DNA of 64,000 bases, from the NCBI GenBank assembly GCA_016201105.1, contig JACQDN010000071.1, positions 1 to 64,000 of the forward strand. The letters run 5' to 3'. This document shows, piece by piece, positions 1-64,000 of the stretch. Origin of the DNA: Pseudomonadota bacterium. GTDB lineage: Bacteria; Pseudomonadota; Alphaproteobacteria; Micropepsales; Micropepsaceae. A program made the translations under genes and the position numbers. Numbering within the stretch: position 1 is the first letter of the stretch; each line of letters starts with the position of its first letter. The notes under the pieces are model-generated. The model had not been told where the DNA came from. It worked only from the letters and a program-made list of their open reading frames with translations, and searched no databases.

Positions 1-12
1 CCACCCTCCCTC
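1..12. repeat. Left half of a palindromic repeat split by the IS
   Basis: These 12 bases (ccaccctccctc) are the left half of a palindrome whose right half (gggagggtag) lies at 1681-1690. Joined, the halves reproduce, over 20 bases, the palindrome at 6241-6260. The repeat was therefore intact before the insertion element entered. It sits just 3' of phoB and may have acted as its terminator. Confidence 0.7.
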
Positions 13-464
13 ACATGAGGGTTAGGTAGTCAAGCTAGTGGATAGCAACAAGTTTGCAGCTTTGTTTGCCCGCGAAGGATCGCCTTTTCGTCCCGACCAG
101 AGTTTGGAGCAGCGCCGCGCGCAGGCGCGGTCAAGGATGGCGCAGCCACCGGCGAAGCCGGCGCGGAACGCGTCCTTGACGGTGCCGAGCACGGCGCGAA
201 GCTTTCAAGGTCGAGACGAGGTTGCTCTGTTTCGTCGATCCTGGGCAGGAGTGCGAGCCCTTTATGAAAGCAGCCTGACGCTGCATCACCTCACATCCGG
301 TCGCCGCACTGGCGGCGATACCACAATCCTTCATGCTTGAAGTCGTCGGGCTCGGCAGATGGAGACCAATCTCGGAGAGCGGCATTGCCAGCCATAGGAG
401 GGTACGGTCCATCCACCCGGATCGACGAAGCTGATCGGGCCTCGTCGAGTGCGTTTGTTCTGCC
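13..464 (-). other. Structured noncoding end of the IS, candidate guide RNA region
   Basis: This 452-base stretch between the transposase stop and the left IS end has no convincing gene; the reading frame at 38-340 resembles nothing I know. It holds two strong hairpins: TCGCCGC/GCGGCGA at 301-318, and a larger structure closed by GTCAAGGA (130-137) with TCCTTGAC (173-180) that encloses CCGGC-GAA-GCCGG (149-161). IS110-family elements encode a bridge RNA in a noncoding end, and in the IS1111 group it lies 3' of the transposase. Position and structure fit, but the guide loops were not identified. Confidence 0.4.
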
Positions 465-1598
465 TTAAGTGGTTTTCAACTGAGCTCCTTCGGGCACCAG
501 GCCTTCGCCGACATAGTGCCACAGTGCCACCACAAGCTTGCGCGCCAGAGCAACGATGGCGATGCGCCGCACGCGGCCGCGCGCCTGGCCGACACGCTCG
601 ACGAACCATCGGCTGAACTGCGATTGCGGCTGATGGCGCAGCCATAACCAAGCCAGTTCGATCATCGTCCGCCGCAAGCGTGGATTGCCGGCCTTGGAGA
701 TGCCTTGCTCGCGCCTCAGGCTGCCGCTCTGCCACGGTGTCGGTGCAAGTCCGGCATAGGCCGCCAGCTGTCTTCGGTTGGCGAAGTCCCGGTAGAACCC
801 TTCCAGCCACAGCGTGGCGGCAAATTCCGGACCGATGCCTTTGAGCCTGAGAAGCAGCGCGGCTGTTTGGTTCTGCGCCACCTGCTCGGCGCGTTCGGCT
901 TCGAGCTTCTTGATCTGGGTCATCAGGATTTCGAGGCGTTCGAGCATGCGCTCGATCTCGCTCTTCAGCCTGGCCGGCATAGCTCGCCCGTCGCCGGTCT
1001 GAAGCCGTTGCAGCCTCTTGTGCCGGTCGCGCTTGAGCGGATCGTAGAGGCAGATCCCCTGGCTGGCCAAAAGACCGCGGATGCGATTGCTCAACCGCGT
1101 GCGTTCTTTGATCAGGCTCTGGCGCTCGCGCGTCAGACGCCGGCGGTCCTCTTCTTCGGCACTGGGCGGGCGCACCATCGAACACACGCGCGGCTCGCCA
1201 CGCAGCCATGCCAGCAATGTCCGCAGCAAGGCCTCCACGTCGATCTTGTCGCTCTTGGCGCGCCGCGCACGGCGCGATACCGCGATCGAAGCCGCATCCA
1301 CCACATGGCTTTCGATCCCATGAGCTTTCAGAAGACGATCCAGCCAAAAACCGTCCAGCCCGGCCTCCTGGATCGTGATCAGCCTCATCGCCTCGCCACA
1401 CGCTTTCTCCGCATGGGCTCGAAGCCGCTGTAAAAGCGCCAAAAGGCCCGGCCCGTCACCCGCTTCCAGGCGGTGTTTCGACATCTTCTCGCTGCCCGGC
1501 GACAGCGATGCCACCAGCCATTGCGAACAACTCAGTTCCAACGATACGCAGATTGCGCCATCATGCGTGCGGATGGCGGCCGCTTGAGTGTGTGACAT
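465..1598 (-). CDS. IS110-family transposase (recombinase)
   Basis: A 377-residue transposase, full length for the family. The N-terminal RuvC-like DEDD domain shows E21 (in VSLELS), E78, D117 and D120; the first acidic position is Glu where most relatives have Asp. A helical, charged middle (about 130-250) leads to the C-terminal IS116/IS110/IS902 domain with a GIGPEFAATL helix-hairpin-like segment and a QSGS motif carrying the candidate nucleophilic serine. The ATG follows a strong AGGAGG site 5 bases upstream. No frameshift or stop is seen, so the element may be active. It cuts and exchanges DNA strands during transposition guided by an element-encoded RNA; that guide mechanism is family knowledge and was not seen here. 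Confidence 0.93.
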   Translation of the reverse strand: MSHTQAAAIRTHDGAICVSLELSCSQWLVASLSPGSEKMSKHRLEAGDGPGLLALLQRLRAHAEKACGEAMRLITIQEAGLDGFWLDRLLKAHGIESHVVDAASIAVSRRARRAKSDKIDVEALLRTLLAWLRGEPRVCSMVRPPSAEEEDRRRLTRERQSLIKERTRLSNRIRGLLASQGICLYDPLKRDRHKRLQRLQTGDGRAMPARLKSEIERMLERLEILMTQIKKLEAERAEQVAQNQTAALLLRLKGIGPEFAATLWLEGFYRDFANRRQLAAYAGLAPTPWQSGSLRREQGISKAGNPRLRRTMIELAWLWLRHQPQSQFSRWFVERVGQARGRVRRIAIVALARKLVVALWHYVGEGLVPEGAQLKTT

Positions 1599-1680
1599 GG
1601 GGTACCTCCTACGGTCGTGCGTGTGAGGCTCGCCAGTCTGCTACCAAATCAGGTCGCCATCCACGCCCTCATAGAATCTC

Positions 1681-1690
1681 GGGAGGGTAG
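1681..1690. repeat. Right half of the interrupted palindromic repeat
   Basis: The sequence gggagggtag completes the palindrome begun at 1-12. It ends 9 bases before the phoB stop codon, so the insertion lies 20 bases downstream of phoB and leaves the gene intact. Confidence 0.65.
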
Positions 1691-1699
1691 TTTCGGCCG

Positions 1700-2404
1700 T
1701 CACGCCGTGGCGAATTCGTCGTCGAGGGCGTAGCCGGCGGAGCGGACGGTGCGGATGGGATCGCGGCTGTTTTCGATGTTGAGCGCCTTGCGCAGGCGCC
1801 CGACATGGACGTCGACTGTGCGCGCTTCGACGTAGACGTCCGAACCCCATACCGCATCCAGCAACTGCTCGCGGGAAAACACCCGGCCGGGATGCTGGAT
1901 GAGATGATCCAGCAATTTGAACTCGGTGGGACCGAGATGAATATCGTGTCCGCCGCGGCGCACACGGTGGGCGCCGCGATCCATTTCGATGTCGCCGATG
2001 CGCACGATGTCGTCGGCGAGGCCGGGACGGATACGCCGCATGACCGCGCGCAACCGCGCCAGAAGTTCGGTCATCGAGAAGGGCTTGGTGATGTAATCGT
2101 CGGCGCCGGTGTCGAGGCCGCGGATGCGGTCGGTCTCCTCGCCGCGCGCCGTCAGCATAATGATCGGCACGTTGCGGGTTTCCTGGCGCCCGCGCAGGCG
2201 GCGGCAGACTTCGATGCCGGAAAGCTGCGGCAGCATCCAATCGAGCACAATGAGATCGGGCCGTTCTTCGGCAGCGACAAGAAGAGCCTCCTCGCCGTCC
2301 ACCGCTTCCAGCACGCGATAGCCCTCACGTTCCAGATTGTAGCGCAGCAACGTGACGAGGGCGCTCTCGTCTTCGGCCACCAGAACAGTCGGCTTCAGCG
2401 TCAT
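1700..2404 (-). CDS. phoB: Phosphate regulon response regulator PhoB
   Basis: A 234-residue OmpR/PhoB-type regulator. The receiver domain (1-120) has the acidic pair E11-D12, phospho-acceptor D55, T85 and K107. The C-terminal winged helix (about 135-230) carries LGPTEFKLLDHLI and the recognition segment VDVHVGRLRKAL. When phosphorylated by PhoR it binds Pho boxes and activates phosphate-starvation genes. The ATG overlaps the phoU stop as ATGA, so the two are translated together. An IS element begins 20 bases after the stop codon. An OmpR-type relative with another function is possible, but the phoU neighbour makes PhoB secure. Confidence 0.95.
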   Translation of the reverse strand: MTLKPTVLVAEDESALVTLLRYNLEREGYRVLEAVDGEEALLVAAEERPDLIVLDWMLPQLSGIEVCRRLRGRQETRNVPIIMLTARGEETDRIRGLDTGADDYITKPFSMTELLARLRAVMRRIRPGLADDIVRIGDIEMDRGAHRVRRGGHDIHLGPTEFKLLDHLIQHPGRVFSREQLLDAVWGSDVYVEARTVDVHVGRLRKALNIENSRDPIRTVRSAGYALDDEFATA

Positions 2405-3150
2405 GTCTTGCGCTCGAAATGCACGGTGGTGGAGCTGGTGACGTCGGCCTTGGGCCGATCGGTCGCCAGATGCCCGCCCGTCACCATGTGATAGACGGTC
2501 TCGGCGATGTTGGTGGCGTGGTCGCCGCTGCGTTCGATGTTCTTGGCGATGAAGAGAAGATGCGTGCACAGCCCGATCGTGCGCGGATCTTCCATCATAT
2601 AAGTGAGAAGTTCTCGGAATAGGCTGTTGTAGATTTCGTCGATTTCGCCGTCGTTGCGCCACACCACTTCGGCGCCGCTCGCATCGCGGTCGGAGTAGGA
2701 ATCGAGCACCAACTTCAACTGGGCCTGCGCTGCGCGCCCCATCCGGGCTAAAGATTGAGTCAGCCGGATCGGCGGCTCGCTATTGAGCACCAGCGCGCGC
2801 TTGCCGATGTTCTTGGCCAGATCGCCGATGCGTTCGAGTTCGCCGGCGATCTTGATCGCCGCCAAGGTTTCGCGCAGATCGATCGCCATGGGCTGGCGAA
2901 GCGCGAGAAGCTTCAAGGCCTGTTCTTCGATGGATTGTTGCAGCTGATCGATGCGGCCGTCACCGGCGATGGCTTTTTCCGCCAGCGCGGAATCGCGACG
3001 CGCGATCGCTTCGATGGCGTCGGCCAACTGGGCTTCGGTGAGGCCGCCCATTTGGGCCACACTCGTTGTCAGCGTTTCAAGCTGCTCGGAGAACGCTTTG
3101 ACGATGTGATCGGTCATTTCGAGTCTTTCGCGGCTCGGGATGCTGCTCAT
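2401..3150 (-). CDS. phoU: Phosphate signalling protein PhoU
   Basis: A 249-residue all-helical protein with two PhoU repeats. It opens with the typical MTDHIVKAFSEQLE segment (after an 11-residue extension) and carries acidic metal-binding helices such as ELERIGDLAKNIG in repeat 1 and NIERSGDHATNIAE in repeat 2. PhoU restrains PhoR and phosphate uptake when phosphate is plentiful. The chosen ATG has CAGGAAAA upstream; the internal ATG 33 bases later is an alternative start. It is the first gene of a phoU-phoB unit behind a triple Pho box. The pst transporter genes that commonly precede phoU in alphaproteobacteria are absent here. Confidence 0.95.
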   Translation of the reverse strand: MSSIPSRERLEMTDHIVKAFSEQLETLTTSVAQMGGLTEAQLADAIEAIARRDSALAEKAIAGDGRIDQLQQSIEEQALKLLALRQPMAIDLRETLAAIKIAGELERIGDLAKNIGKRALVLNSEPPIRLTQSLARMGRAAQAQLKLVLDSYSDRDASGAEVVWRNDGEIDEIYNSLFRELLTYMMEDPRTIGLCTHLLFIAKNIERSGDHATNIAETVYHMVTGGHLATDRPKADVTSSTTVHFERKT

Positions 3151-3183
3151 GGACTTTTCCTGCCTAACTGCCGACGGCCACGG

Positions 3184-3216
3184 CTATGCGACAGTTTTAT
3201 AACAGTTCTGTGACAG
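3184..3216 (-). promoter_or_regulatory. Triple Pho box upstream of phoU
   Basis: Read on the minus strand, three 11-base direct repeats lie end to end: CTGTCACAGAA, CTGTTATAAAA, CTGTCGCATAG. The PhoB-binding consensus is two or more 11-base units beginning CTGTCAT and followed by an A/T-rich stretch, so the match is close in phase and sequence. The array ends 33 bases before the phoU ATG, which leaves room for a -10 element and a very short leader. It predicts that PhoB activates its own phoU-phoB transcript. Confidence 0.8.
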
Positions 3217-3237
3217 AGAGGGGATCCTTCGGGGCTC

Positions 3238-3400
3238 CCCCGGATCAAGTCCGGGGTCGCACCTCAGGATGACGACTGGTCGGCTCCCGTCATGGTGAGG
3301 TGCGCCGCGGAGCGGCGCCCCGAACCATCGCACCTCGGGATGACGCGACCGGGGAGCTCGTCATGCTGAGGTGCGCCGCGCAGCAGCGCCCCGAAGCATC
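3238..3400. repeat. Cluster of palindromic intergenic repeats
   Basis: A hairpin CCCCGGA/TCCGGGG at 3238-3256 is followed by repeat units related to GTCATGSTGAGGTGCG. One complete palindromic unit spans 3289-3344 (arms 3289-3304 and 3329-3344, 13 of 16 positions pair). A second copy of the same left arm and GC-rich centre spans 3360-3400 and runs into the last bases of phoR. An isolated right arm lies near 3256-3275. Similar dispersed palindromes are common between genes of alphaproteobacteria. The cluster occupies the position where pst genes could be expected. Confidence 0.75.
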
Positions 3401-4673
3401 AGCCGACCGACGGCAGATAGATGGTGAAAGTGCTGCCTTCGCCGGGCTGGCTGTCGATCTGCAGCCGCCCGCGATGCCGGTTCACGATGTGCTTCACGAT
3501 GGCAAGCCCAAGGCCCGTGCCGCCTTTCTCGCGGCTACGCTTCACGTCCACGCGATAAAAACGCTCGGTCAGCCGCGAAATCGCTTCGCGCGGGATGCCC
3601 TCGCCGTCGTCGCGAATGCTGACCGCGAGCATCGATTCGGAGCCGCTGCGTCCAGCAACCGGCTGCGCCCCGGCGACGGAGGCGAGCTTGATCCAGACAT
3701 GGCCGGACGGCTTTCCATATTTGATCGCGTTGTGGATCAGGTTCTGGAAGAGCTGCATGAGTTCGTCGTGTTCACCGATGACATCGGGAAGGCTGGGATC
3801 GGCCGAAATCTCGACCGTCACATGATCGGCCTTGGCGAGCGGGGCGAGCACGGCGGCGGCGCTGCGAACGACGGCTTCCACGTTCACGGCCCCGCGCGGC
3901 GGAACGTGCTCGTTCTGCTCGATACGCGTGAGCGAAAGCAGATCGTCGATCAGCCGGCGCATGCGGCCGGCTTCCACACTCATGATGTCCAGGAACTGTT
4001 CGCGGGCCTTTTCATCGTCTTTGGCGTGGCCGCGCAGCGTATCGATGAAGCCGGAGACCGCCGCCAAAGGCGTGCGCAATTCGTGGCTCGCATTGGCGAC
4101 AAAATCGGCGCGCGCCATTTCCGAGCGTTTGATCGCAGTCATGTCGTGCAGCAACAGCGCGGTCAGACGCGGCGATTGCTCCGTGCGGGTGATGTAAGCC
4201 TGATACTGGCGCATCACCGGAACGTGAACGCTGAATTCGATGGTGGAGGACGCGCCGGTCTTCGTCGTGCGATCGATGGCTTGCAGCACCTCAGGCGTGC
4301 GAAGCACGGAAGACACGGGTTTGCGCGCGGCATCGGTGCCCACAGCAGAGCGCATTGCCTTGTTGGCGAAAAGCACGCGGCCGCCAGCGTCGATCAACAT
4401 CAAAGGATCGGGCAATTGCTCGAAGATTTCGCCCGCCAGCGCCGGCAGAATGGCGAGGGAAGGATCGGTGCCATCGCTGGGTGACGTGATGGTGTGGCGG
4501 TTGGCGCGCGCGACGACAAAGGCGCCCAAGGCTGCGATTGCCGCAAGTGCGAAGATGAGCGCTATGCCGCTGCGGCCGGCAGTGTTTGCGAGCAGGCCGC
4601 CGATGGCAAAGGCTGCCGCGGCCGTCCACAACAGCCGACGGTAGTTTTGCCAATTGCGTGTGACGACGGCCAC
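3399..4673 (-). CDS. phoR: PhoR-like sensor histidine kinase
   Basis: A 424-residue membrane kinase. Two N-terminal transmembrane helices (about 13-30 and 36-55) with almost no periplasmic loop are followed by a PAS domain (about 82-185), a HisKA dimerisation domain with phospho-acceptor H197 in ASHELRTPLA, and an ATPase domain with N box NLIHNAIKYG, G1 DDGEGIP and G2 GGTGLGLAIV. It phosphorylates PhoB when phosphate is scarce. The start is GTG, without an obvious ribosome site, so it is tentative. It lies upstream of phoU on the same strand, but 248 bases of repeats and a separate Pho box suggest separate control. Confidence 0.9.
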   Translation of the reverse strand: MAVVTRNWQNYRRLLWTAAAAFAIGGLLANTAGRSGIALIFALAAIAALGAFVVARANRHTITSPSDGTDPSLAILPALAGEIFEQLPDPLMLIDAGGRVLFANKAMRSAVGTDAARKPVSSVLRTPEVLQAIDRTTKTGASSTIEFSVHVPVMRQYQAYITRTEQSPRLTALLLHDMTAIKRSEMARADFVANASHELRTPLAAVSGFIDTLRGHAKDDEKAREQFLDIMSVEAGRMRRLIDDLLSLTRIEQNEHVPPRGAVNVEAVVRSAAAVLAPLAKADHVTVEISADPSLPDVIGEHDELMQLFQNLIHNAIKYGKPSGHVWIKLASVAGAQPVAGRSGSESMLAVSIRDDGEGIPREAISRLTERFYRVDVKRSREKGGTGLGLAIVKHIVNRHRGRLQIDSQPGEGSTFTIYLPSVG

Positions 4674-4777
4674 CTCAACACGCCCCTTGGTTGACGCAAG
4701 CCGCTACCTACCACAGATTTTGCGGCGACGAGCTATTCTGAAAATACGAACGACCGCTTTCGCGGCCCAGGGGATCC

Positions 4778-6238
4778 ATGACAGCCAAGGCCACTGCACA
4801 GGAGCTTACCAGCCTTCGCACCAAACTTTTCTACGGCTTCGGATCGGTCGCCTACGGCGTCAAGGACAACGGCTTTCAGACAATTCTTCTTCCCTTTTAC
4901 AACCTGGTTCTGCATCTGCCGCCGCAATGGGTTGGAGCAGCCATCGCGATCGCGCTGTTCTTCGACGCGTTCATCGATCCCATCATCGGTCACATCTCCG
5001 ACAATCTGAACACCAGATGGGGCCGGCGCCATCCGCTGATGTATCTCGCCGCCCTGCCGGTCTCAATCAGCTATCTGCTGTTGTGGAATCCGCCGCATTG
5101 GTCGAAGGAGTGGCTGTTCGGTTATCTGATCGTCGTCGCCATTATCGTGCGCACCTTCATCACCTTCTACGAAATCCCCAGCTCCGCGCTCGTCCCCGAA
5201 CTCACCGAGAAATATGACGAACGCACATCGTTCCTCAGCTACCGCGTGTTTTTCGCCTGGTATGGCGGCTTGGGGATGTCGGTGCTCGCTTTCATCATCT
5301 TCCTCACAAAAGACGCGACACACAAAGTGGGGCAGCTCAACGAAGCCGGTTACAGCCGCTACGGACTGACCGCGGCGATCGTGATGCTCTGCGCGATCCT
5401 GATTTCCGCCTGGGGCACGCACAAGTTCATTCCATTTTTCCGAAAACCGGAAACGCGACAGATGACGTTGGGCCAGTACGCTCTGGAGATGATCAAGACG
5501 CTCACCAACAGGGCATTCCTCGTCCTCTTCATAGCCGCGCTTTTCTTCAGTCTCGCGACCGGCCTGGTGTTCGCGTTGACGTTCTACATCAACACCTATT
5601 TCTGGCTGCTGCCGAGCAGCACCCTCGGTGTCCTGACTTTGGCAACATTCATCGCCGTGTTCTTTTCCTTCGTAATCGCGGTGCCGCTTTCCAAGCGCTT
5701 CGGTAAAAAGGAATCCGCGATCGGGATGTTCGCACTGGGCGCCGCGATTTCCGTCCTGCCGCTCGTGCTGGGGCTGATGGGTGTACTGTCGCCCGGAGCC
5801 TCATACCTCGTGCCGCTGCTGTTCGTTTTCGCAGCCGTCGGCGGATCGCTTACGATCGGCAGCTCGATCATGATCGTCTCCATGATCGCCGATGTGGTGG
5901 AGGACAGTGAGCTGAGGACGGGCCGGCGCTCCGAAGGGCTATTCTTCGCCGGCAACAGTTTCATTCAGAAGTCGGCGTCCGGACTTGGCCTGTTCGGCTC
6001 GGGCCTGGTTCTGTGGGTGGTAGGTTTTCCCGTCGATGCGAAACCGGGCGCGGTCGATCCTGCGATCGTGCACAATTTCGCGCTTACCTATCTGGTGATC
6101 GTCCTGGTTCTCTACGGCATCGGTTTCTTGATCCTCGGCCAGTTCCCCATCTCGCGGGCCAGCCATGAAGAGAATGTGCGAAGGCTGGCCGGCGAAGTGG
6201 CGGTGGCGGGAGAGGGGCCACCGGCGCCGACGGTTTGA
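4778..6238 (+). CDS. GPH-family (MelB-like) sugar/cation symporter
   Basis: A 486-residue carrier with about 12 transmembrane helices. The start (FYGFGSVAYGVKDN) and the cytoplasmic loop with RWGRRHPLMY after an ISDNLNTR segment are typical of the glycoside-pentoside-hexuronide family within the major facilitator superfamily. Members import melibiose, xylosides or glucuronides with Na+ or H+. A second loop motif GRRSEGLFFAGNSFIQK, also typical, sits near residue 385. It is divergent from phoR and has no sugar-degrading neighbour, so the substrate is unknown; related proteins also carry other small molecules. Confidence 0.85.
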   Translation: MTAKATAQELTSLRTKLFYGFGSVAYGVKDNGFQTILLPFYNLVLHLPPQWVGAAIAIALFFDAFIDPIIGHISDNLNTRWGRRHPLMYLAALPVSISYLLLWNPPHWSKEWLFGYLIVVAIIVRTFITFYEIPSSALVPELTEKYDERTSFLSYRVFFAWYGGLGMSVLAFIIFLTKDATHKVGQLNEAGYSRYGLTAAIVMLCAILISAWGTHKFIPFFRKPETRQMTLGQYALEMIKTLTNRAFLVLFIAALFFSLATGLVFALTFYINTYFWLLPSSTLGVLTLATFIAVFFSFVIAVPLSKRFGKKESAIGMFALGAAISVLPLVLGLMGVLSPGASYLVPLLFVFAAVGGSLTIGSSIMIVSMIADVVEDSELRTGRRSEGLFFAGNSFIQKSASGLGLFGSGLVLWVVGFPVDAKPGAVDPAIVHNFALTYLVIVLVLYGIGFLILGQFPISRASHEENVRRLAGEVAVAGEGPPAPTV

Positions 6239-6240
6239 AC

Positions 6241-6387
6241 CCACCCTCCCTCGGGAGGGTCGAAGCGCGCAGCGCTTCGGGGAGGATTTGGAAGGAGAGT
6301 CGACCTGCGATTTTCCGTCCGCGTCCTCCCCGAAAAACTCACTCGCTGGCGCTCGCGAATTTTTCGACCCTCCCAAGGGAGGGTGGG
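6241..6387. repeat. Composite palindromic repeat, copy 1
   Basis: The element is framed by two CACCCTCCC/GGGAGGGT palindromes (6241-6260 and 6367-6387). Inside lie a left hairpin CGAAGCGC-gca-GCGCTTCG (6261-6279), a central inverted repeat CGGGGAGGA (6278-6286) with TCCTCCCCG (6324-6332), and a right hairpin with stem CGAAAAA (6331-6337) and TTTTTCG (6360-6366). The same order of parts is found at 26860-27050 with different stem sequences. It separates two convergent genes and could terminate both. Confidence 0.8.
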
Positions 6388-6388
6388 T

Positions 6389-8134
6389 TTAGCCTGCAAA
6401 AATCTTCTTCAATTCCGTCTTGAGGATTTTGCCGCTGGCGTTGCGCGGCAGGGTTTCGGGCCAGAACACGACCTTCACCGGCACCTTGAAGGCGGCGAGC
6501 TTGCCGGCGACGAACTGGCGAAGCTCTTCTTCGGTCGTGTGCATGCCGGGCTTGAGATGCACCACCGCGCCGGGCTCTTCGCCCAGCGTCTTGTGCGGCA
6601 CGGCGACGAGGGCCGCATCCATCACGGCGGGATGTTCGTAGAGGACGTTCTCCACTTCGATGCAGTAGATGTTCTCGCCGCCGCGGATCAGCATGTCCTT
6701 GGCGCGGTCGATGATGAAGCAGAAGCCTTCGTCGTCGAGACGCGCGAGATCGCCGGTCTTCACCCAGCCGTCCTCGAAGGTGGCGGCGGTGGCTTCCGGC
6801 TTGTTCCAATAGCCTTTGACGATGTTGGGACCGCGGGCCCACAGCTCGCCCACTTCGCCGATGGGCAATTCCTTGTCGCCTTCGATCGACATGATCTTGA
6901 GATCGCAAACGGCCACGGCCGGGCCGCAGGACGACGGGCGGTTCTCGTAATCTTCCGCCGAATGGGTTGTGCAGGTGGCCGAGGTTTCCGTCATACCCCA
7001 GCCGTTGCCGGGCAGCGATTTGGGGAAGGTCTCGACGATCTTCTTCACCAGCTCCGGCGCCGACGGTGCACCGCCATAGGCGACGCTTTCGAGCGAGGAG
7101 AGATCGTATTTCGCGCGCGCAGGATGCTCGATCAACTGCCAGGCGATGGTCGGCACGCCGCCTGCGCTGTTGATCTTCTCGCGCTCGATCAGCTGCATGG
7201 CGACTTCGGGGTCCCATTTGCGCATCAGCACGATCTTGCCGCCAGCGATCAGCGTGGGGTTGAGAACGGCGAAGCAACCGGTGGCGTGAAAGAACGGCAC
7301 CGACAGCAGCGTGCAGCGCTGCGGTGCGGTGAACGGATCGAGCACGGGAACGTCTTCGCCGCGACGCAGGAAATTTCGCGCGATCGCCGAACCGGAGGCG
7401 AAGATGTTCGAATTCATGTTGCGGTGGGTACCGAGGGCGCCCTTCGGCTTTCCCGTCGTGCCGGAGGTGTAGAGGATCGTCGCGTCGTCATCGGTGTCGA
7501 GCTTCACATCCGGCATCACGGCATCGGGCAATTTCATCCAGTCGTTGACCAGGCCCAGCACGTCTTCAAGACGCTTGACGATCGGATTGGGCAAATCATC
7601 GGCATAGCGGCTGACATAGACGCGTTTGAGATCGGGACAATTCACAAGATGTTCGGCGATGCGCTCCAGGCGCTCCGCATCGACGATCGCGACACTCGAT
7701 CCCGAATCGACGAGGCCATATTCCAATTCCGGTCCCGTCCACCATGCGTTCAGCGGGGTCACGATGGCGCCGATGATCGCCGCGCCGTAAAACGCGACCG
7801 GCCATTCGGGAAGGTTGCGCATGATGACGGCGACGCGGTCACCTTTCTCCACGCCTTGCTTTTGCAGTTCCTGGGCGAAGGCGATCGTGGCGCGGAAGAA
7901 ACTCTCAAACGTCGTGCGATCGTTCTCATAGACGATCAAGTCGCGTTGCCCGTACACGCGGCTTACCGCCAGCACTTCGCGCATCGTCGGCGGCGCGTTC
8001 TTCCACACCCGCGTCTTCACCCCGCGGATCATCACTTCATCCATTTCGAAGCGCGAGCCGGGTGCGGTGAGCGCCCGATGGGCTTCGGCCAGCGACATCG
8101 CCGGCCAATGTGGTTTCCTGTTCGCCTCGTTCAT
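6389..8134 (-). CDS. Fatty-acyl-CoA synthetase (AMP-forming)
   Basis: A 581-residue adenylate-forming enzyme. The phosphate-binding loop YTSGTTGKPKG is at about 222-232, followed by GWGMTETSATC, GELWARGPNIVKGYW, KTGDLARLDDEGF and the C-terminal lysine region (SGKILKTELKK). It activates a carboxylic acid, probably a medium or long fatty acid, with ATP and CoA. The ATG at 8134 was preferred over one 54 bases upstream because it follows a GCAGGTCGAG stretch and the upstream one has no ribosome site. The acyl-CoA dehydrogenase just upstream on the same strand points to a shared lipid-degradation role. Confidence 0.9.
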   Translation of the reverse strand: MNEANRKPHWPAMSLAEAHRALTAPGSRFEMDEVMIRGVKTRVWKNAPPTMREVLAVSRVYGQRDLIVYENDRTTFESFFRATIAFAQELQKQGVEKGDRVAVIMRNLPEWPVAFYGAAIIGAIVTPLNAWWTGPELEYGLVDSGSSVAIVDAERLERIAEHLVNCPDLKRVYVSRYADDLPNPIVKRLEDVLGLVNDWMKLPDAVMPDVKLDTDDDATILYTSGTTGKPKGALGTHRNMNSNIFASGSAIARNFLRRGEDVPVLDPFTAPQRCTLLSVPFFHATGCFAVLNPTLIAGGKIVLMRKWDPEVAMQLIEREKINSAGGVPTIAWQLIEHPARAKYDLSSLESVAYGGAPSAPELVKKIVETFPKSLPGNGWGMTETSATCTTHSAEDYENRPSSCGPAVAVCDLKIMSIEGDKELPIGEVGELWARGPNIVKGYWNKPEATAATFEDGWVKTGDLARLDDEGFCFIIDRAKDMLIRGGENIYCIEVENVLYEHPAVMDAALVAVPHKTLGEEPGAVVHLKPGMHTTEEELRQFVAGKLAAFKVPVKVVFWPETLPRNASGKILKTELKKIFAG

Positions 8135-8239
8135 GATGCTCGACCTGCTATTTCCAATATTGGTTTCGTTAAACGCTTTGTCGCCCATAGGGAATGCAGC
8201 ACGTGGACGCGCTTGAAGGCGCCGTGCGGCGAACGCCCT

Positions 8240-9565
8240 CTACAGCGCGTCGATGGACAGCGCCCGCGCCGCCCATTCCTGTTTGAGCTCCTCGGCGATG
8301 TCTGGAAAGCGGTCTTTCGCGGCCTGGCGCACCTTGGGCAGGTGATAGGACGGGAAGAGATCGTTGTCGGGGCGGAAGTCGCGCAGCAGCTGCTTGGCTA
8401 CCGTGATCTTGTGCACTTCGGTGGGGCCGTCGGCGATACCCATCACCATCGAGCCGATCAGCATGCCGGAGAAGGGCATCTCATTGGAGACGCCGAGCGC
8501 ACCGTGGATGTGCATCGCGCGTTTGACGATGTCGTGATAGACCTTCGGCATTGCCACTTTTACGCCGGCGATGTCTTTCCTTACTTTGCGATAGTCCTTG
8601 TATTTGTCGATCTTCCAGGCGGTCTGCAGCACCAGCAGGCGGAACTGCTCCAGCTCGATCCAGGAATCGGCGATCTGCTCCTGCACCATCTGATAGTCGC
8701 CGATGCGTCCGTCGCGCGTAGTGCGCGATACCGCGCGCTGGCACATCAGATCGAGCGCCTTCTTGCACTGACCGACCGTGCGCATGGCATGATGCACGCG
8801 CCCGCCACCAAGACGGGTCTGGCCAATGACGAAAGCGGCGCCGCGTTCGCCGAGGAGCGCATCGTAGGGCACGCGCACGTTGGAGTAGCGCATATAACCT
8901 TCGCTGCCGCCGCGTTCGGTGCCGACGCCGACATAGCGGATCACTTCGACACCCTTGGTCTTGCGCGGCACGAGAAACATGCTCATGCGCCTGTAGGGAT
9001 CCTTGTGATCGGGATCGGTGACGGCATAGACCACCAGAACTTCGGCGCTGCGCGCGCCCGAAGTGAACCACTTTTCGCCGTTGATCACCCATGCGTTGCC
9101 GTCGAGCACGGCGCTCGTCTTGAAGGCGAGCGGATCGGAGCCGCCTTGCGGCTCCGTCATCGAAAAGCCCGAGGTGATCTCGTTGTTCAGCAGCGGCCAG
9201 AGATATTTCTTCTTCTGCTCTTCGCTGCCGTAATGGGCGATGATTTCCGCATTGCCGGTATCGGGCGCCTGACAGCCGAACACGACGGGCGCAAGTCCGA
9301 CGCGGCCGAGCCGCTCGTTCATCAGCGCGAGCTTGATCTGGCCATAGCCCTGGCCACCGAGCTCGGGCCCGAGGTGGCAGGCCCACAGCCCCATTTCTTT
9401 CACTTTGGCTTGAAGGGGGCGGATGGCCTTCTGGTAGGTCTTCGACTTGGGCCCGGCATACCCCACGCCGAGCTGTGAAATCGGTTCGACCTGGTCGTCC
9501 AGAAAACGGTCGATCCAGTCGAGTTTTTTCTGAAATTCCGGGTCGGTTTCGAAATCCCAGGCCAT
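8240..9565 (-). CDS. Acyl-CoA dehydrogenase family protein
   Basis: A 441-residue FAD enzyme of acyl-CoA dehydrogenase type. The N-terminal helical domain (1-150), the central beta domain with TSGFSMTEPQGGSDP (flavin and substrate binding, about 140-155) and INGEKWFTSGA, and the C-terminal helical domain with IHGALGVSNEMP and DGPTEVHK are all present. It introduces the alpha-beta double bond of an acyl-CoA. Its length and the GVEVIRYVGVGTE segment resemble the longer bacterial members (ACAD10/11-like or FadE-like). About 105 bases separate it from the synthetase downstream, so co-transcription is likely. Confidence 0.9.
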   Translation of the reverse strand: MAWDFETDPEFQKKLDWIDRFLDDQVEPISQLGVGYAGPKSKTYQKAIRPLQAKVKEMGLWACHLGPELGGQGYGQIKLALMNERLGRVGLAPVVFGCQAPDTGNAEIIAHYGSEEQKKKYLWPLLNNEITSGFSMTEPQGGSDPLAFKTSAVLDGNAWVINGEKWFTSGARSAEVLVVYAVTDPDHKDPYRRMSMFLVPRKTKGVEVIRYVGVGTERGGSEGYMRYSNVRVPYDALLGERGAAFVIGQTRLGGGRVHHAMRTVGQCKKALDLMCQRAVSRTTRDGRIGDYQMVQEQIADSWIELEQFRLLVLQTAWKIDKYKDYRKVRKDIAGVKVAMPKVYHDIVKRAMHIHGALGVSNEMPFSGMLIGSMVMGIADGPTEVHKITVAKQLLRDFRPDNDLFPSYHLPKVRQAAKDRFPDIAEELKQEWAARALSIDAL

Positions 9566-9698
9566 TTGCGCGTCTCCCGATATCTATTGGCAAAAAGGTT
9601 AGCCGCGCGGTAGCACACCTAGCAAATCACCTCCCCCTCGACGCGAGGCGGGCGGTGTGGGTTAGACTTGTACCAGCGCTATCCCACTGGAGCCCAGT

Positions 9699-10946
9699 AT
9701 GACCAAAGCGGAATCCGTCGGCCTTTCCTCCTCCCGCCTCGCAACGCTCGATCGCGTGATGAAGGAGCGTTACGTCGATAATGGACTGCTGCCCGGCTTC
9801 ATCACCCAAATCTGCCGCGGCGGCGAAGTGGTGCACACCGGGCTCGTCGGCAAGATGGACCTCGAGCGCAACAAACCGATGCGCGAGGACGCGCTCTTCC
9901 GCATTTATTCCATGACCAAGCCGATCACGGCGGTAGCGTTGATGATGCTGGTGGAGGAAGGAAAGCTCGGCCTCGACGACGACGTGCACGTGCACATTCC
10001 GTCGTGGAAGAATCTGCGCGTCTATGCGAGCGGCGTGCCGAGCCTGGTGCAGAACACGGCGGGCCAGTTCATCACCGTGCCGCCCAAGCGGCGCATGAAG
10101 GTCGTGGACCTCGTCACGCACACATCCGGACTGACCTACGGCTTCATGACACGCACGGCGGTCGATGCGGCGTATCGTCATTTGAAGCTGGGCGATTTCC
10201 AGACGCCGGGCGGGCTCGATGCCTTCATCGAGCAGCTGGCAAACCTGCCGCTCGATTTCTCGCCAGGCGAGCATTGGAACTACTCGGTTTCTATCGACGT
10301 GATGGGATATCTGGTACAGAAACTTTCCGGGCAGACCTTCGGCGAATTCCTGCGCACGCGGCTGTTCGAGCCGCTCGGCATGAAAGACACTTCGTTTTCG
10401 GTGCCGGCGTCCAAGCTCGAGCGCTTTGCCTCCTGCTACATGCCCAAGAAGGGCGGCGGGCTGGAGCTACAGGACGACGCCGGCAAATCGACTTATGCCG
10501 AACCGCCGAAACTGGAATCCGGCGGCGGCGGGCTCGTCTCCACCACGCATGATTACATGCGCTTCTGCCGCATGATGCTGGGCGGCGGCACGCTGGACGG
10601 TGTCCATATTCTTTCGCCCAAGACCGTCGACATGTTCAGCCTCAATCTGCTGCCGGGCGGCAAATTGCTGACGGACATGGTGGCGGGCGAAGGTCTCTTC
10701 AGCGAAGCGGGTTATGCCGGAATTGGATTCTCGATCGGTTGCGGGGTGACGATGGATCCAAGCCTGACCCGCGTTCCGGGAACGCCCGGCGAATTCTTCT
10801 GGGGCGGTGCCGCCTCGACCGCGTTCTGGATCGATCCGAAAGAAGACCTCGCCGTCGTCTTCATGACGCAGGTGATGGGCACCGATGCGCGCCTGACGCT
10901 GAGGCGCGATCTGCGCACGCTGGCGTATTCCGCTTTCACCAGCTGA
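9699..10946 (+). CDS. Serine hydrolase, class C beta-lactamase fold
   Basis: A 415-residue beta-lactamase-related protein. The catalytic SxxK is S71-M-T-K74 and the tyrosine is in Y194-S-V. No export signal is visible, which argues for a cytoplasmic esterase (family VIII, EstB-like) rather than a resistance enzyme. A third motif of the HxG or KTG type is not clear; the C-terminal region has EFFWGGAASTAFW, usual for this esterase group, where W-G-G replaces KTG. The start ATG lies in a CCCAGTATG context. It is followed within 17 bases by a small NTF2-like gene on the same strand. Confidence 0.88.
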   Translation: MTKAESVGLSSSRLATLDRVMKERYVDNGLLPGFITQICRGGEVVHTGLVGKMDLERNKPMREDALFRIYSMTKPITAVALMMLVEEGKLGLDDDVHVHIPSWKNLRVYASGVPSLVQNTAGQFITVPPKRRMKVVDLVTHTSGLTYGFMTRTAVDAAYRHLKLGDFQTPGGLDAFIEQLANLPLDFSPGEHWNYSVSIDVMGYLVQKLSGQTFGEFLRTRLFEPLGMKDTSFSVPASKLERFASCYMPKKGGGLELQDDAGKSTYAEPPKLESGGGGLVSTTHDYMRFCRMMLGGGTLDGVHILSPKTVDMFSLNLLPGGKLLTDMVAGEGLFSEAGYAGIGFSIGCGVTMDPSLTRVPGTPGEFFWGGAASTAFWIDPKEDLAVVFMTQVMGTDARLTLRRDLRTLAYSAFTS

Positions 10947-10962
10947 CGGCTGCGCAACAGGA

Positions 10963-11337
10963 ATGCTCGACGACGAACGCGCAATCGGCGCGGTGATCGA
11001 AGCCATGTACGCGATGATCTCCGGAACGAAAGGTGCGCGCGACTGGTCGCTGCAGAGCAAGATCTTCCATCCGTCCGCGCGGCAGATGCGCACCGGCGTC
11101 GATAGCGACGGCAAGTCCTGGATCAAGATCATGTCGCTCTCGGACTACGAGGCCGATGTGACGCCGTGGTTCATGCAAACCGATTTCTACGAAGTGGAAA
11201 TCGCGCGCAAAGTGCAGATCTTCGGTAATATCGCGCAAGCCTGGAGCGCTTATGAGGCGCGCCATGCACCCGACGGCGCGCCGGAGCGGCGCGGGATCAA
11301 TTCCATCCAACTTTATCGCGGCGGCGGCGGAGACTGA
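10963..11337 (+). CDS. SnoaL/NTF2-like protein
   Basis: A 124-residue protein resembling the SnoaL/DUF4440-type NTF2 fold: an N-terminal helix pair (ERAIGAVIEAMYAMISG), a WSLQSKIFHPSA segment, and a C-terminal sheet with AQAWSAYEARHA and GINSIQLYRGGGGD. Such proteins are small-molecule-binding or isomerase-like, and many have no known function. It begins 17 bases after the esterase stop with AACAGGA upstream, so it is probably co-transcribed. No catalytic residue can be assigned. Confidence 0.7.
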   Translation: MLDDERAIGAVIEAMYAMISGTKGARDWSLQSKIFHPSARQMRTGVDSDGKSWIKIMSLSDYEADVTPWFMQTDFYEVEIARKVQIFGNIAQAWSAYEARHAPDGAPERRGINSIQLYRGGGGD

Positions 11338-11427
11338 AAAATCGTTTCCATGATCTGGGACAACGAACGGCCGGGACTGCGCATCCCGGCGATCCAGTCA
11401 TAGGCCGTATGGGCTTGAATGCGCTCG

Positions 11428-11547
11428 TCAGCGCCCGTTCTTGTGCGCCCAGCGCCGTTCGATCCAGGTCACACCGCCAAGGGTGACGGCAAACGCCACC
11501 AAGGCCAGGATGACGACCAAGACATAAATCTCTTCGCCCGTGCTCAT
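11428..11547 (-). CDS. 39-residue single-span membrane peptide
   Basis: A short gene: ATG at 11547-11545, TGA at 11430-11428. The product starts MSTGEEIYV, has one hydrophobic helix (about 7-28, rich in V, L and A) and ends with a basic tail (ERRWAHKNGR). This gives a probable N-out/C-in topology by the positive-inside rule. A GAGGGCAA stretch 4-11 bases upstream of the start is a good ribosome site. It lies between the NTF2-like gene and the initiator tRNA, on the tRNA strand. I do not recognise a family. The clean topology and ribosome site support a real gene, but length alone cannot exclude chance. Confidence 0.55.
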   Translation of the reverse strand: MSTGEEIYVLVVILALVAFAVTLGGVTWIERRWAHKNGR

Positions 11548-11621
11548 CGATTGCCCTCAAGCTGTTGTCGATGAGTTTTCGCAGGACTGCGAAGAGCATT
11601 CCTTGATGCAAATCAGAAAAC

Positions 11622-11648
11622 AAAAAAGGCCGCCCGAAGGCGGCCTTT
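11622..11648 (-). terminator. Rho-independent terminator of the initiator tRNA
   Basis: On the minus strand the stem GGCCGCC-ttcg-GGCGGCC is followed by a run of six T. It lies 59 bases past the tRNA 3' end and ends the tRNA transcript before the small membrane gene. Confidence 0.85.
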
Positions 11649-11675
11649 GATCTGGGCCCCCCGCCTTCGCGGGAG

Positions 11676-11706
11676 CAATTTCTTCCGCGCCATGCGCGGA
11701 AGAAAT

Positions 11707-11708
<2 letters not shown>
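11676..11708 (-). other. 15-bp hairpin abutting the tRNA 3' end
   Basis: A perfect 15-base inverted repeat (11676-11690 and 11694-11708) with a 3-base loop begins inside the encoded CCA of the tRNA. It would fold in the precursor directly after, and partly over, the tRNA 3' end, and could shape 3' processing. Confidence 0.7.
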
Positions 11709-11783
<75 letters not shown>

Positions 11784-11960
11784 AAACTGGAATTCATGAC
11801 GCCGGCGCGTCGAAGGTGGGCGGATATAGGCCATAGGTCAGGCCCTGTCCACCCCCGGAAAAACATAGTTCTTCCCGATAGATAGGTACATGTCTTGCCC
11901 TTTCAAACTCGCTTATGCTGATACTCTCAAGGGCAACCCAACTGGGGCGGGGAGGGGTAC

Positions 11961-12629
11961 ATGTTCATCGGCCATTACGGACCGGCGTTCGGCGCGAAAG
12001 CGGCGCTGCGCACCATTCCGCTTTGGGTGCTGTTCATCGCGGTGCAGTGGCTGGATGTGTGCTGGTCGATCCTAGTGCTGCTCGGCGTCGAGAAGGTGCG
12101 CATCACGCCGGGGTTCACGCAAGGTAGCCCACTCGATCTCTACTTCATGCCCTACACGCATGGGTTGATCGGCGCGCTTATCTTGTCGGCGGTCTATGGC
12201 GCGATCGTCGCGCTATTTATGCAGGAGCGAAAAGCCTACGCATTTCTCATCGCCGCCGCCGCGGTGTTCTCTCATTGGATTCTCGACTTCGTCGTTCATG
12301 TGCAGGATCTGCCGCTATGGGACAATTCGATGAAAGTCGGTCTCGGTTTGTGGCGCTGGGTCTGGATCAGTCTGCCGCTAGAATTGCTGACGTTGTTCGC
12401 CGGCGCGTGGCTCTACGTGAAATTCGTGCCGGCGCGGCGCGGGGGAAATATTTGGCTATGGGGCTTCGTCGTCGCGATGGCGGCGGTTGAATTTTACGGC
12501 AAATTCGGCCCGCCTCCCACTTCGCCCTCCGCCGAAGCCGAGACAGCATTAACGGCGTATCTGGTGCTGGCGGCTCTGGCAGCCTTTGTCGATTTGACGC
12601 GCGCGAAGCGTGAAATTGCACATCCGTAA
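11961..12629 (+). CDS. Multi-span membrane protein, DUF457/YbcI-like
   Basis: A 222-residue protein with about six hydrophobic helices. It begins MFIGHYGPAF and has histidine/aspartate positions in and near membrane segments (H5, YTHGLIGAL, FSHWILDFVVH). That pattern resembles the membrane-bound metal-dependent hydrolase group (DUF457), but the full motif set was not confirmed, so the activity is only suggested. A strong GGGGCGGGGAGGGG site lies 5 bases before the ATG. It stands alone, 101 bases ahead of the polyketide synthase gene on the same strand. Confidence 0.65.
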   Translation: MFIGHYGPAFGAKAALRTIPLWVLFIAVQWLDVCWSILVLLGVEKVRITPGFTQGSPLDLYFMPYTHGLIGALILSAVYGAIVALFMQERKAYAFLIAAAAVFSHWILDFVVHVQDLPLWDNSMKVGLGLWRWVWISLPLELLTLFAGAWLYVKFVPARRGGNIWLWGFVVAMAAVEFYGKFGPPPTSPSAEAETALTAYLVLAALAAFVDLTRAKREIAHP

Positions 12630-12730
12630 CGCTTTCGCGAGCGAGTTCCAATTGTGATGACGAAATGCTTGATTGCGCGTTATAGTTTGTATCTGGACGG
12701 GGCCAATTTGATCATGCATAGGCGGCGCTA

Positions 12731-13765
12731 ATGCAGCCCCGGATACTTGCGCTCAAATCGGCGAATCCACCCTACGAAATCGGCCAAGAGGACGCGGCGA
12801 AACGCGCAGTCAATCTGTTCGCCGGCCGCAAGGACATCGAACGCTTGATGCCGATTTTCGTGAACACGGGAATCGAAAGGCGCTATTCCTGCGTTCCCAT
12901 CGACTGGTATCTCGAGCCGCATGGCTGGACCGACCGCACCAAGCTCTTCGTGGACAATGCCGTAACGCTTCTGGAAAAAGTGGCAACGGCGCTTTTGACC
13001 GAAGCAAACTTGAGCAAGAACGACATCGACGCGATCGTGGTGGCTTCGACGACGGGCGTGGCGACGCCAAGCCTGGATGCGCTGGTCGTGGAACGCATGC
13101 AGTTGCGCCGCGACGTTCAGCGCCTTCCCATCTTCGGACTTGGTTGCGCGGGCGGCGTCGTGGGGCTTACGCGCGCCGCGCAAATGGCCAAGGCCAATCC
13201 CGGCAGCAGAGTTCTGTTTCTCGTCGTCGAGCTCTGTGCGCTCACCTTTCGCAAGGACGATCTCTCAAAAAGCAATGTCGTGGCCGCGGCCTTGTTCGGC
13301 GACGGCGCGGCGGGCGCCATTCTTTCGACCAAAGGCGAAGGCCCCGCGCTCATCGCCCATGGCGAACACACCTGGCCCCAGTCGCTCGACATCATGGGTT
13401 GGGAGGTGAAGGAGGACGGCTTCAAGGCCGTTTTCTCCCAGAGCATTCCCTCACTCGTCGCCAACGAATACGAGCCCGTGCTGTACGCCTTCCTGCAAAA
13501 AAACGATCTGAAACTTTCGGACATCGATCGCTTTGCCTGCCATCCCGGCGGCGCCAAAGTGCTCGATGCGCTGGAAATCGCGTTCAAGATGGAACCGGGC
13601 GGGCTCAAGGAAAGCCGCGACGTGCTGCGCGATTGCGGCAACATGTCCGCCGCGACCGCGATGTTCGTGCTGGAGCGCATGAACTGGCGGGCAAAAGACC
13701 GGCGCACGCTGCTGACGGCGCTCGGCCCCGGTTTCTCGGCCGTCTTTGCCGTGCTGCAAGGATGA
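12731..13765 (+). CDS. Type III polyketide synthase
   Basis: A 344-residue chalcone/stilbene synthase-type enzyme of thiolase fold. The triad is visible: C139 in GLGCAGGVVGL, H271 in FACHPGGAK and N304 in DCGNMSAAT. It extends an acyl-CoA starter with malonyl-CoA and cyclises the chain, in bacteria usually to alkylpyrones, alkylresorcinols or phloroglucinols. The next gene, an ICMT-like methyltransferase, overlaps its stop (ATGA), as in the bpsA-bpsB pair of Bacillus subtilis, which makes alkylpyrone methyl ethers. A DHA2 exporter follows. The exact product cannot be read from sequence. Confidence 0.92.
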   Translation: MQPRILALKSANPPYEIGQEDAAKRAVNLFAGRKDIERLMPIFVNTGIERRYSCVPIDWYLEPHGWTDRTKLFVDNAVTLLEKVATALLTEANLSKNDIDAIVVASTTGVATPSLDALVVERMQLRRDVQRLPIFGLGCAGGVVGLTRAAQMAKANPGSRVLFLVVELCALTFRKDDLSKSNVVAAALFGDGAAGAILSTKGEGPALIAHGEHTWPQSLDIMGWEVKEDGFKAVFSQSIPSLVANEYEPVLYAFLQKNDLKLSDIDRFACHPGGAKVLDALEIAFKMEPGGLKESRDVLRDCGNMSAATAMFVLERMNWRAKDRRTLLTALGPGFSAVFAVLQG

Positions 13766-14289
13766 TCGCTTTTGCCTATTTCCTCATCGGACTGCTCACG
13801 CTGCAGCGCCTGCTGGAGCTTTATCACTCCAACCGCAATACCAGAGCCTTGCTGGCGCGCGGTGCAAAAGAGCATGGGCATGCGCACTATCCCCTGATCG
13901 TCGCGTTGCATGTTTGCTGGCTGGCATCCCTGCTGCTCCTGGTGTCGCATCCCTTCGTAATGCACTGGTGGGCGCTGGGTCTGTTCGTGCTGTTTCAGGC
14001 ACTGCGGATCTGGATGCTGATCAGCCTGGGCCCCTATTTCACGACCCGGATCATCACCCTGGAGGGTGAGCCGCTGGTCAAGCGCGGGCCCTACCGCTTC
14101 ATGCGGCACCCCAATTACCTTGTCGTGGTGGGCGAGATCGCGAGCATGCCGCTGGCCTTGGGCGAAACCGCCGTCGCCATCGTATTCTCGCTTCTCAACG
14201 CGGGCTTGCTTGCCTGGCGAATTCGGGCGGAAAATGCGGCCCTCGCTTCGCGCCGGCAGCTCTCGCCGGACACCGCCACAAACCGCTAG
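13762..14289 (+). CDS. ICMT-like membrane methyltransferase
   Basis: A 175-residue membrane protein with four to five hydrophobic helices and the isoprenylcysteine carboxyl methyltransferase signature near the C-terminus: VKRGPYRFMRHPNYLVVVGE, followed by ENAAL, which binds S-adenosylmethionine. In bacteria this family often methylates products of the adjacent type III polyketide synthase (BpsB in B. subtilis). The ATG overlaps the synthase stop by four bases, so translation is coupled. O-methylation of an alkylpyrone is therefore the likely reaction, by inference from context. Confidence 0.88.
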   Translation: MIAFAYFLIGLLTLQRLLELYHSNRNTRALLARGAKEHGHAHYPLIVALHVCWLASLLLLVSHPFVMHWWALGLFVLFQALRIWMLISLGPYFTTRIITLEGEPLVKRGPYRFMRHPNYLVVVGEIASMPLALGETAVAIVFSLLNAGLLAWRIRAENAALASRRQLSPDTATNR

Positions 14290-14327
14290 ATTTTCTCAGC
14301 CATATCCAAAGGGGCCCTCTTACGATC

Positions 14328-15860
14328 ATGTCGACCGCGAAAGCATGGGCCGGCTTCATCGCCATGTGCGTCGGCATGTTCATGGCCATCCTCGACATCC
14401 AGGTGGTGGCAAGCTCGCTCACCTTCATCCAGGGCGCGCTGAACATTCCTTCCGACATGACGTCTTGGATTCAGACCGCCTACCTGATCGCCGAAGTCGT
14501 CGCCATTCCACTGACAGGCTGGCTGACGCGGGCGATGTCTCTGCGCTGGATGTTCGTGGCGGCGACCGCCGGTTTCACGCTGGCGAGTATCGGTTGCTCG
14601 CTTTCCACCAGCGCCGAAGAACTCATTGCCATCCGCGTAGTACAGGGGTTCTGCGGCGGCATGCTCATTCCGGCCGTGTTCACTTCGGCTTTCACGATTT
14701 TGCCGGAACGCCATCGTGTGGTGGCGACGGTATTTGCCGGCGTTTTCGCGATGATCGCGCCGACCGCGGGACCGGCCGTGGGCGGCTATCTGACCGAGAC
14801 CTATTCCTGGCACTGGATCTTCCTCATCAACGTTATCCCAGGCGTCTTGGTGACTCTCGCCGTCGCCGGTTTTATCGAGACGGGGAAAGCGGAATGGAAG
14901 TTCTTCCGGCAGATCGACTACGGCACCATTGCGCTCGCCGCCGCATTCCTCGCCGCTCTGGAATTGCTGCTGAAGGAAGGGCCCAAGCACAATTGGCAGG
15001 GCAATGAAGTTCTCGAACTGGCGGTGGCCTGCGTCGTCTGCGGAGCGATCGGCTTCATCCTGTGCATGCGACGGCCCTACCCTTTTGTAGACCTGCGGCG
15101 CTTCAAGAATTTGAATTTCTCGCTTGGCTGCGGGCTGAGTTTCATCCTCGGCATCGGTCTTTACGGTTCGACATACATTCTGGCCGTTTTTCTGGGCATC
15201 GTGCGGGGGCATACGCCGTTGGAAATAGGCAAAGTGATGATGGTGTCCGGAGCCGTGCAACTGATCGCGGCGCCGGTCGCCGCGGTTCTGGAAACCCGCA
15301 TCGATGCGCGCGTACTTGTAGGTGTCGGCTATGGCCTGTTCTGCGCGGGCCTGCTCTCCAACGGTTTCCAGACCTTCCACACCGATTTCGGCGGCTTGTT
15401 CTGGCCGCAAGTCTTTCGCGGGGCGAGCGTGATGCTTTGCATTTTGCCGGCGACGCGTCTGGCGCTCGACGGCTGGCCGGCAAAAGATCTTCCGGACGCG
15501 AGCGGCCTGTTCAACCTCATGCGCAATCTCGGCGGCGCCATCGGTATCGCATTGATCGACACCATCCTGGAGCAGCGCACCAAAGATCACGCGGTTGCCA
15601 TCGGCGAGGCCCTCAAGCAGGGAAGCCGGGTGGTGGCGCGCGAGGTGGGACTGCCGTTGCAAATGTTCCACGACACGCCGATGCCGCCGATGGACACCTT
15701 CACGCGGCTTTCAATGGAACCGCTGGTCACCCGCGCGGCTCTCGTACGCTCGTTCAACGAAGCCTGGCTTCTCATCGGAATCCTGTTTGCGATTTCTCTG
15801 CTGGCTTTGCCTTTCGTGAAGGGCAAACCGTGGCGGCCCAACGGCGTGGCCGCCGAATAG
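14328..15860 (+). CDS. DHA2-family MFS exporter (EmrB/QacA type)
   Basis: A 510-residue carrier with about 14 transmembrane helices. The N-terminal MFMAILDIQVVASSL (DHA2 motif D1), the GWLTRAM loop and GPAVGGYL (antiporter motif C) mark a proton-driven efflux pump. It has no HlyD-type partner next to it. It lies 38 bases after the ICMT-like gene on the same strand, which suggests that it exports the methylated polyketide product. A general drug exporter is the alternative. Confidence 0.9.
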   Translation: MSTAKAWAGFIAMCVGMFMAILDIQVVASSLTFIQGALNIPSDMTSWIQTAYLIAEVVAIPLTGWLTRAMSLRWMFVAATAGFTLASIGCSLSTSAEELIAIRVVQGFCGGMLIPAVFTSAFTILPERHRVVATVFAGVFAMIAPTAGPAVGGYLTETYSWHWIFLINVIPGVLVTLAVAGFIETGKAEWKFFRQIDYGTIALAAAFLAALELLLKEGPKHNWQGNEVLELAVACVVCGAIGFILCMRRPYPFVDLRRFKNLNFSLGCGLSFILGIGLYGSTYILAVFLGIVRGHTPLEIGKVMMVSGAVQLIAAPVAAVLETRIDARVLVGVGYGLFCAGLLSNGFQTFHTDFGGLFWPQVFRGASVMLCILPATRLALDGWPAKDLPDASGLFNLMRNLGGAIGIALIDTILEQRTKDHAVAIGEALKQGSRVVAREVGLPLQMFHDTPMPPMDTFTRLSMEPLVTRAALVRSFNEAWLLIGILFAISLLALPFVKGKPWRPNGVAAE

Positions 15861-15938
15861 TCTTCGTTTGCGAACGCCGCCTCGCGTTCACGACGTACCG
15901 AACGAACCAGTGACCCGAGCGCCGGATCGCGAACGAGA

Positions 15939-15965
15939 AACGCCGCGAGAGATCCTCGCGGCGTT
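15939..15965 (-). terminator. Hairpin between convergent genes
   Basis: Inverted repeat AACGCCGCGAG (15939-15949) and CTCGCGGCGTT (15955-15965), an 11-bp stem. It lies between the exporter and the convergent small basic gene. The T-rich tail is weak on both strands, so it may serve either transcript. Confidence 0.6.
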
Positions 15966-15985
15966 GGGCATTTCAATGGTTGGGA

Positions 15986-16129
15986 CTAACCGGGCTCCTT
16001 GCCCTTGTGCGGTTTGCGGACAAGTTGCGGCTCGATATAGGCCACCGGCTTGGCCGGATTGAGCGGTTTGTTCTTGTCCGCCTTCGGTTTCTTCTTTTCC
16101 TTGTTGCTGCGTTGTTCGCGATTGGCCAT
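15986..16129 (-). CDS. 47-residue basic protein
   Basis: A small gene with ATG at 16129-16127 and TAG at 15988-15986. The product begins MANREQRSNKEKKKPK and is rich in Lys, Asn and Pro, with a central AYIEPQLV and no hydrophobic segment. A GGAGCATCGCC stretch upstream gives GGAG 8 bases before the start, and a hairpin follows the stop. Short Lys-rich proteins with similar openings occur widely in alphaproteobacteria, with no function known to me. It could bind RNA or the ribosome by charge; that is speculation. Confidence 0.65.
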   Translation of the reverse strand: MANREQRSNKEKKKPKADKNKPLNPAKPVAYIEPQLVRKPHKGKEPG

Positions 16130-16375
16130 GGCGATGCTCCATTTGCGACGGCGCGGTCGGCGCGCTTTGAGTCTGTGGGCGAATTCTAGATCAAGATTCG
16201 CACGGTTTGAATCCGTCCCGCCCCCTTGGGCCGGCTGTTTTCAGGTGGTCCGGGCGATCCGGCACGTGGCTGCCCCGCCAAGAAAGTCATGGCCCGCAGC
16301 GCATAAACCCATGTTCTGCAGTAGGATGGCCGCCCGGAGGACACTGGGTTCTTCCACTTCGAAAAAGGACAGGCC

Positions 16376-16597
16376 ATGGCGAAGAAAAGTTCGGACTCCG
16401 TCTATCGCATCACCGAGATCATCGGAACGAGCAAAACGTCCTGGGAGGACGCGGCCAAGAAGGCCGTTCAAACCGCCTCCAAGACGCTGCGCGATCTCAG
16501 AGTCGCCGAGATCGGCAAGCTCGATATGACGATTGAGGGCGGCAAGGTCACTGCCTATCGCGCGCGCGTGCAGCTGTCGTTCAAATATGAAGGTTAG
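16376..16597 (+). CDS. Dodecin family protein
   Basis: A 73-residue protein matching dodecin from end to end: VYRITEIIGTS, SWEDAAKKAVQTASKTLRDL, then the beta hairpin (KLDMTIEGGKVTAYRARVQLSFKYEG). Dodecins form hollow 12-mers that store or buffer flavins (or CoA) in the cytoplasm. The usual tryptophan that sandwiches flavin in many members is not in the second half (LRVAEIGK here, where others have a W), so ligand preference is uncertain. The start has AAAAGGACAGGCC upstream. The gene is intact although an IS66 element begins 30 bases after its stop. Confidence 0.92.
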   Translation: MAKKSSDSVYRITEIIGTSKTSWEDAAKKAVQTASKTLRDLRVAEIGKLDMTIEGGKVTAYRARVQLSFKYEG

Positions 16598-16627
16598 ATT
16601 TTCAGTCCGAGTTCGATTGGAAAACAA

Positions 16628-16649
16628 GTACGCATCCGGTGAAGACCGC
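16628..16649 (+). repeat. IS66 terminal inverted repeat, tnpC side
   Basis: Begins GTACGCATCCGGTGA and pairs with the complement of 19130-19151 at 21 of 22 positions. The first base defines the left end of the element. Confidence 0.9.
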
Positions 16650-16656
16650 GGGGTAA

Positions 16657-18243
16657 TCAGGCCGCGGCTGCGAGATGCTCCGTTTTCCAATTCCAGGGCA
16701 GAAGCTCGTTGATCCGCCGTGCGGGATGATCCGGCAGCCGCGTGAGCAGGTCGGCGAGCCAGGCTTGCGGGTCGACGTCGTTGAGCTTGGCAGAGTTGAC
16801 GAGCGTGTACATTGCGGCGGCGCGGTTTCCGCCATCGTCGGATCCGGCGAAGGTCCAGTTGTGGCGGCCGACGGCGACGGCCCGGATTTCCCGCTCGGCG
16901 GCATTGTTGGACATGCAAAGCCGCCCGTCATCGAGGAAACGGGTGAGTTGAGCCCATCGCTTGAGGCTGTAGTCGATGGCCTTGGCAGGATCGCCTTTGG
17001 ACGAGAGTTTGGCGCGCCGGCCTCGCAACCAGGACTCCAGTTCGTCAATGAGTGGCCGGCTGCGCTCGTTGCGGACGAGCGCGCGCTGCGCCGGTGAATG
17101 TCCATTGATCTCGCGCTCGATGGCGAAGAGCGCGTCGATGCGGGTCACCGCCTCGGCGGCGATGGGCGATTTCTGCAGCCGCACCAGATCGAAGAACTTG
17201 CGCCTGGCATGGGCCCAGCACGCTTGCTCGACGATCGGGCCCGGTTTGCGGGCCGGCTCATAGAGCTTGGCAAAACCGGCATAGGCGTCGGCCTGCATAA
17301 GTCCCTGATAGCTCGCAAGGTGGGTTTGGGGATGCTCTCCGGCGCGGTCGCGTGAATAGAAGAACGCGACCGCAGGCGGAGCGATGCCGCCGAAGGGCCG
17401 GTCGTCGCGCACGTAATCCCACAGCCGCCCAGTGCGGCACTTGTTCTTGGCCAGCACCTTCACCGGCGTGTCGTCGGCATGAATGCGCTCGGCGGCGAAG
17501 ACATGCGCCTTGATGGCATCGCCGATCGGCATCAGCGTGGCGGCACAAGCACCAACCCAGTCAGCAAGGGTGGAGACGCTGAGCTCGATGCCTTCGTCGG
17601 CGTATGCATCGCTCTGCCGGTTGAGCGGCAGGTGCAGCGCGTACTTGGAGAACAGCACCTGGGCGAGAAGATTGGGCCCGGCGCGGCCGCGGCTGATCGG
17701 GTGCGATGGTGCCGGCGGCTGGCTGATCTTCTCGCAGGCCCTACACGAGAACTTCTCGCGCACATGCTGGATCACCTTCCAGCGGCGCGGAATCACTTCC
17801 AGCGTCTCGGTGACATCCTCGCCGATCTTGCGCAGGTTCGTGCCGCCGCAACACGAGCACGAGGCCGCTGCCGGCTCGACGACGCGCTCGCGCGGCAAGT
17901 TCTCCGGCAGCGGCCCTCTGACGGGCCGCCTGCGCTCGAAGGCGGCAACGACTATCTTCTTCTCGTTGGCCGCCATGGCCGCCAGCTGGGCCTTGGCTTC
18001 GCTTTGCGATGCCGTTTCCTCCATCTCGGCGAGAGCGAGTTCGAGCTGCTCCAAATATGCGCTGCGTTCGGAGGACTGTCCGTATTGTTCGTGCTTGAGT
18101 TTGGCGATCAGGTACTTCTGCTTCTCGACCAGGAGCGCCAGCGCGTGCGCCTCGGCTTCGGCATTGCGCGCCTTGGCTTGCGCTTCCAGCACCATCTGCT
18201 TCAGCGCCGTTATGTCATTGGGGAGCGAATCGCTGCGCGCCAT
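16657..18243 (-). CDS. tnpC: IS66 transposase TnpC
   Basis: A 528-residue transposase of full length. An N-terminal coiled region (about 10-90) is followed by a zinc-finger-like CSCCGG and CRAC pair (about 130-170). The DDE domain has D in HADDTPVKVL, D in MQADAYAGF and E in NNAAEREIRAV, and a short C-terminal IS66 domain (WLADLLTRLPDHPARRINELLPWNW) ends the protein. It cuts and joins the IS ends. The ATG at 18243 was chosen over an upstream TTG. Reading frame and motifs are intact, so it may be active. Confidence 0.95.
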   Translation of the reverse strand: MARSDSLPNDITALKQMVLEAQAKARNAEAEAHALALLVEKQKYLIAKLKHEQYGQSSERSAYLEQLELALAEMEETASQSEAKAQLAAMAANEKKIVVAAFERRRPVRGPLPENLPRERVVEPAAASCSCCGGTNLRKIGEDVTETLEVIPRRWKVIQHVREKFSCRACEKISQPPAPSHPISRGRAGPNLLAQVLFSKYALHLPLNRQSDAYADEGIELSVSTLADWVGACAATLMPIGDAIKAHVFAAERIHADDTPVKVLAKNKCRTGRLWDYVRDDRPFGGIAPPAVAFFYSRDRAGEHPQTHLASYQGLMQADAYAGFAKLYEPARKPGPIVEQACWAHARRKFFDLVRLQKSPIAAEAVTRIDALFAIEREINGHSPAQRALVRNERSRPLIDELESWLRGRRAKLSSKGDPAKAIDYSLKRWAQLTRFLDDGRLCMSNNAAEREIRAVAVGRHNWTFAGSDDGGNRAAAMYTLVNSAKLNDVDPQAWLADLLTRLPDHPARRINELLPWNWKTEHLAAAA

Positions 18244-18327
18244 ACGCAAATCGAATCACAGTGCTCGTCGCGATGCGATTGCTGGCGACTTCGCACGAGT
18301 CAGCGTGCCGCACGAAGCAGTGGATAA

Positions 18328-18675
18328 TTATCCGGCAAGCTCCGGTTGCCAGGTGCGCTGTGGCGCTCGCCAGTCGATGCCTTCGAGCAGGTAGCCCAGT
18401 TGCGCCGGCGTGATCGTCACCGCCTCGCCGACAGTGGTTGGCCAGATGAACTTACCCTTCTCCAGCCGCTTGGAGAACAGGCACATGCCCTGTCCGTCAT
18501 GCCACAACAGCTTGATCAGGTCGCCGCGCTTGCCGCGAAAGGCAAAGAGATGGCCGCAATGCGGATCGCGCTTCAGCGTCTTCTGGACACGCAGTGCAAG
18601 ACCGTCGAAGCCCTTGCGCATGTCCGTATGTCCTGCCGCGATCCACACATGCGCACCTGTCGGGACCGGAATCAT
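18328..18675 (-). CDS. tnpB: IS66 accessory protein TnpB
   Basis: A 115-residue IS66 Orf2 protein with the family opening (VWIAAGHTDMRKGFDGLAL) and the motifs HLFAFRGKRGDLIKLLWHDGQG and LEKGKFIWP. It is required for IS66 transposition, but its biochemical role is not settled. This is not the RNA-guided TnpB nuclease of IS200/IS605. Its ATG overlaps the tnpA stop as ATGA; tnpC follows after about 84 bases. Confidence 0.95.
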   Translation of the reverse strand: MIPVPTGAHVWIAAGHTDMRKGFDGLALRVQKTLKRDPHCGHLFAFRGKRGDLIKLLWHDGQGMCLFSKRLEKGKFIWPTTVGEAVTITPAQLGYLLEGIDWRAPQRTWQPELAG

Positions 18676-19052
18676 GCGGTCCTGAGCGCCTCGACCACCC
18701 GCTTCAACGCGTCGCCATCCACATCCCGGCCGACGATCACGCGATGGCCCGATGCGAGCACGATCTCAATGGCGTCGTGTGTCGGCACTGACGATGTCTG
18801 CAATGCGAGCGGCGCCGGAAGTGCCACGGGTATGAAGCCCGTCTCACAAGCCCGCGCCTGAGACGATCGCTTCGGGCCGGCGCCGAATTGCTTGCGCCAG
18901 CGAAACACCAACCCGGACGCAACCCCGTGCTTGCGTGCCACCCGAGAGACCGGCGCCGACCGCGTCTCGGCCACAATCGCAAGCTTCTCCTCGCGCGTGC
19001 GCCGTCGGCGTGTATCCAAAACAATCCGAGCGTCGTCACCAAGTCCAGACAT
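18672..19052 (-). CDS. tnpA: IS66 accessory protein TnpA
   Basis: A 126-residue IS66 Orf1 protein. The N-terminal helix-turn-helix (TREEKLAIVAETRSAPVSRV followed by ARKHGVASGLVFRWRKQF) resembles the IS3/IS66 DNA-binding domain. The C-terminal part (IEIVLASGHRVIVGRDVDGDALKRVVEAL) is the usual IS66 tail. It is the promoter-proximal gene of the element, about 80 bases from the right inverted repeat. Confidence 0.93.
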   Translation of the reverse strand: MSGLGDDARIVLDTRRRRTREEKLAIVAETRSAPVSRVARKHGVASGLVFRWRKQFGAGPKRSSQARACETGFIPVALPAPLALQTSSVPTHDAIEIVLASGHRVIVGRDVDGDALKRVVEALRTA

Positions 19053-19129
19053 AGGGACAGCACCAGTTCTTATGCGTGACGAATGTCACCCAGAACTCAC
19101 CATCCTCGGCACCGTCTTCAAATCCGCAA

Positions 19130-19151
19130 GGCGGTCGTCACCGGATGCGTA
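19130..19151 (-). repeat. IS66 terminal inverted repeat, tnpA side
   Basis: Read on the minus strand it begins GTACGCATCCGGTGA, as does the other end at 16628. The two differ at one base. It marks the promoter-side end of the element. Confidence 0.9.
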
Positions 19152-19466
19152 CGTTCTTGCCAAATCAAAGACGGGCCAGAACCGATACGCAGAAACGTTG
19201 AGCGAGGGACTATCTGCCGAGGAGCGCACACGCATCTCCTTCCTCACCCCCCGAAGCACTTCCCGACTACATCGCCTCACTCGCTCCGCCGCCCAAACCA
19301 ACCGAACGCATCGTGAAGGGGTACAAGGTTGTTGTGGAACAATCGGTCGGAACACCGAAGAAATGAAAGCGCGTCGTGAAGCGGTCGCGCGACTCATTGC
19401 GAAGTCGCTTAAGACTCATAGGACTGCTTAGGAGCCGGATATCTTAGCAAGAAGGGGAAAACATCA
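19152..19466. other. Stretch without a recognised gene, possible gene remnant
   Basis: This 315-base stretch between the IS66 end and the membrane protein has no convincing gene. On the plus strand a stop-bounded frame ends ...YKVVVEQSVGTPKK, and its TGA overlaps an ATG of a 22-codon frame (MKARREAVARLIAKSL..., stop near 19431). The pair could be the 3' remains of an operon cut by the insertion, or chance. AAGGGGAAAA near 19451 is the probable ribosome site of the next gene. Confidence 0.4.
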
Positions 19467-19979
19467 ATGCACAACTCACATAGTGCCGAGGAGTACGAGC
19501 GACGTCACGTCGGCGATTCCTTCCACCACTACCTCGCGACACAGCAGATTATTTCAATCATGTCGGCGGTCACCTTCTTAGCGCTCATTACTTTTGTCTT
19601 CGATGGGCGCCTTGAAAACAAGTATGTGGTCAATGTCGCATTTCGTGCTGACCTTTTTGACTGCTTCATCTTCATGTTGACGTTTGCAGAATTGTGCCTC
19701 GTCACGGCCATAGTTGGATTCCACGCGACGGCCACAGAGGTATACGAAGAATGGGGAATCTTCTTTCCGGCTCGCAATACAAGGCGACGGATTGCATCTC
19801 TCAGTCTCACATGCGGTGTGTATTCGGTCCAGTTGGCGCTTGGGCTTGCGCTACTGATGAGCGGTCACTGGGCTTCTGCAGCGCTCAATATTCCCGCGCT
19901 CTTAGCATGGCCGTATTTTATTAGCCGGATCACGGAGCATCGCAGAAAATCTCGCGCACGAGAGAACGACGCAAAATAG
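19467..19979 (+). CDS. Four-span membrane protein, unknown function
   Basis: A 170-residue protein with four predicted hydrophobic helices: about 27-45 (IISIMSAVTFLALITFVF), 62-85, 108-130 and 132-150. Short charged ends and a basic C-terminus follow. No family was recognised. Its base composition and codon use are visibly less GC-rich than the neighbouring genes (codons such as TTA, ATA and GTA are frequent), and it lies next to an IS66 end and a HTH regulator, which suggests acquired DNA. It is convergent with the HTH gene. Confidence 0.65.
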   Translation: MHNSHSAEEYERRHVGDSFHHYLATQQIISIMSAVTFLALITFVFDGRLENKYVVNVAFRADLFDCFIFMLTFAELCLVTAIVGFHATATEVYEEWGIFFPARNTRRRIASLSLTCGVYSVQLALGLALLMSGHWASAALNIPALLAWPYFISRITEHRRKSRARENDAK

Positions 19980-20003
19980 ATATACTTGCGTTGGCGAGCT
20001 TAG

Positions 20004-20417
20004 CTAGTGAGATAACTTCCATTCCAGAAAACGCAGTAGAGCCCTCCGTTTGTAGAGCGGCTCGCACTTGCCCTTCTCCCAATTGAGAATCGTCTCCTCC
20101 GACACACCAATGCGCTTGGCCGCTTCCGCCTGAGTCAGCCCGGGTATCAGGCGCTGGTTTCTGATGCGCTCTGCGAGGGTTTTTGGTTCCGGGAACGGGT
20201 CATAGCCGAGGAAGGAGATGATAGCGGGATAGAAGCGAGCTTCAGGAGTTGCTCGTCCTGTCTCCCAACTCTGCACTGTCGCCTCAGCGACCCCGAATCG
20301 ATTCGCCAAATCTCTCTGCAAGAGTTTGATACCAAGTCGCTGCCGCCTAAGGGCTGGCCCAATACCCTCGGGAACCTTTAAGGCATTGACCCGCCTCACA
20401 TTTAGTTGGAGCGGCAC
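20004..20417 (-). CDS. XRE-type regulator with two helix-turn-helix domains
   Basis: A 137-residue protein with two tandem HTH_3-like domains and little else. The first (about 20-72) holds LQRDLANRFGVAEATVQSWE and the second (about 82-122) holds LTQAEAAKRIGVSEETILNWE. Two DNA-recognition helices in one chain suggest binding to a direct-repeat operator as a monomer, which is unusual for this family. The start is GTG with AGGA directly adjacent, so an internal start is possible. It is lower in GC than its neighbours and lies beside an unknown membrane protein, which may be its partner or target. Confidence 0.75.
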   Translation of the reverse strand: MPLQLNVRRVNALKVPEGIGPALRRQRLGIKLLQRDLANRFGVAEATVQSWETGRATPEARFYPAIISFLGYDPFPEPKTLAERIRNQRLIPGLTQAEAAKRIGVSEETILNWEKGKCEPLYKRRALLRFLEWKLSH

Positions 20418-20568
20418 TCCTGCCGCTAAAAGGCGTCCACAGAGCCTGAAAGCGTTGAGGGAGCGTTAAGACATCCAAACTAATACTAGCCAAACCGGCG
20501 GCAATCCCTAGGCCGGCCGGGACGCCAAGTAGATCGATTGGACGCGTGGGGCGTTTGGAGAGTCAAGC

Positions 20569-20943
20569 ATGGATGCGAAGGCCAAAACCGTACTGATCGT
20601 GGAGGATAACGAGCTCAATATGAAGCTCTTCCACGACCTGCTTGACGCGCACGGCTATCAGATCCTTCAGACGAAGGACGGGATGGAGGCGCTCGATATC
20701 GCGCGCGAACACCGCCCGGATCTGATTCTCATGGACATCCAGCTTCCGGAAGTCTCCGGGCTCGAAGTCACGAAGTGGCTGAAGGAAGACGATTCGCTGA
20801 AATCGATCCCGGTTGTCGCCGTCACCGCGTTCGCGATGAAGGGCGACGAAGAGGTGATCCGCCAGGGTGGCTGCGAAGCTTACATCTCCAAGCCGATTTC
20901 CGTGACGAGCTTTCTAGAAACTGTTCGCCGCTTCATCGGGTAA
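20569..20943 (+). CDS. divK: Single-domain response regulator DivK
   Basis: A 124-residue stand-alone receiver domain with acidic residues E12-D13, phospho-acceptor D56 in [10 protein letters not shown] in VVAVTAF and K in SKPI. In Caulobacter and relatives DivK is phosphorylated by DivJ, dephosphorylated by PleC and inhibits the CckA-CtrA pathway to allow DNA replication. Assignment rests on the gene pair with pleD, 3 bases downstream, a conserved arrangement. A GAGTC methylation site lies 4 bases before the ATG, so CcrM methylation could touch its expression. Confidence 0.93.
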
Positions 20944-20946
20944 GTC

Positions 20947-22317
20947 ATGACCGCGCGCGTTCTGGTCGTCGACGATATCCTGTCCAACGTCAAGCTTCTT
21001 GAAGCGAAGCTGTCGGCCGAATATTTCGAAGTCATCACCGCGTATAACGGCCTTGAAGCGCTCGCCAAGATGGACGAACACGAGCCCGACATCGTTCTGC
21101 TCGACGTGATGATGCCCGGCATGGACGGCTTCGAAGTGTGCCGCCGCATCAAAAAGAATTCCAAAACCGCGCATGTCCCGGTCGTGATGGTGACCGCGTT
21201 GGATCAGCCCAGCGATCGCGTAGCGGGTCTCGAAGCCGGCGCCGACGATTTCCTCACCAAGCCGGTGGACGATTCCGCGTTGTTCGCGCGCGTGCGCAGC
21301 CTGGTGCGCCTGAAGATGATGACGGACGAACTCCGCCTGCGCGAAGCGACGGGGCAAAGCATGGGTCTTATCGATCCGGCGGAAACGCTAGCCGATGCCG
21401 CGCCCACGGGCCGCATTCTCGTCATCGAGGATCGCCCGGAATCGGTGGCATGGTTCGCGTCGGCCCTGCAGCCCGACAACGACATGGCGTCCGTCGACAT
21501 GTTCGAGGAAGCGCTGGTGCGCGTGCGCGGCGGCGACTTCGATCTCATTGTGGTAAGCCTCGGCTTGCGCGGCTTCGACGGCCTGCGTCTTTGTTCGCAG
21601 CTCCGCTCGCTTCCGGAAGGGCGCAACGTTCCCATTCTCGTCGTTGTCAGCGAAGGCGACCGCCGCAAGCTCACCCAGGCGCTGGAAATGGGCGTGAACG
21701 ACTACCTCACGCGCCCCGTCGACAAGAACGAACTCATTGCCCGTGTCCGCACCCAGCTCCGCAAAAAGCGGTATTCCGACAAGCTGCGCCACAACATGCA
21801 GCTGTCGCTGGAAATGGCCATCACCGACCAGCTGACCGGACTGCACAACCGGCGTTACATGAGCCGGCATCTCGACATGCTGATCTCGGGTGCGCACAAG
21901 TCGAGCAAGCCGCTCGCCTTTCTCATCATGGACATCGACCACTTCAAGGCGGTCAACGATACTTACGGCCACGATACGGGAGACGAAGTTTTGCGCGAAT
22001 TTGCCGGTCGTATCTCGGCGAACGTGCGCGGTATCGATCTGGCCTGCCGCTATGGCGGCGAGGAGTTCGTCGTGGTCATGCCCGATACCGACCCCGAATA
22101 CGCCTATACGGTGGCCGAGCGGCTGCGCCGGGAAGTGGAGGCCAATCCCTTCGCCATCAGCCGCGATCCGCACAAGCTAAACATCACCATCAGCATCGGC
22201 ATCGCGGCGTCCGATACCGCTTCGGATTCCGCCGAGGCGCTACTGCATCGCGCCGATCAGGCGCTCTATCGCGCCAAGCGCGAAGGGCGCAACCGCGTCA
22301 TCGCCGACGCGGCGTAG
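20947..22317 (+). CDS. pleD: Diguanylate cyclase response regulator PleD
   Basis: A 456-residue REC-REC-GGDEF protein. The first receiver has D9-D10 and phospho-acceptor D53. The second (about 153-270) lacks the acceptor Asp (S204 at that place), as is usual for PleD, and serves dimerisation. The GGDEF domain has the active signature GGEEF at 370-374 and an RxxD inhibitory site, R361-G-I-D364, so it makes cyclic di-GMP and is product-inhibited. It governs the flagellated-to-sessile switch in relatives. It is co-transcribed with divK. Confidence 0.95.
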   Translation: MTARVLVVDDILSNVKLLEAKLSAEYFEVITAYNGLEALAKMDEHEPDIVLLDVMMPGMDGFEVCRRIKKNSKTAHVPVVMVTALDQPSDRVAGLEAGADDFLTKPVDDSALFARVRSLVRLKMMTDELRLREATGQSMGLIDPAETLADAAPTGRILVIEDRPESVAWFASALQPDNDMASVDMFEEALVRVRGGDFDLIVVSLGLRGFDGLRLCSQLRSLPEGRNVPILVVVSEGDRRKLTQALEMGVNDYLTRPVDKNELIARVRTQLRKKRYSDKLRHNMQLSLEMAITDQLTGLHNRRYMSRHLDMLISGAHKSSKPLAFLIMDIDHFKAVNDTYGHDTGDEVLREFAGRISANVRGIDLACRYGGEEFVVVMPDTDPEYAYTVAERLRREVEANPFAISRDPHKLNITISIGIAASDTASDSAEALLHRADQALYRAKREGRNRVIADAA

Positions 22318-22323
22318 AACCGG

Positions 22324-22962
22324 CTAGCCCGCAGCGGCTAACTCCGCCGTCCGATCGATCACTTTGACGATGGTTTCGGGATCCTGCGCGCCGGAGATCA
22401 AATATTTGTTGGCGAAGATGAAAGTGGGCACGCCGGAGATTCCCATCTCATGGGCCAATGCGTCTTCGCGTTCGACGATGCTGCGGTCCGCCTCCTGAGA
22501 CAGCAGATCGGCCACGAGTGCCGTGTCCATCCCTGCAGCTTCGGCCACCGACAAAAGCACGCCGCGATTGCCGACATCCTTGCCTTCTTCAAAATAGGCC
22601 TTGAACAGAAGTTCGACGACTTGGTCCTGCGCGCCCGCGCTTTCCGCCCAGCGGATCAGTCGGTGGGAATCGAGCGTGTTGGGCGTGCGCGCGATCCTGT
22701 CGAAGGCAAAAGCGATCTTCTCGCTCGTGCCTGCAGCGCGGATGGCCTCGCCCATGGCTTGGGTGCGCGGGCTATCGCCGAATTTGGCTCGCAAATAGGC
22801 CTTGCGGTCTATGCCTTCCACCGGAACTGTCGGATCGAGCCGATAGGCGCGCCAGCGCACGTCGAAGTCGATGGCAGGGCGCATTTCCAGTGCGCGTTCC
22901 AGCCGGCGCTTGCCGATAAAGCACCAGGGACAAACCGTGTCGGAAACCACATCAATCTGCAT
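22324..22962 (-). CDS. DsbA-family oxidoreductase (FrnE-like)
   Basis: A 212-residue thioredoxin-fold protein with the active site C11-P-W-C14 right after the first strand, a helical insert, and the cis-proline loop GVPTFIF (about 173-179). The lack of a signal peptide and the opening MQIDVVSDTVCPWCFIGK place it with the cytoplasmic FrnE/2-hydroxychromene-2-carboxylate isomerase-like group of DsbA relatives, which reduce or isomerise disulfides. It is convergent with pleD (6-base gap) and divergent from the SDR gene. Confidence 0.88.
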   Translation of the reverse strand: MQIDVVSDTVCPWCFIGKRRLERALEMRPAIDFDVRWRAYRLDPTVPVEGIDRKAYLRAKFGDSPRTQAMGEAIRAAGTSEKIAFAFDRIARTPNTLDSHRLIRWAESAGAQDQVVELLFKAYFEEGKDVGNRGVLLSVAEAAGMDTALVADLLSQEADRSIVEREDALAHEMGISGVPTFIFANKYLISGAQDPETIVKVIDRTAELAAAG

Positions 22963-22991
22963 AATGTGAAATTAGTTAGGAGAGGGCGCTT

Positions 22992-23744
22992 ATGCAATTC
23001 GATCTGACCGGTAAGACCGCTTTTGTGACAGGTGCAACCAGCGGTTTGGGACAGCACTTCGCCAGATTGCTGGCGCGTGCCGGCGCCAATGTTGCCGTCG
23101 CCGGCCGCCGCGCCGACCGTCTGCAAGGGCTGGAGAACGAGTTGACCGGCAGCGGCGGCCGCTGCGCCACCGTCGTGCTTGACGTCACCAAGGCCGAAGC
23201 GCTGGCGCCGGCTCTCGACCAAGCCGAAGCAAGGTTCGGCGCGATCGATATCCTGGTGAACAATGCAGGCATGAACGTTCAGGGGCTCGTCGTCGAACAG
23301 AGCGTGGCGGATTTCGATGCCGTGATGAACACCAATCTGCGCGCGCCGTTTCTGCTGGCGCAGGAAGTGGGACGGCGGATGATCGCGCGAAAGAAAGGCG
23401 GACGCATCATCAATCTCGGCTCCATCGGCAGTTTCCGCGTGCTGCCGGGCCTGGCTGCCTACTGCATTTCAAAGGCGGGCCTTGCGATGATGACGCAATG
23501 TCTCGCGCGTGAATGGGCGAGATACGACATCAACGTCAACGCCATCTGTCCCGGATATATCGAGACCGAGCTCAACGGCGCCTGGTTCAACAGCGATCAA
23601 GGACAAGCGCAAATCCGCTCGTTCCCAAAGCGGCGGCTTGAGAAAGAAGAAGACCTCGACGGATTGTTCCTGCTGCTGGCGTCCGATGCGTCCCGCGCGA
23701 TCACGGGTTCGATTATCGCAATCGACGAGGCCCAGTCGCTTTAG
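22992..23744 (+). CDS. Short-chain dehydrogenase/reductase
   Basis: A 250-residue classical SDR. The nucleotide-binding TGATSGLG lies at about 13-20, NNAG is near 90, and the active-site serine (NLGSIGS) and YCISK tyrosine-lysine pair are in place. Arg in AGRRADR after strand 2 suggests NADP(H). It reduces or oxidises an alcohol/ketone pair; FabG-like sequences with VARE-type motifs are close, but the substrate is unknown. Its last 32 bases overlap the convergent secreted-protein gene. Confidence 0.9.
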   Translation: MQFDLTGKTAFVTGATSGLGQHFARLLARAGANVAVAGRRADRLQGLENELTGSGGRCATVVLDVTKAEALAPALDQAEARFGAIDILVNNAGMNVQGLVVEQSVADFDAVMNTNLRAPFLLAQEVGRRMIARKKGGRIINLGSIGSFRVLPGLAAYCISKAGLAMMTQCLAREWARYDINVNAICPGYIETELNGAWFNSDQGQAQIRSFPKRRLEKEEDLDGLFLLLASDASRAITGSIIAIDEAQSL

Positions 23745-24135
23745 AGGAATGCGTCAGGTTGATGGGAACCGTGACGCTGTTCGTTTCCGCGACTATTTTC
23801 ACTTGTATTGCGCCATAGTGCGGCAGAGGCGCGTTCAGCATTGCCCGAACCGGAAGGATCGCCTGGATCACCATGGCGCGGCCCGTGGGCGGTGTCGCGA
23901 GAAACTCGACGACGAGCGTATCGGATTCCGGAATCCAGGCCTGCTTCATGCGCAAATGCGGACGCTCCCATCCGCCGCTACGCACCGCGCCGGTCGCGGT
24001 GATGACCAGCATGCGGTTTTCCACCACGGCCGTTGCGTGGTCGACTTTGTAGATGAGCTTCGTGCCCGCTGCCGAGGCCGGCGCTGCGTAAAGCGCAACA
24101 ATTGCGAGCAGAACGGCGGTTGCAAGGCGGCGCAT
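23713..24135 (-). CDS. Small secreted protein, unknown
   Basis: A 140-residue protein with a clear signal peptide (MRRLATAVLLAIVALYAAPASAA, cut near residue 22 after ASA; shown here as a description of its n, h and c regions). The mature part looks beta-rich (LIYKVDHATAVVENRMLVIT, LVVEFLATPP, IQVKIVAET) and has no cysteines. No family was recognised. The ATG at 24135 was chosen because it gives the export signal. It overlaps the 3' end of the SDR gene tail to tail by 32 bases. Confidence 0.6.
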   Translation of the reverse strand: MRRLATAVLLAIVALYAAPASAAGTKLIYKVDHATAVVENRMLVITATGAVRSGGWERPHLRMKQAWIPESDTLVVEFLATPPTGRAMVIQAILPVRAMLNAPLPHYGAIQVKIVAETNSVTVPINLTHSSKATGPRRLR

Positions 24136-24196
24136 GGCGGGCGTCTGTTTACCTGATTTCCCACGCCAGCTAAGAGGGAAATGAGGCGCAATTGAG

Positions 24197-25327
24197 ATGA
24201 GGATTGTCATGGGTCCATTGCAGGGAATTAGGGTCGTCGAATTTGCCGGTATCGGCCCCGGACCATTCTGCGCCATGCTCCTTTCCGACATGGGGGCGGA
24301 GGTCATCCGTATCGACCGCAAAGGCGGCCGCTCGCCGCACAAGACGGAAGTGGGCATGCGCGGCCGCAGGGCGGTCGCGCTCGACATGAAGAAGCCCGAA
24401 GGCGTCGAAGCCGCACTCAAGCTGATTGGCAAAGCCGATGCGCTGATCGAGGGCTTTCGGCCCGGCGTGATGGAGCGTCTCGGCGTCGGTCCGGATGTGT
24501 GTCTCAAACGCAATCCGAAACTCGTCTATGGCCGCATGACGGGGTGGGGCCAGTTCGGTCCCCTGGCCAACGCCGCCGGTCACGACATCAATTACATCGC
24601 TCTTACCGGCGCTCTGCACGCGATCGGCTTGGCAGGCGGCAAGCCTGTTCCACCGCTCAATCTGGTCGGCGATTTCGGCGGCGGCGCTCTCTATCTGGCG
24701 TTCGGCGTGGTTTGCGGATTGGTCGAAGCCAAACGTTCCGGCCAAGGTCAGGTGGTCGATGCCGCGATGACCGATGGTGCCTCGTCGCTCATGGCGATGT
24801 TCTACGGCATGACGGCTTCGGGCGTGTGGCAGGATACGCGCGGCGTGAACCTCCTGGACTCGGGTGCGCATTTCTACGGCGCCTATGAAACCAAAGACGG
24901 AAAATTCATCGCGCTGGGATCGATCGAACCGCAATTCTACAAGGAGCTCGTCGAGAAGGCGCACCTTTCGGATCCCGAATTCGCCGCCCAGATGGATCGC
25001 AATGCCTGGCCGTTGCTCAAGGAAAAACTCGCCGCCGTTATCAAGACGAAGACGCGCGATGAGTGGGATGCGATCATGCTGGGCACGGATATTTGTTACG
25101 CGCCGGTGCTCTCGCTCGCCGAAGCGCCCAAGCATCCGCACAACGTCGCGCGCAAAACCTTCGTGGAGGTGGACGGCGTCGTGCAACCCGCGCCGGCGCC
25201 GCGCTTCAGCCGCACGGTTCCCGAAGTGCAAGGCCCGCCGCAAGCCGCGGACAATCCGGCGTCGCTAAGTGCATGGGGGTTTTCGAAAGCCGAAATCGAC
25301 GCGCTGCAAAGCGTGGGTGCAATCTGA
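24197..25327 (+). CDS. CaiB/BaiF CoA-transferase family (alpha-methylacyl-CoA racemase-like)
   Basis: A 376-residue class III CoA-transferase-fold protein. The opening [33 protein letters not shown] and [10 protein letters not shown] match alpha-methylacyl-CoA racemases (AMACR/MCR). The histidine of GHD and the aspartate of VGDF correspond to the racemase catalytic pair, so epimerisation of 2-methylacyl-CoAs is the best call; a CoA transferase is less likely. The 5' ATG is used here; another 12 bases downstream has a better-spaced GAGG and may be the true start. A histidine phosphatase gene follows after 3 bases. Confidence 0.88.
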
Positions 25328-25330
25328 AAG

Positions 25331-26068
25331 ATGAGCACGCTTCCAGGCACCGCCGCGCGCCGGCGCGTTTATCTGATGCGCCATGGTCACGTGGACTATC
25401 TCTCCAAAGCGGTCGTAGAAAGCGGAGCGATTCATGCCGTCTCGCTGACGCCGCGCGGGCGCTTGCAAGCAGAAGCTGCAGGCCGCGCTTTTCAACATGT
25501 GGTTTTCGATCGCGCGATCTGCTCGGGTTATCCCAGAACGCGCGAGACGGCGGAATTGGTGCTGAGCTGCCTGCCGGCCCCTCCGGCGCTCGAAATCGAA
25601 CCGGCCCTTGTCGAAGTCCAGGGCGGCGGCAAGGCTCCCAAAGTAAAAAGTCGCGCCGAACTCATCGAACAGATGAATTCCTATTTTTCGCGCGCCCATG
25701 AGCCAGGTGCGGCGAATTTCTCGGGCGGAGAATTGTTTGCCGATGCGCAGGCACGGGCGGTCACTGCCGTGGAGAAACTGCTGCGCGAGAAGGATTGGCA
25801 CACGATCCTCGTCGTCGCCCATGAAGGCATCAATCGCTTGGTGCTGAGTTGGGCGACCGGCGCCGGCCTTCGCGCCATGAGCGCCTTTCAACAGGATACC
25901 GGCTGCATCAATGTCCTGGACTTCGATCTTGCCGAAGACGGCAGCATCGCGCGGCCGATCATCAAGGCCGTCAACCTCACGCCGTACAACTATCTCAAGC
26001 ACGGCATGAATCTGACGAGCCTGGAAGCGATCTTCGAGCGCGACGCGAACGAACGCGAGCCGGACTAG
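25331..26068 (+). CDS. Histidine phosphatase family protein
   Basis: A 245-residue phosphoglycerate-mutase-like phosphatase. The RHG signature is in YLMRHGHVDY (residues 15-24), a second arginine in SGYPRTRETAE, and the late catalytic histidine in VVAHEGINRLVL. These proteins remove phosphate from sugars, nucleotides or proteins through a phosphohistidine; the substrate is unknown. It follows the racemase-like gene by 3 bases and its last 4 bases overlap the convergent xthA. Confidence 0.85.
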   Translation: MSTLPGTAARRRVYLMRHGHVDYLSKAVVESGAIHAVSLTPRGRLQAEAAGRAFQHVVFDRAICSGYPRTRETAELVLSCLPAPPALEIEPALVEVQGGGKAPKVKSRAELIEQMNSYFSRAHEPGAANFSGGELFADAQARAVTAVEKLLREKDWHTILVVAHEGINRLVLSWATGAGLRAMSAFQQDTGCINVLDFDLAEDGSIARPIIKAVNLTPYNYLKHGMNLTSLEAIFERDANEREPD

Positions 26069-26850
26069 ATATCCAGCTCGCACCAAACCGGAACGTGGTC
26101 CGACGGACGCTCGCCGGCGCGCACTTCTTTGTCGATACCGCTTGTCTTCAAGTGATCGGCGGCCTGCGGCGAAAGCAGGATGTGATCGATGTGGATGCCG
26201 TGGTTCTTGCGCCAGGCACCGTCCTGGTAGTCCCAGAATGTATAGAGCCCTTTCTCGGCGTGGCAGGCTTTGATTGCGTCGGTGTATCCGAGATTTTCGA
26301 CGCGCCGGAGCGCCGCGCGCGACTCCGGCTGGTAGAGGGCGTCATTTGTCCAAACTTTCGGATCCCAGCAATCATACGGCATGGGAATGACGTTGTAGTC
26401 GCCCATCAACGCGGTCGGTTCCTCCTCCCTGAGCAGCTCTTGCGCGTGAACGTCGAAACGGTCGAGCCAGGAAAGTTTGTAGGTGAACTTCTCCGTGCCG
26501 ATGGGATTGCCGTTGGGCGCGTAGATCGAGGCCACGCGCACGACGCCCTTTTTTCCCGGAACCACCGCTTCGATGTAGCGGGCGTGATCGTCGCTGTCGT
26601 CGCCGCCGGGAAGGCGTGGCGTTACGTCTTCCATCGGCCGCTTGGAGAGGATCGCGACCCCGTTGTAGCTCTTTTGTCCGTGTACGGCGCAATTATACCC
26701 AAGCGCCTCAAACGCCTCGGCGGGAAAGCTTTCGTCAGTAGTCTTGATTTCCTGCATGCACAGCACGTCGGGCTGAGCCTCTTTCAGCCAGGCAACGGCC
26801 GCGTCGAGACGCGCTTTGATGGAATTCACGTTCCAGGTGGCGATTTTCAT
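26065..26850 (-). CDS. xthA: Exodeoxyribonuclease III
   Basis: A 261-residue endonuclease/exonuclease/phosphatase-fold enzyme. MKIATWNVNSIKARL, the metal-binding E in CMQEIKT, the GDYNVIP loop and the C-terminal SDHVPVW are the family's catalytic elements. It cuts DNA at abasic sites and degrades 3' ends during base-excision repair. The ATG at 26850 gives the standard N-terminus; a start 12 bases upstream is possible. A composite palindromic repeat separates it from erpA on the same strand. Confidence 0.95.
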   Translation of the reverse strand: MKIATWNVNSIKARLDAAVAWLKEAQPDVLCMQEIKTTDESFPAEAFEALGYNCAVHGQKSYNGVAILSKRPMEDVTPRLPGGDDSDDHARYIEAVVPGKKGVVRVASIYAPNGNPIGTEKFTYKLSWLDRFDVHAQELLREEEPTALMGDYNVIPMPYDCWDPKVWTNDALYQPESRAALRRVENLGYTDAIKACHAEKGLYTFWDYQDGAWRKNHGIHIDHILLSPQAADHLKTSGIDKEVRAGERPSDHVPVWCELDI

Positions 26851-26859
26851 AGGACCTAT

Positions 26860-27050
26860 CACCCTCCCCTTGAGGGAGGGTCGAAATTTGCGAAGCGCAG
26901 CGTAGCAAATTTCGGGGAGGGGTCATGCCGTGACACACAAAATCACTCGCTCGGCCGAAAATTGTTCGCTTGTTTTCGAGGGCGCGGCATGACCCCTCCC
27001 CGAACGATTTCGCTTCGCTCAATCGTTCGACCCTCCCTCAGGGGGAGGGT
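26860..27050. repeat. Composite palindromic repeat, copy 2
   Basis: The parts occur in the same order as in the copy at 6241-6387. A terminal palindrome (26860-26881) is followed by a left hairpin CGAAATTTGC/GCAAATTTCG (26882-26914), then an 18-base central inverted repeat (26913-26930 with 26985-27002) around a 54-base loop, a right hairpin CGAACGATT/AATCGTTCG (27001-27029) and the second terminal palindrome (27030-27050). The element fills the gap between erpA and xthA and begins 10 bases from the xthA start. Confidence 0.85.
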
Positions 27051-27057
27051 TGGCTCT

Positions 27058-27399
27058 CTAAACCGAAAAACTCGTGCCACAGCCACAAGACGAGGTGGCG
27101 TTGGGATTGTTGACTTTGAAAGCGGCACCGATGAGATCGTCCACGAAGTCGATCTCCGCGCCCTTGAGAAAATCGAGCGAGACGGCGTCCACCAGCACCA
27201 CGGCCCCGTCACGCTCGATCACGAGATCGTCGTCGGCGCGGGCATCGTCGAGTGCGAAATTGTACTGAAATCCGGAGCAACCCCCACCGGTCACCGCGAC
27301 GCGCAGCATCACCGGCGCCGGTTCCGCCTTCAGGATCTCGGCGATTCTCTTGGCGGCGCGGGCTGAAACGCGGACGGGGACGGCTGTTTCAACGCTCAT
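27058..27399 (-). CDS. erpA: Iron-sulfur cluster insertion protein ErpA
   Basis: A 113-residue A-type carrier. The three ligand cysteines are C41 (GGGCSGFQY), C105 and C107 (SSCGCGTSF). It receives 2Fe-2S or 4Fe-4S clusters and passes them to target enzymes. The ...NPNATSSCGCGTSFSV ending and FALD segment are those of ErpA/IscA; ErpA is chosen because alphaproteobacteria usually carry erpA next to dgt. Its start codon is one base from the start used here for dgt on the other strand. Confidence 0.92.
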   Translation of the reverse strand: MSVETAVPVRVSARAAKRIAEILKAEPAPVMLRVAVTGGGCSGFQYNFALDDARADDDLVIERDGAVVLVDAVSLDFLKGAEIDFVDDLIGAAFKVNNPNATSSCGCGTSFSV

Positions 27400-27400
27400 A

Positions 27401-28666
27401 ATGCCTTATGTAGGCGCGGTGAGCGCCGAAGCAAAGCCCGAGGCCTTGAAACAGGCCCAAACACCGGCAGGCCGCCTGACCGGGTTGCTGTTCGAAGCAC
27501 CGGGGAAACTCGCGCCTTTTGCGACACAGCCGTCCGAAAGCCGGGGTCGCTTTCATCGCGAAAACGAAAGCCCAACACGCACCTGTTACCAGCGCGACCG
27601 TGACCGCATCGTTCATTCGACGGCGTTTCGCCGGCTTAAGCACAAGACCCAGGTCTTTGTGCAAGACGAGGGCGACTACTACCGCACGCGGATGACACAT
27701 TCGCTCGAAGTCGCGCAGATCGCGCGCTCCCTGGCCCGCGTGTTGGCTGTCGATGAGGATCTGGCGGAAGCCGTGGCGTTGTCCCACGACCTTGGCCACA
27801 CGCCGTTCGGCCATGCGGGCGAAGAGGCCTTGAACGCCGTTACCGCTAAGTTCGGCGGTTTCGACCACAACGCGCACGCGCTCAGGCTGGTGACCAGGCT
27901 CGAGCACCGCTATGCCGATTTCGACGGTCTCAATCTCACGTGGGAGACTTTGGAGGGGCTGGTGAAGCACAATGGTCCCCTGCCGGCGCAGGGCGGGAAA
28001 CCGCTGCCTGGCCCGATTGCCTCCTTCGATGCGCGCTGGACTCTCGATCTTGGAAGCTGGCCTGGACTGGAAGCCCAGCTTGCCGCGCTCGCCGACGATA
28101 TCGCCTATGTGAACCACGACATCGACGACGGATTGCGGGCGCGGCTTTTCTCGGTAGCCGATTTGGCGCAAGCGCCGCTGGCGGGAGCCTGCGTCAAAGA
28201 GATCGCGTCGCGCTACGGCGACCTCGAACTCGGCCGGCTCATCGGGGAAATCGTCCGTAGACTGATGAGTGCGCTGATCGGCGACCTGCTGGCGGAGACG
28301 CGCGCGCGGATTGAGGGCACCAAGCCCAAGTCGGTCGGCGACGTGCGCGCCCACAAGGCTGCCATGGCGTCTCTTTCCTCAAACATGTCCGGGGAACTCG
28401 CGGCGCTGAAGAAATTCCTTTTCGAGCGGATGTATCGCCATCCCCGCGTCATGGCAGCCATGGGCAGCGCCAAGGGTGCGGTGACAAGGCTGTTCGAGGC
28501 GTTTACGGCCGACCCGAACTTGCTTCCCGCCGACTGGGCGAAGGGGTGCGGTGCTCCGGGCGATGCGCGCACGGTCTCAGTGGTGCGCGACTATATTGCC
28601 GGTATGACGGACCGCTACGTGGTGCTGGAATATGCCCGTGTATTCCACACCGAAATCTCGCTTTGA
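27401..28666 (+). CDS. dgt: Deoxyguanosinetriphosphate triphosphohydrolase-like protein
   Basis: A 421-residue HD-domain enzyme. The segment SPTRTCYQRDRDRIVHSTAFRRLKHKTQVFV, spelled here only by its key residues R, H and K, the metal ligands H in RMTHSLEV, HD in LSHDLGHTPFGH and the later D in ADDIAY mark the dGTPase type 2 family, which hydrolyses dNTPs to nucleosides and triphosphate. The ATG at 27401 is tentative: it lies one base from erpA, and GTG at 27419 could be used instead. argS, often the next gene in relatives, is absent. Confidence 0.88.
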   Translation: MPYVGAVSAEAKPEALKQAQTPAGRLTGLLFEAPGKLAPFATQPSESRGRFHRENESPTRTCYQRDRDRIVHSTAFRRLKHKTQVFVQDEGDYYRTRMTHSLEVAQIARSLARVLAVDEDLAEAVALSHDLGHTPFGHAGEEALNAVTAKFGGFDHNAHALRLVTRLEHRYADFDGLNLTWETLEGLVKHNGPLPAQGGKPLPGPIASFDARWTLDLGSWPGLEAQLAALADDIAYVNHDIDDGLRARLFSVADLAQAPLAGACVKEIASRYGDLELGRLIGEIVRRLMSALIGDLLAETRARIEGTKPKSVGDVRAHKAAMASLSSNMSGELAALKKFLFERMYRHPRVMAAMGSAKGAVTRLFEAFTADPNLLPADWAKGCGAPGDARTVSVVRDYIAGMTDRYVVLEYARVFHTEISL

Positions 28667-28748
28667 CGGCTTGCCGCCGTGATTCGGCCAGCTTCGGGTG
28701 CTAGATTCATGGGTACGTTCAGATTCGGCGAGGGGCCGAGAAAACTTC

Positions 28749-29603
28749 ATGGCCAAGTACGAACGTAGCGTCTATGAGCCGTCCGACGACGATGTGTTCG
28801 ACGGAGCGGAAGACGAGGACGACGAGGGTGGGTCGCGCCTCTCGCTTCTGATCGTTATCGGCTTGCTGGTGGTATTCGCCTTCGCTGGCGTGGTTTGGCT
28901 TGCCTACAACCAGGGCATCAAGCAGGGCCGCGAAGATGCACCGCGCATCATCACGGCGCAGAGCGGGCCCGTGCGCGAAACACCGACCCAAGATGTTGCC
29001 AACGAGACGCCCTACAAGGGCCTCAAAATCTATGAACAGCCGGCGCCCGACGACGCAGCGAGCGAGGAAGACGCCACGCCGCCGCCGACGCAAACAAAGC
29101 CCGCGCCGCCAACGCCCGCCCAAACCGAGATGACGGCGCCCGCCCAAACCAAGACCGCAGCCGCCGCAGAAACAGTGAAGCCGGCGCAGTTGCAACCGAT
29201 GAAGCCCGCGCCCCTGAAACCGTCGCTGACCGAGACCAGGCCGCCACCCGTGGTGGAGAAGCCGGCGCCGACTGTCAGCAAACCGCCGGAAACGGAAACG
29301 CCGGCCGCGACACCACCCGCTCCCGCGCCGGCTGTGAAAACGGCATCGGCGGGAACTGGGGCCTTTGTCCTGCAAATCGGCGCCTATAAATCCCAAGCCG
29401 ACGCGACGGCGGCGTGGCGCTCCTATCAGGCGAAACATCCGGTAGTGGCCGGATCGGCCAGCGACGTCATGAAGGTGGATTTGGGCGCCAAGGGCACTTG
29501 GTATCGCCTACGCATCGGTTCGTTCGACAGTAAGGCCGCAGCGGCAGCGATGTGCCAGAAGTTGAAGGCTGACGGGGGCGATTGCCTGACGGCGAAGCGC
29601 TGA
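28749..29603 (+). CDS. SPOR-domain membrane protein
   Basis: A 284-residue protein. An acidic cytoplasmic head (1-30) precedes one transmembrane helix (about 32-52, LLIVIGLLVVFAFAGVVWLA). A long Pro/Ala/Thr/Lys-rich periplasmic linker (about 85-205) leads to a C-terminal SPOR domain (about 209-284) with FVLQIGAYKSQADA and YRLRIGSFDSKAAA. SPOR domains bind septal peptidoglycan stripped of stem peptides, so the protein probably acts at division sites. The start ATG at 28749 removes a poorly supported 17-residue extension. It heads a run with nagZ, scpA and scpB. Confidence 0.88.
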   Translation: MAKYERSVYEPSDDDVFDGAEDEDDEGGSRLSLLIVIGLLVVFAFAGVVWLAYNQGIKQGREDAPRIITAQSGPVRETPTQDVANETPYKGLKIYEQPAPDDAASEEDATPPPTQTKPAPPTPAQTEMTAPAQTKTAAAAETVKPAQLQPMKPAPLKPSLTETRPPPVVEKPAPTVSKPPETETPAATPPAPAPAVKTASAGTGAFVLQIGAYKSQADATAAWRSYQAKHPVVAGSASDVMKVDLGAKGTWYRLRIGSFDSKAAAAAMCQKLKADGGDCLTAKR

Positions 29604-29633
29604 GAGAAGCTGCCGAGAGAGTGGGGGGATAGC

Positions 29634-30650
29634 ATGCGGTCGCGCGCGATCTACGGCTGCGCCGGAACGGAACTGTCGCCGGATGAGCGCAGCTTCTTTA
29701 AGGACACGCAGCCTTGGGGCTTCATCGTGTTCGCGCGGAACATCCTCACCAAACCGCAACTGACCAGGCTCGTGCAGTCGCTGCGCGAAACCGTGAACGA
29801 TCCCAAAGCGCCGGTGTTGGTCGATCAGGAAGGAGGGCGGGTCGCGCGTTTGCGGCCGCCGCAATGGAAGTCTCGACCTGCCGCGCGCCTGTTTGGTGAG
29901 CTTCACGAGCGCGATGCGGAAGCGGCCCGCGAGGCGGTCTATCTCAACGCCCGCCTGATCGCGCATGATCTGCGTGACGTTGGCATCAATGTCGACTGCA
30001 CGCCCGTCCTGGACGTTCCCGTGGAAGGCGCAAGCGACGTCATCGGCGATCGTGCCTATGCCAAGGATCCGGCGCTGATCATCGAGCTTGGCCGCCATGT
30101 GATTGAAGGCATGCTGGAGGGCGGCGTGCTTCCCGTCATGAAGCATATTCCCGGCCATGGCCGGGCCACCGCGGACAGCCATATGGCTCTGCCGCGCGTC
30201 TCTACTTCGGCGGAAGAGCTCAGCGCGACGGATTTTGTGACCTTCCGCAGCCTCAACCACTGCCCGCTCGCGATGACGGCGCATGTCGTCTACGAAGCGA
30301 TCGATGCACAGCGCCCGGCGACCACAAGCCCCAAAGTGATTCGCGACGTGATTCGCGGAGAAATCGGATTCGACGGTGTCCTGTTATGCGACGATTTGTC
30401 GATGAATGCCCTTTCGGGAGCGCTTTCCGTGCGGACGAAGGCTGCGCTATTCGCCGGTTGCGATATAGTGCTCCATTGCAACGGCAAGCTCGAGGAAATG
30501 CGCGAAGTGGCAGGCGAGGTGAAACCTCTGGAAGGTGTGCCGCGCAAGCGGGTCGAAGCCGCGATGGCGCATCTGGCCCAAGAGACTGACGGGTTCGACG
30601 CCGCGGCCGCGGATGCGCATCTGGCCGAGCTTCTTGGAGTGCTCGCGTGA
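29634..30650 (+). CDS. nagZ: Beta-N-acetylhexosaminidase NagZ
   Basis: A 338-residue glycoside hydrolase family 3 enzyme. VDQEGGRVARL, the KHIPGHG loop with the acid/base histidine, and the nucleophile aspartate in LLCDDLSMNAL are all present. It removes GlcNAc from anhydro-muropeptides in cytoplasmic cell-wall recycling. Its TGA overlaps the GTG of scpA, so the two are translationally coupled. Confidence 0.95.
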   Translation: MRSRAIYGCAGTELSPDERSFFKDTQPWGFIVFARNILTKPQLTRLVQSLRETVNDPKAPVLVDQEGGRVARLRPPQWKSRPAARLFGELHERDAEAAREAVYLNARLIAHDLRDVGINVDCTPVLDVPVEGASDVIGDRAYAKDPALIIELGRHVIEGMLEGGVLPVMKHIPGHGRATADSHMALPRVSTSAEELSATDFVTFRSLNHCPLAMTAHVVYEAIDAQRPATTSPKVIRDVIRGEIGFDGVLLCDDLSMNALSGALSVRTKAALFAGCDIVLHCNGKLEEMREVAGEVKPLEGVPRKRVEAAMAHLAQETDGFDAAAADAHLAELLGVLA

Positions 30651-31459
30651 GCGAAGAGAGCGACGAATTCGGCGAAATGGAGGCCATTCAGGCGGCGCCC
30701 GAAGAGGCGCTGTTCGTGACCGTCGACGGTTTCGAAGGGCCTCTCGATCTTCTGTTGACGCTAGCGCGCAATCAGAAGGTCGATATCGCGAAGATCTCAA
30801 TTCTGAAGCTCGCCGATCAATACCTGGAATTCGTCGAGAACACGAAGCGGCGCAATCTGGAACTCGCTGCGGACTACCTGGTGATGGCGGCTTGGCTCGC
30901 TTATCTCAAGTCGCGGCTCATTTTGCCTCAGCCCCCTGGCGTGGAAGGCGAACCGACCGCCGACGAAATGGCGGCGCGCCTGCGTTGGCGCCTGCAACGC
31001 CTGGACGCGATGCGCGAAACCGGCGCGCGTCTCATGGCGCGCGACCGCTTGGGACGCGAAGTCTTCGAGCGCGGCGCACCGGAACCGGTCAATGTCGTCA
31101 AGCTTCGGACACAGACCGATACGCTTTATGACCTGCTCACCGCTTATGCGACCCAGCGCTTGAAGAAGGTGAAGGGACAAAATTACCGGCTCAAACAAAT
31201 TCCGGTTCTGGCGATCGAAGAGGCCCGCGAACGGCTGGAGCGCATGCTCGGCCGCATCGGCGATTGGAGCGCGTTGTCGCGACTCATCCCGTTCGAATGG
31301 TCCGGCGGTGGACGCCGCCGCTCGGCGCTTGCGAGTACGCTGCTCGCATGCCTAGAACTGGCGCGTGACGGCAAGGTCGAGATTCGCCAGCTGAAACCGT
31401 TTGACGAGATCTATGTGAAAGACCGCGTCGCACTCGGGCCCGTGGAGGCCGTAACATGA
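30647..31459 (+). CDS. scpA: Segregation and condensation protein A
   Basis: A 270-residue kleisin. FEGPLDLLLTLARNQKVDI (N-terminal SMC-neck binding helix), DYLVMAAWLAYLKSRLILP and the C-terminal winged helix (TLLACLELARDGKVEIRQ) are typical. It bridges the two arms of the SMC dimer; smc lies at 45.4-48.8 kb in this window. The GTG start overlaps the nagZ stop (GTGA) and its TGA overlaps the scpB ATG, giving a tight operon. Confidence 0.95.
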   Translation: MSEESDEFGEMEAIQAAPEEALFVTVDGFEGPLDLLLTLARNQKVDIAKISILKLADQYLEFVENTKRRNLELAADYLVMAAWLAYLKSRLILPQPPGVEGEPTADEMAARLRWRLQRLDAMRETGARLMARDRLGREVFERGAPEPVNVVKLRTQTDTLYDLLTAYATQRLKKVKGQNYRLKQIPVLAIEEARERLERMLGRIGDWSALSRLIPFEWSGGGRRRSALASTLLACLELARDGKVEIRQLKPFDEIYVKDRVALGPVEAVT

Positions 31460-32184
31460 ACCGCGTCATACGCCTGAGAGAACTGAAAGCGGAAGTCGAG
31501 GCGGAAATTGTACCTGAGAGCGAGTCGAGCGATATGCCGTCCCCGGCCGTGAATCCGGAACATCTGCGCATGATGGAAGCGTTGCTGTTTGCCGCCTCCG
31601 AGCCGCTGGACGCGAAAGCGCTGTCTACATCGCTGCCCGAGGGCGCCAATGTGCCCATGCTGCTGGCCGAGCTTCAACGCATCTATGAGAAGCGCGGGGT
31701 AACCCTGGTTTGCGTCGCGGAAAAATGGCAGTTCCGGACGGCGCCCGATTTGGCTTTCCTGCTGCGCGAGGAGCGCCCCGAACAACGCCGCCTCTCGCGC
31801 GCCGCGATCGAGACCCTGGCCATTATCGCCTATCACCAGCCCGTCACTCGGGCCGAGATCGAAGATATCCGTGGCGTGATGCTGTCCAAGGGCACCGTGG
31901 ACGTCCTGATGGAGGTGGGCTGGGTTAAAATTCGCGGCCGCAAGCGCACGCCAGGGCGCCCTGTGACCTACGGAACCACGGAAGCATTCCTCGTCCACTT
32001 CGGCCTGGAAAGCGTCACCCATCTGCCGGGAATGGACGAATTGAAAGCAGCGGGCTTCCTGGAGGCGTTGCCGCCCTCAGGCTTCGACGTGCCCACGCCC
32101 AGCGATCAGCTGGGCCCCGATGAGGATCCCTACGAGGGCGAGGGCGAAGCCGATTTGGCCACCGGCGGGCCGGATCCCAATTGA
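31456..32184 (+). CDS. scpB: Segregation and condensation protein B
   Basis: A 242-residue double winged-helix protein: MMEALLFAASEPLDAKAL (first domain) and LSRAAIETLAIIAYHQPVTRAEI with VLMEVGWVKIRGRK and PGRPVTYGTTEAFL (second domain). It dimerises, binds ScpA and completes the SMC complex for chromosome compaction. The N-terminus has a 25-residue charged extension and the C-terminus a disordered acidic tail. tatABC, which often follow in alphaproteobacteria, are not here. Confidence 0.95.
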   Translation: MNRVIRLRELKAEVEAEIVPESESSDMPSPAVNPEHLRMMEALLFAASEPLDAKALSTSLPEGANVPMLLAELQRIYEKRGVTLVCVAEKWQFRTAPDLAFLLREERPEQRRLSRAAIETLAIIAYHQPVTRAEIEDIRGVMLSKGTVDVLMEVGWVKIRGRKRTPGRPVTYGTTEAFLVHFGLESVTHLPGMDELKAAGFLEALPPSGFDVPTPSDQLGPDEDPYEGEGEADLATGGPDPN

Positions 32185-32274
32185 AGCTGCCAAACTAAGG
32201 CCGCCCAGCCGGAGCGTTGGCCAACCCATTCTTAACCGGCGTTAGGCACATTGGCCCCTTCAGCAGAGGCCGGC

Positions 32275-33405
32275 GTGCAGACCGATCGTTCCATCCGTTC
32301 TTTGAGCTTGCTTGGCGGGGCCTCAACCAGCCGGGTGCTCAACCTCGTCGCTATCGGCGCCAGGCACGACAAGAAACCTGACTACGCCAAGCGGCCGCTA
32401 TTTCAGTCTTCTGTGCTCAACCGGTCGATCGTTCTCAAGCACCGCGTCCGCTCGGATGAAACCTATCTCTTTCCGGGTGCCAAGACGGTGGCGACGAAGA
32501 TCATCGTGCCGTTCGAAGTCACCGATCTGCGCATGGGCGGGCACTCGTTCCTGGTGGATCAGCGCGGCTTCCGCGACACGGTTTCGGAGATCGGCAACCA
32601 CGGCGACGCGTCCGCGGAGCACGACATCGACGTGCTTCGCTTGATCAATGCCATTCCGTCGCTCGATCCCTTTCTGCTGCGCGAACATTTGCGCGCGCAC
32701 GATATCGACGTCGCAGAATGCTATTTCGACATTTCACCAGCCGACCGCCTTAAGATGTACGAATTCACCGCCGAGACCATCCAGCGGCTGATCGCGCTTG
32801 CGATGGGCGGCACGTCATCCGGCCATGAAGAAGACACGGCGAAACTGGTCTCGGCGCTGCTCTCCAACGAAGTGAACGAGCGGCTCGAGCCGCTGCGCGT
32901 GACCTTGATGATGGAAGGCGAGGATTTCAACGAGGGCATCTTCAGCTGGCGCGGCTTTCTCTACTACAAATGGTCGATGACGAACTTCTGGCCGGAAGTC
33001 GCTTCCGTCCTCAAGGAATTGCGCAGCATCAAGCTGGCCGGTCCGTTGGCGGGCGAGTATGCGTCGTGGACGGTATCTTCCAAGAAGCGGATCATCGAAG
33101 CGGTCCGCGAAGCCGGTATCGAAGTTGGCAATACGCTCAAGATCTACGACGATGCCTATGCCAATCTCGTCGAGCACAGAGAGCCCAAGGCCTTTCGCGA
33201 TTTTCTTCTGGGTGCGCCCCGCATGTTTCTGAAACTGGGCGACAGGCTCGGTGCCATGTCGCATCTCACCAGTTTCTGGCGCTACCGCTTTCCGCCCGAG
33301 CGCGCCCTTAGGGTGGACGCCGAAGAACTGGTTGCGATCTTCCAGGATTTCGAAAGCAGTTTCGGCCTTCAGCCGCTGCCGTTGCAGAACGTCGCGTTCG
33401 TCTAG
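32275..33405 (+). CDS. Conserved-looking protein of unknown function
   Basis: A 376-residue soluble protein that I do not recognise. It has no signal peptide and no transmembrane helix. The first 100 residues look beta-rich (VRSDETYLFPGAKTVATKII, VTDLRMGGHSFLV); the middle (about 125-240) is helical with LLREHLRAHDIDVAECYFD and IQRLIALAMGG; the last third is helical and ends FGLQPLPLQNVAFV. The GTG at 32275 was chosen because AGAGG lies 6 bases upstream; an upstream TTG is less likely. It stands 90 bases after scpB and 73 before an acid-CoA ligase gene. Codon use matches the core genes, so it is probably native. Confidence 0.7.
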   Translation: MQTDRSIRSLSLLGGASTSRVLNLVAIGARHDKKPDYAKRPLFQSSVLNRSIVLKHRVRSDETYLFPGAKTVATKIIVPFEVTDLRMGGHSFLVDQRGFRDTVSEIGNHGDASAEHDIDVLRLINAIPSLDPFLLREHLRAHDIDVAECYFDISPADRLKMYEFTAETIQRLIALAMGGTSSGHEEDTAKLVSALLSNEVNERLEPLRVTLMMEGEDFNEGIFSWRGFLYYKWSMTNFWPEVASVLKELRSIKLAGPLAGEYASWTVSSKKRIIEAVREAGIEVGNTLKIYDDAYANLVEHREPKAFRDFLLGAPRMFLKLGDRLGAMSHLTSFWRYRFPPERALRVDAEELVAIFQDFESSFGLQPLPLQNVAFV

Positions 33406-33478
33406 GCCTTGGCGGCTGACTTGCGCTCGCTGGGTTAGCGGGGCAGCCTTTTCCGGAAACGATAAACCCGGAAGCGCC

Positions 33479-34963
33479 ATGGCCGAAATTGCGATGGGGG
33501 AATTGCCCCGTCATCACCGCGACAGGAAACCTAAAGATGCACCGGTCCTCACTCATCCGGAGGGCGGGCTGACTTGGTCGGAATTCGAAGACCGGACCAA
33601 TCGCCGCGCCAGACTTTTAAGGGACGCGGGCGTGAAGGCGGGCGACTTCGTCACCTTATCTATCCCGAACGGCAACTCATTTTTCGAAAACACCTTTGCG
33701 ATTTGGAAACTGGGCGCCACGCCCAACCCTGTTGCGAGCAAGCTTCCAGGCGGCGAATTCAAGGCGATTGTCGATCTGGTGAAGCCAAGCGTAGTGGTCG
33801 GCGCCGATCCATCGCTGCTGCCCGGCGCAAAGATCGTTTCCGCCGAAGCCGATTTGCAAGGTTATGATCCCTCGCCGGTGCGCGAGTTGCCGGCGAAGAA
33901 CTGGAAGGGCATGACCAGCGGAGGTTCGACGGGCCGCCCCAAAGTCATCGTCGATCACAGGCCGGCGCAGTGGGATCCCGAGGCTCCTGGCTTCGGTCAG
34001 AAGATCGACGGCTGCGTGCTCAACCCGGGGCCGCTCTATCACAACGCACCGTTCGGACTGACGCATATCGCCCTGTTCTGCGGCAACCACATCGTCGGCA
34101 TGCGCCGCTTCGATCCGGCCGAAGCGATGACGCTTATCCAGAGGCATCGCGTGAACTGGGTGAACTTTGTTCCCACCATGATGCATCGCATCTGGTCGCT
34201 GCCGGATCGCGAGCGCTTCGACACGTCCTCGCTGGAACAGGTCTGGCACATGGCCGCCCCAATGCCGCCGGCCCTGAAAGAGCAATGGATCGCTTGGCTC
34301 GGGGGCGAGCGCATTTGGGAATTGTACGGCGGCACCGAAGGGCAGGGCGCCACCATCCTCAACGGTATCGAATGGACGGCGAAGCGCGGTTCGGTTGGGC
34401 GCATTCAAGGCGAATCCAAGCTGCGCGTCGTCAATGAGGCGGGCCAGGACTGCAAGCCCGGCGAAATTGGAGAGATTTATTTTTGGGCCGCGGCGGGGCC
34501 GGGCTCGACCTATCACTATCTCGGTGCCGAACCGAAGAGCCGCGATGAGGGGTGGGAATCCATCGGCGATATCGGCTGGATGGACGAAGACGGCTACGTC
34601 TTCCTCGCCGACCGCCGCACCGATCTCATTTTGCGCGGCGGCGCCAATATCTATCCGGCCGAAGTCGAAGCGGCACTTTACGAGCACGCCGGTGTTGGAA
34701 CCGCCGTCGTTGTCGGTGTGCCGGACCCCGATCTCGGCGCGCGCGTGCACGCCGTTGTGCAGCCCAAAGCAGGTGTGAAACTTACGCCATCGGATCTGCA
34801 CGCCCACATGGCCGAAAAGCTCGCGCGCTACAAATGTCCGGAGAGCTATGAATTCTCCGGCGAAATGCTGCGCGACGATGCCGGCAAAGTGAGGCGCTCT
34901 CTGCTGCGCGCCGAACGCGCCAAATGGCTGGAAGAAGGCAAGGAGTTTCGGACGCGGCCTTGA
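33479..34963 (+). CDS. Acid-CoA ligase, SGGSTG type
   Basis: A 494-residue AMP-forming ligase. Its phosphate loop reads MTSGGSTGRPK (about 141-151) where most relatives have TSGTTGKPK; this variant is known from bile-acid and steroid CoA ligases. WELYGGTEGQG, GDIGWMDEDGYVFLADR and the C-terminal DDAGKVRRSLLR (catalytic lysine) complete the set. It activates a carboxylic acid to a CoA thioester; a polycyclic or branched acid is suggested by the loop variant only. The ATG has GGAAG 5 bases upstream. Confidence 0.85.
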   Translation: MAEIAMGELPRHHRDRKPKDAPVLTHPEGGLTWSEFEDRTNRRARLLRDAGVKAGDFVTLSIPNGNSFFENTFAIWKLGATPNPVASKLPGGEFKAIVDLVKPSVVVGADPSLLPGAKIVSAEADLQGYDPSPVRELPAKNWKGMTSGGSTGRPKVIVDHRPAQWDPEAPGFGQKIDGCVLNPGPLYHNAPFGLTHIALFCGNHIVGMRRFDPAEAMTLIQRHRVNWVNFVPTMMHRIWSLPDRERFDTSSLEQVWHMAAPMPPALKEQWIAWLGGERIWELYGGTEGQGATILNGIEWTAKRGSVGRIQGESKLRVVNEAGQDCKPGEIGEIYFWAAAGPGSTYHYLGAEPKSRDEGWESIGDIGWMDEDGYVFLADRRTDLILRGGANIYPAEVEAALYEHAGVGTAVVVGVPDPDLGARVHAVVQPKAGVKLTPSDLHAHMAEKLARYKCPESYEFSGEMLRDDAGKVRRSLLRAERAKWLEEGKEFRTRP

Positions 34964-34970
34964 TAGGCCG

Positions 34971-35708
34971 TCAGTGCTTCAACTCGTTTTTTTGCCAGCG
35001 ATCCAGATTGCGCAAGCCATCTTGAACGAACGGACTCTTTCGAAGCGCGGCGAAGAACAGATTCTGCAGCAGCGAGCCCGGAAACCGCAACGGCCTCTTG
35101 ACGTGCAACAGAAGCACCGCGCGGTCCTCGTTCGTGCTGTTCCATACTTCGTGCGGGTTCATGTCGTCGAAGATGACCAAGCGGCCTTCCTGCCAGATCA
35201 CGTCCTGTTCGCCGATCTGCATTCTGCATTGTTCGCGGTTTTCCGGAACAATCAGTCCCAGATGCGCCGTTAGAATCGCTTTGGTCGGACCTGTGTGGCG
35301 CGGCACATGGGCGCCCGCGAGCATCACGGAATAAAATGCCGTCAGGAGGCCGGGAATGCGATCCAGCAGACGTGCCGTCTCTGGGCAACGGGCGCAGTTG
35401 TCGTCGACGCGCAGACCGTAAGCCCACAGGAAATAAGACCGCCATTTGTCGTCCACGGCGATTTTGTGATGATCCGGGGAAAGCTCGCGAACGGACGGGA
35501 TCGAAGAGGTATCCCGCAGAAACTGTCGTGCCTCGTCGCGGATGGGCCCCCAACCGTCTTCCAAATCCTTAGTCCAGGGAAAGAGTTCGTTGGGAATGAT
35601 CTGGCGGTCCTCGATCGCAGTGAAACGCATGAAGACACTGTCGAGTATCGGCAACACGCGTTTTCCGGCGGCAATCACCGCCTCCCGGTCGAGCCTGAGC
35701 TGTGCCAC
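34971..35708 (-). CDS. Aspartyl/asparaginyl beta-hydroxylase family protein
   Basis: A 245-residue 2-oxoglutarate/Fe(II) oxygenase-like protein. The core motifs are HVPRHTGPTKAILTAHLGLI (first metal histidine and 2-oxoglutarate region), EGRLVIFDDMNPHEVWN (second histidine) and RAVLLLHVKRP. Related bacterial enzymes hydroxylate lipid A acyl chains (LpxO) or peptides. The absence of an N-terminal membrane helix argues against classic LpxO. The start codon is GTG. It is convergent with the acid-CoA ligase (7-base gap). Confidence 0.85.
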   Translation of the reverse strand: MAQLRLDREAVIAAGKRVLPILDSVFMRFTAIEDRQIIPNELFPWTKDLEDGWGPIRDEARQFLRDTSSIPSVRELSPDHHKIAVDDKWRSYFLWAYGLRVDDNCARCPETARLLDRIPGLLTAFYSVMLAGAHVPRHTGPTKAILTAHLGLIVPENREQCRMQIGEQDVIWQEGRLVIFDDMNPHEVWNSTNEDRAVLLLHVKRPLRFPGSLLQNLFFAALRKSPFVQDGLRNLDRWQKNELKH

Positions 35709-35841
35709 GTGTGTTCCTCGGTGCTGGTGCCCCAGGAATCCAAATCTATCACGGCAGGCTTGGTTCCATGAGACCGGCGTGTGAAATTTGCAATGCGCAC
35801 GGCGCCGGAGCTAAGCCCTTGTGGCAGAAGGCTTCGGGCGG

Positions 35842-37005
35842 TTACTCGTCGTCTTCGAGTTCGACGATGACTGCGTGGCCCTTTTCGAGTGCGATCGCCA
35901 ATTTGCCGTCGCGCAAGGCAATGGCGTCATGGCCGAACACTTCGGCCCGCCAGCCGTGCAAGGCCGCAATGCCGTCGTCTTCGAACGCAGCAAGATTTTC
36001 GATATCGTCTACCGTCGCGATCAATCGCGGCGCGACATGAGCCTCTTCGGCTCTCAATCTGAGCAGTGTCTTCAAAAGATCGATGGCAGCGGGCACCGGC
36101 TCGTGCTTGCGGCGCGGCCTTTCCGGCTCGATGCCGTCCGGCGGAGGCGCGTGGCGGCCAGCTTCGATCGCATCCATCAAGTTCTTGCCGGCGCGCGACG
36201 AAGCGAACCCTCGCGGTATGGCGCGGATGCGTTCCAGATTCTCTGCGTTCTCCGGCGGATGAGCCGCGATCTCAAGCAGGGCTTCGTCCTTCAGCACGCG
36301 ATTGCGGGGGACGTCCCGGGTCTGGGCTTCGCGTTCGCGCCAGGCGGCGATCGTTGCGAGCATTGCGAGAAATCGCTTGCTGGTGGTGCGGGCCTTCAGC
36401 CGCTTCCAGGCATCTTCAGGCGACAGGCGGTAGAGGGCGGGATCTTTCAGCGCCGAGATTTCTTCTTCCACCCAGCTTGCGCGGTGTCTGCGTTCGAGCT
36501 CGGACTTCAGCGCCTCATAGATCGTGCAAAGATGCGTCACGTCCGCGAGTGCGTATTCCAACTGGCGCTTGCTGAGGGGGCGGTGGCTCCAGTCTGTAAA
36601 CCGCGCGGACTTGTCGATCTCGACTTTCGCCACCTTTCGCGCCAGCGTTTCGTAGGACGCCGCCTCGCCGAACCCGCACACCATCGCCGCGATTTGCGAG
36701 TCGAAAAGCGGATCGGGGATCACGCCGCCTTGATGATGAAAGATCTCGATGTCCTGCCTGGCCGCATGAAACACCTTCACGATATGCGGCGATTTCAGCA
36801 GCGTATAAAACGGCTTGAGGTCCATGCCGTCGGCAAGCGGATCGATGATCGCGCCGTGGCCGCCCGGCGCCGCCACCTGCATCAGGCAGAGCTTCGGCCA
36901 ATAGGTCTGGTCGCGCATGAACTCGGTGTCGAGGGCGAGGTAAGGCGCGCCCTCAAGATCGGCCACGAGGGCCTTCAGCTCTTTGGTGGAATCCACAATC
37001 CGCAT
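35842..37005 (-). CDS. rnd: Ribonuclease D
   Basis: A 387-residue 3'-5' exonuclease. The DEDD domain shows LALDTEFMRD (first D and E), HAARQDIEIF (second D) and YALADVTHL (last D with Y). An HRDC domain follows at about 205-290 (AWREREAQTRDVPRNRVLKD). It trims stable RNA precursors such as tRNA 3' ends. The length and domain order are those of a full RNase D. It is a single gene between the Asp-hydroxylase-like gene and the phosphodiesterase. Confidence 0.95.
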   Translation of the reverse strand: MRIVDSTKELKALVADLEGAPYLALDTEFMRDQTYWPKLCLMQVAAPGGHGAIIDPLADGMDLKPFYTLLKSPHIVKVFHAARQDIEIFHHQGGVIPDPLFDSQIAAMVCGFGEAASYETLARKVAKVEIDKSARFTDWSHRPLSKRQLEYALADVTHLCTIYEALKSELERRHRASWVEEEISALKDPALYRLSPEDAWKRLKARTTSKRFLAMLATIAAWREREAQTRDVPRNRVLKDEALLEIAAHPPENAENLERIRAIPRGFASSRAGKNLMDAIEAGRHAPPPDGIEPERPRRKHEPVPAAIDLLKTLLRLRAEEAHVAPRLIATVDDIENLAAFEDDGIAALHGWRAEVFGHDAIALRDGKLAIALEKGHAVIVELEDDE

Positions 37006-37065
37006 GACACGGCTATAACGGATTCGCGCCCCTCGCAGGGGCGGAATTCGCGGCTCACCGTATTT

Positions 37066-38889
37066 TCAGTGCGCGGACAGGCCCACCGTGCGGCCTCTGA
37101 ATCCGGCCGCGTCGAAATAGCGGGCGCCATCCACCTGCTGGTAGTCGAGAACGGTCTTCTGGCCGTTCCGGGCGGGTTTGGACACTTGCCAGCCTCGCGT
37201 CACGGTTACCCCCTTGCCGCCCTTCAGAGCCTCCGTGGCGACGCGGCCCTTCAACCCGCCCTTGGGCGCGATGTTGAGCCCGAGGATGGCGGCCAAGGTG
37301 GGCGTGATATCGGCGTTGCTGACGGGCGCTGGATCGGCAAACCCTCTTTTGAAACTGGGCCCCAAGGCGGCCATGAAGTTGCGGGTATCGGCGCGGCTAA
37401 AGGTGCCGTGCATGCCTTGACCGGTCTGGAGTGAGGTATCGGCTACCTCGGCGGCGCACATCAGTGCCGGTTTGCAACCAGGAATCACGAACGAGCGGAA
37501 GCTCACGATGATCGTAGGTTGCGGCGTCAAGGCCGTTCCGTGCAGGTTGACGGCGCTGAGCGGCAGGGCGCCGGCGATTTCGCCCAGCGCATCGTTGGTG
37601 AAGATGCCGCTGACGTAATCCTCGCCGCTCAGGATGCGCACGATCTCTTGCGCCCGCGCGGTCTGGTTGGCGCCGAAGACATAGATGTGGTCGGAGCCGC
37701 CGTTCGACACCACGATCACTTCGGGGTTTGCAGGATCGCTGCCCAAATAGCCGTTGCCGGCGGAGGGATGCAGGCCGGACTTGTAGTCGACGCGCTTTTG
37801 CGTATTCGCGTCATAAAGCGGCAAGCCCAGTGCATCGGCGAGATCGATGGCGAGAAAGCCCGGAAACAGATCGCGTTCGGACGGCGGCGGCGGGGCGTTC
37901 TTGGTGTCCACCGCATCGAGCGGCGAGGGCGCGATCGCATACTGCGCCGAAGCGCTGGTCTTGCTGTGCTTGAAGATGGTCGAAAACCCGTGATCGGCGG
38001 TGACGAAGACGTCCGTCGAGGCGTCAAGGCCATCGGCTTTCAGGCCGTCAAGCAACCCCTGCAATATGTCGCTGGCATTGCGGATAGAGGCTTTCGCCGT
38101 CGCGCTGTTGATCCCGGGAATGAGCTTGCCGAGACTGTCCTTCGCGCTGTGCTGGGTGGCGTCGGGATCGCGCGACCAGAACACCAGCACGAACGGCTTG
38201 TTGGCCTGCTTGAATTTCGGCAGCACGATCTTGGTGACGATGGACAGCAGATATTTCTGCTGATCGACATTGGGAAAGGCGGTCTTGGGTGCGGTCGCGG
38301 GAATTCCGGACGCGCTCATGGCCGCAGCCAATTCCGCCGAGATCGGCAATCCGCTTGGCGTGCCGATGCTATCGTCGATGACGATCGTTGTCGTGCCGTC
38401 GCGCGCGGTCACGTCCTGGATCGCGGTCGGTCCGACCTTGCCGAATACGGCCGTCGAATAGCCTGCGCGCCGCGCTGCGGCGAGCAGAGACTCTTCATTG
38501 AGATAGTTGCCGGCAAAATGCTCGTTCATTTCGCCCAGAATCTTGTCCTGCTCCAGAAACGGCGTCATGGCGTTGCCGGCTTCCGGCGAAGGAAACCCGG
38601 TGTAGAGCTGATTGCCGAAATTACCGGTATCGCCGATGTAATGCCCTGTGGCGATGGCCGATGCGTTCACCGTCGTGATCGTGGGATAGAGCGAATGGCT
38701 GTTGGTGAAGTCCACGCCTTCGCGCTCGATGCGCGCCAGCGTCGGCGCGGTTTCGGGCGTCACGCTCACATAGCGAAGGCCGTCGGCGATAAAGAGCAGC
38801 ACGTTGTGCGGCCCCGCCGCCGTTGCGGGAACAGCAAACAGCGTTGCCAAGACTGCGAACAGGCAGGCGGAAATGCGCGGCAGGCTCAT
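37066..38889 (-). CDS. Secreted alkaline phosphatase-superfamily phosphodiesterase
   Basis: A 607-residue exported protein. A signal peptide (MSLPRISACLFAVLATLFAV, cut near ATA-A) precedes a type I phosphodiesterase/nucleotide pyrophosphatase core. LLFIADGLRYVSV holds the first metal Asp, NSHSLYPTITTVNAS the nucleophilic Thr, and FVTADHGFSTIF the D-H metal pair. It probably hydrolyses phosphodiesters or phosphonates in the periplasm. The ATG at 38889 was chosen because it starts the signal peptide. No Pho box is evident upstream, and it diverges from aspS. Confidence 0.88.
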   Translation of the reverse strand: MSLPRISACLFAVLATLFAVPATAAGPHNVLLFIADGLRYVSVTPETAPTLARIEREGVDFTNSHSLYPTITTVNASAIATGHYIGDTGNFGNQLYTGFPSPEAGNAMTPFLEQDKILGEMNEHFAGNYLNEESLLAAARRAGYSTAVFGKVGPTAIQDVTARDGTTTIVIDDSIGTPSGLPISAELAAAMSASGIPATAPKTAFPNVDQQKYLLSIVTKIVLPKFKQANKPFVLVFWSRDPDATQHSAKDSLGKLIPGINSATAKASIRNASDILQGLLDGLKADGLDASTDVFVTADHGFSTIFKHSKTSASAQYAIAPSPLDAVDTKNAPPPPSERDLFPGFLAIDLADALGLPLYDANTQKRVDYKSGLHPSAGNGYLGSDPANPEVIVVSNGGSDHIYVFGANQTARAQEIVRILSGEDYVSGIFTNDALGEIAGALPLSAVNLHGTALTPQPTIIVSFRSFVIPGCKPALMCAAEVADTSLQTGQGMHGTFSRADTRNFMAALGPSFKRGFADPAPVSNADITPTLAAILGLNIAPKGGLKGRVATEALKGGKGVTVTRGWQVSKPARNGQKTVLDYQQVDGARYFDAAGFRGRTVGLSAH

Positions 38890-39013
38890 GGAGATTCGAT
38901 CCTTCAGGAATGCGCTGAGCATAAGGCTCCTTTGCAACATTTGTCGCCGCCAAATGCCTTGACCGGACACCCTGGAACCCGCCACATACGGCGCTTTTTT
39001 CTGGGGCGCAGAC

Positions 39014-40819
39014 ATGCACGCCTACCGCACCCATACCTGTGGCCAGCTTCGCAAGGAAGCCGTGGGCCAGCGCGTCCGGATTTCGGGCTGGGTGAACCGC
39101 CGGCGCGACCATGGCGGGCTGCTCTTCATCGACCTGCGCGACCATTACGGCATCACCCAATGCGTGGTGGAACCCGACGAAGCCGCGTTCGCCCAGGCCG
39201 ACAGGTGCCGGTCCGAATGGGTGGTGACGATCACCGGTCCGGTGGTCGCGCGCACGCCCGATACCGTTAACAAGGAAAACCCAACGGGCGAGATCGAGAT
39301 CCGCATCGAAGAGATTAATATCGAATCGATGGCCCAGGAGCTGCCGCTGCCGGTGTTCGGCGACATGGACTATCCGGAAGACACGCGCCTTAAGTATCGC
39401 TTTCTCGATCTGCGCCGCGAACGCATCCATAAGAACATCACCCTGCGCTCGAAGGTGATTTCGTCCATCCGCCGCCGCATGATCGAACAGGGCTTCACCG
39501 AATTCCAGACGCCGATCCTGACTGCGTCCTCGCCGGAAGGCGCGCGCGATTTTCTGGTGCCGTCGCGCATGCATCCGGGAAAGTTCTATGCGCTGCCGCA
39601 AGCGCCGCAGCAGTTCAAGCAGCTCATCATGGTGGCGGGCTTCGACCGTTACTTCCAGATCGCGCCGTGCTTTCGTGACGAGGACGCCCGTGCCGACCGC
39701 TCGCCGGGTGAGTTCTATCAACTCGACCTTGAGATGAGCTTCGTCACGCAAGACGACGTCTTCGCCGCGGTCGAGCCTGTTTTGCACGGCGTGTTCGAAG
39801 AATTCGCCAATGGCCGCGCCGTTTCGCCGGCGCCGTTCCCGCGCATCGCCTATGACGAGTCGATGCTGAAATACGGCGTCGACAAACCAGACCTGCGCAA
39901 TCCCATCGTCATCGCCGATGTCAGCGAAGTGTTCGCTCGGGACGACGTTGAGTTTAAAGCGTTCAAAAACAAGACCGTAAGAGCTATTCCCGCCCCCGGC
40001 GCCGCCTCGCAGCCGCGCTCATTCTTCGACAAGCTGAACGATTGGGCGCGCGGCGAAATGAGCGCACCCGGTCTTGGCTACATCGTGTTTGAAGACGATG
40101 GCGGCAAGCTCGCAGGCAAGGGCCCGATTGCGAAGTTCATTCCGGAGCCGGCGCTGAGCGCCTTGGCGCAGAAGTCAGGAGTGAAGGCCGGCGATGCGTT
40201 GTTCTTCTCCGCAGACGCCAAGAAAGATCGCGCAGCCGCGTTGGCAGGTCAGGCGCGCATTCGTCTTGGGCGCGAGCTTGGGCTCATCAGGGAAGGCGAA
40301 TTCAAGTTCTGCTGGATCGTCGATTTTCCCATGTATGAGTGGAATGAGGAGGAGAAGAAAATCGACTTCTCCCACAACCCGTTCTCCATGCCGCAATTCG
40401 ACCGCGCCAAGTTCCTGGCGCTCGACCAGGCCGACAAAGACACGATCCTCGGCTTGAAAGCCTATCAGTACGACATCGTTTGCAACGGCCTCGAGCTTTC
40501 GTCGGGCGCCATCCGCAACCACGATCCCGATGTCATGCTGAAGGCGTTCGAGATCGCGGGCTATGCGCGCGAAGAAACTGAAACCAAGTTCGCCGGCATG
40601 CTGAACGCGTTCCGCTTTGGCGCGCCTCCGCACGGCGGCACGGCGCCCGGCATCGATCGCATCGTCATGCTCCTCGCCGGCGAGGAAAATCTGCGCGAAG
40701 TCACCATGTTTCCGATGAACCAGCAGGCGCAGGACCTGATGATGAACGCCCCCAGCGACGTGACGCAGAAGCAGCTGCGCGAACTTCACATCCGCGTGGT
40801 GCAGCCGGAAACCAAATAG
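39014..40819 (+). CDS. aspS: Aspartyl-tRNA synthetase
   Basis: A 601-residue class II synthetase of bacterial type: an anticodon-binding OB fold (1-110), motif 1 around [18 protein letters not shown], motif 2 ([19 protein letters not shown]), a GAD insert (about 290-410) and motif 3 ([17 protein letters not shown]). It charges tRNA-Asp. The [10 protein letters not shown] opening is usual in alphaproteobacteria, where the enzyme is often non-discriminating and also serves tRNA-Asn with GatCAB; whether this one does cannot be seen. Confidence 0.97.
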
Positions 40820-40824
40820 CACCA

Positions 40825-41202
40825 ATGGGCTGGATCGTCGATAACATCCGCTGGATCCTCATTCTGTCCGGCGTGTTGACGTGCTCGATGCTGGTGATGG
40901 CCGTCGCGCCGCGTTACGCCAATCGTGTCATTTTTGGCGAAGAAATCTCGCACGCCTCTCATGGGCTCGTGTCGCGCAGCTGGGGGGCGATGATCTTCGC
41001 TTCCGGCCTCATGCTCATTTATGCCGCGTACTACGCCGAAGCGCGGCTGCCCATTCTGCTCTATTCGATCGCAGGCAAGCTCGGTTTCGTAGTGTTGGTT
41101 CTGTCCAAACCGCACTTTCGCAAGCAGCGCGCGTTCACGATGGCGCTCGGCGATCTCGTCATCGTCGCGCTGCTGGCGTGGTATCTGATCTCGGCCGGTT
41201 AG
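40825..41202 (+). CDS. Four-span membrane protein, unknown
   Basis: A 125-residue protein with about four hydrophobic helices (residues 10-28, 50-68, 75-93 and 103-122) and basic loops (RYANR, KPHFRKQR). No family was recognised. It starts 5 bases after the aspS stop, so it is probably co-transcribed. Its stop overlaps the end of the convergent lipoprotein gene by 4 bases. Confidence 0.7.
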   Translation: MGWIVDNIRWILILSGVLTCSMLVMAVAPRYANRVIFGEEISHASHGLVSRSWGAMIFASGLMLIYAAYYAEARLPILLYSIAGKLGFVVLVLSKPHFRKQRAFTMALGDLVIVALLAWYLISAG

Positions 41203-42647
41203 GGACCGACAATCTGTACCGATTGCGTGGTGGGTGCTTTCTCGGCTTTCTGATTGAGCCGCAGCAGCTGCTCCACCAAAGCGATGACCTGCAGCGCCCG
41301 GTTCGAGCTTGATTGCGGGATGGAGAAAAGATGTTCGCCGTCTCGTACCCGAACGGCAGAGCGTCCACGCCAATCGTCGACGGCCACGGAGAAGAGCGAA
41401 ATGGGCTTACACTTCGCTGGTTCGCAGTTGTTCTCGACTCTCAACGCGACTTTGCGCGCGCGATCCTCGTTCCAGGCGTCGTCAACAGCGTTCGGGTATT
41501 GGGCCCGCAACACTTCACCGAGGTAGTAGATCATGCTGTTCGGCGAGCGAAGCGATAATCCCAGCTGCTCTTTGGGTCGTTGACGCGCAGCGCTCTTGGG
41601 AAGGTCGGATTGAACGCTGCCAAGTTGTTGGAACGAAAGCATTTGCTCGCTCTCGCGATAGGCCTTGTATCCGTTCGACTCCTCATTCGTCAGGAGCAAA
41701 GCCATCATGTCGGCTGTTTTGGTCGTCTTTTGGATGGTCACACTGCGCTTGCCGGCAGCTTTGAGCGTGTAGTCATTGTCGTTGGCCTTCGTGATGGCAT
41801 CGAGCAGAGGGCCGGTCAGCGGTCCCGGATGACCCAAACGAATGCCGTTGATCAGCGCCTCATTTGACTTGCTTGAATGAGCGCGAACTTGAAGCACGAT
41901 GAGGCGGCCGACGAGTTCCTGAAAGCCGCTGAACAGGCAATCCTTGTCCGGCCGGTTGTCGAAAACGATTTGCGTCTGCGGCACAGCAGGCTTCTTCGTT
42001 GCTTTCCTCTCTTCCGTGTCGACCAAGATCTCTTCGTAATAGGGCTTAGTGCACGACGCCGGCCGCTTGGACAGGACATAACGGATGAACGCACACTGCT
42101 TCGCCGTTTCGCTGTTGTGTGCAAAATCATAAGTACCGCTTTTTTCGATGTCGCTCGCATTTTTGCAGATCGCATCCGATGAACGTTGGACGTGACTTAT
42201 CGCAGCCTCGTTGCCGGAAATCCGTTCGACGAACAGATGCAGAAGCAGGTCCATCGGCCAATCCTGATCCTGAAAGAAGATCAGCGTATCGCCGTCGACA
42301 GAGGACATTACGGCACGGATGAAATCCTGATTGTCCTGCACCTCGATATCGAAGGAGGGCGTACCCGATATTTCCAACGACGGTGCGAAGGATTTCCAAT
42401 CGCCGGAGCCAAGCGGGATGTCGGCCTTTAACGAGCCGGAGGCTTGGCCGTGCAGTCCGGAAAATCTGGTGTAGATAATGTCGTGGCGCATGCTGCCGCG
42501 GATGACGTTGAGCAGCAGGAGCTGATTGCTCGCCCGCGCTACCCCCTCGTTGTAGGCGACGGATGCATCGCCGATTCCTTTGGAAACCGCGCACCCCGTC
42601 AATGCAAGCAGCGCCAGTACCGTCGAAACGCGCCCCAATCGCCCCAT
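41199..42647 (-). CDS. Large lipoprotein, unknown function
   Basis: A 482-residue exported lipoprotein. The signal MGRLGRVSTVLALLALTGC ends in a clear lipobox (LTGC) with Ala after the cysteine, which favours outer-membrane sorting. The mature protein has NQLLLLNVIRGSMRHDIIYT and a late MIYYLGEVLRAQY segment, an arrangement I have seen in uncharacterised proteobacterial lipoproteins, but I cannot name a family. Several cysteines (C-N-P-type loops near 160-240 and 400) may form disulfides. The ATG at 42647 has GGGGGCG upstream and was preferred over a TTG 12 bases earlier. Confidence 0.75.
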   Translation of the reverse strand: MGRLGRVSTVLALLALTGCAVSKGIGDASVAYNEGVARASNQLLLLNVIRGSMRHDIIYTRFSGLHGQASGSLKADIPLGSGDWKSFAPSLEISGTPSFDIEVQDNQDFIRAVMSSVDGDTLIFFQDQDWPMDLLLHLFVERISGNEAAISHVQRSSDAICKNASDIEKSGTYDFAHNSETAKQCAFIRYVLSKRPASCTKPYYEEILVDTEERKATKKPAVPQTQIVFDNRPDKDCLFSGFQELVGRLIVLQVRAHSSKSNEALINGIRLGHPGPLTGPLLDAITKANDNDYTLKAAGKRSVTIQKTTKTADMMALLLTNEESNGYKAYRESEQMLSFQQLGSVQSDLPKSAARQRPKEQLGLSLRSPNSMIYYLGEVLRAQYPNAVDDAWNEDRARKVALRVENNCEPAKCKPISLFSVAVDDWRGRSAVRVRDGEHLFSIPQSSSNRALQVIALVEQLLRLNQKAEKAPTTQSVQIVGP

Positions 42648-42766
42648 GATCGCCCCCAAATCACTGCAGGTGATGAAAGTCTAGAAGCAACAGGCAGACC
42701 GGACAGGATTCACTGCGGCGCGCGCCCACCGAATCTGTGGATCGTTTGGAAAGGGTGAGTCCAACT

Positions 42767-43258
42767 TTAGTTTAGCTTCGACGGCAGCTCTTTGATGCTC
42801 TGATCGATCAGCGCGCCCGCGCGCTTTTCATCGATCCGGGTGGCGATGAGCTTCTCGGCGGCCGCCGCCGCGGCGTCCGCGGCGAGGGCACGGATTTCGG
42901 CGGTGGCCTGCGCTTCGGCCTGGGCAATTTTGTCTTGCGCCTGCTGGGCGCGGCGTTCGATCTGCGCGGTCAGCTGCGTGCGCGCTTCAGAAGCGAAACG
43001 TTCCGCTTCAGCCCTGGCTTCGGTGACGATGCTTTCGGCTTCCTTTTCGGCAGAAGCGGCCTTGCGCTTGTAGTCCGCGAGCAAGGCGGCGGCCTCTTCC
43101 CGCAGGCGCTTGGCCTCGTCCAACTCTTTGGAAATGGCGGCTGCGCGTTGATCGAGCAACCCTGCGATGAAGGCCGGCACGCGCTGCCACAGGAAAATGC
43201 CAACGACGATGACAAAGCCTAGGGCCACCCAAATTTCAGGATCGCGCAGGAATTCCAT
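42767..43258 (-). CDS. atpF: ATP synthase F0 subunit b
   Basis: A 163-residue subunit with one N-terminal membrane helix (about 10-28, VALGFVIVVGIFLWQRVP) and a long Ala/Glu/Lys-rich coiled helix to residue 140. Together with b' it forms the peripheral stalk that holds F1 against rotation. It is the last gene of the F0 operon and follows b' by 3 bases. Having two b-type subunits is a feature of alphaproteobacteria and photosynthetic lineages. Confidence 0.93.
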   Translation of the reverse strand: MEFLRDPEIWVALGFVIVVGIFLWQRVPAFIAGLLDQRAAAISKELDEAKRLREEAAALLADYKRKAASAEKEAESIVTEARAEAERFASEARTQLTAQIERRAQQAQDKIAQAEAQATAEIRALAADAAAAAAEKLIATRIDEKRAGALIDQSIKELPSKLN

Positions 43259-43261
43259 GAC

Positions 43262-43804
43262 TCAGCTCCCGGCCACCGCGCGCACGGCGGCGGCAGCTTC
43301 TTCCGGCGATACTTTGTCACCCGTCAGACGCGCCACGATCTGGGCGGCGGCGTCCTGTGCTGCTTGCAGGACATGACCTTTGGCTTCGCTGCGGCTGGCG
43401 GCAATGCCGGCATCGGCTTTGGCCATGGCATCGTGCGCTTCGGCTTCGGCCTTCGCCTTGGCGCGCTCGATCTCGTCATTGATACGCTTGCGGTTTTCGT
43501 CGTCCATCGCGCGAGACCGCGCGCGGGCGGCAGCAAGCGCGGTGTCATAGGCGGCTGAAGCTGCGTCGGCCTCCTTGCGGTGCGCCTCCGCAGCCCCGAG
43601 ATCGCTGGCGATCTTGTCCTTGCGCATGGCGATAGCGCCGCCGATGCGCGGCCCCGCCACGCGCCACAACACGACGAACAGAAAGACGAACGTGATCGCA
43701 AGCCAGAAGATCTGGCCCGGAAACGTCTCCGTCTTGAACGGCGGAAAGCCGGCGCCCTTGTGAGGCGCATGCGTCGTCGCGGTCGTGTGGGCGGGTTGCT
43801 GCAT
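43262..43804 (-). CDS. atpF2: ATP synthase F0 subunit b'
   Basis: A 180-residue second b-type subunit. After an N-terminal His/Thr-rich stretch, FPGQIFWLAITFVFLFVVLWRVAGPRIGGAI gives the membrane helix (described here by its first and last residues, about 30-55), followed by the coiled stalk helix rich in Ala, Lys and Glu. It pairs with b. The ATG shares its A with the atpE stop (TAATG), so translation is tightly coupled. Confidence 0.92.
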   Translation of the reverse strand: MQQPAHTTATTHAPHKGAGFPPFKTETFPGQIFWLAITFVFLFVVLWRVAGPRIGGAIAMRKDKIASDLGAAEAHRKEADAASAAYDTALAAARARSRAMDDENRKRINDEIERAKAKAEAEAHDAMAKADAGIAASRSEAKGHVLQAAQDAAAQIVARLTGDKVSPEEAAAAVRAVAGS

Positions 43805-44028
43805 TACGTGAACAGGATGATGAGCGCGATCACCAAGCCGAACAGGCCCGTCGCTTCGCAAAGCGCAAAGCCGAGGAGCAGATTGGTGGTCTGGCTGGCG
43901 GCCGCGCCCGGATTGCGCAGAGCACCCGAGAGATAACTGCCGAATACATTGCCGATGCCGATGCCCGCGCCGACGAGCGCGATACAAGCAAGGCCCGCGC
44001 CGATCATTTTCGCTGCTGCGAGTTCCAT
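43804..44028 (-). CDS. atpE: ATP synthase F0 subunit c
   Basis: A 74-residue two-helix hairpin. GAGIGIG in helix 1, the RNP loop at 38-40 and the proton-carrying acid E58 in FALCEATGLF identify the rotor ring subunit. A Glu at this place with no Na+-site Gln/Ser pattern argues for proton coupling. It sits between atpB and b' as usual. Confidence 0.96.
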   Translation of the reverse strand: MELAAAKMIGAGLACIALVGAGIGIGNVFGSYLSGALRNPGAAASQTTNLLLGFALCEATGLFGLVIALIILFT

Positions 44029-44056
44029 AATCTAAATCCCTTCTTGGTCAGTTTGG

Positions 44057-44803
44057 TCAGTGATGGTCGTGGAGGTGGAGAGCTTCGTTGAGATAGATGC
44101 AGGTGAGGATCGCGAAGACGTAGGCCTGCAGGAACGCCACCAGCAATTCGAGCAGCATGATCGCAACGATGAGGAACATGGGCGCGATTGACAGCACCGA
44201 GAGCACGCCGCCTGCGCCGCCCAACAGAATCACGAAGCCCGCGAAAACCTGTAGCATCGTGTGACCCGCCAGCATGTTGGCGAAAAGACGGACGGAAAGG
44301 CTGATCGGACGCGTCAGGAAGGAAATGATCTCGATCGGTACCAGCAGCAGCAGCAGCAGGATCGGGGCCTTCGGGACGAACAGTTTGAGAAAACCCAGGC
44401 CATGCCGCGCGAAGCCGACGATCAGCACGGTCAGGATGACGACAGCCGCCAGCGAAAAGGTCACCGCGATCTGGCTCGTCACCGTGAACGATCCAGGGAT
44501 CAGGCCCAGGAAATTCGAGAACAGCACGAAGATAAAAAGCGTGAACACGAACGGGAAAAACTTGAGCCCGTCATGCCCAGCCGCGGACTGGATCATGTTC
44601 GCGACAAATTCGTAGGACATCTCCGCCATCGATTGCGCGCGCGAGGGCACGAGGCGGTTCTTGGAAACGGAGAGCGTGAGGAAAAGCGAGGCGGCCGCCA
44701 CGACGATACACATCAACAGCGACTGGTTGGTGAAGGAAACGTCGTAGCCGCCGATGTGCAGGGGCACGATCGGGTGAATCTCGAACTGCTCCATCGGATT
44801 CAT
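44057..44803 (-). CDS. atpB: ATP synthase F0 subunit a
   Basis: A 248-residue multi-span protein. The essential arginine is in SLSVRLFANMLAGH, and the C-terminal helix with LLELLVAFLQAYVFAIL forms part of the proton half-channels. Five to six helices are visible. The ATG at 44803 was chosen over a TTG 15 bases upstream; the internal MEQFEIHP start is also possible. It overlaps no other gene but begins 12 bases after the atpI stop. Confidence 0.94.
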   Translation of the reverse strand: MNPMEQFEIHPIVPLHIGGYDVSFTNQSLLMCIVVAAASLFLTLSVSKNRLVPSRAQSMAEMSYEFVANMIQSAAGHDGLKFFPFVFTLFIFVLFSNFLGLIPGSFTVTSQIAVTFSLAAVVILTVLIVGFARHGLGFLKLFVPKAPILLLLLLVPIEIISFLTRPISLSVRLFANMLAGHTMLQVFAGFVILLGGAGGVLSVLSIAPMFLIVAIMLLELLVAFLQAYVFAILTCIYLNEALHLHDHH

Positions 44804-44814
44804 AGCCACGGGAT

Positions 44815-45180
44815 TCAACGCTCCTCTTCGTCGTCCTTCACAGAAGGCGCTGCGTTCATCGCGGCCGCCGACTGCTCATTCAACTCTTTCGCCGCATGCA
44901 TCACATTGCGGATACCTGCCGCCGCGCCCAGCACAAAAAACACGATGAGGAAGACGGGGCGCGTGTGGATCGAAAACAGGCGCCCAAGCGCCCAATCAAT
45001 GCCCCATCCCATTCCTCCGCCCACGAGGAGCCCTGACATCATCTCCGCGGCGAAACGGAACGCGATGCCCATCGAAGTGGGCGGGGAGGCCGGCGCCTTT
45101 GCCGACTCGCGCTGCCGCACTTCCTCCAGCCGCTTGCCCAGGCGCTTGAGGTCTTCCGGTTCGGGAGTGGTGTTGCTCAT
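44815..45180 (-). CDS. atpI: ATP synthase assembly protein AtpI
   Basis: A 121-residue protein with a charged N-terminal stretch (LKRLGKRLEEVRQRES) and two membrane helices (about 43-65, with GLLVGGGMGWGIDW, and 75-95). This is the AtpI/NCA domain type found first in alphaproteobacterial F0 operons, which aids c-ring assembly or cation supply. The ATG has GGGCGGGGA directly upstream. A strong promoter lies 68 bases before it. Confidence 0.9.
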   Translation of the reverse strand: MSNTTPEPEDLKRLGKRLEEVRQRESAKAPASPPTSMGIAFRFAAEMMSGLLVGGGMGWGIDWALGRLFSIHTRPVFLIVFFVLGAAAGIRNVMHAAKELNEQSAAAMNAAPSVKDDEEER

Positions 45181-45247
45181 TCCCCGCCCGCTTGCCTTAA
45201 AAACCCGCGCGAACGCTGACCTTCGCGGCTCTGTCGAAGGCGCGCGG

Positions 45248-45276
45248 ACCATAGGGTTGGGTCCCCATGGTGTCAA
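45248..45276 (-). promoter_or_regulatory. Sigma-70-type promoter of the F0 operon
   Basis: On the minus strand a perfect -35 TTGACA (45276-45271), a 17-base spacer and TATGGT as -10 (45253-45248) point at atpI. Transcription would begin near 45241, about 60 bases before the atpI ATG. The match was judged by eye only. Confidence 0.65.
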
Positions 45277-45370
45277 GAATACCAACTATCACTTAAGCTA
45301 TTGATTTTATTATAGAAAACCTATTGCGGCGAAATGCGCGCGCAAGTTTCTGTCGCAGTTGCGAAATGCC

Positions 45371-48300
45371 TTATTCGGCCGCCGCGACGCGCTCGGCTTC
45401 GGCGAGTGTGACGGAGACGAGCTGGCTCACGCCACGCTCGGCCATAGTCACGCCGAATAGGCGATGCATGCGCGACATGGTCAGCGCGTGATGGGTGATG
45501 ACGAGGAAGCGCGTGTCGGTAAGGCGCGTCATCTCGTCGAGCAGATTGCAGAAGCGCTCCACGTTGGCGTCGTCCAGCGGCGCGTCCACTTCGTCCAGCA
45601 CGCAAACGGGCGCGGGGTTGACCATGAACACCGCCAGGATCAACGACAGCGCCGTCAACGCCTGCTCGCCGCCGGAGAGCAATGAGAGATTCTGCAGGCG
45701 TTTGCCGGGCGGACGGGCGAAGATTTCCAGGCCCGCTTCCAACGGATCTTCGGATTCGGTGAAGGTGAGTTTTGCTTCACCGCCGTCGAACAGCTTGGTG
45801 AACAGCGTCTGGAAATTCTTGTTCACTTTCTCGAAGGATTCCAGGAGGCGTTCGCGCCCCTCCCGGTTGAGGCTTTGGATGCCGCGGCGCAGCCGTTCGA
45901 TGGCGCCCTGAAGATCGGCGCGGTCGCTCTGGAACGTCTGAAGCCGCTGCTCGTGTTCGTTGGCTTCTTCTTCGGCGCGAAGATTCACGCCGCCGAGCTG
46001 CTCGCGCTCGCGCTTCAATTTCTCGACACGGCCATCGGCATATTCCAGCGTCGGCAATTCTTCGCCTTCGCCGATATCAGCGTGCTGGGGCAATTCTTCC
46101 GGAGTTGCGTCGAGTTCATCGCCAATGCGCGCGCGCAATTCGCTCATGCGGTCGGAGGCTGCTTCCGACAGCGCCTGGGCCCGGGCGCGTTCTTCGCGTG
46201 CCGTGGCCAGCACGTTGTCTGCGGCCTTGGAGATCTTGTCGGCTTCAGCCAGTTTGTTCTCGGCTTCGGCGCGCGCGTCTCCCGCTTCGTTGCGCGCCGC
46301 CTCGGCTTTGCCGATCGCGTCGAGCAAGGCATTTCGCTTGACCGAAATGGCTTGCGGCACCGCTTCCAGCGCGACGAGTTCTTCGCGCATGGCGACGTGG
46401 CGGCGTTCCAGCTCGCAGATTTGCTCGCTTGCCGCGAGCTGGCGTGCTTGCCAGCGCGAACGCTCCTCACCCAAAGCGGCCAGCCGCGTGGCGCGCACTT
46501 CGCCTTCGCGAGTGAGACTGTCGACGGAGGCGCGCGCTTCGGCGTCGGTATTGCGCGCTTCGGCGGCGCCCGCGCGGGCTTGCGCCAGCGACTGGGTCAG
46601 TTCGATGCCGTCACCCAGATCGGCGAGGACTTCGCCGGCTTGGCGTTCGGATTCCAATGCGGTGTCGCGCGTGTCGCTGAGGCGGCGGATTTCCGCTTCC
46701 AGCGAAGCGAGTTGAGAGGCACGTTCCGCGGCGGCGCGGGCCGTCACCGCCGCCTTGCTTTGTGCCTCGATCAGCGTGTGATCGGCGTTGCGCTGGTTGG
46801 CTTCCGCGCTACGCGCGGCTTCGCGTGCGGCGACCGCCGTGCCCCGTGCCGCTGAATATTCGTTGAAGCGGACGGTGCGCGTTTCCTTTGCCGACGCGAG
46901 TTCGGTTTCGAGGGCCGCCAGACGATTGCGCTGCGCAAGGCGCACGGCGGCTGCCGACGGCGCATCGGCGGAAGCCGAATAGCCATCCCAACGCCAGAGA
47001 TCGCCGCGCGGCGAGACCAGACGCTGGCCGGGCATCAATTTGGATTGCAGAACGGCGCCTTGATCGGGAAACACCACGCCGGTCATAGACAGCCGGCGTT
47101 CCAGCGCGGCCGGTGCTTTCACGAACAGGCTGAGCGGCTGCACTTTGTCGGGCAGAGGGGCTGCGTCGTGCAACTTGCCCAGGTCGCGCCAGTGATAGGG
47201 CGCCGCTTCGTCGGTCGGCGCGTTGATGTCATCGCCCAACGCCACCGCAAAAGCGGCTTCGTAGCCGGGCTGCACCGTGACGGCGTCGATCAGCGGCGGC
47301 CAAAGGTCCTGGCTTTCCGGGCGAAGCAAGTCCGACAGCGCCTTCGTCTCGGCGGAGAGGCGTTGGATTTCGCGTTCGATTTCTTCGAGGGGGCCGCGCG
47401 CGGCTTCTTCGGTCCGTTCGGCGGCTTCCAGATCGATACGCGATTTTTCCCAAGCGGCGCGGCGCGCATCGGCATCGGCGCGCGCGGCATTCGCGTGCGT
47501 TTCGGCTTCGCGCACATCGGGTGCCGCGGCCACAGCTTCCATGGCGAGATCGAGGCGCGCTTGGGCTTCGTTCAGCTGATGGATCGTGCTTTCGGCCAGC
47601 GCAGCGGCGACTTCGCGGGTGCGCTCGTTGCTGGTCTTGCGGGCGTGCCAATCGGCGAGCTCCGCGGTGAGCCGCTCAAGGGTGCGCTCGCGCTCGGCGA
47701 GCTTTTCGGCGAACGCGGCGGCATTGGCTTGCGCTTGTTCCAGAAACGCGCGCGCCTTCGCGCTCGCCGCTTCCAATTCGCCAGCTTCGCCCGAGAGCTT
47801 CTCGAGCGCCGCTTTTGCGTCCGCATCAAGCCCCTGTTCGCGGGCGCGGTCCTGTTCGGTTTGCGAAATGCGTTGGCGCAGCCGCTGGGCTTCATCGCGC
47901 GCACGCTGCTCTTCGGCATCGAGCGCCTCGCGCTCCACGACCAGACGATGCAGCGCGGCCATGCGTTCGGATTCGCGCTGGCGCAGCGGAGGAAGTGCAG
48001 CGGCGACTTCGGCTTGCGCCGTCGAGGCCACCGCGGCCTTGTCCGCAAACGCGGCAACGGCCGTCGTCGCGGAATTGAACGACTCTTCCGCCGTGCGTGC
48101 CTGCATCTCCGCCGCCGACCAGCGCAGATAGAGCGCCATGGCTTCGGCTTTGCGGATGAGACCGGAGAGATTCTTGTAGCGCGAAGCCTGGCGCGCCTGG
48201 CGCTTCAGATTTTGAAGCTGACCTTCGACTTCCTGAATGACGTCGTCCAAACGGCCGAGATTGGTTTCGGCCGCGCGCAAGCGAAGTTCAGCTTCGTGAC

Positions 48301-48829
48301 GGCGCTGATGCAGGCCGCCGATGCCCGCGGCCTCCTCCAGAATGGCGCGGCGCGCGAGCGGCTTCTGGCTGATCAACAGACCGATCTGGCCCTGGCGCAC
48401 GAAGGCGGTCGAGCCCGCGCCGGACGAGGCGTCGGCGAAGAAGATCTGCACGTCGCGCTGGCGTACGTCGCGGCCGTTGATGCGATAGACCGATCCGGCT
48501 TCACGCTCGATGCGCCGGGAAATCTCGATCGCTTCGAAGTCGTTGTAAGGCGACGGCGCGGTGCGGTCGGCATTGTCGACGTAGACAATGACTTCGGCGG
48601 TATTGCGCGAGGGACGCGCGGCGCTGCCGGCGAAGATCACATCGTCCATTTCGCTGCCGCGCACGGAGGTGGGCCGCGTTTCGCCCATCACCCAGCGCAG
48701 AGCGTCGAACAGATTGGACTTGCCGCAGCCGTTCGGGCCGACGATCGCCGTCAAACCCGGCTCGATGAAAAGCTCCGTCGGTTCTACGAACGACTTGAAG
48801 CCTGAAAGTCTAAGCCGGTTGAACTTCAA
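45371..48829 (-). CDS. smc: Chromosome segregation ATPase SMC
   Basis: A 1,152-residue SMC protein. The N-terminal ATPase half has Walker A GPNGCGKSNL (31-40). Two long Ala/Glu/Arg-rich coiled coils flank a hinge (about 510-650, with VQPGYEAAFAVALGDDINAP). The C-terminal half carries the signature LSGGEQALTALSL and Walker B VCVLDEVDAPLDD. It compacts and separates sister chromosomes with ScpA and ScpB (30.6-32.2 kb). The long minus-strand coding bias gives large open antisense frames that are not genes. Confidence 0.97.
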   Translation of the reverse strand: MKFNRLRLSGFKSFVEPTELFIEPGLTAIVGPNGCGKSNLFDALRWVMGETRPTSVRGSEMDDVIFAGSAARPSRNTAEVIVYVDNADRTAPSPYNDFEAIEISRRIEREAGSVYRINGRDVRQRDVQIFFADASSGAGSTAFVRQGQIGLLISQKPLARRAILEEAAGIGGLHQRRHEAELRLRAAETNLGRLDDVIQEVEGQLQNLKRQARQASRYKNLSGLIRKAEAMALYLRWSAAEMQARTAEESFNSATTAVAAFADKAAVASTAQAEVAAALPPLRQRESERMAALHRLVVEREALDAEEQRARDEAQRLRQRISQTEQDRAREQGLDADAKAALEKLSGEAGELEAASAKARAFLEQAQANAAAFAEKLAERERTLERLTAELADWHARKTSNERTREVAAALAESTIHQLNEAQARLDLAMEAVAAAPDVREAETHANAARADADARRAAWEKSRIDLEAAERTEEAARGPLEEIEREIQRLSAETKALSDLLRPESQDLWPPLIDAVTVQPGYEAAFAVALGDDINAPTDEAAPYHWRDLGKLHDAAPLPDKVQPLSLFVKAPAALERRLSMTGVVFPDQGAVLQSKLMPGQRLVSPRGDLWRWDGYSASADAPSAAAVRLAQRNRLAALETELASAKETRTVRFNEYSAARGTAVAAREAARSAEANQRNADHTLIEAQSKAAVTARAAAERASQLASLEAEIRRLSDTRDTALESERQAGEVLADLGDGIELTQSLAQARAGAAEARNTDAEARASVDSLTREGEVRATRLAALGEERSRWQARQLAASEQICELERRHVAMREELVALEAVPQAISVKRNALLDAIGKAEAARNEAGDARAEAENKLAEADKISKAADNVLATAREERARAQALSEAASDRMSELRARIGDELDATPEELPQHADIGEGEELPTLEYADGRVEKLKREREQLGGVNLRAEEEANEHEQRLQTFQSDRADLQGAIERLRRGIQSLNREGRERLLESFEKVNKNFQTLFTKLFDGGEAKLTFTESEDPLEAGLEIFARPPGKRLQNLSLLSGGEQALTALSLILAVFMVNPAPVCVLDEVDAPLDDANVERFCNLLDEMTRLTDTRFLVITHHALTMSRMHRLFGVTMAERGVSQLVSVTLAEAERVAAAE

Positions 48830-48975
48830 CGAATGCGCGCCGCCCCGTCGCTTCTTCCACAGCGTGACTCGATAGAAGCAATCGAATCACGCTCCGGTTC
48901 TTTTATTGTCGCGCAATTTTGCGGCGAACCGGTATCCGCTTCGCCGAATTGCGCTCCTGGTCGCTTTTGCCGGCC

Positions 48976-49644
48976 TTAGTGTTTCTTGGCCAGCCTTTTG
49001 TCCACTTCGGCCTTGAGGTCTTCCCAGGGGAATTCGCCGCTGCGGACCAGTTCGCCGTCGAACAAGAAACTCGGCGTGCCGTGAATCTCGTACAGTGTCT
49101 GCGCGTCCTCGCCGGCTTTCTGCACTTCCGCCTGAACCTTCGGGTCGGCAATGCAGGCGTCCACCTTCTCAGCACTCATGCCCGCAATACGACCCATCTC
49201 CACGAGTGCCCCGTGGATGTCCTGGACGCCGTATTCCGGATCCCATTTGCTCTGATTCCGGAACAGCAGGTCAATGAATTGGAAATAATTATCCTTGGGT
49301 AAACAGCGCGCCATGCCTTCGGCGGCGATGTCGGCAGGATGCAGCGGAAAGACGCGGAAGATGTAGTAAACCTTGCCGGTATCGATGTATTCCGCCTTGA
49401 ATTTCGGAAAGACCTCGGCGCTAAAGCGGGCACAGTGCGGGCAGACGGGAGCGGCATACTCGACGACCTGCAGAGGCGCGCTCTTGTTGCCAAGCGTATG
49501 TTCGCCCGCGGCAATCTTGATTGGGCCGGTGCCCGGCTGCGCACTGTCGCTGCCCGAATCACCCCAGATAACGAAATAGGCCACGACCGCCAGCGCGATG
49601 ACCGCCGCTCCGACCACGCCATAGATCAATTGTTTCCGGTCCAC
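48976..49644 (-). CDS. Membrane-anchored DsbA-like thiol oxidoreductase
   Basis: A 222-residue protein. An N-terminal helix (about 6-27, LIYGVVGAAVIALAVVAYFV) anchors or exports it, and a thioredoxin fold follows with active site C-P-H-C (VCPHCARF, near residue 68) and cis-proline HGTPSFLF. It is of the DsbA/thioredoxin_4 group and should oxidise or carry disulfides in the periplasm. The GTG at 49644 has GGGAGC 8 bases upstream; no ATG is available nearby. It lies between dciA and smc, a common order in alphaproteobacteria. Confidence 0.88.
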   Translation of the reverse strand: MDRKQLIYGVVGAAVIALAVVAYFVIWGDSGSDSAQPGTGPIKIAAGEHTLGNKSAPLQVVEYAAPVCPHCARFSAEVFPKFKAEYIDTGKVYYIFRVFPLHPADIAAEGMARCLPKDNYFQFIDLLFRNQSKWDPEYGVQDIHGALVEMGRIAGMSAEKVDACIADPKVQAEVQKAGEDAQTLYEIHGTPSFLFDGELVRSGEFPWEDLKAEVDKRLAKKH

Positions 49645-49711
49645 GCGCTTGCTCCCAAGCAGTTCCGCTCTGCTTTTGGCAGAGCCCGGAGCGCCATTCA
49701 ATGCGCGCCGT

Positions 49712-50215
49712 TCAATCCGTTGTCGTGCGGCGGCGGGCCTTGGCAAGCGCGAGAAGCGCGTCTTTCACGCCAGTGGGGCCCTCATAGGCGAGAGCGGGAT
49801 CGCCGGGCGGCAAGGTTGCGGATTTGAAACGAAGCGGTCGCGGGCGCGTCGACCGCTCGAGCGGGCCTTGCACGAATCGCAGCTTGGCCACGGCCGGCCG
49901 CCCCAGATAGGCATTTATTCTTTCCGTCAAAGGCCTGGTCTCATGTTGCAGGAACAGGGACGCAGCCGGCTCGGCCTTGAGCGTGAGAATGCCGCCGGAC
50001 GCCCCTTCGGTCAGCTTGAGAGGGCGGGCGAGGCGGGCCACTTCCGGCCCCACGATTTCATCCCAGCGCAACACCAAGGTGGGATCGCGAAAGCCCGCGC
50101 GCACGAACGCGGACGCCGCCGTCGCCATAGTTTCGCGTGATACCGCTTCGGGGCGGTTGCGCCGCGGCGGGGACGCGGATTCGTCGCTCTGTTTGTCGTC
50201 GCGCTTCTGCGCCAT
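49712..50215 (-). CDS. dciA: DUF721 protein, DciA-like helicase loader
   Basis: A 167-residue protein with a DUF721 domain at about 28-115: LRWDEIVGPEVARLARPLKL and GILTLKAEPAASLFLQHETRPL, then a short basic, disordered C-terminus. DciA-type DUF721 proteins load the replicative helicase DnaB in bacteria lacking DnaC. Some alphaproteobacterial DUF721 proteins have not been tested, so the role is by family. Start and mutY start are divergent, 9 bases apart. Confidence 0.85.
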   Translation of the reverse strand: MAQKRDDKQSDESASPPRRNRPEAVSRETMATAASAFVRAGFRDPTLVLRWDEIVGPEVARLARPLKLTEGASGGILTLKAEPAASLFLQHETRPLTERINAYLGRPAVAKLRFVQGPLERSTRPRPLRFKSATLPPGDPALAYEGPTGVKDALLALAKARRRTTTD

Positions 50216-50224
50216 CTTGGGATT

Positions 50225-51373
50225 ATGCCCGCACGCCCCGTCCCGAAGCAAAAGCGAAAATCGCAGCGCGTTCAGGATCGCGCCGCGCAATTGCTGGCTT
50301 GGTACGACCGCCATCGCCGCGTGTTGCCTTGGCGGGCGAAAGCGGGCGAACGCCAAGATCCTTATCGCGTGTGGCTGAGCGAAATCATGCTGCAGCAGAC
50401 GACCGTCGCCGCTGTCGCATCCTATTACCGCGAATTTCTGAGACGCTGGCCGACGGTGAAGAAACTGGCCGCGGCGCCGCTCGACGATGTGCTCGCTGCC
50501 TGGGCGGGCCTCGGCTACTACGCGCGTGCGCGAAACCTGCACAAGGCGGCGAAGGTCGTTGCGGGGGAGTTCGGCGGCAAGTTTCCCGATACGGCGGAAG
50601 AGCTGCGCAAATTGCCCGGCATCGGGGCGTATACTTCCGGCGCCATCGCCGCGATCGCCTTCGACCGGCAGGAGGCCGCCATCGATGCCAATGCCGATCG
50701 CGTTCTCGCACGTCTTTACGCCATCGAGGAACCCGTCGCGAAGGCGAAGCCGCGGTTGCAGGCGTTGGGGCGCGCTTTGGTGCCGGAGAAACGGGCCGGC
50801 GATTTCGCGCAAGCCCTGATGGATCTTGGCGCCACGCTTTGCACGCCCAAGCGGCCGGCATGTCTCAGTTGTCCGTGGATCGAGGGATGCCAAGCGTGCA
50901 AACGCGGAATCCAGGAGCGATTGCCGATGAAAGGCCAAGAGCGCGTGCGGCCGATGAAGCGCGGCGCGGCCTTCGTCGCGCGCGATGCGACGGGTGCCGT
51001 GCTGCTGGTGAAGCGTCCCGAGAAAGGCCTGCTGGGCGCGATGATGCAGCCGCCGCTGGGACCGTGGACAGAGAAATTCCCGTCAACAAAAGAGGCGCTG
51101 CTGCAGGCGCCGTTTCGTGCGGACTGGAAGAAACGCGTGGGCGTGGTTCGTCACGGCTTCACGCATTTCGAACTGGAAATCGAAGTCTACGTCGCGCAGT
51201 TGAAGATGCGGCCTGCATTTGAAGGGCGCTGGGTCAACGATCTGTCCATTGCTCCGCTACCCACTATAATGCGAAAAATTCTCGATCATGGGACGAACAA
51301 GCTGCCAAAGCAGTCACCAGTGGAACCGTCTCGCGCCACAGTTACTTCCATTGAAACTCCAGACGGTCGGTAG
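50225..51373 (+). CDS. mutY: A/G-specific adenine glycosylase MutY
   Basis: A 382-residue DNA repair glycosylase. VWLSEIMLQQTTV holds the catalytic Glu, LPGIGAYTSGAIAAIAF the helix-hairpin-helix, and AAIDANADRVLARL the catalytic Asp. CTPKRPACLSCPWIEGC gives the four 4Fe-4S cysteines, and a NUDIX-like C-terminal domain (about 240-350, RHGFTHFELEIEVYVAQL) recognises 8-oxoG. It removes A paired with 8-oxoG. The usual MRKIL ending is followed by about 30 extra residues that overlap the convergent lipoprotein gene by 88 bases. Confidence 0.95.
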   Translation: MPARPVPKQKRKSQRVQDRAAQLLAWYDRHRRVLPWRAKAGERQDPYRVWLSEIMLQQTTVAAVASYYREFLRRWPTVKKLAAAPLDDVLAAWAGLGYYARARNLHKAAKVVAGEFGGKFPDTAEELRKLPGIGAYTSGAIAAIAFDRQEAAIDANADRVLARLYAIEEPVAKAKPRLQALGRALVPEKRAGDFAQALMDLGATLCTPKRPACLSCPWIEGCQACKRGIQERLPMKGQERVRPMKRGAAFVARDATGAVLLVKRPEKGLLGAMMQPPLGPWTEKFPSTKEALLQAPFRADWKKRVGVVRHGFTHFELEIEVYVAQLKMRPAFEGRWVNDLSIAPLPTIMRKILDHGTNKLPKQSPVEPSRATVTSIETPDGR

Positions 51374-51645
51374 AAACCCACTGTGCGCAGATAGTTCACT
51401 ATCCAGTGATCGCCAGACATCTTTGCGGTCCAATAGGATTCATCCCTGAATTGTTTTTCTTGGAATGCTCGGAAATCAGCCGCGCATTTGTTCATTGCAA
51501 TGTGGATTGCCTGCTTTGGTGTCGTGACCGATTGGGTGGGCCAAGATTGGCACGCGGCAAGCACTATTAGCGCGGTCATGACGGCGCCACTCGCCCGACG
51601 GAGGGCACAACACGAATTAGCGAAGCTTTTCTCATGAAGCACCAT
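51286..51645 (-). CDS. Small lipoprotein, paralogue of its neighbour
   Basis: A 119-residue (from the ATG at 51645) putative lipoprotein with lipobox LIVLAAC. The mature part shares QAIHIAMNKC, a SYW...GDHWIVNY block and ARDGSTGDCFGSL with the protein encoded just upstream at 51665-51967, so the two are tandem paralogues. The start is unsure: the upstream ATG gives an Arg-rich n-region but no ribosome site, and the ATG at 51579 gives a very short signal. Its 3' end overlaps mutY by 88 bases on the opposite strand. Confidence 0.6.
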   Translation of the reverse strand: MVLHEKSFANSCCALRRASGAVMTALIVLAACQSWPTQSVTTPKQAIHIAMNKCAADFRAFQEKQFRDESYWTAKMSGDHWIVNYLRTVGFYRPSGVSMEVTVARDGSTGDCFGSLFVP

Positions 51646-51664
51646 TCGTGCAGATAAGCCCGAC

Positions 51665-51967
51665 TCAATCGGCTTCGATGACGACCAAGCAGTCGCCCGT
51701 CTTCCCATCGTTCTTCGCCACATGGACGGACACGATATCCTTGAAGAAAACGACCCAATGGTCTTTCTCCAGACGTGCACCCCAATCGGCAGGATTGCGT
51801 GTCCTCTCCCCGAGGGTGTTGTCGCATGCGTTTACGCCAATACGAATGGCGTCGGCTTCGGTTTTTACGACATCGGATTCAAGAACGGGATCGCCGCTTG
51901 GAACGTCAGGCGCGCAGGCACTAACCAGCAGCGATAGCGCTGCGACAGCGCAGGCAATGTTCTTCAT
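51665..51967 (-). CDS. Small lipoprotein
   Basis: A 100-residue lipoprotein. The signal MKNIACAVAALSLLVSAC ends in a good lipobox (VSAC). The mature domain of about 80 residues has DAIRIGVNACDN, a W...KDHWVVFF block and NDGKTGDCLVVIEAD, which it shares with the next gene. The paired cysteines (NAC and GDC) may form a disulfide. No family was recognised; the sequence pattern (helix, then short beta strands) resembles small periplasmic inhibitor or PepSY-like domains, but this is only an impression. Confidence 0.7.
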   Translation of the reverse strand: MKNIACAVAALSLLVSACAPDVPSGDPVLESDVVKTEADAIRIGVNACDNTLGERTRNPADWGARLEKDHWVVFFKDIVSVHVAKNDGKTGDCLVVIEAD

Positions 51968-51973
51968 GGGTGC

Positions 51974-53787
<1,814 letters not shown>

Positions 53788-53837
53788 ATCCCGATATTGT
53801 CAGAACGCGCGTGGAATCGAGAACAGGTTGCGGCTGA

Positions 53838-54446
53838 CTATCCACAGCCAAGAATAATGCCGTGCGACGTCTTGGAAATGCCTTGCATGCCTTGGATTAC
53901 AAAACCGGCGCGTTCGGCGGCCGCGCAGGCGTCGGCGATTTCGTTGTTGCCCCGGCTGATCGGATTGGGCAGCGATTTCGCGACGCTTTTGGAATAGCGG
54001 CGCCGAAGAACGAGCACGAAGCGCCCATTGGGAGAAAGAAGACCACGCAGTTTCGCCAGCGTTTCTTCCGGCGTAGGCCAGAATTGAAAGCAGTGCAGCG
54101 CGGCAATGGCGTCGAACTGGCCTTGCGCGGGGATTGCGCTGTCGTCGCCCAGTTTGAGATCCAATTCGGCTTTCTTGCGGTAGCGCCGCAGACGTTGGCG
54201 CGCCGTCTCAAACATCAGTTCCGACGGATCGACGCCGACGACCTTGCTCACGTTGAGATTGTGGATGGCGAGTTGCAGCAGATGGCCGGTGCCGAAACCG
54301 ATCTCCAGAATGGATTTGGGCTGAACGGGACGCAGCTTGTCGATCGTCCAGCGATAGGCGCGTTGATTGAGGCGCGCCATGAGCCATCCGAACACGCGTC
54401 CGACACGTCCACTTGGCCGCATGGGCTGAGGGAGTTTGTCGCTCAT
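53838..54446 (-). CDS. Class I SAM-dependent methyltransferase
   Basis: A 202-residue enzyme. Motif I ILEIGFGTGHLL (about 46-57) and the acidic VVGVDPSELM bind S-adenosylmethionine; FDAIAALHCFQFWPTPEETL and GRFVLVLRRR are later family motifs. It belongs to the methyltransferase 11/25 type; the opening that leads to YRWTIDKL is like UbiE relatives, but the substrate is unknown. Ribosome site and ATG are acceptable. It is a single gene upstream of rnhB. Confidence 0.85.
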   Translation of the reverse strand: MSDKLPQPMRPSGRVGRVFGWLMARLNQRAYRWTIDKLRPVQPKSILEIGFGTGHLLQLAIHNLNVSKVVGVDPSELMFETARQRLRRYRKKAELDLKLGDDSAIPAQGQFDAIAALHCFQFWPTPEETLAKLRGLLSPNGRFVLVLRRRYSKSVAKSLPNPISRGNNEIADACAAAERAGFVIQGMQGISKTSHGIILGCG

Positions 54447-54520
54447 GGGAGATCGTGCGTGGCGTCTGGTCTTTTCAGCACGCGGCTAATATCGCATGGA
54501 TCGCGCGCGGATGAGAACGC

Positions 54521-54649
54521 ATGATCGACATAGCGCAAAAACTCGGGAACGCCTTCGCAGCAATCGCTATTGGTTTGTTTCTCTTGCCAGTTCTGGCTCC
54601 TATCATTTTGTTGGTTGTGGGCTGCGCCATCTGGGGAGTGTGCGTTTAG
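54521..54649 (+). CDS. 42-residue membrane peptide
   Basis: A short gene with ATG at 54521 and TAG at 54647. The product starts MIDIAQKLGNAFAA and continues as one long hydrophobic stretch (about 13-40, rich in L, I, V and P) with two cysteines near the end (VGCAIWGVCV). It lies in the gap between divergent-facing gene ends, on the plus strand. The ribosome site is weak. A hydrophobic open frame of this quality is unlikely in GC-rich noncoding DNA, but the call remains modest. Confidence 0.45.
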   Translation: MIDIAQKLGNAFAAIAIGLFLLPVLAPIILLVVGCAIWGVCV

Positions 54650-54686
54650 GCAAACTTTGGTGACAGAAATATCACGCTAAGTCCGA

Positions 54687-54974
54687 TCAATCGCGCAATG
54701 CCTGGAGCGCTGCCGCCGAAAACACCAAGGCCGCCAAGGTCAGCGCTACCGGCAATGACGTGTCGAGCGAAAGAACTTGCTGCTGCAGCATTTTTCCAAA
54801 ATCGGTGAAGGGGAGCAGCGCCAGCGCTGCCGCAACGCCTGCGCCCATCACGAGGGCTTCGTTGCGGGCGCGGCGGATCCGCGCTTCGGCAATGCGCGAC
54901 ACGACTTTTGCCGTGAATCCGTCATCGGGCATATCGCTCGGCGGTTCACGCAGCAGAGCTTCCAGATCGCTCAT
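54687..54974 (-). CDS. Small membrane protein, candidate anti-sigma factor
   Basis: A 95-residue protein with a charged N-terminus (MSDLEALLREPPSDMPDDGF) and two hydrophobic segments (about 41-56, VMGAGVAAALALLPF, and 73-90). Its ATG overlaps the ECF sigma factor stop (ATGA). Position and topology fit an anti-sigma partner, but the N-terminal part is short and lacks a zinc-binding HxxxCxxC, so this is inference from context. Confidence 0.65.
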   Translation of the reverse strand: MSDLEALLREPPSDMPDDGFTAKVVSRIAEARIRRARNEALVMGAGVAAALALLPFTDFGKMLQQQVLSLDTSLPVALTLAALVFSAAALQALRD

Positions 54975-55495
54975 GCGATTTTCCTCTCATCAGGCAAACG
55001 CAACATCGCGTCGAGCCGGTCGCGGCCCCGCGCGACATGGGACTTCAGCGTGCCGAGCGGCAGATTCAAAATCTTCGCGGCTTCCTCATGGGAATATCCG
55101 TAGGCAAAGCACATGGTGAGCGCGGCCCGCTCTGCGAGGGATAGCTTTTCCATGGCGCGCTCCAGATCAAGCTTGATCTCCGGCGCCGGATCGAGTGTCT
55201 GTTCCGGCGCGTCATCGATGGCTTCCAGTTTGCGGCGGCGCGCTTCCATCAACAAGCGCGAATAAGCGATGCTGTAGAGCCAGCTGGCGAATTTTCCATC
55301 GCCGCGGTATTGGGCGATCTTGCGGAACGCTTCCAGGAAGGTCTCTTGCGCCAGATCATCGCTCAGCGCGCGATCGCCCCGCGTCAGGCGCAACAAAAGC
55401 GCGCGCAGCTTTCCCTGATGCAGGCGCACGAGTCCTGCGAAAGCTGCGGCGTCATGCGACGCCACGGCCTGCGCGACAAGAGCGCGTTCGTCCAT
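54971..55495 (-). CDS. ECF sigma factor
   Basis: A 174-residue extracytoplasmic-function sigma-70 factor. Region 2 (about 20-90) has ALSDDLAQETFLEAFRKI and FASWLYSIAYSRLL; region 4 (about 115-168) has LSLAERAALTMCFAYGYSHEE and LPLGTLKSHVARGRDRL, a helix-turn-helix. It directs RNA polymerase to a small stress regulon. The genes around it on the same strand are a DUF6249-like membrane protein (10 bases before) and a small membrane protein (4-base overlap after), a likely sensory module. Confidence 0.92.
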   Translation of the reverse strand: MDERALVAQAVASHDAAAFAGLVRLHQGKLRALLLRLTRGDRALSDDLAQETFLEAFRKIAQYRGDGKFASWLYSIAYSRLLMEARRRKLEAIDDAPEQTLDPAPEIKLDLERAMEKLSLAERAALTMCFAYGYSHEEAAKILNLPLGTLKSHVARGRDRLDAMLRLPDERKIA

Positions 55496-55504
55496 GGAGT
55501 AGGA

Positions 55505-55903
55505 TCAATCTTTGGGCGGTGGCGGCCTGTCGAAGAAGGCGCTGATGAAATGCCCGAGGCCGATCATGAAGGGAAAGATGCCGGCCAGCGCGATCCAACC
55601 CGGCCCGATGCGCACGCCGTTGGCGAAGCCGCCCATCATGCCTGAGAGAAACACGAAGATGGCGATGCCGATGCACATCAGAATGATGCCGGACCGGAAG
55701 CCGCCGCGCCCGCCGCGGTAGCGATAGCGCACGTCGTGGAAGATTTCCGGCGGAATCGGTTGGCCCTTTTCAGCAAGAATCTGCAGGGTGCGATTGCGAT
55801 GCGCGCTTTCGAGATAGCGCGCAATGATGCTGACCACGGCAATGGTGCCGATGACGATCCAGAAAATCATGGTTGCGCCCATAGGATGATCGAAGCTGAA
55901 CAT
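55505..55903 (-). CDS. DUF6249-like membrane protein
   Basis: A 132-residue protein with three hydrophobic helices (about 11-28, 72-90 and 100-122) and a cytoplasmic loop ARYLESAHRNRTLQILAEKGQPIPPE that is typical of DUF6249 proteins; only its start and end residues are essential to the match. The family often precedes an ECF sigma gene, as here (10 bases). It may sense envelope state, but no function is proven. The ATG has GAAGGGG 6 bases upstream. Confidence 0.75.
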   Translation of the reverse strand: MFSFDHPMGATMIFWIVIGTIAVVSIIARYLESAHRNRTLQILAEKGQPIPPEIFHDVRYRYRGGRGGFRSGIILMCIGIAIFVFLSGMMGGFANGVRIGPGWIALAGIFPFMIGLGHFISAFFDRPPPPKD

Positions 55904-55977
55904 TTATACCCCTTCTGCCGGAAGGCTGCGATTTCCCTTCATAGATGCAGGAAAGTGGGCGTTTGGATGCAGAGGGC

Positions 55978-57069
55978 TCAAAATAAAGCGAGTTGCGATC
56001 CAACAGCCAACGGACGCTTGAATTTGCTCAGCAAAAGGGGCCTGGAATCCTGGTTCAGCCCTAGTTTCTTCACTGCCAGACGAAAGCGCTGCGCGATCAT
56101 GTCGGCATAAGGCCCGGTGCCGCGCATGCGGGTGTGCCACTGGCTGTCATAGTCCTTGCCGCCGCGCATGGAGCGCACCAGCGACATCACATGGCGGGAG
56201 CGGTCGGGTACGTTCGTCTCCAGCCATTCGCGGAACAGATCCTTGATCTCCAGCGGCAGGCGCAAGAGGACATAGCCTGCGCTCTTCGCCCCCATCGCGG
56301 CGGCTTGCGCCAGCACGTTCTCCAGCTCTTCGTCATTGAGCGCCGGGATCACCGGCGCGAACATCACGGCGGTAGGAATGCCCGCTTCGGCCAGCGTCTT
56401 GATCGCCGCGAGGCGTTTGGGCGGCGTCGCCGCACGCGGTTCCATGACGCGGGCAAGCTGCCGGTCGAGCGTGGTGACCGAAAGCGCCACCTTCGCCAGG
56501 CCTTGCTCGGCCATCGCCGCGAGGATGTCGATGTCCCGCGTGATGAGCGCGGATTTCGTCACGATGCCGACGGGGTGGCGGAATTCGTGCAGCACTTCCA
56601 GAATGGAGCGCATGATGCGCATGCGCTTTTCCGTCGGCTGATAGGGATCGGTGTTGGTGCCGATGGCAATGACTTTGGGCACATAGGCCGGATTGGAGAG
56701 TTCCTTGCGCAGAAGCTCGGCCGCGTTCGGCTTCATGAACAGTTTGGATTCGAAGTCCGCGCCCGGCGAAAGTCCTAGATAGGCGTGCGTCGGCCGCGCG
56801 AAGCAATAGATGCAGCCGTGCTCGCAACCCTTGTAGGGATTGATCGACTGCGAAAAGGAAATGTCCGGCGAATTGTTGCGGGTGATGATCGTGCGCGAGG
56901 AATCGATCATCAGCTCTGTTTTGAGCGGCGGCGGCTCGTCGTCCTCTACGTTCCAGCCGTCGTCAACGAGGACACGCTGTTGCTTCTCAAAACGTCCGGA
57001 CGCGTTGGAGACAGCGCCCCGTCCGTTGAGGGCGCGTTTGTCGGCGGTGAGATCGAGGACGGTGGTCAT
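55978..57069 (-). CDS. PA0069-family radical SAM protein
   Basis: A 363-residue radical SAM enzyme. The iron-sulfur cysteines are in YKGCEHGCIYCFARPTHAY (C-x3-C-x2-C), the same pattern as spore photoproduct lyase-like proteins. IGTNTDPYQPTEK and VTKSALITRD follow. The family (PA0069, Rv2578c) is widespread, and its reaction is unknown; DNA repair has been proposed. The ATG at 57069 was chosen over a TTG 30 bases upstream. Confidence 0.9.
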   Translation of the reverse strand: MTTVLDLTADKRALNGRGAVSNASGRFEKQQRVLVDDGWNVEDDEPPPLKTELMIDSSRTIITRNNSPDISFSQSINPYKGCEHGCIYCFARPTHAYLGLSPGADFESKLFMKPNAAELLRKELSNPAYVPKVIAIGTNTDPYQPTEKRMRIMRSILEVLHEFRHPVGIVTKSALITRDIDILAAMAEQGLAKVALSVTTLDRQLARVMEPRAATPPKRLAAIKTLAEAGIPTAVMFAPVIPALNDEELENVLAQAAAMGAKSAGYVLLRLPLEIKDLFREWLETNVPDRSRHVMSLVRSMRGGKDYDSQWHTRMRGTGPYADMIAQRFRLAVKKLGLNQDSRPLLLSKFKRPLAVGSQLALF

Positions 57070-57158
57070 CCTTGGAATCTGGGTCAGATGAGAGAACAAA
57101 GCAAGAACAAAATAGAGAAAGTCTTACACAACCTATTGAGGTTACAGGACTAAAACGC

Positions 57159-57584
57159 TCAAGCAGCTGTGGCGTTCTGAAGGGGTGAGGAGAATGTGGC
57201 GAGCTCGTCCAGAAACCCGCGCCAAGCCTCGTCCATGGCTGGCGACCAACCGCTACCCGCGAGGTCTTTCAGCGTCTCGGCCAGCGCGCCGAAGAAAGTC
57301 CCAAACATTTCACGCGGCACGCCATAGCCTTCATGGGTGACGACTTCGCATTGGATGAAGTTGGCTGCGTAGCTGCCCGGACCAAGAAAATCGAAAATGG
57401 AGTCGATCACGCGAAAAAGCATCTCGCCGCGAATGGCGCCGGTAGTATCGCGTACGAACAGCGCTTCCATCTCGGGGCATTGCGCGAAAAGTTTTGCATA
57501 GACCAGAGGCGTGATGTCGGCGCTGCGCCCTGCCGCGATCTCGAAGCTTTTCTCGATGAGGGCGGCGTCGATCGCTTGCGTCAT
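57159..57584 (-). CDS. Globin-like protein
   Basis: A 141-residue protein with a globin helix pattern. VYAKLFAQCPEMEALF fits helices B-D, and VVTHEGYGVPREMFGTFFGALAETL fits helices F-G with H84 as proximal haem ligand and the common H-x-x-Y-G-V motif. It resembles single-domain bacterial haemoglobins. Its ATG overlaps the stop of the MoaD-like gene, so the two proteins are made together. The distal Gln/Tyr pattern of Vitreoscilla globin is not clear, so oxygen binding is unproven. Confidence 0.8.
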   Translation of the reverse strand: MTQAIDAALIEKSFEIAAGRSADITPLVYAKLFAQCPEMEALFVRDTTGAIRGEMLFRVIDSIFDFLGPGSYAANFIQCEVVTHEGYGVPREMFGTFFGALAETLKDLAGSGWSPAMDEAWRGFLDELATFSSPLQNATAA

Positions 57585-57856
57585 CCGCCCGCCAGCGCAT
57601 TGGTGACGATGACTTCGTCGCCGTCCCTCACATGATGGGTCGCCGCGTCTTTTGCCCGCACCAGCGTCCCTTCATGCAGGAAGACGATGTTGTGGCGGAT
57701 GGCGCCGCGTTCGTCGCGGAAGTGCAGGCTCAGCGCCGGATGTTTGGCGGCGAGATCCAAGAGCAGGGCGCCGATGGTGGCGCCGTCTGCTTCGACGAAT
57801 TTGTTGTCGCCCATCACGAACCGCAATACGGGGGGAAGCTGCACGCGCACTGTCAC
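57581..57856 (-). CDS. MoaD/ThiS-type ubiquitin-like protein
   Basis: A 91-residue beta-grasp protein that ends in Gly-Gly (NALAGG), the tail that is adenylated and thiocarboxylated in MoaD and ThiS. GDEVIVTNALAGG and ATIGALLLDLAAKHPAL match the family. It is not near moaE, moaC or thi genes, so a sulfur-carrier or protein-tag role separate from molybdopterin is likely. The GTG overlaps the propeller gene stop (GTGA) and its stop overlaps the globin ATG. Confidence 0.88.
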   Translation of the reverse strand: MTVRVQLPPVLRFVMGDNKFVEADGATIGALLLDLAAKHPALSLHFRDERGAIRHNIVFLHEGTLVRAKDAATHHVRDGDEVIVTNALAGG

Positions 57857-58980
57857 GTTACATAGGCCTCGACGCTGGTGATGCGCGGCAGGCCGCTGGC
57901 GATTTCGCTCCAGCTTTCGCCCAGATCACTGCTGCCATAGAGCGTGCCGCTCGCGGTGCCGAAATAAACCCCACTCTGCTGATCGGCCGCCAGCGCGCCG
58001 CGCAACACGGCGGTGAAGCAATTGGCGGGCAAGCCGTTCGTTTTCGCATCCCACCGCGCGCCGTCCTTGGTGCGATAGACCGCGAGCTGTCCGCCGCGGG
58101 GAAAGCGGAAATTGTCGCCGTCGAGCGGCACCACGAACACGTTGCCGGAGGCGCGGTCCATCACCGAGGGAAATCCGAAGGAGCAGTGATGGCCATCGGA
58201 AAGCTCGGTGACAGGAAGGCCGCCTTCGATCACTTTCCAGGTGTCGCCGCCGTCTTCGCTCTTGTGCACGCCGCGATGTTCCTGGCGAAAGAGCACGGAC
58301 GCATTCGCCGGATCGTGCGTCACGCTGTGCACGCATTGTCCGGTGGAAGCAGGCGCGGATTCCACGGCCGGGTTCACCCCCTTGTTCTTGGGCGCCCAAG
58401 TCTTGCCGCCGTCGTCGGTGCGGAAGAAACCCGCCGCCGAAACACCCACCCACATGCGGTTGGGATTTTTCGCGTCGCTCAGGATCGTGTGCGCGCCAAG
58501 GCCGCCAAAACCGGGCGCCCAGCTGCCGCGGTTTGGCTGCTCGTTGAAGCCGTCGATCGGCTGCCAGCTTTCGCCGCGATCTCGGCTGACGAACAACCAG
58601 GCCTCGGATACGCCGGCATAGAGCGCACCGTGTGCGAAATGCAGCGTCCAGATCTGGTCGACGAAGCGTCCGCCGCCTTTGAGGATGCCGCCGAAATCCT
58701 CTTTGGCGACCAGACGATGGTGCTCGGGATTGCCGCGGTCCTCGGGGCGATAGCGCGGCGCCGCCGCAAGCTGCTTCCATTCCTTCATGTCGTCGCTGGT
58801 GAACAGCGCCACGCCGTAGTTCGGGCTGTTGACGGACGCGTAGACGCGGCCTTTGTCGTCGCGCACCGAGGCCGTCACCGGCCAGCCGCGCAACACAAAC
58901 TCTTCGCTCCAGTTCTTGCGGTCCTTGCTGGTGATGACCGCGGCGCCTTTCGGTGTGCCGACGACGAGTGCGATGCTCAT
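57853..58980 (-). CDS. Asp-box beta-propeller (sialidase-like) protein
   Basis: A 375-residue protein with seven Asp-box-like motifs of the form S/T-x-D-x-x-x-W: SKDRKNW, SDDMKEW, SRDRGESW, TDDGGKTW, SEDGGDTW, TKDGARW and SSDLGESW. It has no signal peptide, so it is a cytoplasmic BNR propeller, not a secreted sialidase; the sialidase Arg triad is not apparent. It leads a three-gene operon with a MoaD-like protein and a globin, each joined by a 4-base overlap. Propeller-MoaD pairs occur in distant bacteria, and their role is unknown to me. Confidence 0.85.
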   Translation of the reverse strand: MSIALVVGTPKGAAVITSKDRKNWSEEFVLRGWPVTASVRDDKGRVYASVNSPNYGVALFTSDDMKEWKQLAAAPRYRPEDRGNPEHHRLVAKEDFGGILKGGGRFVDQIWTLHFAHGALYAGVSEAWLFVSRDRGESWQPIDGFNEQPNRGSWAPGFGGLGAHTILSDAKNPNRMWVGVSAAGFFRTDDGGKTWAPKNKGVNPAVESAPASTGQCVHSVTHDPANASVLFRQEHRGVHKSEDGGDTWKVIEGGLPVTELSDGHHCSFGFPSVMDRASGNVFVVPLDGDNFRFPRGGQLAVYRTKDGARWDAKTNGLPANCFTAVLRGALAADQQSGVYFGTASGTLYGSSDLGESWSEIASGLPRITSVEAYVT

Positions 58981-59059
58981 GAATCTGCCTCAGTGCAAAG
59001 ACATTCTTCGAGAAATTAGCATATTGCCATCATTTGGGTCTCTGCAAAAACAGAGTTCC

Positions 59060-59506
59060 TCAAATCCCATATTGCGATGGGTTCCGGCCGTCGGCGACGA
59101 TACGCTTTCGCAAGCGGTCGATGTACGCCAGGTCGTCTTTGTCGTTATCCCAGTAACTTCCGCCCGCGGTCACGACTGCTTCGCGCATCAGCCAAGCCTT
59201 TGTTTTGTTTACACCGTCGGACACCAGCATTTTGTGGAACAGATCGTCGGCAACGTCTCTGGTCACTTGATGCGTGTGATAAATCCAATCGTGGAATACC
59301 GACGCGCCCATGAAACGTGGATTGAATGGCGTACCGATGACTTGCCACGCCGGCCAAGGAATACTCGCTCCGTCAAACTGGAAAAACTTTGGCACGCGTA
59401 TTGTTATTGTTTTGACCTGGGTGTCGTCGTCTTCAACGACTTCGTAAGCTTCCTGCAATTTGTTCGGGTCGGGTTTCAGGACCGGTAAGAGAATGAGGCT
59501 TGTCAT
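59060..59506 (-). CDS. DUF1353 protein
   Basis: A 148-residue protein of the DUF1353 family: FQFDGASIPWPAWQVIGTPF, ASVFHDWIYHT and ADDLFHKMLVSDGV are the characteristic blocks, with a conserved H-D-W. DUF1353 genes are common in phages and in chromosomes, with no known activity. The ATG at 59506 has GGCGGAG 7 bases upstream; two upstream ATGs lack this. No other phage gene is nearby. The base composition is less GC-rich than neighbours. Confidence 0.8.
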   Translation of the reverse strand: MTSLILLPVLKPDPNKLQEAYEVVEDDDTQVKTITIRVPKFFQFDGASIPWPAWQVIGTPFNPRFMGASVFHDWIYHTHQVTRDVADDLFHKMLVSDGVNKTKAWLMREAVVTAGGSYWDNDKDDLAYIDRLRKRIVADGRNPSQYGI

Positions 59507-59655
59507 CGTGGGCTCCGCCATGAAGTTGGAAGGCGTAGTATGCCTTGTCACCGGCGGCGTTCCGATGACAACTTGAATTTCTGCCGTGAATTAATGGTGG
59601 ATATTCCGATGCTCGGGCACTTCGCCGCCGAACGTCTTGCGGCGAGTGTACCTCG

Positions 59656-60900
59656 TCATGCCAAATTTGCGCGCCGCTTCTGCAAAAACCTGCGGATCGC
59701 TGAATCGGATTCAAGGCCTATCGCGCGTTCGAAGGCCGCATCGGCTTCGCTTACGTTGCCAGCCCGGGCAAGAAGCTCCGCGCGCGTCGCCCAGTACGGC
59801 TGGTATCCCGCCAAGCGCGAGTCCGTCACGAATTCATCCAACGCTGAAAGTCCCGCGGTTGCTCCCATGGTCTCGGCAATCGCCACCGCGCGATTGATGG
59901 CGACTACCGGTGATTGAGTGATGTTCCACAAAGCTTCGTAGAGACGCTCGATAGCCACCCAATCAGTGCGGCCGGTCAGTCGGCGGACCGCGTGGGCCGA
60001 CTGGACGGCGGCTTCCAGTTGATAGCGTCCGATTGCATGCATGGTGCTGGCGCGGTGCAACGATTGTTCGGCCTCTTCGATCATCGCTGTGTTCCAACGC
60101 GAGGGATCCTGCTCGCTGAGCGGCACGAAATCGCCAAGCGCGTTGCGGCGCGCCTCGCGCCTTGCTTCCGCGTGCAACATCAGCGCGATCAGACCGAGGG
60201 CTTCGGGCTCGTCCGGCAACAGCGAGACGACCAGTCGTCCCAGCCAGATTGCTTCTTCGGCGAGATTGCGGCGTCGAAGATCGGCGCCGGCCGGATCCGA
60301 CCAGCCTTCGCTATAGGCGGCGTAGATCGCTTCCAGCACGGCATCGAGCCGCTCGCGCAAATCCGCGCGCTCCGGAACGCGGAAGGGGATATGCGCCTCG
60401 CGGATCTTGGTCTTCGCCCGCACCAATCGCTGGCTCATCGAGGATGGCGCGACGAGAAATGCCGAGGCGATGGTCGCCGCATCGAAGCCGAGCACCGTCT
60501 GCAGAATGAGCGGTGCGCGGATCGCGGCATCGATGGCGGGATGGGCGCAGGTGAACATCAGCGCCAGCCGGTCGTCGGGAATTTCGTTGTCGTTCGCGCT
60601 CGCCAGTTCGTCCGCCATCAGTTTCATATGGTCCGACGCATCTTCGCCGCGCCGACGCTTTCGGGCCGTATCGATGGATTTGCGCCGCGCAGCCGTCAGC
60701 AGCCAGGCTTCGGGATTGTCGGGCACGCCGTTTGCCGGCCAGTGCGCCAGGGCTGAGGCAAAGGCCTCCGACAACGCATCCTCAGCGCCGGCGACATCGC
60801 GCGTGCGGGCGGCGAGAAAGGCGACGAGCTTGCCATAGCTCCGGCGTGCGACGGATTCCGCCGTCTCGCGCGCACGCCCATCGCCTTCGCCAATATCCAT
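59656..60900 (-). CDS. ECF42-type sigma factor (DUF6596)
   Basis: A 414-residue sigma factor. An ECF sigma-2 domain (about 15-90, VAGAEDALSEAFASALAHW) and sigma-4 helix-turn-helix (about 125-180, LGFDAATIASAFLVAPSSMS) are followed by a long C-terminal TPR-like DUF6596 region (about 185-414, SLLPDEPEALGLIALML, AIGRYQLEAAVQSAHA). This domain order and length are those of the ECF42 group, which is paired with DGPF/YCII proteins and has no anti-sigma factor. A YCII gene lies upstream on the same strand, as expected. Confidence 0.9.
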   Translation of the reverse strand: MDIGEGDGRARETAESVARRSYGKLVAFLAARTRDVAGAEDALSEAFASALAHWPANGVPDNPEAWLLTAARRKSIDTARKRRRGEDASDHMKLMADELASANDNEIPDDRLALMFTCAHPAIDAAIRAPLILQTVLGFDAATIASAFLVAPSSMSQRLVRAKTKIREAHIPFRVPERADLRERLDAVLEAIYAAYSEGWSDPAGADLRRRNLAEEAIWLGRLVVSLLPDEPEALGLIALMLHAEARREARRNALGDFVPLSEQDPSRWNTAMIEEAEQSLHRASTMHAIGRYQLEAAVQSAHAVRRLTGRTDWVAIERLYEALWNITQSPVVAINRAVAIAETMGATAGLSALDEFVTDSRLAGYQPYWATRAELLARAGNVSEADAAFERAIGLESDSAIRRFLQKRRANLA

Positions 60901-60904
60901 GAAC

Positions 60905-61444
60905 CTACTTGGAGCGCGGACCGATATGCGGGCCCGCCGAATGGCCCATGAAGTCGCGTTTGCCGATCTGCACGCCTTTGGCTCTGAGGATGTCATACGC
61001 CGTGACGACGTGAAAATAGAACTGCGGCAAGGCCCAATCGCGGAAATACTGATATCCATTCGATTTGAAGCCAAGATTTTCGATCAGCGGGAATTCGACG
61101 GCCCGATCGTCGGCGCCCTCGAACGACGCGGGCTTGGCGCCTTGCACCGCGGCGATCGTTCTTTCGATTCGCGCGCGATAGTCGGCCAGCGTCCTTTCCG
61201 TGTTCTCGTCGGATTTGATCTCTTGGCCCGACAGCCGCGCGGTCGCGTCTTTGGCGTGCATGCAAGCGATGTGGATTTGCCTGCCTAGAGGAAACATGTC
61301 GGGCGCCAGTCTTTCCTCCAGCAAGCTCTCGGGATCGATCTTCTTTTCCTTGGCGAACTCCACGCCCTTGTCGAGCACGGCCAGCAGATTGCGCAGCATC
61401 GGCACGAAGGTGTCGACGGCCATCGTCTGAAGCGAGATTTTCAC
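60905..61444 (-). CDS. DUF1993 protein
   Basis: A 179-residue helical protein of the DUF1993 family (four-helix bundle of DinB type): a LRNLLAVLDKGVEFAKEKK helix, RLAPDMFPLGRQIHIACMHAKDA, and FYFHVVTAYDILRAKGVQIGKRDFMG near the end. The histidines in HIACMHAKD and FHVVTAYDIL could bind a metal, as in DinB folds. Function is unknown. It sits between the YCII gene and the ECF42 sigma gene (4-base gap), so it is part of that operon. Confidence 0.85.
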   Translation of the reverse strand: MKISLQTMAVDTFVPMLRNLLAVLDKGVEFAKEKKIDPESLLEERLAPDMFPLGRQIHIACMHAKDATARLSGQEIKSDENTERTLADYRARIERTIAAVQGAKPASFEGADDRAVEFPLIENLGFKSNGYQYFRDWALPQFYFHVVTAYDILRAKGVQIGKRDFMGHSAGPHIGPRSK

Positions 61445-61492
61445 GGTTGTTTCCTTTTCCGTTGATGGCCATCAATCATAGTCCGTCGCTGC

Positions 61493-61840
61493 CTACATCG
61501 CCCAGACCGGCCGGACTTCCACCACGCCGTGGCTGGCGGCCGGACAACGCGCGGCCCACGACAGGGCTGCATCCAGATCGCGAACATCGATCAGGAAATA
61601 GCCGCCCAGCTCTTCCTTGGTTTCGGCATAAGGACCGTTCAGCACGCGAGTCTTGCCATCCGCGATGCGCACGGTGGTTGAGTCGGCGGTGGGTCTGAGG
61701 CGATTGGACGAGACGAGCAAGCCATCCTTGCGCAACGCCTCGCCGAAAGCGGCATAGGCCGCCATCGCCTTTTGGGCATCGTCGGGTTTCATGGCGGCAA
61801 AGCCTTTGGGATCGGTATAGGCAAGCAGCATGTATTGCAT
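61493..61840 (-). CDS. YCII/DGPF-domain protein
   Basis: A 115-residue ferredoxin-like protein of the YciI/DGPF family: QYMLLAYTD at the start, NGPYAETKEELGGYFLIDVRDLDAALSWA in the middle (the DGPF motif reads NGPY here), and VEVRPVW at the end. ECF42 sigma factors control and co-occur with this family. The role may be enzymatic or protective, and it is unproven. It is the first gene of the operon, with AGGAGA before the ATG. Confidence 0.9.
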   Translation of the reverse strand: MQYMLLAYTDPKGFAAMKPDDAQKAMAAYAAFGEALRKDGLLVSSNRLRPTADSTTVRIADGKTRVLNGPYAETKEELGGYFLIDVRDLDAALSWAARCPAASHGVVEVRPVWAM

Positions 61841-62026
61841 GGCAGTCTCCTTCTTGGATCGACCGGCAAAGCGCGGTCACTCCAATGACGCGCAGCGTGG
61901 GCCGATTTCGACAGGGCCAGGAGAAATTTTGAACTTATTTTCGGTGCTCTTCCAACAGAGCATTATCACAACGGCTTGTCCCAATGCCGATTTTCTGCGA
62001 AAATACTCATTCGATGAGCAACGACC

Positions 62027-62248
62027 ATGAATGATCTAGCCGATCTCTTCAAACTGAGTGCCGCTGAGCGGATCCAGCTTGCGGAGGATTTGTGGGACAG
62101 CGTTGCAGCCGATCCAAACGCGCTCCCGCCGTTCTCCGAAGCGCAGCAGGCGGAGATTAGGCGCCGGGTGTCCGAGCATTTGCGCAATCCGTCTTCGGCG
62201 AAAAGTTCGGACGCCGTTCGTGCAAAGCTTTGGTCCAAGATCGGATGA
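62027..62248 (+). CDS. Antitoxin, addiction-module component
   Basis: A 73-residue acidic helical protein of the TIGR02574 type. SAAERIQLAEDLWDSVAADP is the family core and SEAQQAEIRRRVSEHLRNP the second helix. It should bind and block the RelE/ParE-like toxin encoded 3 bases downstream, and repress the pair. Its stop overlaps the likely ribosome site of the toxin. Confidence 0.9.
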   Translation: MNDLADLFKLSAAERIQLAEDLWDSVAADPNALPPFSEAQQAEIRRRVSEHLRNPSSAKSSDAVRAKLWSKIG

Positions 62249-62251
62249 GAC

Positions 62252-62542
62252 TTGCAAATTCGATTTCGTCCCGAAGCCGAAACGGAACTTCTTGACGCCG
62301 TCGATTGGTATGAAGCGCGCGCCCGCGGTTTAGGCGCAGAATTTCTTCGCGCTTTGGACGCGGTGTTGTCTGCAATTGATCGCTATCCGGAATCTTACCC
62401 CATCGTGTTCGACAACTTGCGCAGAGCCGTACTGCGACGTTTTCCCTATAGTGTGATCTATACGCTGGCGGATAAGGAGATTTTGATTGTCGCCTGCACT
62501 CACGGTGCCCGCGACCCCAAACGCTGGCAGTCACGCGGCTAA
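62252..62542 (+). CDS. RelE/ParE-family toxin
   Basis: A 96-residue toxin of the RelE/ParE superfamily: FRPEAETELLDAVDWYEARA (helix 1), FLRALDAVLSAIDRYPESYP (helix 2), and RRAVLRRFPYSVIYTLADKEILIVACTHGARDP described by its beta-sheet with R, Y and H residues. The TTG start at 62252 follows GGATGAGA. ParE-type members poison gyrase, RelE-type cut mRNA; the sequence alone does not settle this. It is paired with the antitoxin directly upstream. Confidence 0.88.
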   Translation: MQIRFRPEAETELLDAVDWYEARARGLGAEFLRALDAVLSAIDRYPESYPIVFDNLRRAVLRRFPYSVIYTLADKEILIVACTHGARDPKRWQSRG

Positions 62543-62555
62543 AAGTTCTGTGGGG

Positions 62556-63095
62556 TTATTTCTCCATCAGCCGCGGCATGATCTCGACGAAGTTGCAGGG
62601 GCGGTGGCGGATGTCGAGTTGCCATTTGAGGATCTCGTCCCAACCGTCTTTCACCGCGCCGGTCGAGCCGGGCAGGGCGAAGAGATAGGTCCCCTTGGCC
62701 ACACCTGCGCAGGCGCGCGACTGAACCGTGGACGTGCCGATCTTCTGGAAACTCACTTGATGAAAAAGCACGGAAAAGCCGTCGATCTCTTTTTCAAACA
62801 CCGACTTGAAGGCCTCCACCGTCACATCGCGGCCCGTGAGCCCTGTGCCGCCGGTGGAAATCACCACGTCGATCTTGGGATCGTCGATCCAGGCGCGCAG
62901 CTGCGCCGCGATGCGCGATTGATCGTCCTTCAGCAACGTGCGCGCCGCGAGTTTGTGACCTGCCGCTTCGATCCGCGCGGCCAGCGTATCGCCGGAAGTA
63001 TCGTTCGAAGCGTCGCGCGTGTCGGAGACCGTCAACACCGCGATATTGACGGGAACGAAAGCGATGCTTTCGTCAATGCGTTGCAGCGGTGACAT
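62556..63095 (-). CDS. moaB: Molybdenum cofactor biosynthesis protein MoaB
   Basis: A 179-residue MogA/MoaB-type protein. VNIAVLTVSDTRD, STGGTGLTGRDVT (MPT-binding loop) and LFALPGSTGAVKDGWDEIL are the family motifs. It adenylates molybdopterin for molybdenum insertion. Its 5' end overlaps the 3' end of the lytic transglycosylase gene by 23 bases on the same strand, which suggests coupled translation. The start could lie at the overlapping ATG as used here. Confidence 0.94.
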   Translation of the reverse strand: MSPLQRIDESIAFVPVNIAVLTVSDTRDASNDTSGDTLAARIEAAGHKLAARTLLKDDQSRIAAQLRAWIDDPKIDVVISTGGTGLTGRDVTVEAFKSVFEKEIDGFSVLFHQVSFQKIGTSTVQSRACAGVAKGTYLFALPGSTGAVKDGWDEILKWQLDIRHRPCNFVEIMPRLMEK

Positions 63096-64000
63096 CGGTG
63101 ACTTTCACGATTGGAACGCGCGGCACGGCCTTGCGCTGATCGTAAAGCGGCCAGTCACCGCGCGCGGTTTGATCCAGCGACGGCGTATCTTGGCCGAGCC
63201 GCCGTCCATACATCCAGTGATACATCATCACCCGCTTCACGTAATTGCGCGTCTGCGAAATCGGGATGCTTTCCATAAACAGCAGCGGATCGGCCTGGGT
63301 GCCGGGCTTCGACATCCAGCGCGTGAGATTGCCGGGACCGGCGTTGTACGATGCCGCAACCTCGACCAGGTTGCCGTTACAATCGTCCAGCAGTTCCATC
63401 AGATAAAGCTGGCCAAGATACATATTGTGCGCGGGATCGCCGAGGTCGCCCGCATTTCCTTGCGCCACGTGAGTCGCGGTGCCCGGCATCAACTGCATCA
63501 GCCCGCGCGCGCCGGCGTAGGATGTCTCATCCGGCTTGAAGCGGCTTTCGATGCGGGCGAAGGCGAGCACCAGCGAGGGATCGACGCGGTAGCCGCCTTC
63601 GGGAAGATAAACGGGGATGGGATAAAGCCCACTCAGCATCTCGCCGCGGGAGGCCGCGGTTTCGCTGGCGCGCAATTCCAGGTTCGGCAGTCCCATCTTC
63701 CGTGCCACCGCGGCATAGGTGCCGCCGAGTTTCAGATCGATGGCCGCGAGCGCGCGGTTCATTTCATTGGGCACCTCGTCGAGGCGTCCGACTTGCCACA
63801 GCGCCACCGCGCGGTGCGCGGCCGGTACCTGCATCAGCGCGAGAAAATTGCTTGCATCCAAATCGGGTTCGGCGAACGTGCTGCTTCCGGGCACGCCGAG
63901 CACGCGTTCCGCCAGGATTCCATAGAATGTGGGTTGCTCGCGCGCTGCCGCCGTCAGAAGCGAGACGATCTTCAGCGGCTGGCCCAGCGCACCATAAGCC
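63073..64000 (-). CDS. Soluble lytic transglycosylase, partial (5' end outside the window)
   Basis: The reading frame stays open to the window edge (...FYGILAERVLGVPG lies in the last 100 bases), so the gene starts beyond 64000. The visible 309 residues include the linker domain and the Slt catalytic domain: the catalytic Glu in FARIESRFKPD, GLMQLMPGTA and AASYNAGPGN, then a C-terminal region to VTDVTAATH. It cleaves peptidoglycan between MurNAc and GlcNAc, leaving 1,6-anhydro ends that NagZ (29.6 kb) helps recycle. It lies directly upstream of moaB. Confidence 0.93.
   Translation of the reverse strand, partial: AYGALGQPLKIVSLLTAAAREQPTFYGILAERVLGVPGSSTFAEPDLDASNFLALMQVPAAHRAVALWQVGRLDEVPNEMNRALAAIDLKLGGTYAAVARKMGLPNLELRASETAASRGEMLSGLYPIPVYLPEGGYRVDPSLVLAFARIESRFKPDETSYAGARGLMQLMPGTATHVAQGNAGDLGDPAHNMYLGQLYLMELLDDCNGNLVEVAASYNAGPGNLTRWMSKPGTQADPLLFMESIPISQTRNYVKRVMMYHWMYGRRLGQDTPSLDQTARGDWPLYDQRKAVPRVPIVKVTDVTAATH

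Follow-up and report, generated by a model that had tools for sequence, protein, structure and literature searches.

An IS1111-type insertion sequence predicted to target a widespread REP-like palindrome with a guide RNA matching both of its halves

The window, the whole stretch of 64,000 nucleotides that was analysed, begins with an IS1111-type insertion sequence (IS) of the IS110 family. Judged from sequence comparisons, the target of this element is very probably a REP-like palindrome that is spread through the genome, and a guide RNA encoded by the element very probably matches both halves of that palindrome. That IS110-family elements target REPs was described in 2006, IS621 being the earlier experimental case (PMC1525189), and RNA guides were described in 2024 (PMC11187229, PMC11208160); the element is thus a new example of behavior that is already published for IS110 elements. 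The features on which this reading is based are collected in Table 1.

Table 1. Features of the element, its predicted guide RNA, and the palindromic repeats in the window
Feature	Position	Strand or orientation	Remarks
Left half of split palindrome	1..11		core CT at 10-11; begins at contig end
Complete IS1111-type element	12..1679	-	1668 bp; in gene orientation, left end at 1679 and right end at 12
3-bp extension CAC	12-14	window orientation	outside sTIR 15-21
Subterminal inverted repeat (sTIR) ATGAGGG	15..21		right end, gene orientation
Predicted seekRNA/bridge RNA core	286..415	-	3' non-coding region; conserved scaffold in 22 aligned elements, hypervariable guide columns
Predicted donor guide, RNA 5'-AUGUGAG	290..296	-	identical to the right end of the element, ATGTGAG
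Predicted left-target guide, RNA 5'-CUCUCCGAG	371..379	-	matches left target CCTCCCGAG in the same sense, core AG included
Predicted right-target guide, RNA 5'-UACCCUCCUA	395..404	-	complementary to right target half GGAGGGT
Transposase, 377 aa, IS110 family (DEDD_Tnp_IS110 + Transposase_20)	465..1598	-	PF01548, PF02371, and NF033542 (231 bits) over cut-off
Subterminal inverted repeat CCCTCAT	1666..1672		left end, gene orientation
7-bp extension AGAATCT	1673-1679	window orientation	outside sTIR 1666-1672
Core CT and right palindrome half	1678..1688		CT at 1678-1679, counted as IS end; right half 1680-1688
Intact two-palindrome (BIME-like) repeat	6238..6389		inverted arms 6238-6264 and 6363-6389, 96% complementary
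Second intact two-palindrome repeat	26861..27050		other centre types

The assignment to the IS110 family made in the initial annotation agrees with Pfam, NCBIfam, and the predicted fold of the transposase. The predicted structure (mean pLDDT 80.9, pTM 0.59) aligns with the ISCro4 and IS621 recombinases over 294-297 residues with Z-scores of 20.1, 20.0, and 19.6 at 20-21% identity; TIGR-Tas proteins score lower (Z 16.4 and less). The non-coding DNA of the element is distributed unevenly, with 453 bp downstream of the transposase gene (12-464) versus 81 bp upstream (1599-1679); most IS1111-type elements likewise have the longer stretch downstream. In gene orientation the end extensions read AGATTCT (7 bp) and GTG (3 bp), a 7/3 asymmetry that is described for IS1111-type elements (PMC11187229). 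The longer downstream non-coding region, the 7/3 extensions of the sTIRs, and the order of the guides in the predicted RNA place the element in the IS1111 group. The sTIR letters reported in the initial annotation, ATGAGGG mirrored by CCCTCAT, were confirmed. At 7 bp, the sTIR is shorter than the 11-13 bp given as usual in PMC11187229 and lies at the lower end of the 7-17 bp range given in PMC11208160; in the 24 other elements compared it has 0-11 matching bases, the value of 0 belonging to L064, whose right end was set by hand.

The comparison set comprises 48 loci: 27 of the 29 from a genome scan (L078 and L079 never entered), 18 plasmid loci (18 of 60 listed matches), L022, L023, and the element itself. 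A left end could be placed in 40 of the 48 loci and a right end in 38; hand-typed motifs supplied one of the former and four of the latter. Searching by the sTIR on its own misplaced the right end in several relatives; the ends used here come from end motifs. For the target tests, L022, L023, L056, L058, L074, and L076 were omitted from the anchored guide tests as unclear or truncated, and the exclusion of one-ended elements left 31. Removal of L052, L060, L062, L063, L075, and L146 as duplicate targets reduced these to 25; L059 and L064, which have a common target, were both kept. Where their ends could be found, the related elements share the layout AG-ATxCy-ATG... on the left and TTGAC...CAT-NNN-AG on the right.

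The preferred reading of the core is the dinucleotide CT, or AG in gene orientation. The initial annotation had proposed a CTC-like core from the CTC that borders both junctions; these letters are indeed present at 10-12 and 1678-1680, but the comparison across elements favors CT. The dinucleotide AG (CT in window orientation) stands at the left end of 25/25 compared elements and at the right end of 23/25, a result that is in part built in, since the end-motif search demanded AG or AA. The base before AG agrees between the two ends in 6/25 elements and the base after AG in 0/25. Because the neighboring bases rarely agree between ends, a two-base core is indicated and the third letter of CTC is read as a coincidence: a third base common to both ends occurs in 6 of the 25, this element included, which is about chance level.

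Joining 1-12 to 1681-1688 yields CCACCCTCCCTCGGGAGGGT, identical to 6241-6260 over 20 bases. The initial annotation had extended this junction to 1690; the match holds through 1688, but bases 1689-1690 (ag) are not part of it. The repeat, written as ACCCTCCC-N1-5-GGGAGGGT, has 287 copies in the 3.85 Mb genome, and a reversed control pattern has 0. The exact TC/GA centre of the element's target is found in 75 of the 287, and the exact 18-bp palindrome stands uninterrupted at 75 places. The palindrome is present in 38/60 genomes of the genus, this one included, with 1 to 145 copies in the others and 287 here. Both intact units in the window consist of palindromes paired in opposite orientation, the layout of BIMEs. 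A location between genes was noted at the sites that were read, without a count. The genome encodes two Y1_Tnp (RAYT-like) proteins; of their two loci, L161 has a palindrome ~0.5 kb before the match, and L160 has none.

A search with the whole stretch 1-1690 returns five places, namely the window itself, left ends on contigs C29, C64, and C71, and a right end on C14. All five include flank letters, and the copies on C29, C64, C71, and C14 each lie at a contig end, as is typical of elements with several copies in assemblies from short reads. Exact junction patterns, which themselves contain flank letters, recover four left junctions (C18, the contig of the window, and C29, C64, and C71) and two right junctions (C18 and C14); a copy that reaches no more than a few dozen bases into a contig could escape this search. 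Window positions 57621-57638, considered as a further left junction, have two mismatches and are not a copy. Each of the left flanks on C29, C64, and C71 ends in CCACCCTCCCTC but otherwise differs from the other two, so that the element has at least three copies. Both right flanks start with CGGGAGGGT and then diverge, the C14 flank continuing as a complete repeat. The same 12 left bases are found at all four left junctions, and every junction found carries the half-palindromes, the outcome that the initial annotation had anticipated for the flanks of other copies in this genome.

The gene to the right of the element was named phoB in the initial annotation, and Pfam identifies its product as a response regulator of that domain type. 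From the 59 relatives matching the phoB query, 29 phoB loci were taken, the closest of which are ~84% identical. Contig C64 ends in a glutathione peroxidase gene (Pfam GSHPx), and in 18 of the 29 loci a glutathione peroxidase homologue lies within 1.5 kb beside phoB and points towards it. This conserved gene order, together with the ending of C64 in CCACCCTCCCTC, favors C64 as the left neighbor of the phoB copy; homologues of the C29 and C71 proteins tried occur in 0/29 of the phoB loci. The arrangement expected from these sequences is a glutathione peroxidase gene, CCACCCTCCCT-IS-CGGGAGGGT, and phoB. The empty site would most likely have been one palindrome flanked by two convergent genes, and this palindrome may formerly have served as a terminator. 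Among the relatives, the repeat palindrome is found in the 1.5 kb beside phoB at one of the 29 loci (L093), where it is uninterrupted, has another centre type, and lies 14 bp from the phoB match; a palindrome of the same centre type is found at 0/29. For the C14 copy, whose partner would be C29 or C71, 0/17 relatives' loci around the C14 gene carry a homologue of the C29, C71, or C64 proteins tried.

The downstream non-coding region is predicted to encode the core of a seekRNA/bridge RNA, in which the right-target guide precedes the left-target guide. The same order, with the complement of the top strand lying 5' of the match to the bottom strand, is described for IS1111-type seekRNAs (PMC11187229). 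The right-target guide forms 7/7 pairs (rank 1 of 25). The left-target guide is imperfect: it has a single mismatch as well as two G-U pairs and scores 4.2 of 6 (rank 2 of 25). The two guides resemble each other (ACCCUCC and CUCUCCG) because the target is a palindrome. Across six extension types, the donor guide repeats the right-end extension together with the core in 32 elements out of 37, a set not thinned for relatedness; of the five exceptions, three differ in the second core base only, one is L064 with its hand-set end, and for one the motif was not found. A search of 1-1800 against Rfam found no match up to E 0.5.

Across the 25 elements, the guides match the flanks of their own element better than permuted flanks. 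In the anchored test, in which guide positions and lengths were fixed after inspection of the sequences with the target known, and in which 5 of the 25 anchors kept and 3 of the 25 right ends were placed manually, the left guide scores 114.6 against its own flanks (permuted, 53.5 +/- 5.8) and the right guide 157.0 (permuted, 112.7 +/- 3.7). None of 100,000 permutations is as high for the left guide, the right guide, or their sum. The own target ranks first in 21/25 elements, this element among them; the remaining four are L059 and L064 (rank 2, sharing a target), L053 (rank 2), and L142, a misfit whose own target ranks 13 of 25. An earlier test in which the guide position was free, superseded by the anchored test and reported alongside it, started from 32 elements, of which L052, L060, L062, L063, L075, L145, and L146 were dropped. 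This unanchored test gives the same answer more weakly, with permutation fractions of 0.0001 for the left guide and 0/20,000 for the right; the best left match of this element then falls at a different place in the non-coding region (rank 10 of 25).

The guides also single out the repeat within the window. In a scan with the two guides and an AG core, for which the guide positions and lengths had been fixed beforehand, the four palindromes of the window take ranks 1-4 of 6,379 AG sites. Rank 1 is 6243-6260, within the intact copy cited in the initial annotation, and the palindromes of 26861-27050 take ranks 3 and 4. Shuffled guides place all four palindromes on top in 41/5,000 cases and one of the four first in 271/5,000, and by a looser count 16/40 shuffled guides have their top match within a palindrome in any register. 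Shuffles sometimes succeed because the guides, like the repeat, are C-rich. The guides of other elements place any of the four palindromes in the top 4 in 0/24 cases. The ranking in the window is aided by base composition but not explained by it. With the junctions found in the palindrome and the predicted guides matching both of its halves, the proposal of the initial annotation that the local repeat family is the target is borne out.

A secondary structure of the RNA, named after columns had been scanned for pairing, was evaluated in an alignment of 22 of the 25 elements (L069, L071, and L072 omitted). In this structure 92% of cells are paired, and 31 cells are compensatory versus 11.8 in shuffles. 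For paired cells, compensatory cells, and the covariation score, 0/500 shuffles are as high; the other two of the five measures are reached by shuffles, pairs with both sides changed in 6/500 and further pair types in 4/500. Sliding the partners by 1-3 columns lowers pairing to 28-57%. The stability of the single-sequence fold of this element's RNA is not above that of shuffles (z 0.41), and RNAalifold alone gives only 10 pairs. Both target guides are positioned on opposite strands of one internal loop of the named structure. The target loop of IS621 has the same arrangement.

By analogy with IS621 and ISEc11, the 286-415 region would be transcribed, and the element would excise as a circle whose predicted junction in gene orientation reads ...CCCTCATGTGAGATTCTATGAGGG..., without further repeat letters. 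The transposase would bind the guide RNA, which would pair both with the palindrome, ACCCTCCCG-AG-GGAGGGTGG in gene orientation, and with the abutted ends of the element. Recombination at the AG/CT core would then insert the circle with no net duplication of the target. The orientation of insertion would be set by the off-centre core together with the GA centre of the repeat.

Three other accounts of the same data were weighed. The junction at 1-12 could be an artefact of assembly, a contig edge collapsed from other copies, with the phoB copy inserted elsewhere. Contig C18 starts at base 1 of the window, and its opening 139-141 bases overlap with other contigs; bases 1-12, which are common to all left-end contigs, may by themselves be the consensus of a collapsed repeat. 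The right junction at 1678-1688, however, lies inside the contig, with the right half-palindrome next to phoB, and C64, whose end carries the same left half, is tied to phoB by the gene order of the 18 relatives' loci, making this account very improbable. It is extremely improbable that the half-palindromes belong to the element itself, as long ends that resemble a REP, rather than to a broken target. Every copy found has the identical 11 left and 9 right flanking bases, and the copies of this genome alone would be compatible with such ends; yet the exact 18-bp palindrome exists uninterrupted 75 times, the flanks diverge just outside the palindrome, and related elements combine the same 3-bp/7-bp end layout with different flanks.

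The remaining account retains the palindrome as the target and assigns its recognition to the transposase protein itself, acting as a dimeric DNA-binding protein, with the RNA match as a by-product. Recognition of REPs by protein was proposed at a time when guide RNAs had yet to be discovered, in part from a comparison with IS3 elements (PMC1525189), and no other target among the 25 is as palindromic as that of this element, a property that would fit recognition by a symmetric protein. The matching of guides to flanks nevertheless also holds for elements with less palindromic targets (best arm score at most 0.75, versus 0.89 here), the guides predict the four palindromes of the window as their best sites, and the IS1111 and IS110 elements studied in PMC11187229 and PMC11208160 use RNA guides. 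Protein recognition is therefore highly improbable as the source of the specificity. RNA-guided targeting is favored, since the target guides co-vary with the targets, and the donor guide with the right end, across the relatives.

The nearest named element among the matches listed is that of the ISRel9 group of Rhizobium etli and relatives, with ~60% transposase identity. In the aligned relatives of this ISRel9-like clade, the ends follow the AG-ATxCy-ATG ... CAT-NNN-AG layout seen here and the 3' scaffold is conserved; those compared differ from this element in their targets and guides. The copy labelled ISRel9 (L158) lacks a recognisable right end and stood outside the target test; among open-licence PubMed Central papers, no mention of ISRel9 was found. 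Similar to this element, ISEc11, ISPa11, and ISKpn4, which are IS1111-type elements with demonstrated seekRNAs, have a downstream non-coding region, 7/3-bp sTIR extensions, and the complement of the top strand first (PMC11187229); the sTIR here is only 7 bp long, against a usual 11-13, and the first catalytic residue of this element is Glu. ISPa11 also inserts in REPs (6/6; PMC1525189), although the REP family here is another one. The counted copies of ISPpu9, ISPpu10, and ISRm19 are likewise all in REPs (7/7, 7/7, and 4/4; PMC1525189), in different hosts. IS621, an IS110-type element of E. coli REPs (PMC11208160, PMC11208158), shares with this element the REP target and the CT core; its two-strand target loop with a donor guide and its recombinase fold are likewise predicted here, the transposase model matching the IS621 fold with Z 19.6-20.0. 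The bridge RNA of the IS110 group, as described there, lies upstream of the gene, whereas here the predicted RNA lies downstream, the guide order is reversed, and Glu takes the place of D11.

The Glu at this position, found in every clade member with a residue there, is the most unusual detail of the element. In the transposase, E78, D117, and D120 match the last three catalytic acids, and the first is E21, a Glu rather than an Asp. If there is no gap, E21 would superpose on D11 of IS621 (the structural alignments begin 15 to 5), a residue that binds Mg2+ and whose mutation abolishes recombination (PMC11208158). In a residue count that omitted eight truncated or unclear loci, Glu is found at this position in 39 of the 40 aligned clade members, this one included (the other has a gap), and in L022 and L023; the Ser and Gly of the Tnp domain are present in 37 and 38 of the 40, the rest being gaps. 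At the same position, 25 other IS110 relatives from related genomes, found by phmmer, have 20 Asp and 5 gaps. No paper containing both 'IS110' and 'EEDD' was found among open-licence PubMed Central papers. On sequence grounds, the element is probably a member of an 'EEDD' branch among the RNA-guided recombinases of the IS110 family, with Glu in the place of D11 and with ends, guides, and targets that look active and co-vary.

The target of an unstudied IS, and with it the guide code of the ISRel9-like IS1111 clade, can be read from sequence, and some two dozen natural guide-target pairs form a starting set for programming. For the element, REP palindromes would provide many landing sites outside genes. 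The conserved Asp-to-Glu change at the catalytic site sets the clade apart from the IS621 recombinase in a concrete and testable way; if EEDD enzymes are active, bridge-RNA recombinases occur naturally with a second form of the metal site, one that is seemingly unstudied.

Among the own-genome sites read (loci L006–L020 and L117–L141), the TC/GA centre of the REP-like palindrome, the type split by the element, has a favoured polarity with respect to the outer and inner sides of the repeat. Of the 41 TC/GA entries, 34 share one polarity, the remaining seven have like sides, and none (0/41) has the opposite polarity. This polarity and the off-centre position of the core would together set the orientation in which the element inserts.

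The TC/GA palindromes are not the only type present, as one genome holds more than one repeat centre type, exemplified by the second repeat unit of the window (see table).

Residue 21 of the transposase is Glu in 39 of 40 aligned members of the ISRel9-like clade, the other showing a gap, and is also Glu in loci L022 and L023. Among 25 other IS110 relatives, the first catalytic position is occupied by Asp in 20 and falls in a gap in five. If the element ends abut in a circle, the spacing between TTGACT and GATTCT would be 17 bp, and the abutted ends could form a weak junction promoter. TTGAC is seen again at the right ends of relatives, which were found using an end motif that demanded TTGAC or TTGAT.

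Features of the element and of the repeat family
Feature	Position	Strand	Observation
Second repeat unit	26861-27050		five-base centres, CTTGA and TCAGG, in place of TC/GA
Transposase, residue 21	465-1598	-	Glu at first catalytic Asp position of DEDD set
TTGACT (right end) and GATTCT (left end)	28-33 and 1673-1678	-	candidate weak junction promoter if abutted
L161, Y1_Tnp (RAYT-like) gene	G000:C35:16123-16443		repeat palindrome ~0.5 kb before gene

One relative (locus L093, G047 C1:1993775) carries the palindrome CCCTCCC-CTTGA-GGGAGGG, uninterrupted, at a distance of 14 bp from its phoB match, and the place beside phoB may therefore attract repeats independently. The Y1_Tnp gene at L161 is a possible mobiliser of the REP family.
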